The notes under the pieces were generated by a model. It worked only from the letters and a program-made list of their open reading frames with translations, did no database searches and was not told the DNA's origin. Positions 1 through 64,000 of a DNA stretch of 64,000 nt are shown here, piece by piece; positions within the stretch are counted from its first letter, which is position 1; each line of letters opens with the position of its first letter. This DNA is from Loxodes magnus (lineage: Eukaryota > Ciliophora > Karyorelictea > Loxodida > Loxodidae), in assembly GCA_946699065.1 (NCBI GenBank), contig CAMPDV010000091.1, positions 248,001-312,000 on the forward strand, read 5' to 3'. Made by a program: the position numbers and the translations under genes.

Positions 1-739
1 ATTTCTAAGATTAAAAAAAAGTGATCTTAAATTATAATAATTTATCAGAAATTATTTATGAAATAGAGAGTGGGCAATAATAAAAAATTAGCTTTAATTA
101 AACCGAAAACTAATAAATTATAGATTCAATCACAAAAGTTGTTAAATTCAGCTTATAGTATATAAGTTTAATTTAAACTGAATTAAATTCTCCTAGTAGT
201 GTTTACAATATATGCCTTATCAATATAGAATATGATATGATTATTAATCTTTGATATATAAATTAAATAAAAAGTAATATTAATTAAATATTTTAATTAT
301 GATATAAATTTTTAATTTGTATACTAGCATTTTTATATTATATAGAAATTCATTTAATAAGCATATTTAAAATTTCTTTAGATAAGCTAAAAATAGTTAA
401 AATATTTTTAATTTTTTCTACTTTATTTTATAATTAATAAATGCTTTTACCCTTTTTATCAAGTTATTGAAAGAAAAGAATTAATTTTAGACATTAAGAT
501 TACATTTATAATAGCTTAAAATATTTTTATTAATCAATTGGTTAAATACCATCTTTATTTAAAAGATAGCTAAGGTATTAATTGAAATGTTGCTAGAAAA
601 GTAAAAATTACATTTTAAGTTTATATTAATATCCTTTTTTTAATTTAATTAAATCAGGAAATTATAAAGAATAAATTCAATTATATTTAAATATAAACTA
701 ACACATAAAAAGCCAATTCAATTTATATAATTATATAAT
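1..739. other. AT-rich stretch, nothing recognised
   Basis: Almost pure A/T sequence with short runs and no protein motif, RNA fold or repeat that I can tie to other parts of the window. In this genetic code open frames carry no information, so a gene cannot be excluded. Confidence 0.5.
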
Positions 740-1030
740 AGATTAAATTAAATTGAGATAGGTTCGCCTTTCGGCTTTATCGAGCCTACATAAAATTTCA
801 ATTTCTTATTTCTCTCTACGATACCATTTATATAATATTTACCTTTCCTCAAGAAAGACTGCAAAAAGTGAAATCAGAATGGAATGATTTGCCTTCAAAG
901 CGGAAAAATTCCAATCATTGTTGTGTTCAGTATTAACTCCCCCTCCGCTTGCTCGACTTCCATAGTTAATAGTCTTCTATCAGACCTATATTTTTTATTA
1001 TATAATAGATAATTAAACATTAATTTCAAT
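740..1030. other. Moderate-GC segment with a two-tier stem-loop
   Basis: At about 758-792 TAGGTTCG and CGAGCCTA form an outer stem (one G-T pair), and GCC-TTTC-GGC forms an inner hairpin. From about 840 to 985 the GC content is clearly above the surroundings. On the minus strand that part can be read from an ATG as a peptide starting MEVEQAEGEL, which faintly recalls the acidic DPMEIE motif of the zinc-knuckle elements in this window. No family is recognised. It may be part of the element that follows on the minus strand. Confidence 0.3.
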
Positions 1031-1035
1031 TAAAA

Positions 1036-1325
1036 AAGTTTTTGGACAGGAAACTCCTTTCCGATTGCACAACCCGACGCTCTCTTTTTATGGAATAACG
1101 GGGATATCCTGTTGTGCTCCAGGCACAGCTGCTAGGGAGCTCCATCGCTATGAGCAGCCAGTCTTCAAGCCCCTACCAATAGCGGATAATCTCAAGGACA
1201 GCGTTCCCTTCAGAAAATGACTCTGACCAGGAACTTTCTCAGCGGCAGGAAAGGAACTTGTTCCTAGCCATAAAACCAGAAAGTGTTGTCACGAAGGTCA
1301 TTCTCAGTTTCCACCATCTTTTCAT
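1036..1325. other. GC-rich island
   Basis: About 290 bases near half G+C by eye, against roughly a fifth in the surroundings. It holds several short perfect inverted repeats, for example GGAAC-TT-GTTCC and GGAGCTCC. A minus-strand frame starting MVETENDLRDN runs through it. I recognise no RNA or protein family. It could be the 3' part of the family III element or a separate structured insertion. Confidence 0.4.
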
Positions 1326-2196
1326 TTATTAAAAAATTAATTAAATGATAATTAATAATATACTTAAAATTGCTTAACAGTCAATTTCACATATTCTACT
1401 TAAAATAAGTTATTAAGCACGTCAATTCCAATTTGATTACATCCTTGTGTCTTCTTTCTAAAAGTCTTGCTAAAATCAGTCTCGGGTTATCTTGTCTCCC
1501 TTTTTTCTCTTTTAAATTCCTCCTACCCAATTGCATAATAACATTTCTCTTTTTTACCTAAATCCATCATTTTTTCTTTAACTAACAAATTTTCTTACAC
1601 TACTTGTATTATTTACCTTGTTAGTGACAGAAGTAGCATCCCCTCTAAATCTAGTTGGCATCGCTGTTCTCATGTATATCTTGCTTTTTTTCTTCAATCT
1701 CCGTTTTTGCAGTTTAATTAGCTTCAATTTTAATTTGTTAGATTTTTTGATGGTTTGGTATTTTAATTTCCTGCTATGTATTTTAACTCTGTATTCATTA
1801 TATCTAAGATTTGATTTAGCTGCTTTATTCTTGCTAATATTTTCATTGAGAGTCAATCTCTTTTTACTAATTAGCCATGATAAAATCTAGTGCATCTTAA
1901 AGCTGTTATTTATTAGCTCTGTCAGCTTCATGTTCTATTTGTGTAGCTTGTTAACCTCTTCCTATAGACTTAGAATTATTTTAATTAGTTATTCCATGCG
2001 CAAATGAAAGAATGACTGAACTCTGAAATCTCTTGGTGTAAGGTAGATTTCTTTTAATTTCTCAGTTTATCCTCCGAGGTTTGTTTCATTACAGCGTGAA
2101 TTATTTTCTGCAGTTCTTCTACTCCTCATAGTCCTATTAAGTTCCGGGTTCCTACTTTCTCGGAGCGGGAAAGAATCCCTTTTTTAAATACGACAT
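1036..2196 (-). CDS. Zinc-knuckle (Gag/ORF1-like) mobile-element protein, family III
   Basis: Read on the minus strand from the ATG at 2196 with TAA/TAG as Gln. The start MSYLKKGFFPAP is nearly the same as that of the element at 33.5-34.6 kb (MSDLRKRFFPTP), so these are copies of one family. A Gln-rich coiled-coil part follows, then a CCHC-like knuckle around CYFCHQQG and a basic tail. The frame stays open across an AT-rich linker (about 1325-1390) into the GC-rich part 1036-1325, but whether that part belongs to the protein is unclear. The knuckle departs from the consensus. Nucleic-acid binding is inferred from the knuckle. No enzyme domain is visible, so I take it for a fossil of an ORF1-only element. 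Confidence 0.5.
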
Positions 2197-2340
2197 TTTT
2201 TAATTAAATATTAATTAAAATAAATTAGTTCTTATAATTTATTAAAGACATAAAAGCTTATTAGATAAATTTGCTTTTAAATTACAAGACAAATGAACTA
2301 TTTATATAAATAGAAAAATAGTACAAATAACAAATAGAAA

Positions 2341-5164
2341 ATGGGGTGCGCATAAACATAGGCTTTTTGTGGTAAATGCAAGTAAGAAAAAGATAATTCA
2401 GTTAAACTTGAATGCAATCATTACTTATGCTACCCAGATTTCTTAAACAGTAAACTTACCTTCGATTGATAAGATAAATCTTTTACCTTTAAATGTCCCA
2501 CTTGTGGAAGACAATTTAAAATGAAAAAAAAAACTCATTTAAGCTTAAAACTCTATCAGGTAATAGTTTCTATATTTTTAGACAACTGAATAGAATAAAA
2601 AGTACAAGAAACTATTATAGGATAATAACATAGATAAAAGACTTATTTAAGAAATTGAAAATTTCTCTATTTTTTAGAAAAATTAAGAAAATAAAAATAA
2701 AGTAATAAATACTAAAATATATGAAGAATAAAAGCAATCTAGATAAAATATAACAAGAGACGAAGAAGAAAATATCGAAAAACTTTAAAATGAAAATAAA
2801 ATCTTAAAGAACTAGTAATAAAAATTATAGACTGATTAAATATAACTTACAGAATAAAGCAAAGATTATTAAGTATAAATAGATAAACTAAAATAGAAAA
2901 TAAATGAGATAGAAAAAATTATACAAGAATACGAAAACCTAAAGAAAAAATTAATTTCCTATGAAAAAATAGAATAAGAATTTGACGAATTTAAAGGAAA
3001 TTTTGAAAGCTTAAAAAAAGAAAAAATTGAATATTAAAATAAAAAGGAGCAACTAAAAAAGTATATAAATCAACTATAAAATATGAGTTAATAGAATGAA
3101 AAAAATCTATCAGAGGCGTAAAAATAATACTCCTTACTATAACAAGAATTTAATTCAAAATAAGATTAAATTTAAAAGTTGGAAGAAGAAAAATAATAAA
3201 TAAACTTAAAACTATAAAAATACTAAGATAAAGAAGAAAACTCATAATAAAGTTACATTGGACAAATTCGTTAATTAAACGAAGAAAATGTCAAGCTTAA
3301 AGAAGATAAGTTCAAAACACAAAACGAAAAGTAAAAAATAGAAAAAGAACTTTAAAAACTTAAAATTCAAAACGAATAAATATAAAGTCAGTTAACTTAA
3401 CTTATCATTCTAAAAGAATAATAAGAGGATCAAGTAAAATAACTAGAAAGTTAAAAGAATTCTCTATAATAGCAAATAAATCTTTTAAAGGAAGAATAAA
3501 CCAATTTATAAAATAAATGCTTATAAAAGGATAATATAATAGATAATTAAAATAAAGAAATTATTAAAATATAAAATGAAAATTCTATGAAGTAGAAAAA
3601 ATAAAAAAATAGCCAAGAAAATTTCTAAGATCATCAGCTTAAACAAATTTATTCTCGAAAATCACTTAATACTTATGGAAACGAATACAAACATAATACT
3701 AATATTCAAAAAATCCTTCAAGAACTTCAGTAAAAGTTTGATTCTTTTAGAAATGTTAGAGGAGACGGAAACTGCTACTTCAGAGCTGTTGGGTTTTCTT
3801 TCTTAGAACATCTACTTCGATATACTACTCCTGTTCAACATCTCGAAGATTTCATTAATAAGTTGGAAAGCAAAATAGGATACTATTAAATAAGACCTTC
3901 TTCTTCTAACTTTAAAACTCATCAAAATTTGAATCAAACTTTGCTAAATTTTTTGACAAACTTGAAAGAAAGAAAATAATCCAATGATAAGTATATTTTC
4001 TAAATTCTAACTGAAGAGTTAGAAAACAATAAAAATAACTAAGACGAAGCTCTCGTTTGAACTATGCGTTCTCTTACTGCTAATTACTTAGAATCTCATA
4101 GAGAATATTTCGAACCTTTCTGTTAAACTTCGTACAAATCACTTATAGAAAATGTATTAAAGATGGGTAAAGAAGCAGATGGTTTAGGAATAGGACCTCT
4201 TTAAGTAATATTAAATGTGAAGATAGAAATAGTAACAATTGATAGAAACTATGAAGAAGCTTTATCATTTGAATAGATGAAGATAGCAGGAAAATGTCCC
4301 ATAATATATATCCTATATAAGCCAGGACACTATGATATTATATACTCAAAAAATTAGTCGAATGTAGATGGATATGATCATTCGAGTGAATAATATACTT
4401 ATTTATTAAAATTACCTCAGGGATACGATATAAATACTCCGAGTTTTCCATTTTTTATAGAAATAGAGAAGAATGGATAAGAGTGTCCGAAAGCAGAGTT
4501 TAAGCAGTTTTAAATTAAGTTTGACTTTCCTTACTAAAACACATAAGAAATATCGTAGGAAATGAGTAAAATGGAAGTATAGAATAATTAGCAATAAGAA
4601 GTGAGATTATAGAAATGCTAAACATGCTAATTAGAAATAGAATAATAATAGTTTATAGATTTGGAGTGTCATCATTTGATATGTTCATATTGTTTAAAAG
4701 ATTAAATAGAATAATAAACAAAAGGAAAAATAATATTAAATAGTAATGAAAGAGGACAAAGAGGAAGTTGCTAGATATGTGGTAGAGAATTTACTAAAGA
4801 AGAACTAGAGAAGATAGTTGGAAAGGAGAAGTATGAAAAAGCTTATAAAATTTCATAGGAAAGACTTAAAACATAAATTAAGAATATCTAAATGCAAAAT
4901 AAAAATAATTTTACTAATTTTATTAAATGCATTAATATCAAAATTAAATATATTTATATTTAATATAATTATAAGATAAACATTTTAATATAATTATATA
5001 AAATGGATGTCGGCTGCGTCAGAAAAACTAGTAGGTAATTTGGTGCAGTGTATACTGCATTGCGAGTAATCTTGCACTAGATGCCACCACGAGGAAGGGT
5101 GGATAAACTCAGAAGAGATAAGCCTAACTTGCCCGAGGGTTTCTCTAGCAGTATAAAAGTTTGA
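2341..5164 (+). CDS. RING - coiled coil - otubain deubiquitinase - RING protein, copy 1
   Basis: Probable cytosolic cysteine protease removing ubiquitin (peptidase C65, otubain), fused to ubiquitin-ligase-type zinc fingers. The ATG at 2341 starts MGCAQTQ. Residues 10-58 hold a RING-like finger (CGKC, ECNHYLC, CPTC) in which the sixth ligand is Asp. A 22-nt intron (2560-2581) falls after codon 73. A Gln/Glu/Lys coiled coil runs to about residue 440. The otubain domain follows with GDGNCYFRAVGFS (Asp468, Cys471) and PGHYDIIY (His656); the Cys-His spacing of 185 is close to OTUB1. Residues 752-806 are a C3HC4 RING (CQTC, ECHHLICSYC, CQIC). If only TGA stops, the frame runs to 5164 inside the inserted repeat at 5003, so the true end (about 4860-4960) is unsure. 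The domain calls are firm; joint activity is inferred. Confidence 0.85.
2560..2581 (+). other. 22-nt spliceosomal intron of otubain copy 1
   Basis: It begins GTAATAG, ends TTTTTAG and lies between codons (phase 0). Removing it joins the N-terminal finger frame to the coiled-coil frame, which then stays in frame for over 700 codons to the otubain and RING domains. Copies 3 and 5 have a similar intron at the matching place. Confidence 0.85.
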
Positions 5165-5425
5165 CTGACGGGCCTTCTAATTAATGACTTAATAGCTACT
5201 TCTTATTTGATTATTATTCAAGAAGACTGAAGCATTTGACTCAAAATTAAGAATAAATTTTAATAAGAAAGTTTCCATTTGGAGAAGTTGAAGTGACTCA
5301 TTGAACTTATAGAATTTTAACAAGAAACATGAGAACATTTTTCTTAGTATTAATATTAATTCTAAAAGAGCTGCGCGCCAACGAGGTTCTTCGCGCTCTA
5401 TAATCATTTTTATTTATTTATCTAA
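5003..5425 (+). repeat. SINE-like repeat A, copy a
   Basis: About 420 bp starting TATATAAAATGGATGTCGG and ending in the shared 3' hairpin (5368-5398) and (TTTA)n. Four copies lie in the window (also 8374, 33452 on the minus strand, 35867). The body contains a perfect TGCAGT-GTAT-ACTGCA hairpin and a CCACC...GGTGG stem. It lies directly behind otubain gene 1 and may have replaced that gene's 3' end. No tRNA-type A/B boxes were found, so the SINE label rests on size, 3' tail and copy number. Confidence 0.75.
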
Positions 5426-5544
5426 AAAGTATCAGGGTCTTTTTTGAATTATTGTATTTTGTCTTCTTCATTTATTTTTTTCTTTTCTATTATTACTTTT
5501 AATTATTCCGTTGAGTGATCTCTTTTTTCCAGTTTTCAACAAAG

Positions 5545-5688
5545 ATGTTGAAAGTTGTATTAAACTTTTTTGTTTTTATTTTTTTCTTTAGATCTTCTTT
5601 GCCTGTTAATTATTGGTCTGAAGAAGATTGGACTTGCCGAAGTTTGACAAGGTAAGAGAAAGTGCTAAAGGTTTTCCTCCTACTATGA
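5545..5688 (+). CDS. Candidate small secreted or membrane peptide
   Basis: From the ATG at 5545 a strongly hydrophobic N-terminus (MLKVVLNFFVFIFFF) reads like a signal peptide. It is followed by a polar part with two Trp and one Cys (NYWSEEDWTCRS) and ends at a TGA after 47 codons. The segment is richer in GC than the DNA on either side. A CCTCC...GGAGG hairpin overlaps the stop. No homologue is recognised. It could equally be a shadow of an unrecognised repeat. Confidence 0.25.
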
Positions 5689-5689
5689 G

Positions 5690-6839
5690 GAGGTGGTTAA
5701 AATCCTTCTCTTAGATAGTCATTTCACTTTATATATCCGTCAATTAAACAATTAATTTTTGAGGTATTTAATGAAAGAGGTCTGCTATTTCTTAGGCGCC
5801 ATTTTATATAAAATTAATAACAATTCATATAAAAATTTTTAAATGTTTAGTATAAATATTTATATTTAGTTAAATTAAGACAGTTTCATATCATTTAATT
5901 TAAATTTCTTAGTTTAGAAAATGAAATCTCAATAATAAATATCCAATCATTAAATCTATATAAAATACCTTCTTTACTTTAATAATACCACAATTAATAA
6001 TAATCTATTTTTACTTTATTTTAATTTAAAAATATTATTTGATTAACGAATTTAAAAATTGTTCAATTTAATAAATACCATATATAGCAAAGTTATTTCA
6101 TCATTTCATTTTTGTTAGTTTAACATTTTTATAATCTTACTCCAAAAAATAATCTTGCTCGCTATTATTTAAACTAACTTCTTGCCTGATATAGTTTTAT
6201 ATTATATTTAAACTTTAAAAAAATTAAGTTTAGTAGAATAGGAATTTAATATTTTATACAGTATATAGTTATTAAATTTAAATTATTAAAAATTCTTAAA
6301 ATAAATAAAAATATTATTAAAACACTATAAAGCTTATTATTTAAAAATATTATTTAATATATATCTGTAATGAAAATCATATATTAAAGTTAATTATTTA
6401 TGGTAATTAAATCAAGAATAAAATTACGCTAAAAAGACTCTTTATAGACGTTAAATTTTCTATATTTTATAATTTGTATATTTTACAAATATTCAATAAG
6501 ATTATAATAGAAATATTTGCAATATTTTTAATAATTTAAATTTTTAATTAAGTTAAAACATTTTTTTAATTCTTTTCATTTAGCATAGAAGGCAAGATAT
6601 TTTATAAAATAATCTTAGTATTTGAATGAAAGAAATAACTAATTTATTGAAAACATAAATATTAATTTATAAGATTAACGGAGATTTATTTATTTACCAA
6701 TGAAAATTTGGGAATATTTTTTATTTAAACATAAAAAAATCATTTATTTCTTCTTTGTTTTTAAATTAATTAATTAGTTCAAATATATATGCTTAAAATA
6801 CCTCAAATGATTATTTTATAGTAAAAAAGATTAAATTAA
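5690..6839. other. AT-rich intergenic stretch
   Basis: No motif, repeat copy or structured RNA recognised. Long A/T runs with scattered short direct repeats only. Confidence 0.5.
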
Positions 6840-7215
6840 ATTAAGGTGTTAAAGAAGGATAGTCTACTTAAGAGCTTCCTACTTCTCTATCCAACCAATA
6901 GGAACTTGATCTCTAGGTGGTCTTCTCCTCCCTTCACTGTCAAATTTTCGGAATGGTTGTCTCTTCATATAGCTTGCTTTCTTCTTATAAATTTCTCCAT
7001 TCCTAGTTGGGTAAAATTAAATTAAGTCATTCTATATTTTCTATTAAATCTTCTTTCTCTTCCAGCATCGTCTCCATAGGTGGTCTGTTTTCCTGCAGAT
7101 GTAACATTTTTTCCTAAAATATTTCTCTTTAGTTTGTTCAATTGGCTTATTGTTCTCTTATTCGATCTCCATTGGGATAGATTGCATAGCCTATTATTTT
7201 ACACTTGTCATAGTA
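6840..7215 (-). pseudogene. Zinc-knuckle element, 5'-truncated copy, family IV
   Basis: On the minus strand the frame reads an acidic IPMEIEQ motif, KYFRKK, and a complete CX2CX4HX4C zinc knuckle (CYICRKTDHLWRRC, 7065-7106). About 25 residues later comes YPTRNGEIYKKK, then RQPFRK and a basic tail. The order is the same as in the fuller copy at 13556-14325 (YPSSDGQLWRKK, RPFGK), so this is the C-terminal part of that family. Upstream of about 7215 the similarity stops and no start is seen. It is a nucleic-acid-binding Gag/ORF1-like protein by its knuckle and is probably dead. Confidence 0.6.
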
Positions 7216-7504
7216 AAAAAGATAAATTTAAAAGCAAAATAAGTATTTTATTAATAATTGTTCTTAGAAAGCTTAAAATACTGATATAAAATTTTTAACT
7301 TTTTAAACATTTAAATTTATTTAAAAATAATATAAACATTTAGTATTTTTCCAAATTTTGTTTAAAATTTTATGCTTAGTATTAAAAATAATTTCCTTAA
7401 TTTAGTCTTTTAAATCGATATAATCTTAGCTAGTTATAAATTTATTAATTATTATAAAATAAAAGATAGGATACCTGAAGCTATTATTATTATGATTAAA
7501 TAAA

Positions 7505-8355
7505 ATGGCTTCTAAGAAATAACAGAACATTGAACAAAACATTTAAACAGGAAAATTCTCTAAAAAATAAAAAAACGAAATAATTACAATGAGTGAAAGT
7601 GAGAAATATGATTGATATGACGAATATTAACCACTTGGAAATCCAGAACTAAAAAAACTTCCGAAACAAACTCAAATAGAAATATTATTTAAGTCATTAA
7701 AAGAGTTTATGTTTAAAAATAGATACCTCACTGATAAAGTAGAAAAATTAGAAAAACTAATAACGTCTTTACTTGAGAAACAATATTAATAATCATAAGA
7801 AATAGAAGACAAACTGGAACAAAGAATTCTTTAAATTTAATAATAAATTCAGGTAACGCCATTTTCGATTTAATAGAATTAATCAGATCCTATGGAAATA
7901 GAAAATGAAGCCTCAAATTAAAATAAACAGTAAAAGTTTATTTAAAATAAGTAGTAAATTTAAATTAAATAAGTGTTACAGGAATAATAGTTTAAAAGAA
8001 GATAAAATGCACAGTGTGCAATAAATAACACCAATGAAAATACTGCTACTAACTAAGCGAAATTTAAAGAAAGAATAAATAAGATATTTTTAGAAAACTA
8101 TTTAGGATATATCCAACATAAAGCGGAAACATTTATAGAAAAAAATTCTTTAATTCAAATCTTAATCCTTGGAGAAATAATTAGGAACGCTACATGCAAG
8201 ATGAAAACTATTCAGAATATTAAAGGATGGTGCACTAATGAAGTGCTACACCGCCTAACTAAGCCTAGTAGAAATTCAAGACAAACTAATGGAGACAAGC
8301 TGATAGAATAGGTCAGATGGCTGACTACTAAGGCTTTAACAAAGCTTTTTAACTT
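7505..8355 (+). CDS. Mobile-element protein with coiled coil, family V (MASKKQ)
   Basis: The ATG at 7505 sits in the TAAAATGG context shared by element ORFs here. The protein starts MASKKQQNIEQN, has a Glu/Lys/Gln coiled coil, then SDPMEIENEA, which matches the DPM-E/D motif in front of the knuckles of the other families. In place of a knuckle it has a conserved C-terminal domain (FLENYLGYIQHKAETFIEK ... KGWCTNEVLHRLTKP ... VRWLTTKALTKLF). This C-terminal block recurs at 28850-29150, which shows it is a repeat. Domain unknown. No TGA stop falls before repeat A copy b, so the end is set by the last shared block (TTTAACTTTTTTAT). Confidence 0.5.
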
Positions 8356-8373
8356 TTTTATATATTATATAAA

Positions 8374-8800
8374 ATGGATGTCGGCCGCGTCAGCCAAACT
8401 AGTAGGTAATCTAGTGCAATGTATACTGTATTGCGAGTAATCTTTCACTAGATCCCACCACGGGGAAGGGTGAATAAGCTCCGTTGAGACATACATAACT
8501 TACCCCGAGGGTTCTCTCTAGCAGTATGAATAAGATCCCAATAAGAGATAGTTATTAAGTCGGTAATTAGAAGGCCCGTCAGTCAAACTTTCAAGAAGAC
8601 TGAAGCATTTGACTCAAGATTTAAGAATAAATTTTAATAAGAAGATTCCCCATTTGGAGAAGCTGACATGACTCATCGGATCTCTAGAATTTTAAAAAGA
8701 AACATGAGAACATTTTCTTAGCATTAAATGTTAATATTGAAAGAGCTGCGCACCAATGAGGTGCTATGCGCTCTATAATCATTTTTATTTATTTATTTAT
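8374..8800 (+). repeat. SINE-like repeat A, copy b, with an internal inversion
   Basis: Same ends as copies a, c and d, with the 3' hairpin at 8743-8773 and (TTTA)n. About 62 bp in the middle (roughly 8528-8590) is reverse-complemented against the other three copies. The block that reads TTTGACTGACGG forwards elsewhere reads CCGTCAGTCAAA here, while both sides stay in the usual orientation. Flanks TATATATTATA on both sides look like a target-site duplication, although low complexity weakens this. Confidence 0.75.
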
Positions 8801-8813
8801 ATATTATAAAATG

Positions 8814-9600
8814 GCAGCAAGGAAACAATTTACCTAAAATAAATTCTCTAACAAGCAATAAGGTACCTTAATTGAAATTTTATCTTTATAGAATGAGTAA
8901 AAAGCTTTAGGACATATTACAGCAACTAATTAAGCAAATAAGCATTCTAGATATAAAAATAAACTAAATACAAAATGATAATAAAATACTGAATACTGAA
9001 TTGAGATTAAAAGATTCCTTTCATGTATTTAATCAATAAATTCAAAGAACAGAAAGAAAAATATAAGAAATCCGAAATATAAATAAAATAACCCACAAGC
9101 AAGTTATGATTAAAGTTATATACGATCCAATAGAGATTGAATAATCAAACTGAAATATTATTAAAACAAAAAATAATAGATAATTAATTAAGAGATAAAA
9201 ATAAGACCAATTATGTGCTGATTCTGTAGAAAGATAGGGCACATAAAAAAAAGAACTGTTGGAGATACTATAAATTTCACAAGTACGAAAGTAAAAAATT
9301 ATGAAAAAATCTAACCAAAGTTTATTACATATCTAAAGGTGAGTTATATAGAAGAAAAGTGACTGGTGGAGAAAAATTACTCGAATAAATAGTAGATACT
9401 CAAAGCAGATGAACCTGGTAAAATTTTGGTAAGGATTGAGATTGGAAAAATTATAAAAGGTAAAGAAAGGAAAAATTTGCAGCAGCAGATATGCTATTCA
9501 TGAATATGAATCTGAAGATGAAGATGAAATATTTCAACGAGTCTTACTATGATTTTTTAGATTTTTTTATCTAATACATTAAAAGTCAAATAAAGGTAAC
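8814..9600 (+). pseudogene. Zinc-knuckle element ORF, broken
   Basis: Starts ATGGCAGCAAGG (MAARKQF) directly behind TATTATAAA. A Gln/Lys-rich N-terminal half leads to a partial CCHC knuckle (CWFCRKIGH), and later GELYRRK in a position matching the NGEIYKKK motif of related copies. An acidic ESEDEDE run lies near the end. The order of parts is that of the zinc-knuckle superfamily. The coding frame is no longer whole, so I treat it as a fossil. It directly follows repeat A copy b. Confidence 0.5.
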
Positions 9601-9606
9601 GACACA

Positions 9607-9654
9607 TTAAAATATTACTAATATTTTTCTTAAAAAATATTAGTAATATTTTAA
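9607..9654. terminator. Perfect 22-bp inverted repeat between convergent ORFs
   Basis: Arms 9607-9628 and 9633-9654 are exact reverse complements with a 4-nt loop (CTTA). It lies between the end of the plus-strand element ORF and the TGA of minus-strand otubain copy 2 (9672-9674). A role in transcript ending or RNA processing fits the position, but a small inverted-repeat element would look the same. Confidence 0.45.
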
Positions 9655-9671
9655 GCTTAATTCGGATTAAA

Positions 9672-12029
9672 TCATTTATCTTTTTATGTCAAAATTATCT
9701 ATAATTAAATTTAATAAATTAAAAATTTTATATTTATTTAATACGAAATTGATAACTTAATAAGAAAAAATTTTTATCTTTAAAGTTACTAATTCAATCT
9801 CTCAGCTGCCTATTTCAATGCTTTTTCATACTTCTCCTTTCCAACTATCTTCTCTAGTTCTTCTTTAGTAAATTCTCTACCACATATCTAGCAACTTCCT
9901 CTTTGTCCTCTTTCATTACTATTTAATATTATTTTTCCTTTTGTTTATTATTCTATTTAATCTTTTAAACAATATGAACATATCAAATGATGACACTCCA
10001 AATCTATAAACTATTATTATTCTATTTCTAATTAGCATGTTTAGCATTTCTATAATCTCACTTCTTATTGCTAATTATTCTATACTTCCATTTTACTCAT
10101 TTCCTACGATATTTCTTATGTGTTTTAGTAAGGAAAGTCAAACTAAATTTAAAACTGCTTAAACTCTGCTTTCGGACACTCTTATCTATTCTTCTCTATT
10201 TCTATAAAAAATGGAAAACTCGGAGTATTTATATCGTATCCCTGAGGTAATTTTAATAAATAAGTATATTATTCACTCGAATGATCATATCCATCTACAT
10301 TCGACTAATTTTTTGAGTATATAATATCATAGTGTCCTGGCTTATATAGGATATATATTATGGGACATTTTCCTGCTATCTTCATCTATTCAAATGATAA
10401 AACTTCTTCATAGTTTCTATCAATTGTTACTATTTCTATCTTCACATTTAATATTACTTAAAGAGGTCCTATTCCTAAACCATCTGCTTCTTTACCCATC
10501 TTTAATACATTTTCTATAAGTGATTTGTACGTAGTTTAACAGAAAGGTTCGAAATATTCTCTATGAGATTCTAAGTAATTAGCAGTAAGAGAACGCATAG
10601 TTCAAACGAGAGCTTCGTCTTAGTTATTTTTATTGTTTTCTAACTCTTCAGTTAGAATTTAGAAAATATACTTATCATTGGATTATTTTCTTTCTTTCAA
10701 GTTTGTCAAAAAATTTAGGAAAGTTTGATTCAAATTTTGATGAGTTTTAAAGTTAGAAGAAGAAGGTCTTATTTAATAGTATCCTATTTTGCTTTCCAAC
10801 TTATTAATGAAATCTTCGAGATGTTGAACAGGAGTAGTATATCGAAGTAGATGTTCTAAGAAAGAAAACCCAACAGCTCTGAAGTAGCAGTTTCCGTCTC
10901 CTCTAACATTTCTAAAAGAATCAAACTTTTACTGAAGTTCTTGAAGGATTTTTTGAATATTAGTATTATGTTTGTATTCGTTTCCATAAGTATTAAGTGA
11001 TTTTCGAGAATAAATTTGTTTAAGTTCATGATTTTTAACATCTGTCTCAAGAGGAGATTTATTTTATAAAGAATTTTGTTCCTAATTTTATAAATTTTAA
11101 ATTTGTTCATTTTGCTAACTTCATAAGTTTTAAATTTATTTTTCTTAGTTTTTTATGATTATATCTTTTTCTTCATTTTTATTTTGCACTCAAACTATTT
11201 CTTATTTTAGAATTTCGAATTATTGCAAAAGTTAAGTTATTTAATTTTCTTTTTATTCATATTATTACTCTTATTTCTTTTGATTTTCTATGAGTTAAGA
11301 TAATTGCTTCTATTCGCAATCGTTTTAGTTTTATAATTTTACTTTTTAATGCTTATATCTGCTTTTTTTTAAATTTATTATTTTATTATCTTCTTAAAGT
11401 TTTCCAATATTTTCTTCTAATAATTTTATTTTTTAATTAAATTTATTTTCTTTCTTTTCTGCTTCTAACTTTTAGATTTCAAGTTATTTTTTCTATTAAT
11501 TTAATTCCTCAATTAAGTTTTTAATTTTAGTTTAATAAATTTGGTCTTGTGTTTCTTAATTTAACTTAGCCATAGAATTATTTTAAGCATTATGAATTTC
11601 AAGGCATTCTTATTAATTATTAGCTTCATTGAAGATTTTATAGGTACATTTTTATTTATTCTTTTCTTATATTTATTTTATGGTAATTTGTGTTACATCT
11701 AAAAAACTAGCAGGCTTAACATTAAAGAAACTTTCTTCCAGTTAATCTGTTTCTTATTATAGCTTCTTAAGTTCCTTTATTTCAGTTTATTTCTTACAAA
11801 TAAAGCACGTAATCGTTATTAAATATTGCTCTTTCTACTCTTTAGTTTTTTCAATTTAACTGAAGCATTCACTACAAAATTTATGATTACATTCTAATTA
11901 ATCTTAAAGTTATTTTGTTTCTTTACATTTGTCACATATTTCTTATTCATCAATTTGACATTAATTACTTTGAGCAAATATTTAATTATCTTCAACTTGG
12001 CTTTTAAGACCTTTTTAATTTTAGCTCAT
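9672..12029 (-). CDS. RING - coiled coil - otubain deubiquitinase - RING protein, copy 2
   Basis: A single open frame of 785 codons from the ATG at 12029 (MSQNQKGLK) to TGA at 9674-9672, with no intron needed. A complete C3HC4 RING near residues 32-80 (CDKC, ECNHKFCSEC, CFIC) is followed by a Gln-rich coiled coil. The otubain domain has Cys381 in GDGNCYF and His566 in PGHYDIIY, with the same 185-residue spacing as copy 1, and a C-terminal RING follows. From KQIYSRKS to just past the last RING it differs from copy 1 at only a handful of bases, while the N-terminal finger, coiled coil and last tail are unrelated in sequence. It is in opposite orientation to copy 1, about 5 kb away. The predicted job is deubiquitination coupled to RING-mediated E2 binding. 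Best-preserved member of the family here. Confidence 0.87.
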
Positions 12030-13555
12030 TTATAATTCTATGAAAATAAGGTTATAATATTCTTAATATTTGATGTATAAAATCTTAAGTTAAATAAAAG
12101 TTGTAAATATTTAAAATAAGTATAAGTTATTATATACAATTTATATCTCTCTTATTATACAAATTCTTTTAGTTTAAATAATCAAAAATTATAATTGATA
12201 AATTTCTTATATACTAAACTATTAAATCTTTATTTTTAAATATTATAACTTTATTCATAATTTAAGAAGAATTTAAAATTACTTTCTTACCATTTATATA
12301 AAAAATTATACTTGTTGGCTTAAATAAACTAAAATTAAAAAATTAAAGACATAAATAGAAGTTTTTAATTAATATTCTTATAATAGTGGGACTATTAATG
12401 TCTCTCTCTTAACTTTAAATCCTTTATCTATTTAATTAAATACTATAATATCATTTTAAAAGTTTAAAATTGTTAAATTATTTATTTATCAATATCCTTA
12501 GAATTTAAAAATATAGTATGGAAATATAGTTTTTAATTTAATATAAATAATAATTTTAATTATATAAGAGATAATATAAATATAAGGTAAGTTAAAATAA
12601 CTAGTTTTATAGATGAATCATATTTATTATCAATTTAATTAAATTTATATAACTCTTTTTAATATTTTCTTCTTTCTATCTTAACTGTTTTTCCGAGGTT
12701 GATATAAATGAGATAGACAGAAAATATATTTAATTTAAGTTACTGTTTTAGTAATAAAAATAATTAACTTTAAGAATATAATTAAATTTAAGCTAAGATA
12801 AATAAATTTAAATAGTATACAAAGAAATGATATAGTAATTAAGAGTTAATTTTCTTAAAATTTATAAGCATTGTATTAAATACTTCTATAGTGATACTTA
12901 TATAATAACAAATGCTTATTATAAAAATTATTTTTTATATGTTTTAATTTAAATTGAGATGATTGCCATTTTTTAAATCTTAATTTTTACTATATTATCT
13001 AGATTTAAATTTTTATATTCTATAAAATTTAAACTAAGATTTAAATCATTTATTAATCTGACTATATTATGTGATTTTAATGAAGAGACAAGTATCATGC
13101 ATAATAATATAATTTTGATTATAATATAAAGATTTGGATTTTTAAATTTATAATCTTTTATTTTGGCATATATTATTCACTTAATTTTTATACTAGATCT
13201 TAATTTTTAATTATATAAAGTTGATATCTAAATGAATTATAAACTTTATTATAGTATTGTAATTCAGAATATAATAAAACTAATAATAATAAAAATTCTT
13301 TATTGAAAGCTAGATAATAAATAAACTTAGCTTATTAAATTGGAATCTTTTTGAAGTAATCAAAATCTATATATCTAAGAATAATATAGTCTAAAAAGTC
13401 AAATTTGTTTTTATTTAGTTAAAAAATTATTTAATTGCTTAAAAAGCTCTAGCCAATAGTATTTAAATTTAAATAAATTAAATTAAATTAAATTTAAATT
13501 TTATGATAAATAAAAAATAAGAACTAAAAGATTAAATTAAAAATTTTAAGGCTAA
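12030..13555. other. AT-rich stretch upstream of otubain copy 2
   Basis: Presumed 5' flank of the minus-strand otubain gene. Mostly A/T runs; no motif, repeat copy or fold recognised. Confidence 0.5.
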
Positions 13556-14325
13556 TGGAGTGTTCCCTTAAAAGATCCATAACCCCATGTATTACCTTTA
13601 ACAGGGTCTCGGACTCCCCGGTGTCTCCGCCCAAGTTCACTTCCGAGCTTTCCGAACGGTCTTGGAGTTATCTTCTTACGTCATAATTAACCATCCGAAG
13701 AAGGATAAAACATGGTCAATTCATTTCAAATCTTTTTTCTAATCTCCTTATTTACCTAGCATCTTCTTCAACGATGATATTGACTGCCACGTATGTAGCA
13801 CTTTTTTTTGAAGTATTTTTCTTAAGTAATGGGTTGTTCTTCTATTATCATTAAATCTTGATTTTTTTATGGCTATTAGCTCTCTAATTTCTCTAACCTT
13901 TGCTTAATTTCTTTAACTTGCTAAAAGGAATTTTCATATTTTTAAAAGTCTATTCCCATTTATTCATCTAGTCTAACAATATCGCATTCTATTTCTTGAT
14001 ATCTGTTATTAATATCTTATTTTGTAGCAAATTCAGTGTGTGGCTTCTCATCGTCCACATGATCTTATAAATCTTGTTATAAACTGATAACATAATGCTC
14101 GAGATTCTCGACTTTATCAGTGTAGTCGAAAATAATCTCCAAGAGTTATTCCTTGTCTAAATTAATTAGTTCATTAAATGTATGCCTCTTTTTAGGAATT
14201 TTTGCAGGTAGTTATTTTCTTCTGATATTTAGCAATATTTTTTCTTTTAAATCTTAGTTGGTGTTTGTTAATTTTAGAAAGATTGATCAATAATATTACG
14301 AGTAATCTTTTTGATAAGAAAACAT
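13556..14325 (-). CDS. Zinc-knuckle (Gag/ORF1-like) element protein, family IV, best-kept copy
   Basis: About 255 codons on the minus strand from the ATG at 14325 (MFSYQKDYSQ). A central coiled coil is rich in Glu, Gln and Asp (about residues 60-160). Next come IIEEQPITQEKYFKKK and a CCHC-type knuckle region (CYI...YHRWRRC), then YPSSDGQLWRKK and RPFGKLGSELG. Its last 170 bp recur at 31590-31805 on the plus strand, and related C-termini occur at 6840-7215. Composition is much less AT-biased than the flanks. The combination suggests an RNA-binding ORF1 of a retroelement, but no reverse transcriptase lies nearby. Function by family only. Confidence 0.65.
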
Positions 14326-15300
14326 TTGTTCCAACTCTCTATCTTTTTTTTTAAGAACTAAAAGATAAAATAAAAGAAACAAGTTTAAATAAGATAGTAT
14401 AAAAATAAATTAAGTAATAAACAACTCTAAAATAATTGATATATAAGAATAAATATTTTTTTAATTATTTCTTTAATATAGATTTATTAAATTATTTCAA
14501 ATTTAAAATATATGCTATAATTAATCCATTAATTAAAGAATAAAATTAAAATATATAACTATTAAAGTAACTTAGACTCTTCGATAATTTAGTTTATTTT
14601 ATTCGCATCTCCTAATAATTATTTTTAATGAATATAAAAATAACTTTTACTTATATTTTATATGTCCATTAAATATTTAAGAATTAGATATAAAAAATAC
14701 CTATTTAGTTTATTTTATACAGAGTAAAAATTAAATTTCTTAGACAATTTAAATTTAATTTAAAATTTATTTTTAATAAGTAGCATAATTTTAGAAATAT
14801 AATTTTTTTAATATTATGATGATAAAAATAGCAATAATTAAATAACAATAATTAAAATTAAATCTTTTTATTTCATTTATCTGATGCAAAGAAATCTTAA
14901 AGCTATTTGTAAAATTTATGGCTTTCCTGAATGAAATTTTCGTCAACCAATTAAATATTTTAATCTATCCAATTAGAATGGATGATTTATATAGCTCTCC
15001 TATTTTTAGCAACAAATCATCTCAAAAATTCGGAAAAGTTTAATTAAAAATAAGTTTTAAAATAATTAATGAATTTAATGTTCCTCTTAACAATATTAGG
15101 GATAATAACGAATATATTTTTTAAATAAATGCTTAAACTTAGTTTTAACATTTTAAGTTTATATTAATATTTTAACTTAAATCTATATTCATTTCGAGTT
15201 CTAAAAGAAATAATTACTATCTTGTTTTCTAAAACATTAATAAATTTTAGAAATAACAACAATGAATCAAGTTATTTAGATAATTAGATGATATATTATA
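14326..15300. other. AT-rich intergenic stretch
   Basis: Nothing recognised apart from A/T runs. Confidence 0.45.
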
Positions 15301-16034
15301 TTTTAATAATATCCTAAAAGCTAAATCTAATGAAATGCTAAATTTAAATTTTTAATTTCCATTAAATTATTTAAATTAGCAATAACAATCTCTAAGTTTT
15401 AGCCTTTTTGATTAAAGTTACATAACTTTTCCCAAATAAGCTTAAATTAACATTTAATAAATAAATCTAAATTATTCATAATTTAAAAGTTATTTTAGAC
15501 AAGTTTTAAACAAATTATGTATGAAAGTTTATAGGATGCTGGTATAGATTTAATAATATAAGATATGTAGAAATAAAAAATAATTTCTTATCTATTTCAT
15601 AATAAATATATAAATAAATGCTTTGATACAAGAATAAACATTCTTACCCCACTTTTAAGATTATTTTTTAATTTGGTAGTTTTATAATAAACATGCTAAA
15701 AGTATTTTATCCTTTATTATACTATTTCTTAAATAGAGCTATTATTAAATTATAGAAAAAATTGAATTTAATTATTTACTTTCTACGTAAAATAGATTTA
15801 TAATAAATAAAAACTAAATAGAAAATATAAAAATTAATATTTAAAAATTAATATTTAAAAATTGAAATTTAGTAGTTAAAATGTAGTATCTTAGGAAGAG
15901 AGGTATAGAAGTATTATCTATAATTAAGTTAAAGATTGAAGAAGGATAAACATATAATAGATAATAAATAAATAAGAAATATAGAAATCCTTTATATATT
16001 TCTATTACTATATATTTTTTTAATACCGCCATAG

Positions 16035-16398
16035 TTGTTCGAAGGTGAATAACAAGGTCATCTTCATCAGAGGTTGGGGAAGTTAAGTACCCATAATTGA
16101 CACATGTCGTCCTCTGCTTTGGTGATGCAATGAGACACAATCCTGCCATATCCTTGGACCTTCAGCAAGTATTAAAGATTACGAGTATTCTAAAATTATA
16201 TCAGTATTGAACATTTTTATCTTTACTGAATAATTATACCAGTATTGAACAAGGTTTATCAGTATCTGATAATTTTATCAGTATCTGATAATTTTATCAG
16301 TAACAAACATTCTTATCAGTATGAAACATTTTTTTTAAAGAACTGCGCACCAACGAGAGTGCTAAGCGCTCTATAATCAAATTTATTTATTTATTTAT
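16035..16398 (+). repeat. SINE-like element with minisatellite middle and shared 3' hairpin
   Basis: A GC-richer head (16035-16170) is followed by imperfect units of about 19 nt around TTATCAGTATTGAACATT / TTATCAGTATCTGATAAT (16195-16330). Then come the 3' hairpin (16340-16371) and (TTTA)n. The matching place in block 2 (about 38355) runs on without this segment, so it inserted after the duplication. The head is unlike repeat A, but the tail is the same. Confidence 0.6.
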
Positions 16399-16399
16399 A

Positions 16400-19300
16400 A
16401 CATTAATGATAATCCAAGTGAAGTTTGGAATACATTTATTTTCTGCCTTGTAAAGGAAAAGATAATGATAATTTTATTAATTAAAATAAAAAATTGTTTT
16501 AAGTTTTATTAAGTGATTTTGAGCATGTCTTCTATATTTATTATGTTTTAGAATTAAAATAATTAAAAAGAATAATTTTCAATTGATGGGTTAAATTATT
16601 AATTAATAAGGTAAAATCAAATTAAATTATAGCATTGCTAGATCATTAAATTCACGTTTTAGTAAATCTATTTTTTTTCTGAAATATTTTTATAATGAAA
16701 AAGAGTTATTTTTTATCTGAAATTTATAAAATTATTTTGAAGTGCTTTAAGAATTTATAAATCTAATTCATCAAATTAGATCAAAAGAGAAAATTATGAA
16801 AAAATAAATTTAGAGATCTTTAATAAACCAAAATGATATGATGAACGTATTAAAGGTCCATTTATAAAAATTAAGAAAATAAAAATTTAAGCTTTCCAAG
16901 TTTGATTTATTTTATAATAGCTATTTGAAAATAGTTATTAACTTTTCTCTTACAAGTTTAATTAAAGATTTAAAAGTATATATCAACATATTCTAATTTT
17001 ATTGCCAAAGACATAGGCTATTAGATTTAGCTAAACAATCATAGCTTAAGTAAGGCTATAAAAAATTATCCAAAACATCCATCGTAAAGATAATAAATTT
17101 GGAAAAAGTTTTGAAAAAATTTGGTTAGAGGATTTTATCTAAAAGTGAAGAATGTATAATTTCTCACTAGATTTAATAATTTTCTTAATTATAAACAAAT
17201 ACAAATTATATTTCCTTCTTAAGCATAAACTTTTATATTTGATATATTAATTTTCAAACAAATAAAACATAATAAAATTAAAAAGTTAGATTAGAAGGAA
17301 ACATTTCCTTTAAACTTTAGTGGTTATGTTATATTTTCTAAAATAATGATAACTATTTAAATTATTAAGATAAATTAGTGACTGTTTTTTATTTTAGAAT
17401 ATTTAACTTTTAAAATAAGTTAAAAATATTTGTCATTGATAATCAATTTTTTTTCTTAATTTAAAACTTATCTTTATAGTATTTGTTAAATAATTACCAT
17501 CTTATTTGTTTTAAGCATCACTTATCTCTAATTTTGGAAAGTCATAAATATAATTTTATTTATTTTTATTGAGTTTAAATTAAGAAAAGACAAGAAATTA
17601 TAATGAAATATAAATTGTTGTATCTATCTTGTAAATTCATATCTGATATAAACATCAAATTTTTCAAAACATTATAAATGTGAACAAAGAACTAAATATC
17701 ATTTAAGCTTAGAGATATAACTCATCTTAATAAGATTAAATTTCATTACTTACATAAGTAATCTAATCTTATAAAATAAAAATTAATAGATTGCTTTATT
17801 ATTTTCTTTCCATGCTTAAATTAATTTTAGAATCTTTAATTTTTAATTTTTAAAGAGTGAAATACTAAAAATAAATGCAATTAAGCAAAAAATATGAACC
17901 ATTTAATTATAATCCTTTTATAGTAAAATTTCTATAAGCCTTAAGACTTTTATTCAAGCAATATACTTTAGATCTATAATTATATATAATATATTAAGCC
18001 ATATAGTTAAGAATTAATTAATAAATTAAATTAAATATTTTAAGGCTTACCAGTTACAAAAATAAAAAAAATGAGTAGCCTAAAGAAAAATTAAAGCTTT
18101 TAATAATAATAAATGCTCTAATTCATTTTTTATCTTCATTATAATTTAGAGTTTTACTTATTTATAAATTTTATCTTTTTATTGCACTAAAGCTTAATGC
18201 TGTAATTAAAGATTTTATAAGATTGTTCATCACAAAATAAAGTTAAAGCAAATATTTTTAGAGAAAATTAAATAGCTATCTTAATTAAATAGATTATAGA
18301 ATAAAGTAAGCTAAGTATTTCCTTTTTAGTTTATTTATTTTAATTTAAAATTATTTTTGCCTAATATTTCAGAAATTTATTTTAGGTTTAGCTTTAAAAT
18401 TATTATTTTTCATCCAATTCATTTACTTATTTTTCATTAACTCGTTTAATTTTCCTACTAAAGTCGTAGATAGTTTAATAAATTAGCTTATAGAAAGAAT
18501 TTATCTTAATAAAAGAAAAAATTCTACTAAACATATGAATTTATCTTTCTAAGATTAATGAATTAATAGAAGAACCAGTTTTAGTATATTTTCATATGTT
18601 TTAAGATGAGATAAGAATCGATAATGCAAAAATAAATTTTAGTTGTTTTAAATATAAAAATAACTTTAATTAAAATACAAGCTAGCTTTACAATATTCTT
18701 TTACTAAAATCAAAATAGAGTAAAGCTAGTAAAAACAAAAATTAAAATTAAAAGAAATTGATTGATGTTTAATAGATATAAAAAGGAGCTTTTTTTTAAA
18801 TTTTATAAGATGCGATTTGGACAAAACTTTTTAATAATTTAAACTAAAATTTTGACTCTATTAAATAGATTCTATTTAAATAATAAATATACAAATTTTT
18901 CATAAAAACTAAAATTTAGCATCTAATTTTTACATCTTCAAAGGTTTATTTTAGCACTTCAAGTTTTTATTATTAAATAAAATTAGTTTACTTGAAATTT
19001 TGTATGGTTTTTATAATAATTATATAATCTCCATATAAAATAATTTCAATTAAAGATAGTTTACTTGTAAATCATAATTATTAAATTATCTATCCTAAAT
19101 TATTTTTAATATTTACTGAAACAAAGCTAGGGAAAAATTAAGCTTTTATTTTTTTGTGTGTAATAGATAGATTAATTTGCAATGAATATATTTATAATAA
19201 AGTTAGAATCTATCCAGGATTTTATTAACTGTATTTATAAATGCTTACTATAAATTAATTATGCAGAGGATTTAAGACATTTATTTATAATAAGTTTCCT

Positions 19301-19747
19301 AATTTCAAATTTCATTTCATTTAAATTAAATAGCTCTACTGAACGAATTCTTTATTGTTTTACATTAAATTTCTTAAGTCACTTAACTTTAAATTATTCT
19401 GATTTATTTAATTCAAATAATATCCAGCTTCCTACAAAATAGTAAGCAAAAGATATAAAAATAAATAAAGATGATAAGCATCTAGATGTCTAAAGAATAA
19501 TAATTAAGCTATAAATTTATATAATTTAGCTTTTATTATTTTAATGCTTTTATATTTTATTTCTTATTAAATCATTTCTTTTAACTATTCTCTCATTATC
19601 ATATTAAACCTAGTTTTAAAACTTTATGCATATCAACTTTTAAGTCTCTAAATAGATTTATTTTTGGAATTTTATATAAAATATATGGTTTCGATTTATC
19701 GAATACAAAAAACATAAAAAGAAAAAGAGTTTTAGGATATTTAGAAT
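16400..19747. other. Upstream part of duplication block 1, no gene recognised
   Basis: Aligns by eye in patches with 38.5-42.1 kb (for example TTTTAGTAAATCT near 16658 and TTTTAGTAAATATC near 38553). Indels break every frame between the two copies, so I see no conserved protein. Confidence 0.5.
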
Positions 19748-22700
19748 GCTTATTTAAAATAGACATTCATCTTAATGATAAAGTAAATAAATCTTTATTT
19801 ACCTTAAATGCATGAGAGTTTATAGGCTATATAACTTAATAGATTTACTATAACTCCAAAATTAAAAAAATAATTAAGCTTCCTATTTATTGCTTCTTTA
19901 AAAACTGTTTAATAATGGAAGTTTTCCAAAGGGATTCTTCTGAATTATTTACTTAAGAGTAAGAGATAAAATACAATTTAGAAGATAAGCAAACCAAGGA
20001 AGAAAAAAATGACTAAATATTAGAAACCTAAAAACTAAAGGAGAAAGAAGAGGAAAAGGAATAACCCTAGCGACTAGTGCAGCATAAAAGTAGTTTTAAT
20101 CTTCAAATCTTGCTCAAATTTATATCAATTTACGTCTTGCTTTTTATCGTTGTTTCTGACTAGCTCAAATCAGAAGATTCTTATGAAATAAACAATTCTA
20201 TCAAGTAATGACTGGATAAATTTGAAGATACTTGATTTTCTGAAATTATGGATTAAAAAGATTTTGAGTAGTGATTCAAAATATCTTTTTCGTAGGAACT
20301 ATTTTCTGTCTAAATAATGAATATGACAGGCCGCTAAGATTTCTACATGATTAACTTCTTTAATAAATTTATTTCTTAGCTAAGAGTAACACAAAGAAGA
20401 GTTAAACTGATAGAAAATGATTCTCCTAAATATATCAAATTTAAAGGAGAAAAATGAGCTGCAGAAAAGCTACCTTCATATTTCGATGGCTCAATCGAGA
20501 GTAATGATGCTTATGGACCAAATTCAACTTTTAAATACTCTAAAACAGGTCCATTTGGAGAGGGTGGATTTATTTGGAGATATTAAGTAGCAGGAATAAA
20601 TTTAAACGATTTTCTATAATAATTCAATTAGTTTCTTGCTTAGAGTGCAATAGACTCTTAAACGATTAACTTGAATCTGGACTTTGTTACTTATAACGCT
20701 AATTACTAACTTTTCACTTATACCATATTACAATTCGAAATTCTACCTTAAGGGAAATGAATCGCTAAAAGCAAAATTTAAACAATTCCAGACAGCATGA
20801 GATTAAGCTATCACTTTACAAAAGTTTATACTTGAGTTTTCTATATTTGCTGTCAAGTCTTTCTAGCTTGGATTTTTATGAGTCTTCTCATAGCTATAAT
20901 ATGCACTTAGTATGAAGAGCTGCATGAAGAGCTTGAACATCAAGAGAATAATGACAATAATAGAAAGCACTTTGTCTATAAAATTTGGAAATACTGGAAG
21001 TTAAAGAGCATTCAATTTAAATAGTGGAAATAAAATAGAAAAATACTTCACTACCAGGTAGCAAAGGAAATATTGAAAAAGGAAATAAAATAAATGAAGC
21101 AAGAAAGCAAGGAAAATAATTAGCAACTAGAGTTCAGGCAAGATATTGATTTTTAGACAATTCTAGAATAGCCTGATATAATTGATAAAAAGATTACACA
21201 TGAGAAAGATGAAGAACTTACTGATCCTTATAAAAGAAGATAATGCAGGAAAAATATAACTAACTTTATGACTTCATTAAGCTACTGAGTAGTATTGCTT
21301 GCGATAATACTTCTATCGCTAAACTAGAAATAGTTTTATGCTGTAAGAACTTCAATTCAAAAGCCTTTAGAAAGTAAATATTTTAATAATAACGAGCAGT
21401 AAATGAAGGATGTTAGAATTCCTTAGCAATGAATGTAATGGTTTAATTTTTTCATTTCTACTTATTTTGATTAAGTGGAAAGAAGCGAAAATAATTATTG
21501 ATATTTCAATTAAGTAAATTATTTAGTAGGATATCAAAACTAAACTATTGGACCTATATAACTTACATTCAGGTATTTTAAAGAGTATAAAAATGATGTA
21601 GAAAGATTCTAGAAATATTAAGAAAGAAAAAGGTCTCTTAATTTTAATTATAACGAAGAAAAAGATAAAGATGAGCTAACAGATACTATAATTGGAGGAA
21701 CTTCAGGCGTAAAATACTTTTATTAATCGAATAAAGGTTATAATGATAAGGGAGGATTTATTTTTCATTTCAACCCAAAAAATTTAACAGCAGTTAGACT
21801 TTTAGTCTTGGATGGGATAGCAAATATAAACTTAAATAGTATGACTATTGAGTTTGTGGCTTATGAAGCTAACATTAACAATTTTATGTATTCTTCTCTG
21901 GTTTTTATATCGAAGCCAGAAGGTTAAATTTCCAAGAAATTTGAATATTTTCCATGCAAAATGTAATATTACTCTGCAAGCCTCGATTACTTTAGAGCAT
22001 TTCTTGAAATAGTATTCATTTTAATAACTCTCTTTTTCATACAGAATACTATTATCTCGATTATAAGATTAAACAATCAATATAACAAATGGAAAAAACT
22101 TAATATCGACTTACAGACTTAATACTTTAAGTACTTAAGATTCTAATAAAAGCCAGAATTTATTAGAAAACTAACCTTTATTGTAGACTCAAAGATGATA
22201 TTAGATCTTATAGTTTATGCTTTATCGCTTGCCTGCATAATATTTTGAATTCTCTTTATATAAACGGATAAATCATTTTCAAAGCTGCCTATTAAATCTT
22301 CTTACGATAACTATTGGTATGATTTTAAATAAATTGGTAATAACCTTTACTCCTTCTTTGTTGCAGCAGGACTAGACATATTGTTCTTATCAATTAAAAT
22401 ACTGGACGCATTCTCTAAATACAAATACATGAGAAAAATATGAAAAGTCATTTCTATAGCTATGAAGGATATTTTCTATTTAGTCTTCTTTTTGTTTATA
22501 ATTATGCTTGCTTTCTCTAATCTAGGATATTTCGCTTTTTCACCCTCACATCCCGAGTTTAATTCCTTCCCTTAATCTTTGATTTCCTGCTTTTTGTATT
22601 TCGTTTGAGAATTTGATTACGAAAAACTAAAGAAAGCTGACATAATAATAGCTGACATCTTCATATTCCCTTATATCTTCATAACTATCTTTATCTGTAC

Positions 22701-23436
22701 TAATATTTTCATCTCTATCTAGCGCAAGAGCCTTTAAAAAGCTCAAATTCAAACTGACCAAGAACAAATTCCATAATTAACTAGTATGCTATAAGATTAT
22801 TTCACCATATTACTCAAAAGTATATAAGCATGACTAAAGAAACGCTACCAAGAGAAAGAAAACAGATAAAGGTTAAGTTCATAATAATAAGAAGAACTAT
22901 TAGATAGATATATAGCCAATGAATAAGCTAGATAAATCAGAAATATTCAGAAAAAACTCTTAGATTTACAACCTGGAAGTGAAGAAGTCTCTCAGTGTCA
23001 ACAGTGAATCAAGATACACGCTACTTAGATTGTAGACATGTTTCAGGACTTAATTTTTTATAGAGCGAATATTTAAAATTTTGTTATTCAATCAAAAAAG
23101 CTGTAACTTTAAGGTAGAGATGATTTTATATCTCTTCAAGACTCAAATTAGCTTTAGAGCAAACTCTTCATATATTGGCATTTATGTAGACTGATAAACT
23201 AAAAATTGGAATGCTAGATAAATGAAAGCGATAATGATTTATTAAAAGAAGCTTAATAAATTTAATTGGCTTTTTAGAGACATGAATAATAAGAGCTGTG
23301 GATAGAAAATATGGCAAAGTCCATATAAGACCAAATGAAGATTTTTGATCTGCTAAGAAATAAAAACAATTAATTTACAAGTTTGAAAGAAGGACTAGGA
23401 ATCTGAAGATAAGTATATACGTTATTATTTACTCTT
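19748..23436 (+). repeat. Homogenised segment, copy 1 (polycystin gene and short flanks)
   Basis: Nearly identical to 42126-46595, including about 165 bases before the ATG and 30 after the TGA. Identity begins and ends abruptly. The length difference of 781 bases equals the 783-base gap in this copy minus a 2-base gap in the other, so there is essentially no other indel. Confidence 0.85.
19915..23406 (+). CDS. Tandem two-unit polycystin (PKD2-type) channel, shortened copy
   Basis: 1,163 codons from the ATG at 19915 (MEVFQRDSSE) to TGA at 23404, with TAA/TAG as Gln and internal TGA as Trp. An acidic N-terminus of about 60 residues is followed by a membrane helix (LLKFISIYVLLFIVV) and a polycystin-type luminal domain with GPFGEGGFIWRY. 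This copy then jumps straight to the last helix of unit 1 (FMSLLIAIIC): 261 codons present in the copy at 42293 are missing exactly in frame, covering helices 2-5 and the pore of unit 1. Unit 2 is complete: helix 1, luminal domain, helices 2-6 and the pore stretch ending FVWEFDYEKL. A Gln-rich cytosolic tail follows. As it stands unit 1 cannot form a pore. Probably a ciliary or surface cation-channel paralogue. Confidence 0.85.
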
Positions 23437-26400
23437 ATATTAAAATAAAAATAATATATATCTATTATTATATTTTATTTATTAGCCTAGCTTGTTTATT
23501 TGTTTATAATCAAGGTTATGATGCTTAACTAAATTTGATTTGAAATGTTGATTTGATGATATTATCTTAGTAAAAATGTTTTATCATATAATTTTTATTT
23601 TTAATTAAGTTTTTTCTTCAATTTCCTTAGAGTTTCTAGCATGATATATCTGCTTTCAAATAAGTATTCACATTTAAACAGTTTAGTGTTCTACAGAATC
23701 ATTATGAATTTAATTAAACATTTTTCAATATATTAATTCTCTTTTATAATTTAAGTTTTTCTACATAAGTGTTTTCTTAAAACAAGTCTAACAAGTTTGT
23801 CCTAAATAAAAATAATTATAAAGCTTAAGTTTAAAATGAGATTATTGTCTCTATTTAATATACAGGAACTAGTATTATACACAGTTTATATAACCATGTA
23901 TTAAACTTAGATAACTCATTCTTTTAATTAAATTTATTAAAGAGTTAGTCTTCAACTTTTATTTCTCATTCTTAATTTCATACAAAGCTCAAAATTTCTT
24001 ACAAGATACTATTACTTTAGAATTTCGCGAAATAGCTTGACTAGAAAAATCATGAAGAAAGTAAACTTTAAAAAGATAATTTCTAAAATTAATTTAAATT
24101 TGTATAGTATATTACAAATATCTGAAAACAGCTGCAAGCCTTTAGAAAATCTAGAGATAGAAGCCTTCTTTAAAATAAACGAACTAAAATATTATAATAA
24201 ATATAACTAAATAAATCAAATAAATAGATGTATAATCTTCAATAAGCTAGCTATTAATTTTAATAAATATCAAAGCTCTATAAATTAAAACTAGCATTAG
24301 TAACTTTATCTATATAAAGCATCAAATGTTTATTTAGATAAATTGCTATTTATTAAGCAGGAATCAGTTTTGCTTTGTAATTATTAACTAAATTTATTGA
24401 TGCTATGAATTGATAAATTTAGATATTTAAGCAAGCTATATTTAAAATAAAGTGGAAAAATACTGTTTATTGAGTTATAACTAGATTATATAACTAAAAT
24501 AAAATGCTAGGGCTATTTTAGTAAAGCTAATTTAATTAAAACTAGAAATTTTTAGAAAATATAAAATAAATTCCTAATGCTTCTAAAATTTAGAGATAAA
24601 GTAGATTAACGAGAGGTATCTTCATAGGCAATAGATAGAAATTTAATTTTTTACTAGATACTTAAATTTTAATTCTATTAAAAATTAAGTAACCAAAAAT
24701 AAAGCTTTCTACAAATTATATGGTATTATTAAATAGGATATGCTTTCTTTAATATACTCATCTAAAATATCTAATATCATTTAAGTTTGCGAGATTGCTA
24801 AATATGCTTTTATATTAGATTTAGTAATATAAGCTAAATTATATAGGTATAATTTTATTATTAATATTAAAATAAAGCTTAAGAGTCTTTTATAATCAGC
24901 TTTATAAGTAATAATAACTTTTATTTGTAGCTAATAAACTATTAAACATAATTTAATTGTATTAGTAAACTTAAAACTTAGTTGCTTTTATTCTAGTTAT
25001 TTAATAACTCAATTGATGTATTCCTATCAAGTCTTATTATCTTAAAATTACCAATAAAAATTGAATAAGACAATATATTGCAAGGTTTTACATAACTTTT
25101 ATTTAGTAATTTAGTTATTAAATACCTACTTAATGATTAAGGAATATTTGAGCTTTTTAAATGAGAAGATTTATTTTATAATATAGGGTTTAGCTAGAAT
25201 CCCTTATTTATGTAATTAACGGTGGAAATTCATTTTAAAGGAAGAAAGCTTTCTTATCCTTTCTATAATTATACTAGGATCAATCTTATTTTAAGTTTAG
25301 TATTTAAGTATTTATAACTACATAAACACTTAATTTATCTATATCTTCTATTTAGCATTCAAGCTAACTATTTTTCTTTAAAAAAGCTAACAGTAATAAT
25401 AGTATATGAATACATTAATAAAGAATAATAATAAACCTATAAGGTCAATAAATAAAGAAAGTTAAATATAATCCTTAAGTAATTAAAGCATATAATCAGC
25501 TAGATTGTTTTGAGATAAGGAATAAAAACTAAAATGCTTTTAATGAAAAACTAATTAATTTAATAAGCATTTATTTTACTTTTCGCTCTTAATTTTAATT
25601 CTGCTACATAATTTAGCTTAATATAAATTTTATTAATTATTTTTAGGAGTTAATACCTAATTTTTATTGAATTTTAGAAGCTATCTAGAGTGAAATATGA
25701 ATTCCTTAAATAATATTTTATTAATGATAATTTCTATGATATATTAGTAATTTGCTCTTATCATTTCTTAAAATATAAATTAAAAGACAGATAGCTATTA
25801 TCTTTTATACTATCTTTATAATTATAGTTCTATATATTTCTCGATCATTCACATATTTTATTCTTCTATTAATTTCTAAATTATAACTCCTTAAATTAAA
25901 AAATTAAGAGCTAAGTCTAACTCATATAGTATATAGCTTAATCTAATTAATTTTCTACTAAGATATTTTACAATAACCTTGATAGTGCTAAGTATAGGTA
26001 GAAGCTTAGTTGTGAAATATTAATATTATTAAAACTTGTATTTAGCTAAATAATGATTAAATAAAGCAGATATTTAATATCTAAGAAGCACATAATAGAT
26101 AAAGCTATTATGCATTTGTTTATTTTAATTCTTTACTAGTTATAAGCAATGTCAAAGAGTTTAAAGTTTCTTTATTAAAAAAGTTCTTTATTTTGGAAAG
26201 ATATCATGAGATAAATAAAATCTAAATTAAAAATGCTAAGGGGATAAATTAAATTATTGCATTTTATAATTAAATATATATTAAAAACTATTAACTAAAA
26301 TTTAAAAATAGACTATACTTGAGTAGTGAAAGAATCTTTATATTAAAGATTTCTATAAGTGATTTAAAGCATTTTAGAGAGTAGAAGAATAAAATAAAGG

Positions 26401-26570
26401 AAGACTTTTAATTAATGGTTTAGATAATTTTATGAATATAAGTATTATTGTTTATAATTTTATTTTAAAATCTAAATTTAAATAATTTGTAATATATTTC
26501 ATATATTTTTAAATTTTATAAAAGTTAAAAGTTTTTATTACTAAAATTTAATTTAATTTTACTAGTATTA
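23437..26570. other. Downstream part of duplication block 1
   Basis: Diverged counterpart of 46.6-49.4 kb; for example CTCATTCTTAATTTCATACAAAG (about 23970) resembles CATTCTTTATTTCATACAAAG (about 47190). No protein or RNA recognised. Rich in AAAGCT and TAATAATT words. Confidence 0.5.
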
Positions 26571-26571
26571 A

Positions 26572-27500
26572 ATGGAGGATTCAAAAGAGGTTTCTACACC
26601 GCCTCCAAAAAGTTGAGAGGAAACCTGAATACAATCTTAGATGGTCTACTTCCCCTCAACCTTTACTTTTTTCTTAACCCTTATAACCTGGAGAGGAACA
26701 GAAATAAACTCAGAAGACAATACATGCAATAACTCCAACCTCATAAGAGAAGCCAAGGAGGAAGATGAAGTCTGCTCTTTTCTAGGAGGTCTCGGAGTTC
26801 AATCCTTCTAGCCAGATGAGTATGGAATAGCTCATCAAAGTGGTACTGAACATCCAGGAAGAGGTTGGAAAGCTGAAAAAAGACAATGACAAACTAATGG
26901 AGAATCTGAACAAATAAGAGGAAATCGAGGCAAGATTCATGTCTCAGGAGAGAGATCTAAGGGCTTTTTGGAATATTTCTCAGGATCAGAACAGCTAATT
27001 CAAGAATCAAGATTAAAATACAGAGAAATTGACGGTAAATTTGCACGACTAGTAAAAAATCAGCAAAAATTCCAAAAGTAAATTAAATCAAGGGATTAGA
27101 AATAAATCAAGATGGAGATTGAAGAAATTAAAGTTGTCAAGCATTTATATAAGTGAAAAGTGAAATCCTTCTAATACTGTGACTCAAGAGAACACTTGTG
27201 AAGGAAATGTAGGAAATTTATAAATTTCTAGCAGAGTTACTGGCAAAAGCAAAGATAACAGTAGGAAAAAAGTAGATAAAGCAATAGTTCAAACTAAGAA
27301 GAATAGAGAACAGTTATGGATGAACGCTCTTGGGAATATATACAAGGAAAAAGCAACTAGTAATGAAGAGAAATTAGAAACTTTATGAACAAATAAGACA
27401 GGACAGTGGGTGGAGTACGAACATTTAATTTTAGCCTAAAGAAAGTAATGGAGGCAGGCTAGAAATAGGATGAAATACCTACAAGAAGGCTAAACACTTT
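26572..27500 (+). pseudogene. Zinc-knuckle element, family I, copy 1
   Basis: Starts ATGGAGGATTC (MEDSKEV). It shares with the copies at 39594 and 59617 a conserved middle (EISEFNPS-QMSMEQ followed by a coiled coil with KLKKDNDKLMENL). It also has a degenerate knuckle region near 27180-27215 and a later G-IYK-K motif. GC is well above the flanks. The conserved family I 3' tail seen in the other copies is not evident here, so the 3' part seems lost. A broken fossil with several breaks. Confidence 0.55.
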
Positions 27501-27539
27501 GATTCATATTAATTATTTTATTTTATTTAGGTAATTGTA

Positions 27540-28620
27540 AGAAAATGCTATCTAAATTTTAATATTTAAAGAAACTAGATAAACTAGGACTTATTTGATA
27601 AAATCCTATTTTATTTAATAGTTTGCTATTGAAATCTTCGAGATCTTAAATAGGAGTAGTAAACCCAGTAAAATGTTCTAAATAAGAGTATTCGGCAGCT
27701 CGGAAGTGACAGTAACCATCTCCTCATATATTTATATAAGAATTGAATTAGGTAGATAGTTGATGAATTATATTTAGAATGCTGTTATTATTCTTGAACA
27801 ATTACTTAGAGTTTTAAGAGATTTTCTTTTATAAACTTTAATTATTTAGGAGTTGAGAATTAATTGAAGAAGTTTAAGTTGGATAATTTATTTCATTTGA
27901 GATTATTGGAAGAAGTTAATTTAATTTTTGAGATGAAAGATTTCAAGTTTTAGTATTTTTAGGTTTTTATCTTTTTCTAATAATTAAGTTTGTAAGAAAA
28001 TGAGTTCTTATTTTAGATTTTCGATTTAAGCTTAGATTTAATTGCATTTTTATCAAAAATGTTAAGTTCTGTTTCAAGCATTATTATGAGAATTATCTTT
28101 ATATTAAAATTTTCTAGTTATTGTATATTATACTTAAAGCCTCTAATTTTATTTAATATGTTTAGATATTTTCTTTTGATCTAATAATTTTTATAGTTTC
28201 TAAAATAATTTTAATATGATTATCTATTTATTGTTATATTTTTTCTCTTTTTTATTTTTATTTAAATGTTTTATTTTAAATATAAACTTCAAAAAAAAAT
28301 TTATTTTTATACATTCTTTTTAGAAATTTTTATTATAATTTATTGTTTTTATTCTTCATTTAATTATTTATTTGCTATTTTGTCTTTAGATATTAAACTT
28401 TGATATTCTAAATATTTATAGATTTTATTTTTCTATAAATAAGCTAAATTTCTATTTAATTTTTATAACTTTTGATTTTGAATGACATGCTTTTATCTTC
28501 TTAATTGCAAAAAGTAGTACAATAAAAATAATTAACTACATTCCTCTCACTTATCCTTTTGAGTTATGTTTTCATAATATTTAGAGCATATTAAAAGGTA
28601 ACACTTAAGATAAACAAATT
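27540..28620 (-). pseudogene. Otubain-RING family pseudogene, copy 4
   Basis: On the minus strand, from upstream to downstream: a remnant of the N-terminal finger (YYENITQKDK resembles CQENITYAED of copy 3), a Lys/Gln-rich coiled-coil stretch, and the start of the otubain domain (GDGYCHFRAAEYSYLEHF, then TTPIQDLEDF and GFYQISPS). It stops there; the catalytic His part and the C-terminal RING are absent. The Asn before the catalytic Cys has become Tyr, and finger cysteines are lost. The reading frame is disturbed between coil and protease. Clearly a dead host-gene copy, truncated at the 3' side close to the family I element. Confidence 0.65.
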
Positions 28621-28849
28621 ATTATATATTTTATATATGTAACATTATAGATAAAATATTGCTGAAAAGTTGAATTCTTTTTTAAATTGATTATATAATT
28701 TTAATTTCCTTAAATATTTTATTTATACATTATCATCTTTTTAATTATTTTATAGTTTAATTAAGAATATTAAACACAAGTAAGTTTGAAGTGAAAGTAG
28801 TTAATTGGCTAATGAAAATATAAGACTAAATTAAGTTGAAATATAAATG

Positions 28850-29150
28850 AATATATAAATAAGATATTTTTAAAAAACTATTTAGGATATATACAACATA
28901 AAGCGGAAACATTTATAGAAAAAAATTGTTTAATTCAAATCTTAATCCTTAAAGAAATTATTAGGAACGCTACATGCAAGATTAAAACTATTCAGAATAT
29001 TAAAGGATGGTGCACTAATGAAGCACTATACCGCTTAACTAAGTCTATTTGGAATTCATGTCAAACTAATGGAGACAAGCTGATAGAATAGGTCAGATGG
29101 CTGACTACTAAGGCTTTAACAAAGCTTTTTAACTTTTAACTTTAACTTTT
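28850..29150 (+). pseudogene. 3' fragment of the family V (MASKKQ) element
   Basis: Closely matches 8060-8355: NYLGYIQHKAETFIEK, then KGWCTNEALYRLTKS and VRWLTTKALTKLF, ending in a slightly expanded CTTTTTAACTTTTAAC tail. There is no start or coiled coil upstream, so this is a 5'-truncated copy, as expected after incomplete reverse transcription. Confidence 0.65.
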
Positions 29151-30060
29151 TTATAAATTATAATTTTTATTTTGTTTTATACTTAAATTATATAATTACT
29201 ATATTAAAAATATAAGAAAAAAGAATGTGAATAATCTATCGCCTTTACAAAAAATAAAATAAAAACATTAAGGATAGCGACAAATAAATTAGAGAAAATA
29301 ACAATTAGAAGAAAATCAAGTTTTTTATCAGATGTAAAATTATGATCGTTAAAGTTAAGAATTTAGGAAAGATTGAAAATAAATAAGAACTTCTTTTAAG
29401 CTCGGTTATATGAAAATATAATCTAAGAGTATCAAGAAACAATTTACAACCAAGAGAAAAAAATCAATGTATTTCATTGAAAATTAAAATAATGAATTTT
29501 TAATAATTAAACTTTAGTTAATCTAGAATAATTTAATCATAGAATAATAACTGCACTAACGATCTTAAGTAAGTCTTAAAAAAGCAAAAACATTATTATT
29601 GAAAAGGTTATATTTAAACAAATGTCCGAGAAAACTGAACAATGAAAAGATTGAATCAAATTTAACGAAAAAAATTAATTAAATTTAAAATATTTTTTTA
29701 GAAAAAATAAAAAAAATGTTATTTTTGCAAGTCAAGCCGACATTTATTAAGATATTGTGTAAATAAGTAATATAGATACTGACAAAATTAAATGAAGATT
29801 TATTAATATTAGAAATTACCAAAGATTATTTATATATATTTAAATTTTTTAATCTCATTGCAACTTAACTAGAGAAAACATTTATTAATTCTTCTAGCTT
29901 AAAATAAAAATTAAGTTAGAAAAAACAGAATTTATAAAATATAAATATATGCGAAAACATTTTCTAAGTTTCTTAGTTTAGTATATTAAAATATAGAAGA
30001 ATAGTTTCGATCTATCTATTTTGTGAATGCAACTCGCTCAATCCCGCTCATAAAATTTAT
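29151..30060. other. AT-rich stretch
   Basis: Nothing recognised. A run at about 30005-30060 is slightly richer in GC and leads into the TATAATATAAAATGG start of the next element. Confidence 0.45.
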
Positions 30061-30073
30061 TATATAATATAAA

Positions 30074-30790
30074 ATGGAAAACTACTTGTAAAAAATCTCT
30101 TTTCAAAAGGAATCATCTTAGTCAAGTTACGATTAATAAAAAATACTTTAAGAACTCCAGGTTATGTAGATAGAAAATTTTAAACTTTTAAAAACTGTAC
30201 AAGAAACTGAAAGAAAAATTGAACACCTGATGATTAATTCATATGAAAAAATAGTTGTAAATAAGTAGTTAGGAATTATTAGGATAGAATAATTAGAAAC
30301 AAAATTTAATCAAGTCGTAGAGTTAACTGAAAGCATGTTATTACAAAAAATATAGATGAATGATCCGATTGATGTAGAGCAACAGCCTACGACAAATTAA
30401 ATTCCCTATTAGAAAATATTGAGATGCTGATACTGCAAGCGAACAGGCCACAAAGTTAGAAGTTACTTCCAATTCTAATAAAAATAAAAGAAATAGTAGA
30501 AAACTAATGGTAAAATATTTTCAGGATTTATTACAATCAAGACGGTAAACTATACAGGAAAAAAGTACTCTAGTTAAACAAAGAAACTCCAAAGATATAG
30601 CATGCAATTAACGAATTTAATAAGAAATGAATGGGAATCGATCTATCGGAAATCTCTGAAAAAATAGATTAAAAATCCTTAGAACGTATGATAAACAAGA
30701 TCCAAGCAAATATGAAGTTTCTTTTATTTAGCATTAAACTTTTGAATTGTGATTAATCAAATAAAGGTGAAATCACGTAAATTAATTCAA
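30074..30790 (+). pseudogene. Zinc-knuckle element, family II, copy 1
   Basis: Starts ATGGAAAACTACTTG (MENYLQKISFQKE) behind TATAATATAAA. A coiled coil (IEQLETKFNQVVELTESML) is followed by MNDPIDVEQQP and a knuckle region (CQYCKRTGHKVRS). Then comes a segment equivalent to IYRKKILQLNK of the copy at 60.6 kb, ending at GTGAAATCACGTAAATTAATT. Other family II copies: 32499, 34985, 59321/60574 and 62833 (minus). Damaged but easily recognised. Confidence 0.6.
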
Positions 30791-31215
30791 ATCATATATA
30801 ATTTAAAATATGGAGGTTTCCTATCATCATAATTAGAATGATGGATCTCCACTCTAATTTAAATCTGATTATAGTGCCAGGTAAACATATTTTTTATGGC
30901 ACGCATATCTTTGGACTAAGTTATCTCTTAAAGTGACTAGAACGGGGTGCGAGCTTAGCCTATGTGAAACTAAATTTCTGGAGGATGAAATTTTTTAACA
31001 AGGAGGAGAAGATCAAAAAATAAAACTGGAGGGATTTTTCTCTTTAAGATTGTTTAATAACTTAAAACTTTCTAATTCGTAGAAAACCTAAATAAATGTG
31101 ATTTCATGTTATTATATTATTACAATTATAATTACTTTAAAGCAGAATATAATTTATTATAGAAGAGATGCGCCCTATCGTAGTGCTACGTACTCTATAA
31201 TAACGCTATTTTTTA
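30791..31215 (+). repeat. Unclassified segment ending in the shared 3' hairpin tail
   Basis: Behind the family II ORF lies a segment with a GC-richer core (30865-31010). It ends in a variant of the 3' hairpin (31165-31195) and TATAATAA. It may be a separate SINE-like element with its own body or the 3' part of the family II element. I cannot match the body elsewhere in the window. Confidence 0.4.
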
Positions 31216-31589
31216 ATTAAAATATTTTAAATTTAGTAAATTAAAAGCAAAAAAAACATTTTAAACTTTTATAATGAATTATATAAAAGTCAAAATTACC
31301 AATAAATAGCCTTTAATAATAAGGAAAAATCTTTAATCTTAAACTTGCTAGTTTAGTTAAAATATAAAGAGCAGTTATTAAAGATACTCATAAGTAAATT
31401 TTTATATTTGTAGAATAAGAATTTATTATTTAATTTAAATTTTTTTATAGAAGCGTAGTAATTAAAATTATTTTAAATTAAGGAATTTTCAACTTAAATG
31501 AAGAAAATCATTTACCAAACAAAGAATCAACCTAATTTTTTTATTTTTTTTTCTAAATAAAAGTAATTTATTTATCTTATTTCATTAAA

Positions 31590-31805
31590 AAGTGTAGGAG
31601 GAATTGGTAAATAAGAAAAAATATTTGGAAAGAACTTACAAATTTTTATCCTTCCTCGAATGGTTAGCTTTGAAGAAAAAAGATAACTCCAAGACCATTC
31701 GGAAAGCTCGGAAGTGAACTTGGGTGGAGACACCAGCGAGTCCAAGACCCTGTAAAAGGTAATGCTGGGGGTTATGGACCTATTAAGGAAATATTCCATT
31801 ATCCA
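31590..31805 (+). pseudogene. 5'-truncated copy of the family IV zinc-knuckle element
   Basis: Reads IWKELTNFYPSSNGQLWRKK, ITPRPFGKLGSELG and PVKGNAGGYGP. This corresponds to the C-terminus of the ORF at 13556-14325 and lies in the opposite orientation. Similarity starts abruptly after the knuckle. A standard-code open frame on the other strand here is only a shadow. Confidence 0.7.
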
Positions 31806-32033
31806 TAAAATTTTTAATTTAATCTTATTTCATTATTAATTATGATAAAAAGATTTTATTTTTTATCTAGAATTTAATTATAATGATATAAAATAGTTTA
31901 TTGCGAATATATTATAAAAATTTGATTTAGCATTAAATGATTACGATAAAAATTTTAATATCTTTTGAACTTATAATTTTGTTAGACATCAAGTTTTTTT
32001 CTTCTTATATACTCCGTAATATTAAAAATAACA

Positions 32034-32106
32034 TCCTAGCTAAATAAGAGGCTAGCACTTCTATTAGTAAGCAGACGACCCAGATTCAATTCTTATCATT
32101 TGAATT
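32034..32106 (+). pseudogene. tRNA-like remnant
   Basis: TAGCTAAATAAGAGGCTAGC resembles a D-arm with a GCTA/TAGC stem. It is followed by a near-stem around ATTAGTA, a short variable part and GATTCAATTC, which resembles the T-loop box. The T stem and acceptor ends do not pair, so it is at most a decayed tRNA or the head of a tRNA-derived repeat. Confidence 0.25.
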
Positions 32107-32498
32107 TTTAATTTATTTTAATTATTATTAATAATATTTATATTAAGCATTTCATTTATGCTTAAAATGAGAATAATAAATACTCTTGAAAATATTATTA
32201 GAATAGCTTCTTTATTTTCTAAAATTAAATAATTTCATCTATTATAATTTCAAAAGCATGTTTTTATTATTTTGAATATATCTAATACCATAATATTTTG
32301 TTATTAATGAATAAAAGCTTATAAAATAAATGGCATTTTACTTTGCTTTTTTCTGTGATTTCCTATTCAAATATATTTACTTTTAGTATATGTTTACTTT
32401 CTTGATTAAATTTTCATATAAAATAAACTACTTTAATTTATCATAATTAGTTAATTAAATTTTATTTAATCTTTACTTAATTTCTTTAAATTTATCGA

Positions 32499-33000
32499 TG
32501 AACGATCCTATGGATGTAAGACCTAAAAATAAGTAAGAAAAAATTCTTTCATATTAGAAAAAAAATTAATGCTGATATTGTAGAAATTATGTTATACTGT
32601 AAGATACTATAGATATTTAAATTAAAATAATAACAAAAAAATTAAAGCTATGATAATTAAATATTAAATTATATTGAATATAAAATAATAATATTTACAA
32701 CAAGAAAATGTATATAGAGGATTAAATTTTGAAAGACATAGAATTTTTATAATATTGAAGAATCAAATAAATATTAGACAGTGAACTTGATTAAAGCGTG
32801 ATCAAAATCATAAAAAGAGTTAAATCATCACGAATAAAATTTTTTTGTGTAAAGCAATCAAGACAAAGAATAGAAATTTAAGATTAGATAAGCAAATAAA
32901 CTTTAATAAAATGATGAACCTATTAAAGATGGAATCCCTATAATTAAATTAAATTATATAATATTAAAAAAATTAGAATTTCAAAATGATGATTGGAAAA
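32499..33000 (+). pseudogene. Zinc-knuckle element, family II, 3' fragment
   Basis: Reads MNDPMDVRP followed by a knuckle remnant CWYCRNY and a basic, Gln-rich tail. This corresponds to the second half of the family II ORF at 30074. The coiled-coil half is absent. Confidence 0.5.
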
Positions 33001-33034
33001 AAATATTAAAAATAATAATAAAAATAATAATAAT

Positions 33035-33452
33035 GATAAATAAATAAATAAAATGATTATAGAGCGCGTAGCACCTCATTGGCGCGCAGGTCTTTCAATA
33101 TTAATATTAAGAAAAATCTTCTCATGTTTCTTGTTAAAATTCTAGAGGTCCGATGAGTCTTGTCAGCTTTTCCAAATGGCGAATCTTCTCATTAAAATTT
33201 ATTCTTAAATCTTGAATCAAATGTTTCAGTCTTTTTGAATAAGGTCCAAATAAGAATTAGTTATTAAGTCGGTAATTAGAAGGTCCGTCAGTCAAATTTT
33301 CATACTCGAGAGAACCCTCGTGGTAAGTTAGGTATGTCTCAACAGAGCTTATCCACCCTTCCCCGTGGTGGCATTTAGTGTGAGATTACTCGCAATGCAG
33401 TATACACTGCACCAGATTACCTACTATTTTGGCTGACGCGGTCGACATCCAT
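33035..33452 (-). repeat. SINE-like repeat A, copy c
   Basis: Minus-strand copy: its 5' end (ATGGATGTCGACCGCG) is at 33452, the 3' hairpin at 33092-33062, and (ATTT)n below that. It is very close in sequence to copy d, and the two lie head to head about 2.4 kb apart. Confidence 0.8.
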
Positions 33453-33469
33453 TTTATATATTATCCATA

Positions 33470-34573
33470 TAATAAAAATGATAATAGTTGGAATTTAATG
33501 AAGTTCTAACTTTATTAGGATAACCAGAATTGTCTTTTTTAATTTAAGGGTCCATGTTTCTATTTTCTCTGATTTATTTTCCGGATTTTATGTCTTGCTT
33601 TATCTGGACAGTTTTATAAATTTTTCTTGTTGCACCTTAGAGAATTTTATTCTCACTCACATTTACAGGAAGAAAGGTTTCCGAGAAATCATAGCATCTT
33701 AATTTAATTTTAGTCAGAATAGTTCTAATAAAAAAACAATTTATGCCATATTTTAGTCATTTTCGCTTTTTAGTGTAAGATTTTTTCCTTTTTCATCATA
33801 TTTAAAGTTAGATAAATGAAAATGAATATTTTAGTCTTTTGATACATCTATTGAAAGAAATCGCTTTAGAAAATAGGCTCAGTATCTCAAATTTAACCTA
33901 ATTTTCATAATAACTTCAAAAATACCAGTTTTCATTGATTTTAGGACTTTTAGTTGGATTATGGGAGGAATGTGAAGAGACAGAAAAGTGTTGTATTTCA
34001 GACCCCTTTTTGACATAAATGCTCCATCTAGTCAATATATGAATCTTGACTAAAAGACTATTTAGGTGCTCATAGAAGTATCATTTTTTCCCTATTTTCC
34101 AGACGCTTACATAAAACGAAGGGTATTTTTGTGATCAAAATATCTCACATGATTGCTAGGTATTTCTTCGCCCACCATTTTAAATTGTCGAAATCAGTGA
34201 GAATTTTCCATCTAAAGATCCAATAATCTGCTTTCCAATAGGTTATCTTCATAAAAATTCCTGCCATGAACTACGGAATTTCTCTTCACTATCATTGATT
34301 ATAGAGCATACAAAACCCCCACTTACATTGGACATATTCGCTCTGTTATCGCCATAATTACCTTAATGAGCTATTCAATACATATTTAGCCAGAGAGATT
34401 AAACTTTGAGACCTCCTGATGTAAGGATTTAGTCTATTTCCTCGGCTTCTCTTTCGATATCAGGTGCTAATGCGTGAGTCACTTTCGAAATCTTCTTTTT
34501 GTTCTTCTTAGTGTTTTTTTTCTGATTCCTGTTTATTTGGGGTAGGAAAGAATCTTTTTCTTAAATCTGACAT
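33470..34573 (-). pseudogene. Zinc-knuckle-type element, family III, copy 2
   Basis: From the ATG at 34573 the minus strand reads MSDLRKRFFPTPNKQESE, matching the N-terminus at 2196. The central part is rich in Trp, Lys and Ile (for example KITYWKADYWIFRWKIL, then NLKWWAKKYL). It looks like a folded domain rather than a coiled coil, but I do not recognise it. A Cys-rich patch (CKCEWEQ...CNKKNLQNC) lies near the end. Composition is less AT-biased than the flanks. It remains open in this code, but with few stop signals that says little. Confidence 0.45.
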
Positions 34574-34984
34574 TTTTTTATCAAACAAATTGCATTTATT
34601 GATATTATTTAAAAATTTATGTTTTCATTATATTAACTATATTTAAAGCTTTTTATTTTATCTAATATTAACTTAAACCAAAATCTAAAGATCATTTATT
34701 AATTTACTTATTTCACTGTGACTTGAATTAAATTATAAATGTCATAAGTAATAATTAATTTTTGCTAAATTATAATTAAAATTTAGATATTTAGATTTTT
34801 TAATTTAAGATCTTTAAAAATTAATTTTATCACTTAATTTTCTTATTAACTCTTAATTTTTAGGTATATAAATTATATCTAAAAAATATAATATAACTCT
34901 TACTATAGTCGTTATAATTCGAAAGGAATAAAGCTAGATATAATAAAAATTGTTTATAGATAAATAATTTTTATCATAATGTAT

Positions 34985-35735
34985 AAAATAGTACCTAAGA
35001 ATTAACATAATTCACCAACAAAATCTAATAACACTTAGCAGGATGTAGCCAATGGTCTCTACCTTCTTTAGATAGAGAATTAAGAATTAGTAAATGTTTT
35101 TAAAGATCTTTATCAACGAACTAATTAATTATTGAACTCTATGGAAATTCTAAAATCGAAAAATTCAGCAATATGATAGGAATTAGTTCTAAACTCGTAC
35201 TTGCAACAAATTTAGGGTAGAATTTTGCAGACAGAATAAATAGTAAGAGAAATTTAGAACTCGAGAATATTAAAACAAGAACAATCCAAAATAAAAAGGG
35301 ATTCAATGGAATAGATTAGCAATTTGCAACAAAATATATTCCCTATAGGAAAATAATGATATAATGATATTGCAAGCTTCAGGAATTAACGTAAGAAATT
35401 TCTATCAATTTTATTAAAAATAAAAGAAATTAATATAAAATAAATGATAAGATATATTTAGAATATACAGCACAAGTGAAGATTTACTCTATCGGAAAAA
35501 AATACTACAAGTAAAAGAAGCTCCAAATATACAGCATGCAATTAACAAATTCAATAAGGAATGAGTGGGAATTCGACCTACCGGAAACTCTCAGAAAAAA
35601 CAAATTAAAAATTGTAAGGACTTATGATAAACAAGATCCGAGCAAATATGAAGTTTCTTTTATCTAAAAAAAAACTCTTGATTTTTGATTAACAAATAAA
35701 GGAGAAATCACGTAAATTAATTATTATTATATTAT
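34985..35735 (+). pseudogene. Zinc-knuckle element, family II, degenerate copy
   Basis: Keeps the TATAAAAT start context, scattered coiled-coil pieces, an IPYRK-like stretch before a CQYCK knuckle remnant, and the family II 3' end (GAGAAATCACGTAAATTAATTA then ATT repeats). More decayed than the copy at 30074. A fossil with many breaks. Confidence 0.5.
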
Positions 35736-35866
35736 CAGATCATAAAATTTTATAAAGGAGACAAGAATAAATTTTGGTAAAAGTAAAAGTTTAATCAAAA
35801 TAAGTAAACATACTTGAAAATAGTATAATAATTTAAGTCGAAATTAATTTATGAATAATATATAAA

Positions 35867-36285
35867 ATGGATGTCAGCCGCGTCAGCCAAAATAGTAGGT
35901 AATCTGGTGCAGTGTATACTGCATTGCGAGTAATCTCGCATTAAATGCCACCACGGGGAAGGGTGGATAAGCTCTGTTGAGACATACCTAACTTACCACG
36001 AGGGTTCTCTCGAGTATGAAAATTTGACTGACGGACCTTCTAATTACCGACTTAATAACTAATTCTTATTTGGACCTTATTCAAGAAGACTGAAACATTT
36101 GATTCAAGATTTAAGAATAAATTTTAATGAGAAGATTCGCCATTTGGAAAAGCTGACAAGACTCATCGGACCTCTAGAATTTTAACAAGAAACATGAGAA
36201 CATTTTTCTTAATATTAATATTGAAAGAGCTGCGAACCAATGAGGTGCTACGCGCTCTATAATCATTTTATTTATTTATTAATAT
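35867..36285 (+). repeat. SINE-like repeat A, copy d
   Basis: Complete copy from ATGGATGTCAGCC to (TTTA)n, with the 3' hairpin at 36227-36257. TAATATATA lies on both sides (35855-35864, and just after the tail at about 36282), a likely target-site duplication. Confidence 0.8.
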
Positions 36286-37700
36286 ATAATTTTTTTCTTT
36301 TTCGTTAAAGAGGCTTAGCTACTTTAATTAAATTTAAATAAATTAATCTCTAAAAATACAATCTAGGAATAATTTTTTATACATTTCTTATAAAATTAAA
36401 TTGAGGGATGACTAATAATGTAAAGATTATATATAAGAATTTAAAAATAAAATTATTACTTACAATATAAATTATTAAATTATATCTAAATTTTAAAGAT
36501 TTAATTTTAAAATATGATGTTATTAGGCATCTTTTAAAAGAACTAAATTAAAAATTCATAACATTTTTTTTAATTTAACTTTAAAAAAGGAATTTAATAA
36601 ATTTTTACTCAAATAGCTTTTTATTAGTTATTTATAAAATTTAATAACTTTTTAAACTAACTAACTTATTATTAATTCTATTTAACTGTAAAAGCTTTAT
36701 TCGTAAAAATTATTTTTATTTTTTTCATAAAAAATTAAATTTAGTGTCAATTTAATGGAAATAAATATTAATTTGAAATTAAGTTTTCAATAATAATAGG
36801 TATTTTATTTAGATGAACTCTTCAGTACATTGTTTCAAAATCCAAAGCAGATAAGATATATTAAATATACAATATTTTATTCATTTCTAAATCTTTCATA
36901 ATTCTAGCCATCTCTTTAATGAAGCGAATTTTCAATTAACATATAAATTAAAAAGTTAATTTGAGAAAATAGTTTTTATATTATTTATTTTTGCTAAAAT
37001 TATATTTGTTATAATAAGAAGTAGTCTTAATTTCTCAATTAATTTAAACATCTATGACAGTGATATTATTGCTTCTTTAAATTTCTTTAGAAAGATTTTA
37101 TGATTTATTTACGTATAGAAATATAATAATATCATCTATCATTTTTTTCAATTAAAATTTATTTTTAAATATTCTAGAAACTGAAAATAACTCTACTTTA
37201 ATAGCTAAACGCTTAAAGTAATATACTATAAATAAAATAATTAACAGTGGTAAATAAAAAAATTATTTAAAATTTTAAAATTTCTATTATTTTATTAAAT
37301 ATCTTAAAGTAAATAATTAATAAATGCTTTCTTTAATTAAAATTTGTTATTTAAATTCTTAAATTAATCACATATAGAATCTTAAACTTTATATTTTAAA
37401 GAGAAATAATTTTGGAAATATTTTATAAAAATAAGTATTTTAAATATTATATTAGCTTAAATTATTATAACTATTTATTAGTGATAGTAATGAAGTAGTA
37501 TTATTTAGATATTCCCTTCCAATTTTAAATTTTATTGCATACAGTTACAAATCATTATAATCTTAAAGTTTAATCTTTTATAAACTTAAATGTTTTCCTT
37601 TTATTAAATTTAGGTATAATAATAAAAAATTAAAGAAATTAAATGAATTATAAAATTTAAAAGTTTTATTCTTTATAAATTTAGATAAATATCTAAAACT
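36286..37700. other. AT-rich stretch between element cluster and duplication block 2
   Basis: Nothing recognised. Confidence 0.45.
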
Positions 37701-38313
37701 AAATTTTAAGAAATTAATTTAAGCTTTATTTGCCACTAGCGTTGCAGTCTCATAAAAACCTAAGATTTTTAACTTTGATTGTAATTTTCTTAACCTTTCA
37801 CATATTAATATTTCATTTAATTTGTTTATAAAAATATTTGAAATATTAACAATGCAATAGTTATTATAGTCAATTTTAAAAGAGTTATGCATGATATTTG
37901 ATAAAATATTAGTGTAAATTTAATAATTTAAGATTTGTAGAAATTATGAAATTTTTTTAATTTGATAGATTATAAATAATCAAGCTTTAAGATAAAATAG
38001 AAAGCCTTTCTTAATTTATTTAAAAGCAATATTTTTGTTTCTTATTTAGGGATCTATAGTATAAAGTGAGTCTGAAAGATTCTACCTTTACATTGATGAT
38101 TCTTAAATGGATTATGATTATTTATCTGAAAATTCGAAGTTTTATTTGATTTCTATGTATTTAGATTTATAATATATAAAGCTTAAAGAAATAGAAAATT
38201 AATAGCTCTATAGTTAGAAATAGAAATAAAAAGTAGAATTTAAGCAAATATATAAATCTATAGTAGATTTTATCTATAAATCTTGAAAAATTAAAGATAA
38301 AAGAAATAGATAT

Positions 38314-38340
38314 GGATGACTAATAAACAACTAGTCATCC
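38314..38340. other. Short perfect hairpin
   Basis: GGATGACTA (38314-38322) and TAGTCATCC (38332-38340) pair around a 9-nt loop. No counterpart is obvious in block 1. Function unknown. Confidence 0.35.
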
Positions 38341-39585
38341 TCTTTATATATTTCTATTACTAAAGCTTGATTAATTAACCTAGGAAATCAGAGGTTAAAT
38401 TTTTATTTCTGTATAGATAAAGAAATAGCAAAGATAATTACATTCTATAAAGGCATAAATAGAATAATTTTACTCTTAACTGTTTAATAATTCATCTATA
38501 AGTAAAATTAAAATGAAATGGCATTACTAGATAATTTTATTGAGTTTTAGTAAATATCTCTTTTCTACTATATGTACTTACAAAATGAAAAAGATCAAAA
38601 TTGTATCTAAAATTGAAATAGTTAAATTTTAAGTTAATTAAGAAGCTAAAATTCACTAAGTTCGTTCATATGAGAAAATTAGGGATGGCACAAGAGGTAA
38701 AATTAAATATAAATGTCTCTAATATATCAAAATAAAATGATGTACTGATTAAGATATCAATCTAAAATTTTAAATTAAGGAATAAATAGTAAGAAAATTA
38801 AGTATTTCTAACTTAAGTTATCTGGTAATGATAACTTAAAAAAATAAACTAAACTTTGCTCTTGCAAGTTTATAAAATATTTTTAAAAAAAATAATATAA
38901 AATACTTTCATTTTTGTTGTCTAATGCATAAGCTATTAAATCTAGTTGTCAGTCTTAGTTTAACCCTTAGTATAAAAAAAAGTCCTAAAAGTTATTTCTA
39001 AGATAATAAATTCCAAAAAAGTGGTTAATGAATTTAAATTAAAGGGATTTTATTAAGAAGTTTATAATCGATAATTTCGCAATAATTTCATTTCTTAACT
39101 ACAAGTTGATATAAATTACATTTTCTCCTTCAACTCTAGTTTTTGCATTGATATGATTATGCTTAGAAAAATAACTAAAAAATAAAATAAGCTTATTTAT
39201 TCTCAATATCCCCGTTTAACTATTGCTATATTTTATTAAGTTTAAATTAAAAAAGATAAAAAATAAATATATTAGTTGTACTTTATCTAATAAAATTCAG
39301 CTTAGATATAAACTGAAAGATTTTTAAGTTTTCTGAACTTGCACAAAGAACTTAATAGTAGGTAAAGCTAGAGATATAACCTATCTTAGCAAGACTGAAT
39401 TCCATTACTTGTATAATATAATGTATTCTTAATTTATTGCATATTAAATGAAGGTCAATTTCTTTCCAGCTTCAAATTAACTTTAGCTATCACTTGGAAA
39501 AGCAAGTTCTTCATAAGCTTTTGATTAAGTAAAGCATATAAACCATTTATCAAATTAAATCTTTTTATAATAAAATAATTTAAAC

Positions 39586-40552
39586 ATAAAAAAATGGTTG
39601 AAGGTTTCAAGTCAGGCTTCTATACCACCTCTTCCTTAGCCATAAAGGAAGGGAGGAAGCAAGAAACCAAGTCTTAATAATCTTCTCTATCACAACTTTA
39701 ATCAACACTGAACTAACAACTTGGAATCTAACAAAACGAACGAAAGTCAACCTTGAAGACTATACGCACGGAAACTCCAACCTCAAGCGAGAAACCGAGG
39801 AAACAGATGAAGTCTGCTCTCCACCAGGAGGTATCAGAGTTCAACCCTTCTGGCCAGATGACCATGGAGTAGCTCATCAAAGTGGTACTGAACCTCCAGG
39901 AAGTGGTCAAGAGATCGAAGAAGGACAATGATATGCTGATGGCAAAGCTAGACCTAGCAGAAGGAATGAGTCAAGACTTATGTCCTAGGAAAGAGATCTT
40001 AACGCCTTTTGGAATATCTCACAAAATCAGATTAACGAATCCTAAAATTAGTTTTAGAAACAGACTGAACTGGATAACAGACTCGGAAAAATAGAAGAGA
40101 AATTGCAAACTTTTAAGAAAGAGTAAAGCGAAACTGGAGCTATTCAAATGGAAATCAAAGCTTAGAAAGAGCAAACAAATCAAGGAAAATAATTCAAAAT
40201 AAAAAAAAATGCTTCTGCTGTGGAAGCGTATGACATTTTTATCGGAAGTGTTAGAAATTCTAATAGAAATAAAGAAACTATCGAATACAAGAGCAACAAA
40301 AGAAGAAACAAGAAGAAGAAAGAATGAAAAGAATGTATTGCAACCCGGATGGTTCAATATACAAGATTAAGATGGAACCAAGGCAAGCTAAAGGAGGGAA
40401 AACCTGGAAAAATCCGAGTTCCCAATCTCGCTAAAATTGGGCGATCCGAACTTTTATATTTAACAGCAGGGAGCATGAACTGCTGTATTCCTGACGGGGT
40501 TGGAAATCCCTAAAACGGAAAACTTAAAATTAATATTATTATTATAAAATAC
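39586..40552 (+). mobile_element. Zinc-knuckle element, family I, copy 2
   Basis: Flanked by TTTAAAC at 39579-39585 and 40553-40559, a likely 7-bp target-site duplication. From the ATG at 39594 (MVEGFKSGF) it has a Ser/Thr/Gln-rich N-terminus, then EKPRKQMKSALHQEVSEFNP and a coiled coil. A canonical CX2CX4HX4C knuckle (CFCCGSVWHFYRKC, 40210-40251) needs TGA read as Trp. MYCNPDGSIYKIK follows. The 3' tail is conserved with the element at 59.6 kb: GGGAG-ATGAACTGCTGT, then GACGGGGTTG and GGAAAACTTAAA. There are no terminal inverted or long terminal repeats and no polymerase. The frame is not whole. It resembles an ORF1-only retroelement such as the mammalian HAL1 type. Confidence 0.65.
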
Positions 40553-40559
40553 TTTAAAC

Positions 40560-42125
40560 TTAAAATTTTATTCCTACTCAAATACATTATATCTAATTTA
40601 TATAAATTATGCTTAACTTAATCATAGCTATGCATTAAAACTAATAAATAAGAATCTTTTATTTTTTTCAGCCTAAAATATAAAAGTTAATGTAGTAATT
40701 AAAATAAAAGTTAAGTATTGTATAGCAAAATATTCCTGCTTATATTCAAATTTCCTTTGTCTAAATTTTATTTATCTATTTCTATTTTCTCTTTCTATTT
40801 TTAAACTAAAAGCCTACAAAACCTAAAGATAAATAATTGTTATTTAAATGATGAGGTATATTATTAGTTTTAATAAAAAGGTTATAAGTATAATGCAAAT
40901 GAATATTTATCCCTTTGGATTATGAATTTGATTATGCTATTTCTTAATCTAAACCTAAGTAAATGTATTTATTTTGTTATTTTACATCTAATCTATTTGC
41001 CTTTTATGCTATCAACTATAATTATCTAAAATACCAACTCTTTTAAGTTATAGGAACTTGCTTCAATGAAATTTTCTTCTAAATAAATAAATTTAACTAA
41101 GATAATTAAGTAAATGAGCATGTTAACATTATACTTGAATTAGACTGATTATATAATCAATAAATCCTAATTGCTTTGTGAATTAGATACTAAATATAAA
41201 GGTACCTTATTCAAATATAAATAGGATAAACTTATTCCTAAATTTAATACAGATGTAGCTAGCAAGAGGAGCTCATAGAAGATTAAGAGATTTAAATAAG
41301 GAACTTAAGTTTATTAAGATTCTATTTAGATATAGCTTCCTAAATAATTCTAGAATTAACAATAATTTTATCAAATGTAAACTGTATTCAATTAGACTGC
41401 AAATCAAATCTTAGCATCTTTATTTTGAAGTTTCGTTTTTTTAAGTTCTAAATATTTATGATTTTACCTTAAAGTAATTATATAAATTATTCCAGATAAA
41501 AATTAGTTGCAATTATGTCTTAATTAATAAAAATCCAGAAAAGCTTACTTTAAAGCTAAAGCAAAGAAAGAGAATAATAGAAGTATTTGCTTATTTAATG
41601 AGTAGCATTAAAAAAATAGCAATGATTTACATACATAATAAAGCTAAAATTATTCCAGGAATATATTAATTTTACATTCTAACTGTATGCTACTAATGAT
41701 AGTTACCTATAACATTTATTTTTAATAATATTAATAGATTTTTCTATTTAGATAATTACTTAAATAAACAAATCTTCTAAGCTAATGCTTTATTTTTTAG
41801 TTTTAGCCTATTATATCAAACTAACTTAAATTCTTCTGCTTTCATTTGATTGAAAAGCAATTCCTGCCACATGCAAAAATAATAAAATACTTAGATGTTT
41901 TGAGAATAATAGTAGACTTATAATAATTTATTAATCTTTTAAGTTAATCTTTACTTTAGCTTTTATATCCTTATTCAATTATCTTTCTTTATTTACCCAT
42001 ACTTATGTACAAATTAGTTTTAGAGCCTTAATTATATTAACAATAGCTATGAAAATAGAATTGATATGCTATTATAATAACTGTTAGGCTCTACTTAAGT
42101 GAATACTAAAACATAAATATAAAAA
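40560..42125. other. Upstream part of duplication block 2; possible coding patch
   Basis: From an ATG at 41066 one plus-strand frame reads as a plausible protein for about 180 codons (KFNTDVASKRSSQKIKRFKQ and later a hydrophobic LFWSFVFLSSKYLWFYLKV). The diverged block 1 counterpart has indels that do not preserve the frame, so I do not call a gene. The rest is AT-rich with nothing recognised. Confidence 0.3.
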
Positions 42126-45100
42126 GCTTATTTAAAATAGACATTCATCTTAATGATAAAGTAAATAAATCTTTATTTACCTTAAATGCATGAGAGTTTA
42201 TAGGCTATATAACTTAATAGATTTACTATAACTCCAAAATTAAAAAAATAATTAAGCTTCCTATTTATTGCTTCTTTAAAAACTGTTTAATAATGGAAGT
42301 TTTCCAAAGGGATGCTTCTGAATTATTTACTTAAGAGTAAGAGATAAAATACAATTTAGAAGATAAGCAAACCAAGGAAGAAAAAAATGACTAAATATTA
42401 GAAACCTAAAAACTAAAGGAGAAAGAAGAGGAAAAGGAATAACCCTAGCGACTAGTGCAGCATAAAAGTAGTTTTAATCTTCAAATCTTGCTCAAATTTA
42501 TATCAATTTACGTCTTGCTTTTTATCGTTGTTTCTGACTAGCTCAAATCAGAAGATTCTTATGAAATAAACAATTCTATCAAGTAATGACTGGATAAATT
42601 TGAAGATACTTGATTTTCTGAAATTATGGATTAAAAAGATTTTGAGTAGTGATTCAAAATATCTTTTTCGTAGGAACTGTTTTCTGTCTAAATAATGAAT
42701 ATGACAGGCCGCTAAGATTTCTACATGATTAACTTCTTTAATAAATTTATTTCTTAGCTAAGAGTAACACAAAGAAGAGTTAAACTGATAGAAAATGATT
42801 CTCCTAAATATATCAAATTTAAAGGAGAAAAATGAGCTGCAGAAAAGCTACCTTCATATTTCGATGGCTCAATCGAGAGTAATGATGCTTATGGACCAAA
42901 TTCAACTTTTAAATACTCTAAAACAGGTCCATTTGGAGAGGGTGGATTTATTTGGAGATATTAAGTAGCAGGACTAAATTTAAACGATTTTCTATAATAA
43001 TTCGATTAGTTTCTTGCTTAGAGTGCAATAGACTCTTAAACGATTAACTTGAATCTGGACTTTGTTACTTATAACGCTAATTACTAACTTTTCACTTATA
43101 CCATATTACAATTCGAAATTCTACCTTAAGGGAAATGAATCCCTAAAAGCAAAATTTAAACAATACCAGTAGAGATGTTTTATAAAGGAGATAGATGATG
43201 AAGATTTGTTATAGAAATAATACTAACAGTAGGGACTATTTGAAACATTCTTTAAATACTACTCAAAATTAGAGCATCAGCTAGGCTTTTAAAATTGGAT
43301 TATGAACAACTTAATCAAAACTCAGAACAAAATGAAGATTCAAAAGATAAATTTCCTGAGGAAGCTAGATTAAATCCATATTAAATGACAGAAGTTAATG
43401 TATAAAATGACTAAAAAAATATAAAGAAAGATAGATTAAAGAAACGTATAATAAGCATATTAAAGGTAAAATGAATTAAATTTATTATTAAAGCAACAAA
43501 GATTTGGTTCAGTTAATTCTGGAACGCTTTAGACATGATTTCTTACATTTTTATCTTAACAGGTTTCTGTATGTGGTTTTCGTATGTAAGAGATGATTTC
43601 AGACTAGACATGGTTGATACAGATAAATACCCAATTGGAAGTTATGAAATGATTGACAAATTTCATGATTTGTCTGAGTTTTTTACGAACTATAGGAGAG
43701 TTTAAGGAATCAGCTTATTGCTATTTTCATTAAGATTTATAAGATTTTTAACTATTATTCCAAATGCAGCTATAATTACAAGAACATTTTACCTCTCACA
43801 TGAAAAAATAAAGAATTTCCTATTGATAATGATTACTTTGTCATTAGCCTGTATGTTCTTAGTATACATTTCATTAGGACACAGTATAGAATAGTTTAAT
43901 GAAGTGAGTTCATCTCTGGCTCATATATTCTTCATAATGATTTTTGAAACAGACAGCATGAGATTAAGCTATCACTTTACAAAAGTTTATACTTGAGTTT
44001 TCTATATTTGCTGTCAAGTCTTTCTAGCTTGGATTTTTATGAGTCTTCTCATAGCTATAATATGCACTTAGTATGAAGAGCTGCATGAAGAGCTTGAACA
44101 TCAAGAGAATAATGACAATAATAGAAAGCACTTTGTCTATAAAATTTGGAAATACTGGAAGTTAAAGAGCATTCAATTTAAATAGTGGAAATAAAATAGA
44201 AAAATACTTCACTACCAGGTAGCAAAGGAAATATTGAAAAAGGAAATAAAATAAATGAAGCAAGAAAGCAAGGAAAATAATTAGCAACTAGAGTTCAGGC
44301 AAGATATTGATTTTTAGACAATTCTAGAATAGCCTGATATAATTGATAAAAAGATTACACATGAGAAAGATGAAGAACTTACTGATCCTTATAAAAGAAG
44401 ATAATGCAGGAAAAATATAACTAACTTTATGACTTCATTAAGCTACTGAGTAGTATTGCTTGTGATAATACTTCTATCGCTAAACTAGAAATAGTTTTAT
44501 GCTGTAAGAACTTCAATTCAAAAGCCTTTAGAAAGTAAATATTTTAATAATAACGAGCAGTAAATAAAGGATGTTAGAATTCCTTAGCAATGAATGTAAT
44601 GGTTTAATTTTTTTATTTATACTTATTTTGATTAAGTGGAAAGAAGCGAAAATAATTATTGATATTTCAATTAAGTAAATTATTTAGTAGGATATCAAAA
44701 CTAAACTATTGGACCTATATAACTTACATTCAGGTATTTTAAAGAGTATAAAAATGATGTAGAAAGATTCTAGAAATATTAAGAAAGAAAAAGGTCTCTT
44801 AATTTTAATTATAACGAAGAAAAAGATAAAGATGAGCTAACAGATACTATAATTGGAGGAACTTCAGGCGTAAAATACTTTTATTAATCGAATAAAGGTT
44901 ATAATGATAAGGGAGGATTTATTTTTCATTTCAACCCAAAAAATTTAACAGCAGTTAGACTTTTAGCCTTGGATGGGATAGCAAATATAAACTTAAATAG
45001 TATGACTATTGAGTTTGTGGCTTATGAAGCTAACATTAACAATTTTATGTATTCTTCTCTGGTTTTTATATCGAAGCCAGAAGGTTAAATTTCCAAGAAA

Positions 45101-46595
45101 TTTGAATATTTTCCATGCAAAATGTAATATTACTCTGCAAGCCTCGATTACTTTAGAGCATTTCTTGAAATAGTATTCATTTTAATAACTCTCTTTTTCA
45201 TACAGAATACTATTATCTCGATTATAAGATTAAGCAATCAATATAACAAATGGAAAAAACTTAATATCGACTTACAGACTTAATACTTTAAGTACTTAAG
45301 ATTCTAATAAAAGCCAGAATTTATTAGAAAACTAACCTTTATTGTAGACTCAAAGATGATATTAGATCTTATAGTTTATGCTTTATCGCTTGCCTGCATA
45401 ATATTTTGAATTCTCTTTATATAAACGGATAAATCATTTTCAAAGCTGCCTATTAAATCTTCTTACGATAACTATTGGTATGATTTTAAATAAATTGGTA
45501 ATAACCTTTACTCCTTCTTTGTTGCAGCAGGACTAGACATATTGTTTTTATCAATTAAAATACTGGACGCATTCTCTAAATACAAATACATGAGAAAAAT
45601 ATGAAAAGTCATTTCTATAGCTATGAAGGATATTTTCTATTTAGTCTTCTTTTTGTTTATAATTATGCTTGCTTTCTCTAATCTAGGATATTTCGCTTTT
45701 TCACCCTCACATCCCGAGTTTAATTCCTTCCCTTAATCTTTGATTTCCTGCTTTTTGTATTTCGTTTGAGAATTTGATTACGAAAAACTAAAGAAAGCTG
45801 ACATAATAATAGCTGACATCTTCATATTCCCTTATATCTTCATAACTATCTTTATCTGTACTAATATTTTCATCTCTATCTAGCGCAAGAGCCTTTAAAA
45901 AGCTCAAATTCAAACTGACCAAGAACAAATTCCATAATTAACTAGTATGCTATAAGATTATTTCACCATATTACTCAAAAGTATATAAGCATGACTAAAG
46001 AAACGCTACCAAGAGAAAGAAAACAGATAAAGGTTAAGTTCATAATAATAAGAAGAACTATTAGATAGATATATAGCCAATGAATAAGCTAGATAAATCA
46101 GAAATATTCAGAAAAAACTCTTAGATTTACCCTGGAAGTGAAGAAGTCTCTCAGTATCAACAGTGAATCAAGATACACGCTACTTAGATTGTAGACATGT
46201 GTCAGGACTTAATTTTTTATAGAGCGAATATTTAAAATTTTGTTATTCAATCAAAAAAGCTGTAACTTTAAGGTAGAGATGATTTTATATCTCTTCAAGA
46301 CTCAAATTAGCTTTAGAGCAAACTCTTCATATATTGGCATTTATGTAGACTGATAAACTAAAAATTGGAATGCTAAATAAATGAAAGCGATAATGATTTA
46401 TTAAAAGAAGCTTAATAAATTTAATTGGCTTTTTAGAGACATGAATAATAAGAGCTGTGGATAGAAAATATGGCAAAGTCCATATAAGACCAAATGAAGA
46501 TTTTTGATCTGCTAAGAAATAAAAACAATTAATTTACAAGTTTGAAAGAAGGACTAGGAATCTGAAGATAAATATATACGTTATTATTTACTCTT
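42126..46595 (+). repeat. Homogenised segment, copy 2 (polycystin gene and short flanks)
   Basis: Partner of 19748-23436. The outer edges of near identity are sharp on both sides, although the flanks beyond are also homologous but strongly diverged. Confidence 0.85.
42293..46565 (+). CDS. Tandem two-unit polycystin (PKD2-type) channel, full-length copy
   Basis: Predicted membrane cation channel with two six-helix polycystin units in one chain. Unit 1: helix 1 at about residues 62-81, luminal polycystin domain to 290, helices 2-5 (FVIEIILTVGTIW; LDMISYIFILTGF; RVQGISLLLFSLRFIRFL; FLLIMITLSLACMFLVYI), pore stretch IFFIMIFETDSM, helix 6 ending FMSLLIAIIC near 590. A Lys/Gln linker follows. Unit 2: helix 1 near 714, luminal domain with GGFIFHFNP, helices 2-5 (952-1135), pore FLYFVWEFDYEKL, helix 6 to about 1196. 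A Gln-rich tail follows. Internal TGA codons fall at Trp-like sites. Relative to the other copy two bases are missing at 46130/46131; the frame then meets TGA at codon 1283, which could end the protein there instead of at 46563. Confidence 0.87.
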
Positions 46596-49400
46596 CAACT
46601 TTAATTAAATCTAATATGCATCTATTTTTCTTATTTATTTACATAATGAAACTTATTTTATAATCTTATGTCTAGCTTATGTTAAGCAAATCTTTTATTT
46701 AAACTTTTAAATTTATTAAATTCCTTTATACAAGTTTTTTTCATATCCTTTTGATTTTTACCTTCTTATTTTAAATTTCCTTATAGTTTCTGGTAGAATC
46801 TAATATTATTTCCACTTTTGAAGAAAGAATAAAAGGTTTTAGTTTGATGTTCCTCTTTTAATCCTTTTATCCCTAATATAAAATCTAGTTTAAACACTTT
46901 AATTTAGCAGTTAGAATCTAGATGAATTCTATAAACTTAATTAAAAATTTGGTTGTTCTGATTGAAGCTTTTCTACATAATCGGAGGCTTTCTAAAAATA
47001 AAATAAAACAAATCTAAAATAAATGTAAAACTTAAGATTTAAACTGAGAACTGTTACTCTACTAAATACGTTGATGGTTAGTATTTTTAAATTGTTCAAC
47101 TGTTTTTTAGCTATTATTAAATTTAGAAGATCTAGTACTTTTAAAGGAATTTATTAAAGAGCTATTATTCAACTTTATTTTCATTCTTTATTTCATACAA
47201 AGTGAGCATTTTTAGTAAAACTTTTTAATTTTTAAGCAGAATAAAAAGAGTAGAAAATTATGAAGAAAGTAAAGCCTAAAAGGCCAATTGTCTAAACTAG
47301 ATTTGAAACTGTATAGCATATTACTAAATATATAAGATAGTAGGTAAAAGCTTTAATTAAACTTAGATATAAATTTTCTTCCTCAAATACATTTGCAAAT
47401 ATTTAATAAACATAACTACATGGATCAAATAAGTGTTAGTTGTATCAATTTCTATAAATTAGATTTTAACTTAAATAAATATGTCAAAAGCTTCTTAAAA
47501 TAAGCATTATTAGCCTTTCTATTTAAAGCATCATATAATAATTAGATAAATTTTTATTTGTGAGAAGGAAAATTTTGATATGCAATATCTAAATAAATTA
47601 ATAGATGCCTCAAATAGTAAATTGAGATATTTTAAACAGCTTCTAAAGGTTAACGATAAAATTGATTTATTAAAGGTATTTAAATGAATATCTAGCTTAG
47701 AATTAATGATTGGATACTTTAATTTTAATGATAAACTGACTATCTAAAAGATTTCTACATTTTGCTTGATATTATTATACATTCTTTATTAGACTCATCT
47801 AAAATATCCAATATCAATAAAGTTTAATCTTTTCATATGATTTGAATACTGATTTAGTCAGATAAATTAAATCTATAATTATTATCATAATAATATTAAA
47901 ATAAAGCTAAATAAACTCTATCAATTATAATTTTGAACTAGTAAAGCTTCAAGCTTAGTTTTGCTGTATTAGTAGACAACAAAATTATATTTGTTTTATT
48001 TATTTGATAACTAAAGAAATACAATCATACTTATTTAGGATTTCGAAATATACTTATTAAAATATGCTTAATCTATTTAGGACTAATTTAGAATCACTTA
48101 TTCATTTATATAGTTAATAATATAAGATTATTTAAAGAAGAAAGCTTCATTACTTAATTATATTTATATCAATCTTCCTTTAATTTTAGTATTTTAAATT
48201 ATTATATCTCCATAAAATACTAACATATCCATACATTCTATTTTAAATAGTCAAACCAATTATTTTCTTAAGCAAAGTTATTAGTAATAATTATAGATGC
48301 AGGTATTAATAATAAAGCTTTAAATCATATAAAGTATATTCCTTAAGTTATTAATACATATAAGCTAGCTTCATTCAGCTAAGAAAAATAACAAAAATAC
48401 TTTAAAAGCTAAATTAACTTAAATAAAGCTTTAATTTTATTTCTCACTAGATTATTCTTACGCTTAATAAGTAGACTTATCATTATTTTAAATCTCTTTA
48501 ACAGTTTATAATTAATTTCTTATTTAACGTTATTTCTTTAGAGTTTATATCTGAACTCCCTTAATTCTACCTTACTTAAGCATTATTTTTCATTAATCAA
48601 ACATGTAATGATCGATACATTTACATTTCATTTAAATTTCTTTTTAATTAAAATATTGAATAACTAAAGGTAGAATGAAGCTATCATTCAAATTTAAACT
48701 AATTAATTGTAATTAAAATTATATTCTCTTTAACTAAATAAAATTATGAAAGACTTCTTATCTTATTTATCTTTTAAAAGCTTCTAAGTATAAAATTTAC
48801 TAATTTATTCTAAGACTGAAAGAGGAATTATAATTATAACTATGCTAAGCTTATTACTCTTTTAGATTTTATATTTAAGATACTTAATTTTAAAAATTAT
48901 GCTTTATATTTATACTAAGCAACATTTAGTTTAAAATAAGATCAGTCTTAATTATTTAAAATGCTAATTTCATTAACTCCTAAATTCTTTAGAAGTAGAA
49001 AGCAAAATGATGAACTTAATGTAGTATAAACAAATTACTATATGTCTTTAAGTAATTTTTATATTAAGTAACTTTAGCAATAAGCATAGTTACACTGAAA
49101 ATCCTTCAAACTTAGCTTCTTATTAAGAATTATTAAATTTGTATTTAACTAAAGAAATCTATATAGTATCACATCTCTTTTTAGGTTTTATGCTACTTAA
49201 TGTATAAAACCATTATATTTATTTCTAATTTCTAACTATTAAATAGGATATTATAATTTTATTAGACAAGAGAGCTTTTCATATTAATATGAAAAAGTAG
49301 GATAAAATCTATAAGTTAAATTTTAGGAAAGCTTTTAATTAAAGCAAAATAATTTATAAAGTTAGAAAAGATTTAAATTAAAAAAGGATAAATAAAATAA
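46596..49400. other. Downstream part of duplication block 2
   Basis: Diverged counterpart of 23.4-26.5 kb. No gene or RNA recognised. Confidence 0.5.
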
Positions 49401-51935
49401 ATTAACTGATTGACAAATTTTATAAATTAACTATATAAATCAAAAACAACTATCAAAATCAAAAAAATAGAGTTTATTTTAATAGCGTTTATATTAGCTA
49501 TTTTTTTAATTATGCAAAGAATCCTAAAATTTAAAAGAATATAATTTAATAAAAAATTTAAAGATTATCTTATTATAATTGCGTGCTACTTTAATTCAAA
49601 TTTCTAAATTAAAAAAGTATATTTCATAAATCTCATTATTTTTAAATTGTTGATAAAGTCAAAAATTAAAATATTAAAATTTTTTTAATTAGTTTAGATA
49701 AATACAAATAAAATAAAATTTTTAAATATAGCATTTAGTGGGTTTAAAGTTTTAAATAAAGATTTTTATGTTTTTTTATTCTTAGCACTTTTAATTAAAA
49801 AAAATTTAAATTTAAAATTTAATTTAAATTAGTTATCAAAATTAAATAAAATTAAAATAATTTCTTAATTTTTTTATAAAATTATAAAAATTATAAAAAA
49901 TAGTTATTATAAAGGAATATAATTAATTGTGCTCGAATAAAAATGATTCAAATAAATCTTTAAAAAATTATAGTTTACAAGATTTTAAATATCTTAACAT
50001 ATCATAATGCTTTAAAATAATGAAGGCAGTTTGCTATATTTTGAAATAATGAAGTAATCTTAAGAAACTACAATTAATAATTTTAATTCCTTAAAATTAT
50101 AATATTTATTTATTTAAACAATAAACTATTATTTTTTCTTAAATTTACTTTTTATAGATTTATTTTAATTTATTGAAATAGACAAATTTTTTTAATTAAT
50201 ATAGATTATTTCCTTAATAATCTTAAACGTAATTAATTTTTTTAATTTTAAACTTTTTATAAATTTCTTTAAATTATAAAATTTTTATTTAAATGAAAAA
50301 TATTAAAATTTATATAGATAATTTTATTTAATTATAATGCTAAACTAAATTTCTTTAATTTTTTTATATATTTTCAAAATAAAATTTCCCAGAATTCAAA
50401 AATAATAATTATTATTTTTCAAAAAATGACAAATAAAAAATTTGAATTATTAGATTTTTAAATTTAAAATTCAAATTAAATCTATAATTTATCTCCAACA
50501 ATTGAAGTAGCTTAAAATTTTAATAGTTTAATCAGCATTAAAACTAATTTAGTTATTTGATAATAATAGTTTTATTTTATAATTTACTTTTTTTTCTTAA
50601 TATTCAAAAAATCATTTTTTAAGTTTAAATTTATTTATATTTTTTTAATTTCTCTTCATCTCAAACTATTTTAAACTTTTTTTGCTATAATTTTTATTTA
50701 CTTGTAGAATTATTTCTAAATTAGTTTAAATAAACTTCTTTTCAAAATAATTTAAATATAAATTATTCAATTTAATTTTGGTTTTCTATAAGATTATTTA
50801 CTGTTTTAATATAGGCTTAACCATAAAATAGTATCTTTAAAAATTAAAGATTCTAAAAAATTGTAAAATATTTAGCTATTGTTAGTGTAAATTAAATAAT
50901 TACTAATGATTATAATTTATAAGATAATTTAAATATTCTTTATAATTTTCATATTTTATACTTAATGATTTGAGTAATATTTTATTAATAAATTTATGTA
51001 AAGACCTAAAAATAAAATTTTATAATATTAATATTATCTTAATAGATTTATCTCAATTACTTTTAATTAAGAAATATTTTTCTAAAAATCACTTACAAAT
51101 AATATTTTAGATATTATATTTGCCAAGAATTTATTTAAGATTTATGAAGTATTTTACCAAATAAATAAAATTAAATTTTTCAATTCTTGATTTTATGTAG
51201 AAGACATCATTGAAAAGAAAATTTAAACAGTTCCTTATTAAAATAAAAAATAGTAAACTTAAACTTAAACCATGAATTTTGAGTTTGTAAAATTATTAAA
51301 AATAAATATATTTTAAGCAAAAATTAATACTAATTGATGAAAAACTTTATTTATTAATTTTTAATAAGATGCAAAGTTTTTTCTCAAAAAATGCTTAATA
51401 AAGAATAAAGTAAACGTTTCATTTGCAAAAATTTTTTATCAAAAACTTGTCTATTAAAAATTAAAATTAAAATGTTTATTTTAAAAAATTTATCTTGATA
51501 AATAGTTATTTTATTCATATAAAGAAATAAATTAGATTAAAACTTTAAAGGGAAAAATTATTAAAATAGTTAATATAAATTATAAATTTAGAATTAGTTA
51601 AAGAAAACTTTAAGTTTATGATAAATTAAATATTTAGTTAAAATTTTTCCCAATAATTATTTCGTAAAATTTAAAATGGAATTCGTTAGCTCAATTTTAA
51701 TAAAATATCTTCATTTTTTATTTGAAAATAAAGAAATTTTTTGTAAATATATTTTTTGGGCAATTTTTTGTTTATGTTTAATTTATAAAAAATTAATTAA
51801 AAATAATAAAAATAACTTTTTTTTAATTTTGAAAATGTTACAATTTTTTTATAGATCACAATATCATCTATTAGCAATTTAAAGAGCTAGTTTGATTTAA
51901 GATATTATAATATATAAGTATATTTAAAATTTAAT
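49401..51935. other. Very AT-rich stretch, 3' flank of otubain copy 3
   Basis: Among the poorest in G and C of the window. An ATG at 51676 opens a 68-codon frame without TAA or TAG, but its composition (Phe, Ile, Lys, Leu only) follows the base composition and nothing supports it as a gene. Confidence 0.5.
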
Positions 51936-53900
51936 TCATAGTTATTATTTTCTCTTTAAAGCCAACTTCTAAGCTTGAGCATATTTCTCTTATCCTACTG
52001 CCTTCTTTATTTCTTCATTTGTTAATATTCTTCCACATATCTAACAACTTACTTTTTAACCTCCTTCCTTATTATTCAACACTATCTTCCCTCCCGTCTT
52101 TTATATAACCCAATCTTCTAAACAATACTTACACATTGAATGATGACAGTCCAACTCTATTAAATACTGCTTCTCTATTTCCATTTAACAAACTTCACAT
52201 TTCTTTAACTTCGACTACTACATTTCTTCTATATTTTTCTTTATTTCTTATGATGTTTATAGTGTACTTTTATATGGAATATCAAATTATATATTAAATT
52301 ATTTAAATATTCTTACTTAGGACACTCTTATCCGTTTTTGTTAACTCTATGAAAAAAGGTTTATCTGGAAACTCTATGTTATAATTTTAAGGTAATTTAC
52401 TTTGATAAGTATATTTTTCACTTACTTAATCATATCCATCAGCATTCGATTGATCTTTAGAATATATTATATCATAGTGTCCTGGCTTAAATAAGATATA
52501 TAATAAAGGACATTTCCCTGCTATCTTCATCTACTCAAAAGACAGTGCTTCTTAATAGTTTCTATCAATTGTTACTATTTCTATCTTCACTTGTAATACT
52601 ACTTGAAGAGGTCCTACTCCTATTCCATCTGCTTCTTTTCCCATCGTTAAAACATTCTCGATCAGTTTCTAATAAGAAATTTAACAGAAAGGTTCGAAAT
52701 ATTCTCTATGAGACTCTAAGTAATTAGCAGTGAGAGATCTCATAGTTCAAACGAGAGCTTCATCTTAATCGTCTTTGTTATTTTGTAATTCTTCAGTTAA
52801 GAATTTCTAGATTTATTAGTAATTTTATTCCTTTTGTTGTTTTAAGTTTTATAAAAGTTGTAGGAAAACATTGTAAAGTCTTACATGTTAGTTGATTTAA
52901 GTTTAACTAGGTCTTATTTGATAATATCCCATTTTACTTTCTAGTTTATTAATGAAATCTTCTAGATGTTAAACAGGAGTAGTATATCTAGTTAGATGTT
53001 CGAGATAAGAGAATCCAACAGCTCGGAAGTAACAGTTTCCATCACCTCGAATACTTCTGTAAGAATCGAATAAATTTGATAGTTATTGAATGATGGCTTG
53101 AATGTTGTTATTATGTTTGAATTCGTTACTTAAATTTTTAAGAGATTTTCTTGGATAAATTTATAAAAGTAAAGTATTGGTAGTTTGTTGAGGAGGTTTA
53201 GGAGAGATATTTTCTTTTGGTTGAGTTTATTAAGAAGAGATAGATTTATCTTGTGAGTATAAGATTTCATTTTATTATATTTTTAGAATTTTATCTTTTT
53301 CTTATAATTAAGTTTATAAATGAAGCTGTTCGTCTTTTAAAGTTTCTGTTTAAACTTAGTATTAGATTTTTTATTATTATAAAGTGTTTATTTCTTGTGT
53401 CAACTATTTAATATGAGAATCATTCTTTATTTTTAAATTTTCTAGTTATTTTTTTTGATTTAAAAGATAGTTCTATTATTATTCTATTAACTACAGTTCT
53501 TGTTAGAATTTATTTTTTTCTTTTTTTAACTATATATTAACTTCTTGAATTACATCATATGCTCGCTAAATTTCTTAAATATTTTATTATAGTTATTAAT
53601 TTTCTAGACCACTATTTTTTAAGACTTATATTAGATCTTAATTCTTTTTTAATAACTAAATTTTTAAAAACTTACATCTTTGTACTTTCATTTTCAAATT
53701 CATTCTTTTTTTTCTATTTTGCTCTTTGCTTAACATAATATGCATATTAAAAAAAACTCGTTTGATTCGATATCTTCAGCATAAGTTATGTTTTCTTAGC
53801 ATTTCTCACAAAAATTATGGCCGCAACTAAACCCAGAAAAATTTGCTGGTTCTTAATTGCAATAATTACATAAAAGAGGCTTTTAGAATTCACAACCCAT
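51936..53900 (-). CDS. RING - coiled coil - otubain - RING protein, copy 3
   Basis: From the ATG at 53900 (MGCEFQKPLLC) on the minus strand. A complete N-terminal RING (CNYC, SCGHNFCEKC, CILC), a 20-nt intron at 53675-53656 after codon 75, then a coiled coil. The otubain domain reads GDGNCYFRAVGFSYLEHL, ALVWTMRSLTANYLESHREYF and KPGHYDIIYS, so Asp, Cys and His are kept. A C-terminal RING follows (CEVC, DCHHSMCKYC, CQIC) and the gene ends at TGA 51938-51936. Between about 52290 and 52400, after the protease, the frame that continues the protease differs from the frame of the last RING. This suggests one or two small indels or an unrecognised intron. The protease is clearly diverged from copies 1 and 2. 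The coiled coil is close to that of the gene at 63.2 kb. Confidence 0.8.
53656..53675 (-). other. 20-nt intron of otubain copy 3
   Basis: On the minus strand GTAAGTTTTTAAAAATTTAG, phase 0. Splicing joins ...KWKYKD to LLKKNQDLIQ and keeps the coiled-coil frame. Same position relative to the finger as in copies 1 and 5. Confidence 0.85.
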
Positions 53901-56140
53901 TATAATTAAATCAAAATGATTACGATATATAAATAATTTATATTGTAATAATTAATAACATTTTATTTATGAAAGGAAAAAGCATAAAAATTATTTTGTA
54001 ATTAATATTATAGTCAAAGTAATTATATCTTTTAGTTATTTAAATCACAACTATCATAAAAAATTTATTTTAGACTATTTTTATCTAATATTTTATTATA
54101 ATTATTATTTATTAAATTTTGATTTCATTAATACTTTTTAAATTAATATTTATTTAAAAATATGATTTTCATTATTAATAAATTTAGAATATAATATCTA
54201 ATTATTAATAATTTTAATTAGAATGTTTAAAGTTTTAATATAGAAAAATGTTTTGCAATATTATATTTAAAATAGCACTTTTTAGTTAGATAAAAATAAA
54301 TAAATTTGTTTCTTACTGATTTCTTTATTTTATTTTAAAGCAATTTTTAATATTTATGTAATATCGCGATTTTATTAATAAGCAATTATAATATATTAAT
54401 TATTAAAGGATCTATTAATTAAGGAGATTATTAAATTTTTTAGATTAAAAGAAAATATAATAATAAATACTATTATAAAAATTATGATCAAAATTGAATA
54501 AAAAATTTTATTTTTATTTATTTTAGAAATTTTATACATCTAAAATCGAAAAAAATTTCTTTCTTCTTAATTTTATTAAAATTTTAACAGTAAAGTTTAT
54601 TTTATAGCTTAATTTATGAATAATTTTATTTCATAATTTTTTAGTAATTATAAAAACTTATTAGTTATTTCTAGTTTTTGTAATATTCTCCTTTTTTATA
54701 AACATTTTAATTAAAATTATATGAAAACTTTTTTAATTTACTTCCATAACTTATATCAACCATTTTTCGCTTTTAGAGTTCAAATAAATGTATCTCTTTA
54801 AATATTTTGAAATACTTTTCTAAATATTACTATTAAGAGATTTTATCTTAATTTTTTACTTCTTTTATATACTAACTTAGCGAAGAAGTCTACTAACAGG
54901 AGTAAGGAGATTTTCTTTTAATTTTTTATAATTAAAATAAAAAAATTAATATAAAATCTAGGTTAAACTTCTTTAAAAATTAATTTTATATCCCAAACAA
55001 TTATTTATCATTTCATTAGAAACTAAATTTAATTCTTGCTTAAAATTTAAAAGTTCTCTTTTCAAAAATGTAAAAATTTCTAAAAAAATTTAATGAATAG
55101 GATGAGATGAAAATTAAGCAATAGAAGAGGAAATTTCTATTAATTAATCAATAATAAAATAATAATATGATGAAATAAGCATCGAGTAGTAAATGATTTT
55201 AACTTAATGAAGAATTTATAAAATTTTATTTATTTAATATAAGAATTTTTATTTTTATTATTATTAAATATTATTATGTTTTATTAACAAAATTTGCTTA
55301 TAATTAAGTTTTTATCTAAAAATATTTTTAATTAAAATATTTATTTTTAAATATCTTATTTTTGAGTTTATCTCATTTTTTCTTTTATTATTTAATGTGG
55401 ATTTACATCAAAAATATACCTTATTTTATTTTATACTCTTCATTTGGTAGAATATGTCTAAATTATTTTTTTGATAATATATGATTTTTACTTTTTTTAA
55501 AATAAACTTTGATATAAGTTCAACTATTATTATTTAAAACTTAGTTTAATTAACTTTGCTGAATTAAATTTTTATATAATTACAAAATAATTTTTATTAA
55601 TTTTAAATCTGAAAAATTAAGCAGAAAGCTTACACCTTAACTTTTAATAAAGCATATAAAATAAATATACATTTAATAAAAATCGTATACATTTTTAAAT
55701 ATTTAAAGATTCTATAATAGATAATATTTATTTATATTATTCTTTTATATAATACATTTAGTTAATTTTTATACTCTTTTCCTAATTTTTTTAATCATTG
55801 GAATTTTAAGAAGGAAATTTTTCTGATTTTTATATTAAAATCTACATTTTTTTTAATGTAAAATCTGCAAAGGTTTCTTTCATTTCTTATAAATTGTTTC
55901 TGTATATAATATGATATGGCTAATTAAATATTTAACTAACACTGGAATTAAAAAAATTTTAAATATCTTATTAAATTAAATTATAAGAATAAATAATTCA
56001 GAAATAAAAATTAAGAGTGTAAGACTGATATTTGCTTTATTTCTTAAAGCGCTTAAAATTTGTTTACTTATCAGTATAAATTTTCATAACAAGAAGATAG
56101 AAAGATACGAAAAATTTACGTCGAAGTTCTTAAATAACAG
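53901..56140. other. Very AT-rich stretch upstream of otubain copy 3
   Basis: No motif, repeat copy or structured RNA recognised. Confidence 0.5.
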
Positions 56141-56146
56141 GAATAT

Positions 56147-57000
56147 ATGACATCTTAATAATCCTAGTAAATTGAAAAAAAGTCAGAAGGAAAATATAAA
56201 CGCAAATACACATAATTCTCAAGAGAAATGGAAATAAAAGTATGCAAAAAATAATATAATATTAAAAAACCAAAAAGCCTTTCGAGTTTATTATGACTAA
56301 ATAAATTTAGAGTATAAAGATATTGCGTTATTAAACTAACATAAAAAACACAAAAAATTAAAGAAAACGAAATAATAAATAAAAATATTAAAAATTAATA
56401 AAAATACCTATACATCGTCCACAAGAGAATTTGAAATACATTTAAGGCTTAAAAGAAATTTTATATAATTGATATCTAAATTATGCAAAAAAAAAGCTAA
56501 CCTAATTAAAAATTGATAAACTAGATAGAATTAGCAAAAGTTAAAAAAAATTTCAAATTTAAGAGACGAAAAGAAATAAAGAAGGAAATAAAGTTCGAAA
56601 ATATATAATCAAAAATAATTTTTGTTTTGATTACAGTTTTATCATTATAAATAAATTTACAATTTTTTATATCTAAACCAAATACCATCCAACATTTTAA
56701 ATCTATAAATTTTGCCTTCAAAATTAGCAATCAGCTTACTTATTTTGTTTCAAAATTTATTATTTTTAGCATTTTACTTATTTTGAAAGTTCTAGCAGAA
56801 TCTTATGAATTTGCAGGCTTTTTACAATATCATCATTTAATTTTTTTATTATTGTCTATGCTGACTGAAATTCTGGTGCAATGTTCTTAGGATTATCAAG
56901 GGATATGCTTTTTAAAATAAAATTTCAGTAATCTTAATAAATCAGCTTATCTTTTAGTATTTTGCTCAAATCGAATATAAATATCTTTCATTTTATTATG
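56147..57000 (+). CDS. Candidate protein, basic N-terminus and hydrophobic C-terminus
   Basis: From the ATG at 56147 one frame reads MTSQQSQQIEKKSEGKYKRK. A Lys-rich region follows to about residue 170, then a hydrophobic part with SKFIIFSILLILKVLAESYE and LIFLLLSMLTEIL. The composition differs between halves in a way that random AT-rich DNA would not need to. There is no second copy or known domain to confirm it. Introns or frame breaks cannot be judged. Confidence 0.25.
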
Positions 57001-57157
57001 ATAACTTAAGTTTTTAAAGGATTTTCGTTTTTTTTTTTAAAGTCGTATAGAGATTAAGCTTGAAATTTGTTCCCTAAGTGTAATTAATTACAATATTATC
57101 TATTAATTTTCTTCTTATATATTTAGATTTTAAAAGAGCATTTATTAAAATAAATAA

Positions 57158-57470
57158 GGAGGATCAATCCTCCAACTGACATTGTTTTAAGATCTGGTAC
57201 CAGGAAGTACCGAAAAATAATCTCGGTAAGACCAAGATAGAACAAAAAGACTAAAGAGGCATAAAATAACGTTATTGATGTAAGATGCCAGATACTAAGA
57301 CCTCTAAGGAAGCATTCCTATCCCGTCCTATAGAAGACGAAACTCATAAAGGATGTTAGTACTGTATAATACTTAAAAAAATAATTTTTTTAACACTAAA
57401 ATTCTTTATTAAAGAACTGCGCGCCATTGAGGTGCTTCGCGTTCTCTAATCTTATTTTTTATTTATTTAA
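57158..57470 (+). repeat. SINE-like element made of successive hairpins, with shared 3' tail
   Basis: Opens with GGAGGAT-CA-ATCCTCC (57158-57173). Next comes GGTAC-CAGGAA-GTACC (57196-57211), overlapping ACCGA...TCGGT (57209-57227), then a palindrome AATAACGTTATT and GGAA-GCA-TTCC. It ends in the 3' hairpin (57414-57444) and a T/A-rich tail. The hairpin stem here is GAAC/GTTC where other copies have GAGC/GCTC, a paired change that keeps the base pair. The body is unlike repeat A. Possibly transcribed as a folded RNA. Confidence 0.6.
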
Positions 57471-57699
57471 AATTATTCTGGTTATGTTTTATCTTTTATC
57501 TGAGAGGCTTTTTAAAATTTCAATTTATATTATAATTTAACTTTTTCTGATTTTACATTGGAAGTAATGCAAATCTCTAAGATTAGATTTAAAGAGATTA
57601 TAAGTCTCTGCGAGATCCAAAATTTAATTTGAATTTATTATTAATATAAGTATCTAAAGATAATATTTTAATAAATAATAATAATTGAATATAATGATT

Positions 57700-58815
57700 T
57701 CACATAGTAATAAGTTAATTCCTTCAAAATTTATGTCTACTAGTTTTTTATATTTTACTTTTCCTGCAATTATACCTTTATGAATTTGGTATTTGAAAGC
57801 TTATTAATCCTCTTTTTCATTACTTATTGTTCTGCAACTCAATTAATCTCTTAATAAGAATTTTTCATGTTTTTGATTGCATATTCAAAGATTTATATTG
57901 CTTACATAATCTGCTTTTTTCTTTTTAAACCCCATCAGAAGGCCTATAAATTTTCATAAATTATAAAAATGCTTTGCCTTTTTAATCTTAACATTATCTT
58001 GAAAATCTTTATAAATATCTTATTTTTTTTGCTGTTTATAAAATCCAGAAAAATGCGAAAAATTTGGTAATGTAAATTTCAAATTTTTAGTTAACAGACT
58101 AATAGTAGTCAGATATTGTCTAGTAAGAACCAAGAGTTAAAAAAGACAAATTTATTGATGCTAGAAATTGAGTATTAAAGATTTTCCAAGTAATATTAAA
58201 AAGCTTGAGAATGTCTATGATCAAGAAATTAAATATCTATATTCCTTATTTGAACAAATTAAAATAAAAATTTAGTTATTAAAAGAGGAAAAACCAAAAT
58301 CTTAGATTGCTTCTGGAAAACAAAAGAAAGAATATCAAAATTTACTAAATTAAATCTAGAATTAATTAGAAGCCTCAAATGTCCAATCTTATGCTAACAA
58401 AAAAACTTTTGAAATAAATTCAACAATAAAATAAGAATAAATTTAATTTCAAGCTTAATTTCCTTTAAGATAAAAATATCAAATGAAAATAGAATAAAAT
58501 ATCTTGAGGAACTAAAAAAACTATCAACAATAATACAAAAGAAAAATAAAGAAATTTGAAATATGTAAAAAATTTTGGCATACATACTTGATTTATTGAA
58601 GATATAAGAAAATAAATAATAAAAAATGAAAAATGAAATAAAATGGAAAATACTTTGCAAAACTCTATTTAGCAACGATGGTGAAATCTAAAGAAAGAAA
58701 TAAATTTAAAAGGTATGGAGAGACGGTATTCAAAAAAAGTGAGAAGACGTGAAGATAAGCAATTATAAGAGAAAAAACTTTTTTTATTTTAAAGCATGAA
58801 AAAGCATAAGCTGAT
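57700..58815 (+). pseudogene. Degenerate zinc-knuckle-superfamily element
   Basis: Coiled-coil-like coding pieces (NIKKLENVYDQEIKYLYSLF; YLEELKKLSTIIQKKNKEI) are followed by LFSNDGEIQRKKQIQK. That stretch fits the DG-IY-KK motif placed after the knuckle in the related families. The pieces lie in more than one frame and no knuckle is seen. Assignment is tentative. Confidence 0.35.
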
Positions 58816-59320
58816 CGTGTTCCTAAAAAATTTTAGTTGATATTATTACTATTTTTGCTACTCTGTATTTCTAAACTCCTTTTCATACTAAATTACATTA
58901 AAATTTAAGGATAAACATAAATAATACCACTAAGAATGATTTAAAATTTCAGGCTGCTAATTTGCTTTTTTTAAAGTTAAAACATATTAATGATCAGTAA
59001 TGAAATTTACTAGTAATGTAATTTAATACTTCACAATTTTTGTTTTTTATCAGTATTTTTTGATTCTCAGATTGAATTCAGTTAAGCTCACTTAAATTTT
59101 TTATTAGATTTTACCTTTGAATTGAGAAATAAAGGGTTGTCTAAAGTTACCAAATTATATAAATCTTTAATCAAATTATTTTATTACTCAAATTACTAGA
59201 AGATGTATAAATAACTTTAATTTTTTAACCTTAAAGGTAACTATTTAATAATTAAAAAATATGATTTAAAATAAAGTTAAATAGCTACTCATATTTAAAT
59301 ATTTATATATATTTTATAAA

Positions 59321-61010
59321 ATGGAAAAATTCTTGCAAAAAGTCTCTTCTTAAAAGGCCGCATCTAGGTAAGTTATGATAAGTAAAAAATACTTTAAGAA
59401 CTCCAAACTATATAATTATAAAACTTTAAACTCCTAAGATCAATATAAGAACTCGAAAGGAAAATAGAACCTGATGATTAATTAATAAGAACAAAAAATT
59501 GAAAATAAATAGTCAGGAAATATCAGAAAAGAAGAACTATAAGCAAAATTCACCAATTCGCAGAGTTAACTGAAAGCATATTCCTCTAAAAGATATTCAT
59601 GAATGAAAAAATAAAAAAATGGAAGGATTCAAAAGAGGTTTCTGCATCACCTCCAAAAAATTGGAGAGGAAATCTGAATCCAATCTTGGATAATCTTCTT
59701 TCCCTTAACTCTAACCTTTTTCTTAATATTAATAACCTGGAGAGGAACAAAAAAAAACTCAGAAGACAGGACAAGCAACAAATCCAACCTCATAAGAGAA
59801 ACCAAGGAAGCAGATGAAGTCTGCTCTTCACTAGGAGATCTCGGAGTTTAATCCTTCTAGCCAGATGAGTATGGAATAGTTCATCAAAGTGGTACTGAAC
59901 CTTTAGAAAGAGGTCAGGAAGCTGAAAAAGAACAATGACAAACTAATGGAGAATCTGAACAAGTAAAAGGAAATCGAACTAAGATTCATGTCCCAGGAAA
60001 AAGATTTAAATGCTTTCTGAAAAATTTCATAAGATCAAAACAACCAATCTTAAAGCTAACAATAGAAAAAGACAGAAATTGGAAAAAGAATAGAAAAAGT
60101 AAAAGAAAGCTAGCAAAAATTACAACTTCAAATGGAGATAAGAGAGCATAAAAGTGACCCAATGTTGATTGAAGAAGAAATTATCAGAAAGCCTTAAAGA
60201 AAATAGAGGTACATAAAGATTAGAAAAAAATACTTTCGTTGTGGAAGCTTGCGACATTTTTATGGGAAATGTAAGAAATTCTAGCAGAAAAAACTGAACT
60301 ATTGGATTAAAGAAAGAAAAATCAAGAAGAAGCAAGATTAAACCGAATCTATTGCAGTCTAAGTGGAGAAAAATATAAAATCAAGAAAGATGCGATAAGG
60401 CAAGAACAGGAAAGGAGAGGAAGGTAAACCTGAAAAATTCCGAGTTCCCAATCTCGCTAAAATTGGCGCTGCCAAACATTTTTACTTAACAGGAGGGAGT
60501 TTGAACTGCTGTCTTCCGGACGGGGTTGAAATACCTCAAAATGGAAAACTTAAATTTATATATTATTATATCGATGAATGATACAATGGATGTCGAACCG
60601 CAAACTCCAACAATTTATATTTCCTATCAGAAAATTATGACATGTTGATATTGCAAAAGTCCTGGAAATAAAGTACGGAATTGCTTCCAATTTAGACTTG
60701 AAGAAAGAAGACTTATAGAAAAATAATGGAAAAATATTTTTAGAATCTATTGCACTCAAGAAAGAAAAATTTATAGGAAAAAAATACTTCAACTAAACAA
60801 AGAAACTCTAAATATTTAGCGAGCAGTTAATGAATTAAATAAGAAATGAAAGAGAATTGATCTATAGGAAACCATTAGTAAAAATAAATTAAAAATCTTG
60901 AAAATTTAAGATATACTTAATCCAGACAAATTTGAAGTTTCTATTACTTAACAATAAACTATTAATTCGTGGTAAACAAAATAAAGCTGACTCCACGTTA
61001 ATCAATTATT
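59321..61010 (+). mobile_element. Zinc-knuckle element, family II, split by a nested insertion
   Basis: The 5' half (59321-59606) begins ATGGAAAAATTC behind TTTTATAAA and matches the start of the copy at 30074. The 3' half (60574-61010) reads MDVEPQTP, CWYCKSPGNKVRNC, IYRKKILQLNKE and ends at the family II tail with (ATT)n. Between them sits a family I element. ATGAATGA occurs on both sides of the insertion and once at the matching place of the copy at 30074, so the two halves were one element. A fossil. Confidence 0.7.
59607..60573 (+). mobile_element. Zinc-knuckle element, family I, copy 3 (nested)
   Basis: 967 bp bounded by 8-bp ATGAATGA duplications (59599-59606 and 60574-60581). From the ATG at 59618 one frame reads MEGFKRGFC, EKPRKQMKSALHQEISEFNP, a long coiled coil (RKLKKNNDKLMENLNKQ) and SDPMLIEEE. 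KYF and a knuckle-like stretch RCGSLRHFYGKC then follow, and on through PDGVEIPQNGKL. The 3' tail is conserved with the copy at 39.6 kb. It has no long terminal repeats or polymerase. It is the youngest-looking member of family I and inserted after the family II copy. It largely stays open, though not every conserved residue is kept. Confidence 0.75.
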
Positions 61011-61089
61011 ATTATTATTCTAATTTAAATTTAAAAAAAAATATAAATAACTACTAAAAATAAAAACAGAAATTAAAATTAGCTATGCT

Positions 61090-61840
61090 TTTTATATATT
61101 ATTTCCATTTGCTAAAAATACGAGACTAAGATATAATCAAAGAAAATCTTAAAGAATTTTTCGAGTACAAAAGAAAAACTAACATCTAAAATAAAAAAAG
61201 AAAAACTAGAAATTAACAGAATTAAAAAAAGTCAACTTAATCTTCATTATTATAAAATCGAACAACTACACGAAACTAAAACAGTTCCTCAATTATCGAA
61301 AGAAAAACTAATCTTTTAATGAAAATTTAAAGCAAAAAAGTGTTAGTTTTTCTACAATCTTACAGAGAGAAAGAGATTTATGAAATATATTAAAAAACTT
61401 AACTTAGAAACATTACATTTATGGAAGTAACTTGTTCAAAATAAGATCTTAAAATAAGAAAACTGTATCAATATTCCTAAAAATGACTCAATTGAGGAAA
61501 TTTCATTGATTACTTTGGTAATTAAAACTTATATTTCAATAAATTAGAAAAAAACGAAACATAGATATATAGAACTAAAATGATTAAAAGATTGAAAAAC
61601 TTGAGGGTATATTTCTTCCAAAAATAGAAATGGAAGATTAAGAGATGCCAATATCACAATTCTGTTCAAAATCTAATAAAACACTGTTTTAACTTAATTA
61701 ATTTAAAAAATTAATTAAAAAAACTCGAAGATATTTCAAATTGTATAAAATAAATAGAATCTACTAAATGATGGAAAACAAAAGAGATTTTGGTAAAATG
61801 GAGGAGGAATGGCAATCATTCAAATAAAAACATTGTTAAA
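61090..61840 (+). pseudogene. Candidate coding remnant, unknown
   Basis: An ATG at about 61095 gives MLFIYYFHLLKIRDQDIIKE in one frame. Convincing protein-like sequence then continues in another (KIKKEKLEINRIKKSQLNLHYYKIEQL, later YIKKLNLETLHLWKQLVQNK and KHRYIELKWLKDWKTWGYI). The switch near 61180-61200 suggests a small indel. No family recognised. It lies just downstream of the family II/I nest. Confidence 0.3.
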
Positions 61841-62189
61841 TATTCCAACAAGCTTAAATGGTTGGTAGGAACTTAAAATTAAGGAAAAAGCAAAATTAAT
61901 GTAATTTATTAGTAATAATAAAAAATTATAAAGTAAAATAATATTCTTAGTTTATAAATTATAATATAAATTTAAATTTAAAATCTATTTACATTTTCCT
62001 AAAATGAAAAGTTCAAATTATTAGATAAAAAAAATTATTTTACCCTTTGAAAAAGTCGAAAATATTATTCACCTTTTGTAAACTAAATTAATTAAAAAAT
62101 TTTTCATGATCACTTAATTATAAAGAAGATATAATTTCACCTATTTTTTTAAATATAATAACTATAAAATTTAATTATAGTGATTCACT

Positions 62190-62833
62190 CTTTAATATGT
62201 TTATCACTGCATTGAAGTTTAATTATTTTGCTAAATGTTAAATTTCAAATCTTCGTTTTAATCACTTTCCTGAAGATAAATCTACTTGTGCTGATTTAGC
62301 CCTTTTTTAAAATTGGAGTCTTGGTTCAGTTCAAATTCACTATCTAGCATTTGTTCGTTCTTCTTTGTTGTACTAATGATATGCCTCTTAAAATTACATT
62401 CCCTCCATATATTTTCTTTTTTATAATGCCCATTTGGCGTTAAATATAAATTATTGAACGATTGTCATAATTTTAATTTTTCTTATTATTGTTTTCATTT
62501 AAAATATCAGCAATGGTTTATTATTCTATAAAAATAAATTTTTCGGTTAATCTTTAAGTTCTAAATCCATGGGTTCATCGAGATATTTTAAAGAATTAAG
62601 TTTTCCGTCTACTCTACAAATTAATTGAACCTTGCTTCTAATTACTCGATTTTCACATTTGCTGAATATCTATTGTAAATTTTTTATTCATATGTATTAT
62701 AAATCAAGTTTTTATTTTTTCCTTCTATCTCTTGTACAAATACTTAAAAGTCCATGATTTTCTTCTTTCATATTTTTGAGTTTTTAAGTATAATTTGATA
62801 ATTTAGTTTGACTTAGATGAATCCTTACTACAT
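62190..62833 (-). pseudogene. Zinc-knuckle element, family II, degenerate minus-strand copy
   Basis: On the minus strand IEQLEARFNQFVEQTENLI matches IEQLETKFNQVVELTESML of the copy at 30074. It is followed by NISMNP, a knuckle remnant CWYFK, and NLYLTPNGHYKKENI equivalent to the DG-IY-KK motif. An acidic tail follows. Broken copy. Confidence 0.5.
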
Positions 62834-63199
62834 AGACTTTTAGCAAAAATTATATAATTTAATAATAATAACTTAAATATAAACTTAAAATATTTAACTA
62901 TAAATACACTTAACTTTCTAATTAGTTTAAACTAAATAAACTTAAATATTTTATTTCTCTATAATATAGCTTAGTTAATATTTTTACTATAAAGCTAATT
63001 AAATACTTTCATTTTAAACATTTTATTTTGATTTAGTATTTTAATATTTAATTTCAAATATTTTAACTTAATAAAAATTCGTATTTAAAATAAGCAGATA
63101 CCAAGATGGTGTAATAATTAAGAAAATAATTAAAAAAGAATAGAATTAAAGTATAGATAAACTATTTAAGAAAATAAAAATTATAAAATAATAATAAAA
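62834..63199. other. AT-rich 5' flank of otubain copy 5
   Basis: No defined promoter element is recognised. The ATG at 63200 is preceded by AATAATAAAA. Confidence 0.4.
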
Positions 63200-64000
63200 A
63201 TGGGATGTGGTTCTTCAACTTAATTTTGTAATGAATGCAATGCACTTATATAAAATATATAGTAATCTGTTCATCCTAAGTGCTAGCATTTATTATGCTA
63301 TTAATGCTATGAAAAAATATCTCTAGAGAATAAAGTAAGTGGAATGTAATTAACTATTTATTTCTGTCCTGTTTGCTGCAAATAAGAGGAAAAGAAATAG
63401 CCACTCTAGACTAAATAGCAAAATTCAATGGTAATTTTTACTTATTTTATAGAAAAATGAAAATTATGAAGATTTTGAATATTAGAATTTAATATAAAAA
63501 GACTAAATAGAAAATAAAGCATAGCAAGAAAACTAAAAAAAAATAAATTAGATTAAAAATTTACTGAAATAAGAGTTTACAAAAATCAAAAACATTTCAG
63601 AAGGATATATCTAAAACTAAAACTTAATAAATAAATAATAATAAAATGAAAAAATGAAATAATAAATAGAAAATTAAAAAATAGATTAAAAAAATTAAGA
63701 TCAAAAACCATTAAGTTAATTAGATGGCCAACAAATTTCTTAAACCAATTTAATAGAATCAGATATTCTAAAACATAAAATACAAGAACTAGAAAATTTA
63801 AAAATAAAGAATGATTCTCATATTAAATAGTTGACACAAGAAATAAGCACTTTATAATAATAAAACATCTAATACTAAGTTTAAACAGAAACTTTAAAAG
63901 ACGAACTGCTTCATTTATAAACTTAATTATAAGAAAAAGATAAAATTCTAAAAATATAATAACTTGAAATCTTATACTCACAAGATAAATCTATCTCTTC
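63200..64000 (+). CDS. RING - coiled coil (- otubain - RING) protein, copy 5, cut by window end
   Basis: The ATG at 63200 starts MGCGSSTQFC. A complete RING-type finger (CNEC, KCQHLLCYQC, CPVC) is followed by a 22-nt phase-0 intron (63431-63452) after codon 77, then a Gln/Asn-rich coiled coil to the window edge. From QELENLKIKNDSHIK onward it is nearly identical to copy 3, which then runs into the otubain domain, so the same continuation is expected beyond the edge. The finger itself differs clearly from copy 3. Confidence 0.8.
63431..63452 (+). other. 22-nt intron of otubain copy 5
   Basis: Begins GTAATTTTTAC and ends ATTTTATAG, phase 0. Removal joins TKQQNSM to KNENYEDFE in the coiled-coil frame. 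Confidence 0.85.

What the first reader, a model, noticed from the sequence alone, without database searches (positions are those of the whole stretch)
2341..4860. Deubiquitinase flanked by two RING fingers in one protein
Copies 1-3 put an otubain protease with intact Asp/Cys/His between an N-terminal RING-type finger plus long coiled coil and a C-terminal C3HC4 RING. Otubains such as OTUB1 are known to bind E2 enzymes non-catalytically. A chain with RINGs at both ends could load and trim ubiquitin on one scaffold. I know of no standard otubain with this layout. Five copies in 64 kb mark an expanded family.
Basis: partly seen in the sequence, partly recalled or inferred. Interest (0 to 1): 0.8.

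Follow-up and report, generated by a model that had tools for sequence, protein, structure and literature searches.

The report
Deubiquitinase fused to ubiquitin-ligase-type fingers
A single-celled ciliate carries a large gene family that welds a ubiquitin-removing enzyme to a ubiquitin-ligase-type zinc finger, and some members, including those here, have a second such finger at the front end, which varies from gene to gene while the enzyme part stays nearly constant among neighbours.

Summary
Copy 1 needs a 22-nt intron (2560-2581); spliced, it reads N-terminal RING-like finger, coiled coil, otubain (Pfam C65, 1.2e-37), C-terminal RING. Copy 2 has the same layout without an intron. Copy 5, which runs off the window, is intact with a TGA stop. 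Copy 3 has both fingers, but its frame breaks before the C-RING. Copy 4 is a remnant. The genome (705.7 Mb, probably Loxodes magnus) has 226 exact active-site motifs, 0 in the reversed control. Of 150 scored C-RING hits, 111 follow a listed otubain; two divergent otubains seem to have it too, so this fusion is probably old. The N-terminal finger is seen in 14 of 40 loci and is the variable part. In 28 of 38 closely similar pairs the match is confined to the otubain-RING cassette; copies 1 and 2 are 99.3% identical there and unmatched directly outside, which points to gene conversion. Most likely these are ubiquitin-editing enzymes (ligase plus DUB) aimed by variable front ends. Neither activity is shown; no transcript data.

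The parts
2341..2559 (+). Copy 1 exon 1: MGCAQTQ start, N-terminal RING-like finger (ligands 2368-2505; sixth ligand Asp)
2560..2581 (+). Copy 1 predicted intron, 22 nt, GTAATAGTTTCTATATTTTTAG; the same 22 nt stand in L011 and L033
2582..3626 (+). Copy 1 long Q/K/E/N-rich coil
3627..4842 (+). Copy 1 constant cassette (otubain + C-RING), 99.3% identical to copy 2, with no DNA match directly on either side
3665..4348 (+). Copy 1 otubain (Peptidase C65), GDGNC and GHYD intact
4616..4780 (+). Copy 1 C-terminal RING, all eight C3HC4 ligands
9786..12029 (-). Copy 2, single exon, 748 aa read: N-RING 11936-11796, coil, otubain 10997-10314, C-RING 10046-9882; in-frame stop not located
27517..27831 (-). 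Copy 4: decayed remnant of the first half of an otubain; 73% DNA similarity to copy 5 from 28751 to 27582
51936..53900 (-). Copy 3: MGCEF start, full C3HC4 N-RING 53870-53733, proposed intron about 53675-53656, otubain 53151-52459, frame break, C-RING within 52253-51966
63200..63430 (+). Copy 5 exon 1: MGCGSST start, N-RING 63227-63376
63431..63452 (+). Copy 5 predicted intron, 22 nt
63453..64000 (+). Copy 5 exon 2, coil; otubain, C-RING and TGA stop lie beyond the window (L049, to window-equivalent 65294)

Best explanation
The genes encode ubiquitin-editing enzymes: an otubain deubiquitinase joined to a C-terminal RING that would recruit an E2~ubiquitin, so that one chain can build and trim ubiquitin on the same target. 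The N-terminal part (a second RING-like finger, often with an MG(C/N) start that fits lipid anchoring, or only a long coil) oligomerises the protein and aims it at a place or target. The otubain-RING cassette is kept alike among neighbouring genes by gene conversion while the front ends diverge. Shown: layout, intact active-site residues, purifying selection on the otubain, conserved zinc ligands, mosaic DNA identity. Inferred: splicing, both enzyme activities, lipid anchoring, targeting role, gene conversion as the cause.
For: GDGNC and GHYD in 40 of 40 loci (GDGNC was required for inclusion; GHYD was not, though the loci were ranked by a profile that covers it). Otubain dN/dS median 0.149 in the 406 of 780 pairs with dS 0.05-1.5. 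C-RING with seven fixed ligands in 38 of 40 loci, all eight in 32 of 40; Val/Ile at the c-Cbl I383 position in 29 of 38 and Trp at the W408 position in 15 of 38 (c-Cbl positions recalled). RING start a median 936 nt after otubain start, 111 of 150 scored hits. N-finger profile hits upstream in 14 of 40 loci at E<0.01, reverse-strand control 0 of 40 (9 of the 14 were in the profile and 4 more are near-copies of those, so only L040 is an independent find; eight loci had been found before by a pattern). N-RING model of copy 3 pLDDT 83.6, best Foldseek match the IDOL RING, prob 0.92. MG start in 12 of 40 models against 41 of 459 internal Met followed by Gly, P=1.3e-4 (paralogs are not independent). 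Match confined to the cassette in 28 of 38 pairs of at least 88% identity. L018/L033 differences: 24 of 219 nt in exon 1, 16 of 1056 coil, 2 of 768 otubain, 1 of 420 linker + C-RING.
Against: No transcript, biochemical or localisation data. C-RING dN/dS median 0.45 (368 of 703 pairs) and a replaced sixth ligand in 6 of 38 suggest that ligase function is not held everywhere. The residue after the last Cys, often Arg in active RINGs (recalled), is N/K/G/S/T/Q in all 38. Four of the eight fingers of copies 1, 2, 3 and 5 do not reach a Pfam cut-off. AlphaFold2 of whole copy 2 failed (pLDDT 44.4). The Foldseek E-value for the N-RING is only 0.24, and RNA-polymerase zinc ribbons stand among the first ten.
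Confidence: 0.5

Rival explanations
1. A deubiquitinase with built-in E2 recruitment: the RINGs make no chains but hold E2s that stimulate or are restrained by the otubain, as E2s do with OTUB1.
For: OTUB1 binds E2s, is stimulated by E2 not charged with ubiquitin and traps E2~Ub (start of abstract and passages of PMC6254341). The residue aligned with OTUB1 T134, where T134R abolishes E2 binding, is Thr in copy 1 (alignment) and Ser in the family consensus. C-RING constraint is weak.
Against: T134 alone is a weak marker. The OTUB1 N-terminal ubiquitin-binding helix (recalled) lies where these proteins have unrelated coil. Full RING ligands remain in 32 of 40.
Confidence: 0.25
2. The fingers are structural or substrate-binding only, and the family is one more inflated paralog family in a duplication-rich genome with no shared special function.
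For: USP-type proteases are also numerous (111 matches from 110 scored of 457 candidates). Copies decay (copies 3 and 4). Four of the eight fingers of copies 1, 2, 3 and 5 are below Pfam cut-offs.
Against: Zinc ligands are kept in the N-finger while much of the rest varies. A C-RING-like match is kept across the deepest split of the tree (own profile, 44.5 and 44.6 bits), although Pfam supports it only weakly there.
Confidence: 0.2
3. The otubain-RING cassette is a mobile element or is carried by one, inserting behind new front ends.
For: Sharp cassette edges near -125 and +1070 nt in many pairs with no flank match.
Against: The 5' edge coincides with the start of the otubain domain; L029/L030 match over the whole fetched stretch (possibly haplotypes), L018/L033 match to -2750 on the 5' side and L011/L033 to +2288 on the 3' side, so larger copying also occurs; the gene finder lists no other coding frame in the window above its score cut (trained on this family only); no viral relative confirmed. 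Target-site duplications were not looked for.
Confidence: 0.05

Closest known systems
OTUB1/OTUB2 otubains (Pfam PF10275, MEROPS C65)
   Same: Catalytic domain, active-site motifs; best PDB sequence match 3von OTUB1, E=4.9e-21
   Different: OTUB1/2 have no RING and no such coil, and human has two genes (recalled); here 226 exact motif matches
A20/TNFAIP3 ubiquitin-editing enzyme
   Same: Works-like parallel: OTU-type DUB and ubiquitin-ligase zinc fingers in one chain (recalled; search listings only)
   Different: A20 is another OTU subfamily, with A20-type fingers behind the protease (recalled); no A20-type finger was hit here
TRIM proteins
   Same: N-terminal RING followed by coiled coil and another domain; expanded family (start of abstract of PMC3137616 in listing)
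   Different: No B-box; an otubain and a second RING instead of the usual C-terminal domains
Bacterial otubain-like proteins (three Legionellales MAGs and a gammaproteobacterial MAG)
   Same: 4 loci with 22-26% identity to the otubain
   Different: Not read further; RING not looked for

Membership tests
Otubain (Peptidase C65) | C65 profile over curated cut-off | tested here: met
   copy 1 130.2 bits, copy 2 131.2 and copy 5 126.1 bits, cut-off 24.3; 150 of 150 scored of 474 candidates in the genome
Otubain (Peptidase C65) | Catalytic Cys and His with Asp | tested here: met
   GDGNC (required for inclusion) and GHYD 40 of 40 loci
Otubain (Peptidase C65) | Cleaves ubiquitin chains | not testable with these tools
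   needs enzyme assay
Otubain (Peptidase C65) | OTUB1-type E2 binding site | tested here: inconclusive
   only the T134 position examined: Thr in copy 1, Ser in consensus
RING finger, C-terminal | C3HC4 zinc ligands | tested here: met
   eight ligands in 32 of 40 loci, seven in 38 of 40; copies 1, 2, 3, 5 have all eight
RING finger, C-terminal | Pfam RING profile over cut-off | tested here: met
   zf-C3HC4 copy 3 25.9, L044 28.2, copy 5 23.7, cut-off 21; not met for copy 1 (zf-C3HC4 18.6, zf-RING_5 24.2 against 27.9) nor copy 2 in the whole protein, nor L050 and L051
RING finger, N-terminal | C3HC4 ligands and Pfam profile | tested here: inconclusive
   copy 3 23.0 and copy 2 21.6 over cut-off 21 scanned alone; copy 2 in whole protein 18.6, below; copies 1 and 5 below cut-off; copy 1 has Asp as sixth ligand
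RING E3 ligase | Ligase activity with an E2 | not testable with these tools
   E2-contact residues partly kept
TRIM | B-box after the RING | tested here: not met
   no B-box over cut-off in the proteins scanned; weak zf-B_box 15.3 against 24.1 and ANCHR-like_BBOX 22.5 against 27 overlap the copy 3 N-RING itself
A20 | A20-type zinc fingers C-terminal to an A20-type OTU domain | tested here: not met
   no such Pfam hit; protease is C65

The most novel reading that the evidence does not exclude
A variable/constant recognition repertoire in a ciliate: a few hundred largely clustered genes pair a gene-conversion-homogenised ubiquitin-editing core with diverging, partly membrane-anchored RING or coiled-coil front ends, working as an intracellular recognition system (against parasites, symbionts or non-self) that marks or spares its targets with ubiquitin.
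Probability: 0.2. Interest if true: 0.87.

Novelty: new variant of a known kind. Interest (0 to 1): 0.62.

Why it matters
If both activities are real, this is a natural single-chain ligase-plus-DUB built on an otubain rather than on A20, present in a very large number of versions, so ubiquitin editing by one polypeptide could be studied across many natural variants. The constant-core/variable-front pattern resembles recognition repertoires and gives a testable case of gene conversion with edges at a domain boundary. In the paper searches made I saw no report of this layout in the listings; the library lacks most subscription journals, and supplementary files could not be read.

Tried and rejected
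Considered and rejected: reading the gene without an intron (one search gives a frame that loses the coil and protease; the spliced frame restores them). An ordinary whole-gene duplication as the origin of copies 1 and 2 (no match directly outside the cassette, at 99.3% identity inside it). Positive selection on the N-RING: pN/pS 0.68, 0.71 and 2.3 in three pairs with few synonymous changes, and synonymous changes are higher in exon 1 too in two of them, so recombination explains it without selection. A viral origin: 25 stretches matched a pattern, none confirmed. The polinton OTU domains of PMC11071308 (passages) are a different use of OTU proteases.

Led nowhere: AlphaFold2 of whole copy 2 (pLDDT 44.4); ARAGORN and Rfam on the window, none; tandem repeats of score 150 or more, none; a Pfam scan in wrong frames, repeated in frame.

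Limits: the 40 loci are the best-scoring 40 of 150 scored candidates of 474, so they lean to canonical otubains; L049-L051 were picked by me. In 14 of 40 models the coding region runs to within about 500 nt of the fetched 5' edge, so absence of an N-finger is not shown there (L010 L015 L019 L022 L025 L031 L032 L036 L039 L042 L043 L044 L046 L047). In 2 of the 14 N-finger loci (L024, L040) the finger lies upstream of my predicted start. L026 and L035 have a partial finger by eye that the profile did not list. Gene models come from my own simple Viterbi finder trained on this family. Loci on different contigs may be haplotype duplicates (L029/L030). L031 and L032 were left out of the C-RING dN/dS.

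Full report
Where it is. The window is G000:C91:248001-312000 of a genome of 705,730,643 bases in 7,843 contigs. That size equals the 706 Mbp macronuclear assembly of Loxodes magnus, which uses code 27 (TAA/TAG = Gln, TGA = Trp or stop) and introns of mean 19.3 bp (passages of PMC11441545). The species name is my inference; the genome handle carries none. In that paper's main text 'ubiquitin' and 'gene famil' occur 0 times, 'expan' 0 times and 'otubain' 0 times (listing).

The gene. Read straight through, 2341 onward gives the N-terminal finger and then loses the frame. Removing GTAATAGTTTCTATATTTTTAG (2560-2581) gives one frame: finger, long coil, otubain, C-terminal RING, with only two in-frame TGAs up to position 5000, read as Trp. 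Pfam finds Peptidase_C65 at 1.2e-37; both fingers of copy 1 score below gathering. Copy 2 on the other strand needs no intron. Copy 5 starts MGCGSST, has a 22-nt intron, and ends at a TGA after 690 residues, beyond the window. Copy 3 starts MGCEF and has both fingers, but the frame breaks between protease and C-RING; whether that is a real lesion or an assembly error cannot be told here. Copy 4 is a remnant.

Are the fingers RINGs? Over Pfam's zf-C3HC4 cut-off of 21 bits: copy 3 N 23.0, copy 2 N 21.6 (scanned alone; 18.6 inside the whole protein), copy 3 C 25.9, L044 C 28.2, copy 5 C 23.7. Not over a cut-off: copy 1 N and C, copy 2 C, copy 5 N. In the N-fingers of copies 1, 2, 3 and 5 the invariant columns are seven zinc ligands and one Cys near the start (for copy 2 that first Cys is not near its real N-terminus); copy 1 has Asp at the sixth ligand. 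A profile of the N-finger matches the C-RING profile (hhalign probability 93.9, E 1.5e-7). AlphaFold2 of the copy 3 N-finger, on four window sequences, reached pLDDT 83.6. Its best PDB matches are RINGs of IDOL, with cIAP2 and PML among the first 13, but at E 0.24 or worse and with RNA-polymerase zinc ribbons among them. C-RING: all eight ligands in 32 of 40 loci, at least seven in 38 of 40; L013 and L032 fail.

The family. All 150 scored candidates of 474 exceed the C65 cut-off. An exact active-site DNA motif occurs 226 times, 0 in the reversed control. A C-RING search gave 150 scored hits of 475 candidates; 111 of these 150 lie a median 936 nt after the start of a listed otubain on the same strand, 39 do not, and 50 of the 150 scored otubains lack a listed C-RING (both lists are truncated, so neither number is an absence). 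Two divergent otubains outside the main clade, L050 and L051, also match my own C-RING profile behind the protease (44.5 and 44.6 bits); Pfam supports it only weakly for L050 (zf-RING_2 19.2 against 27.3) and not for L051. So the C-terminal fusion probably predates the expansion. The N-finger is found upstream in 14 of 40 loci, twice in L037; reverse-strand control none at E<0.01. Nine of those 14 loci were in the profile and four more are near-copies of these, so the profile is a consistency check rather than an independent discovery; eight had been found by a ligand pattern. In 12 of the 14 the finger lies inside my gene model. Fourteen other loci cannot be judged because coding runs close to the fetched edge. 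In the otubain tree the N-finger loci sit on several separate branches, and loci of one contig mostly group together. Genome searches with two window-type N-fingers found only three copy-1-like loci, all of them on contig C91 and ahead of otubains already fetched, and for copy 3 only itself and two weak matches, also on C91: the fingers are much more diverse than the core.

Selection. Otubain dN/dS median 0.149, range 0.038-0.344, 406 of 780 pairs with dS 0.05-1.5; C-RING median 0.45, 368 of 703 pairs. The protease is clearly maintained; the RING is under weaker constraint.

Mosaic structure. Of 779 pairs with a match over the active site, 38 are at least 88% identical; in these the match starts at -175 to -115 nt in 31, ends at 780 to 1150 nt in 33, and does both in 28. 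L012/L018 (copies 2 and 1) match at 99.3% from -133 to +1082, L044/L047 at 99.3% from -122 to +1101, L036/L043 at 99.1% from -122 to +1038, without any other match at E 1e-10 in 5.9-kb loci. In the window, at E 1e-5, copies 1 and 2 share 3627-4842 / 11035-9820 at 99.3%; the only other match is 45 nt of coil at 84%. Copies 3 and 5 share 53478-51908 / 63751-65330 at 94.5%, coil and core, but not their finger exons. Longer copying also occurs: L029/L030 match over the whole fetched stretch (possibly haplotypes), L018/L033 from -2750 to +1082, L011/L033 from -1430 to +2288. Between L018 and L033 differences fall from exon 1 (24 of 219 nt) to coil (16 of 1056), otubain (2 of 768) and C-RING part (1 of 420), with synonymous changes falling too. 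Gene conversion of the core fits this best; a moving cassette is not excluded.

Front ends. Twelve of 40 models start MG, against 41 of 459 internal Met followed by Gly (P=1.3e-4; paralogs not independent, and starts of long-coil genes are uncertain). Window copies 1, 3 and 5 start MGCAQTQ, MGCEF and MGCGSST; copy 2 starts MSQ. The MG starts fit N-myristoylation with a neighbouring palmitoylated Cys (recalled motif), untested.

How it may work. Shown: one frame with an otubain and RING-type fingers, conserved active site and zinc ligands, selection, mosaic identity. Inferred: the RING binds E2~Ub and the otubain trims or restrains the product; the coil oligomerises; the variable front end aims the enzyme. 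OTUB1's E2 handling (PMC6254341, start of abstract and passages) makes an E2-recruitment rival serious. USP-type proteases are also numerous in this genome, so part of the expansion may be general duplication.

Elsewhere. No viral relative was confirmed; in prokaryote genomes four otubain-like loci at 22-26% identity, three of them Legionellales. Eukaryote genomes could not be searched. Paper searches listed no report of this layout; except for PMC11441545, PMC6254341 and PMC11071308 (passages) I saw papers only as listings.

Noticed in passing
window 5000-5220: GC-richer noncoding stretch behind copy 1 is a dispersed repeat: 40 scored matches (itself included) at 88-100% identity on many contigs, 3702 candidates.
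   Followed up: partly
G000:C32:80272-102824: Ubiquitin-conjugating-enzyme (UQ_con) gene in a tandem array: like copies 716 bp apart, over 30 listed.
   Followed up: no
G000, contigs C1431, C1234, C365, C141 and others: USP-type deubiquitinase domains are also numerous and clustered: 111 matches from 110 scored of 457 candidates.
   Followed up: no
L037 (C103): One otubain gene carries two N-terminal RING-like fingers in tandem plus the C-terminal RING.
   Followed up: partly
L018 (copy 1), L012 (copy 2), L011 L014 L021 L023 L025 L027 L033 L039 L042: No in-frame TGA for 69-192 codons after the C-RING, unlike 28 of 39 loci (within 44 codons); unseen 3' intron, another stop signal or decay.
   Followed up: partly
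L009 L010 L016 L017 L019 (C493) and L023 (C39): Sixth zinc ligand of the C-RING replaced by Glu, Asp or Gln in 6 of 38 loci; copy 1 N-finger has Asp at the same position.
   Followed up: no
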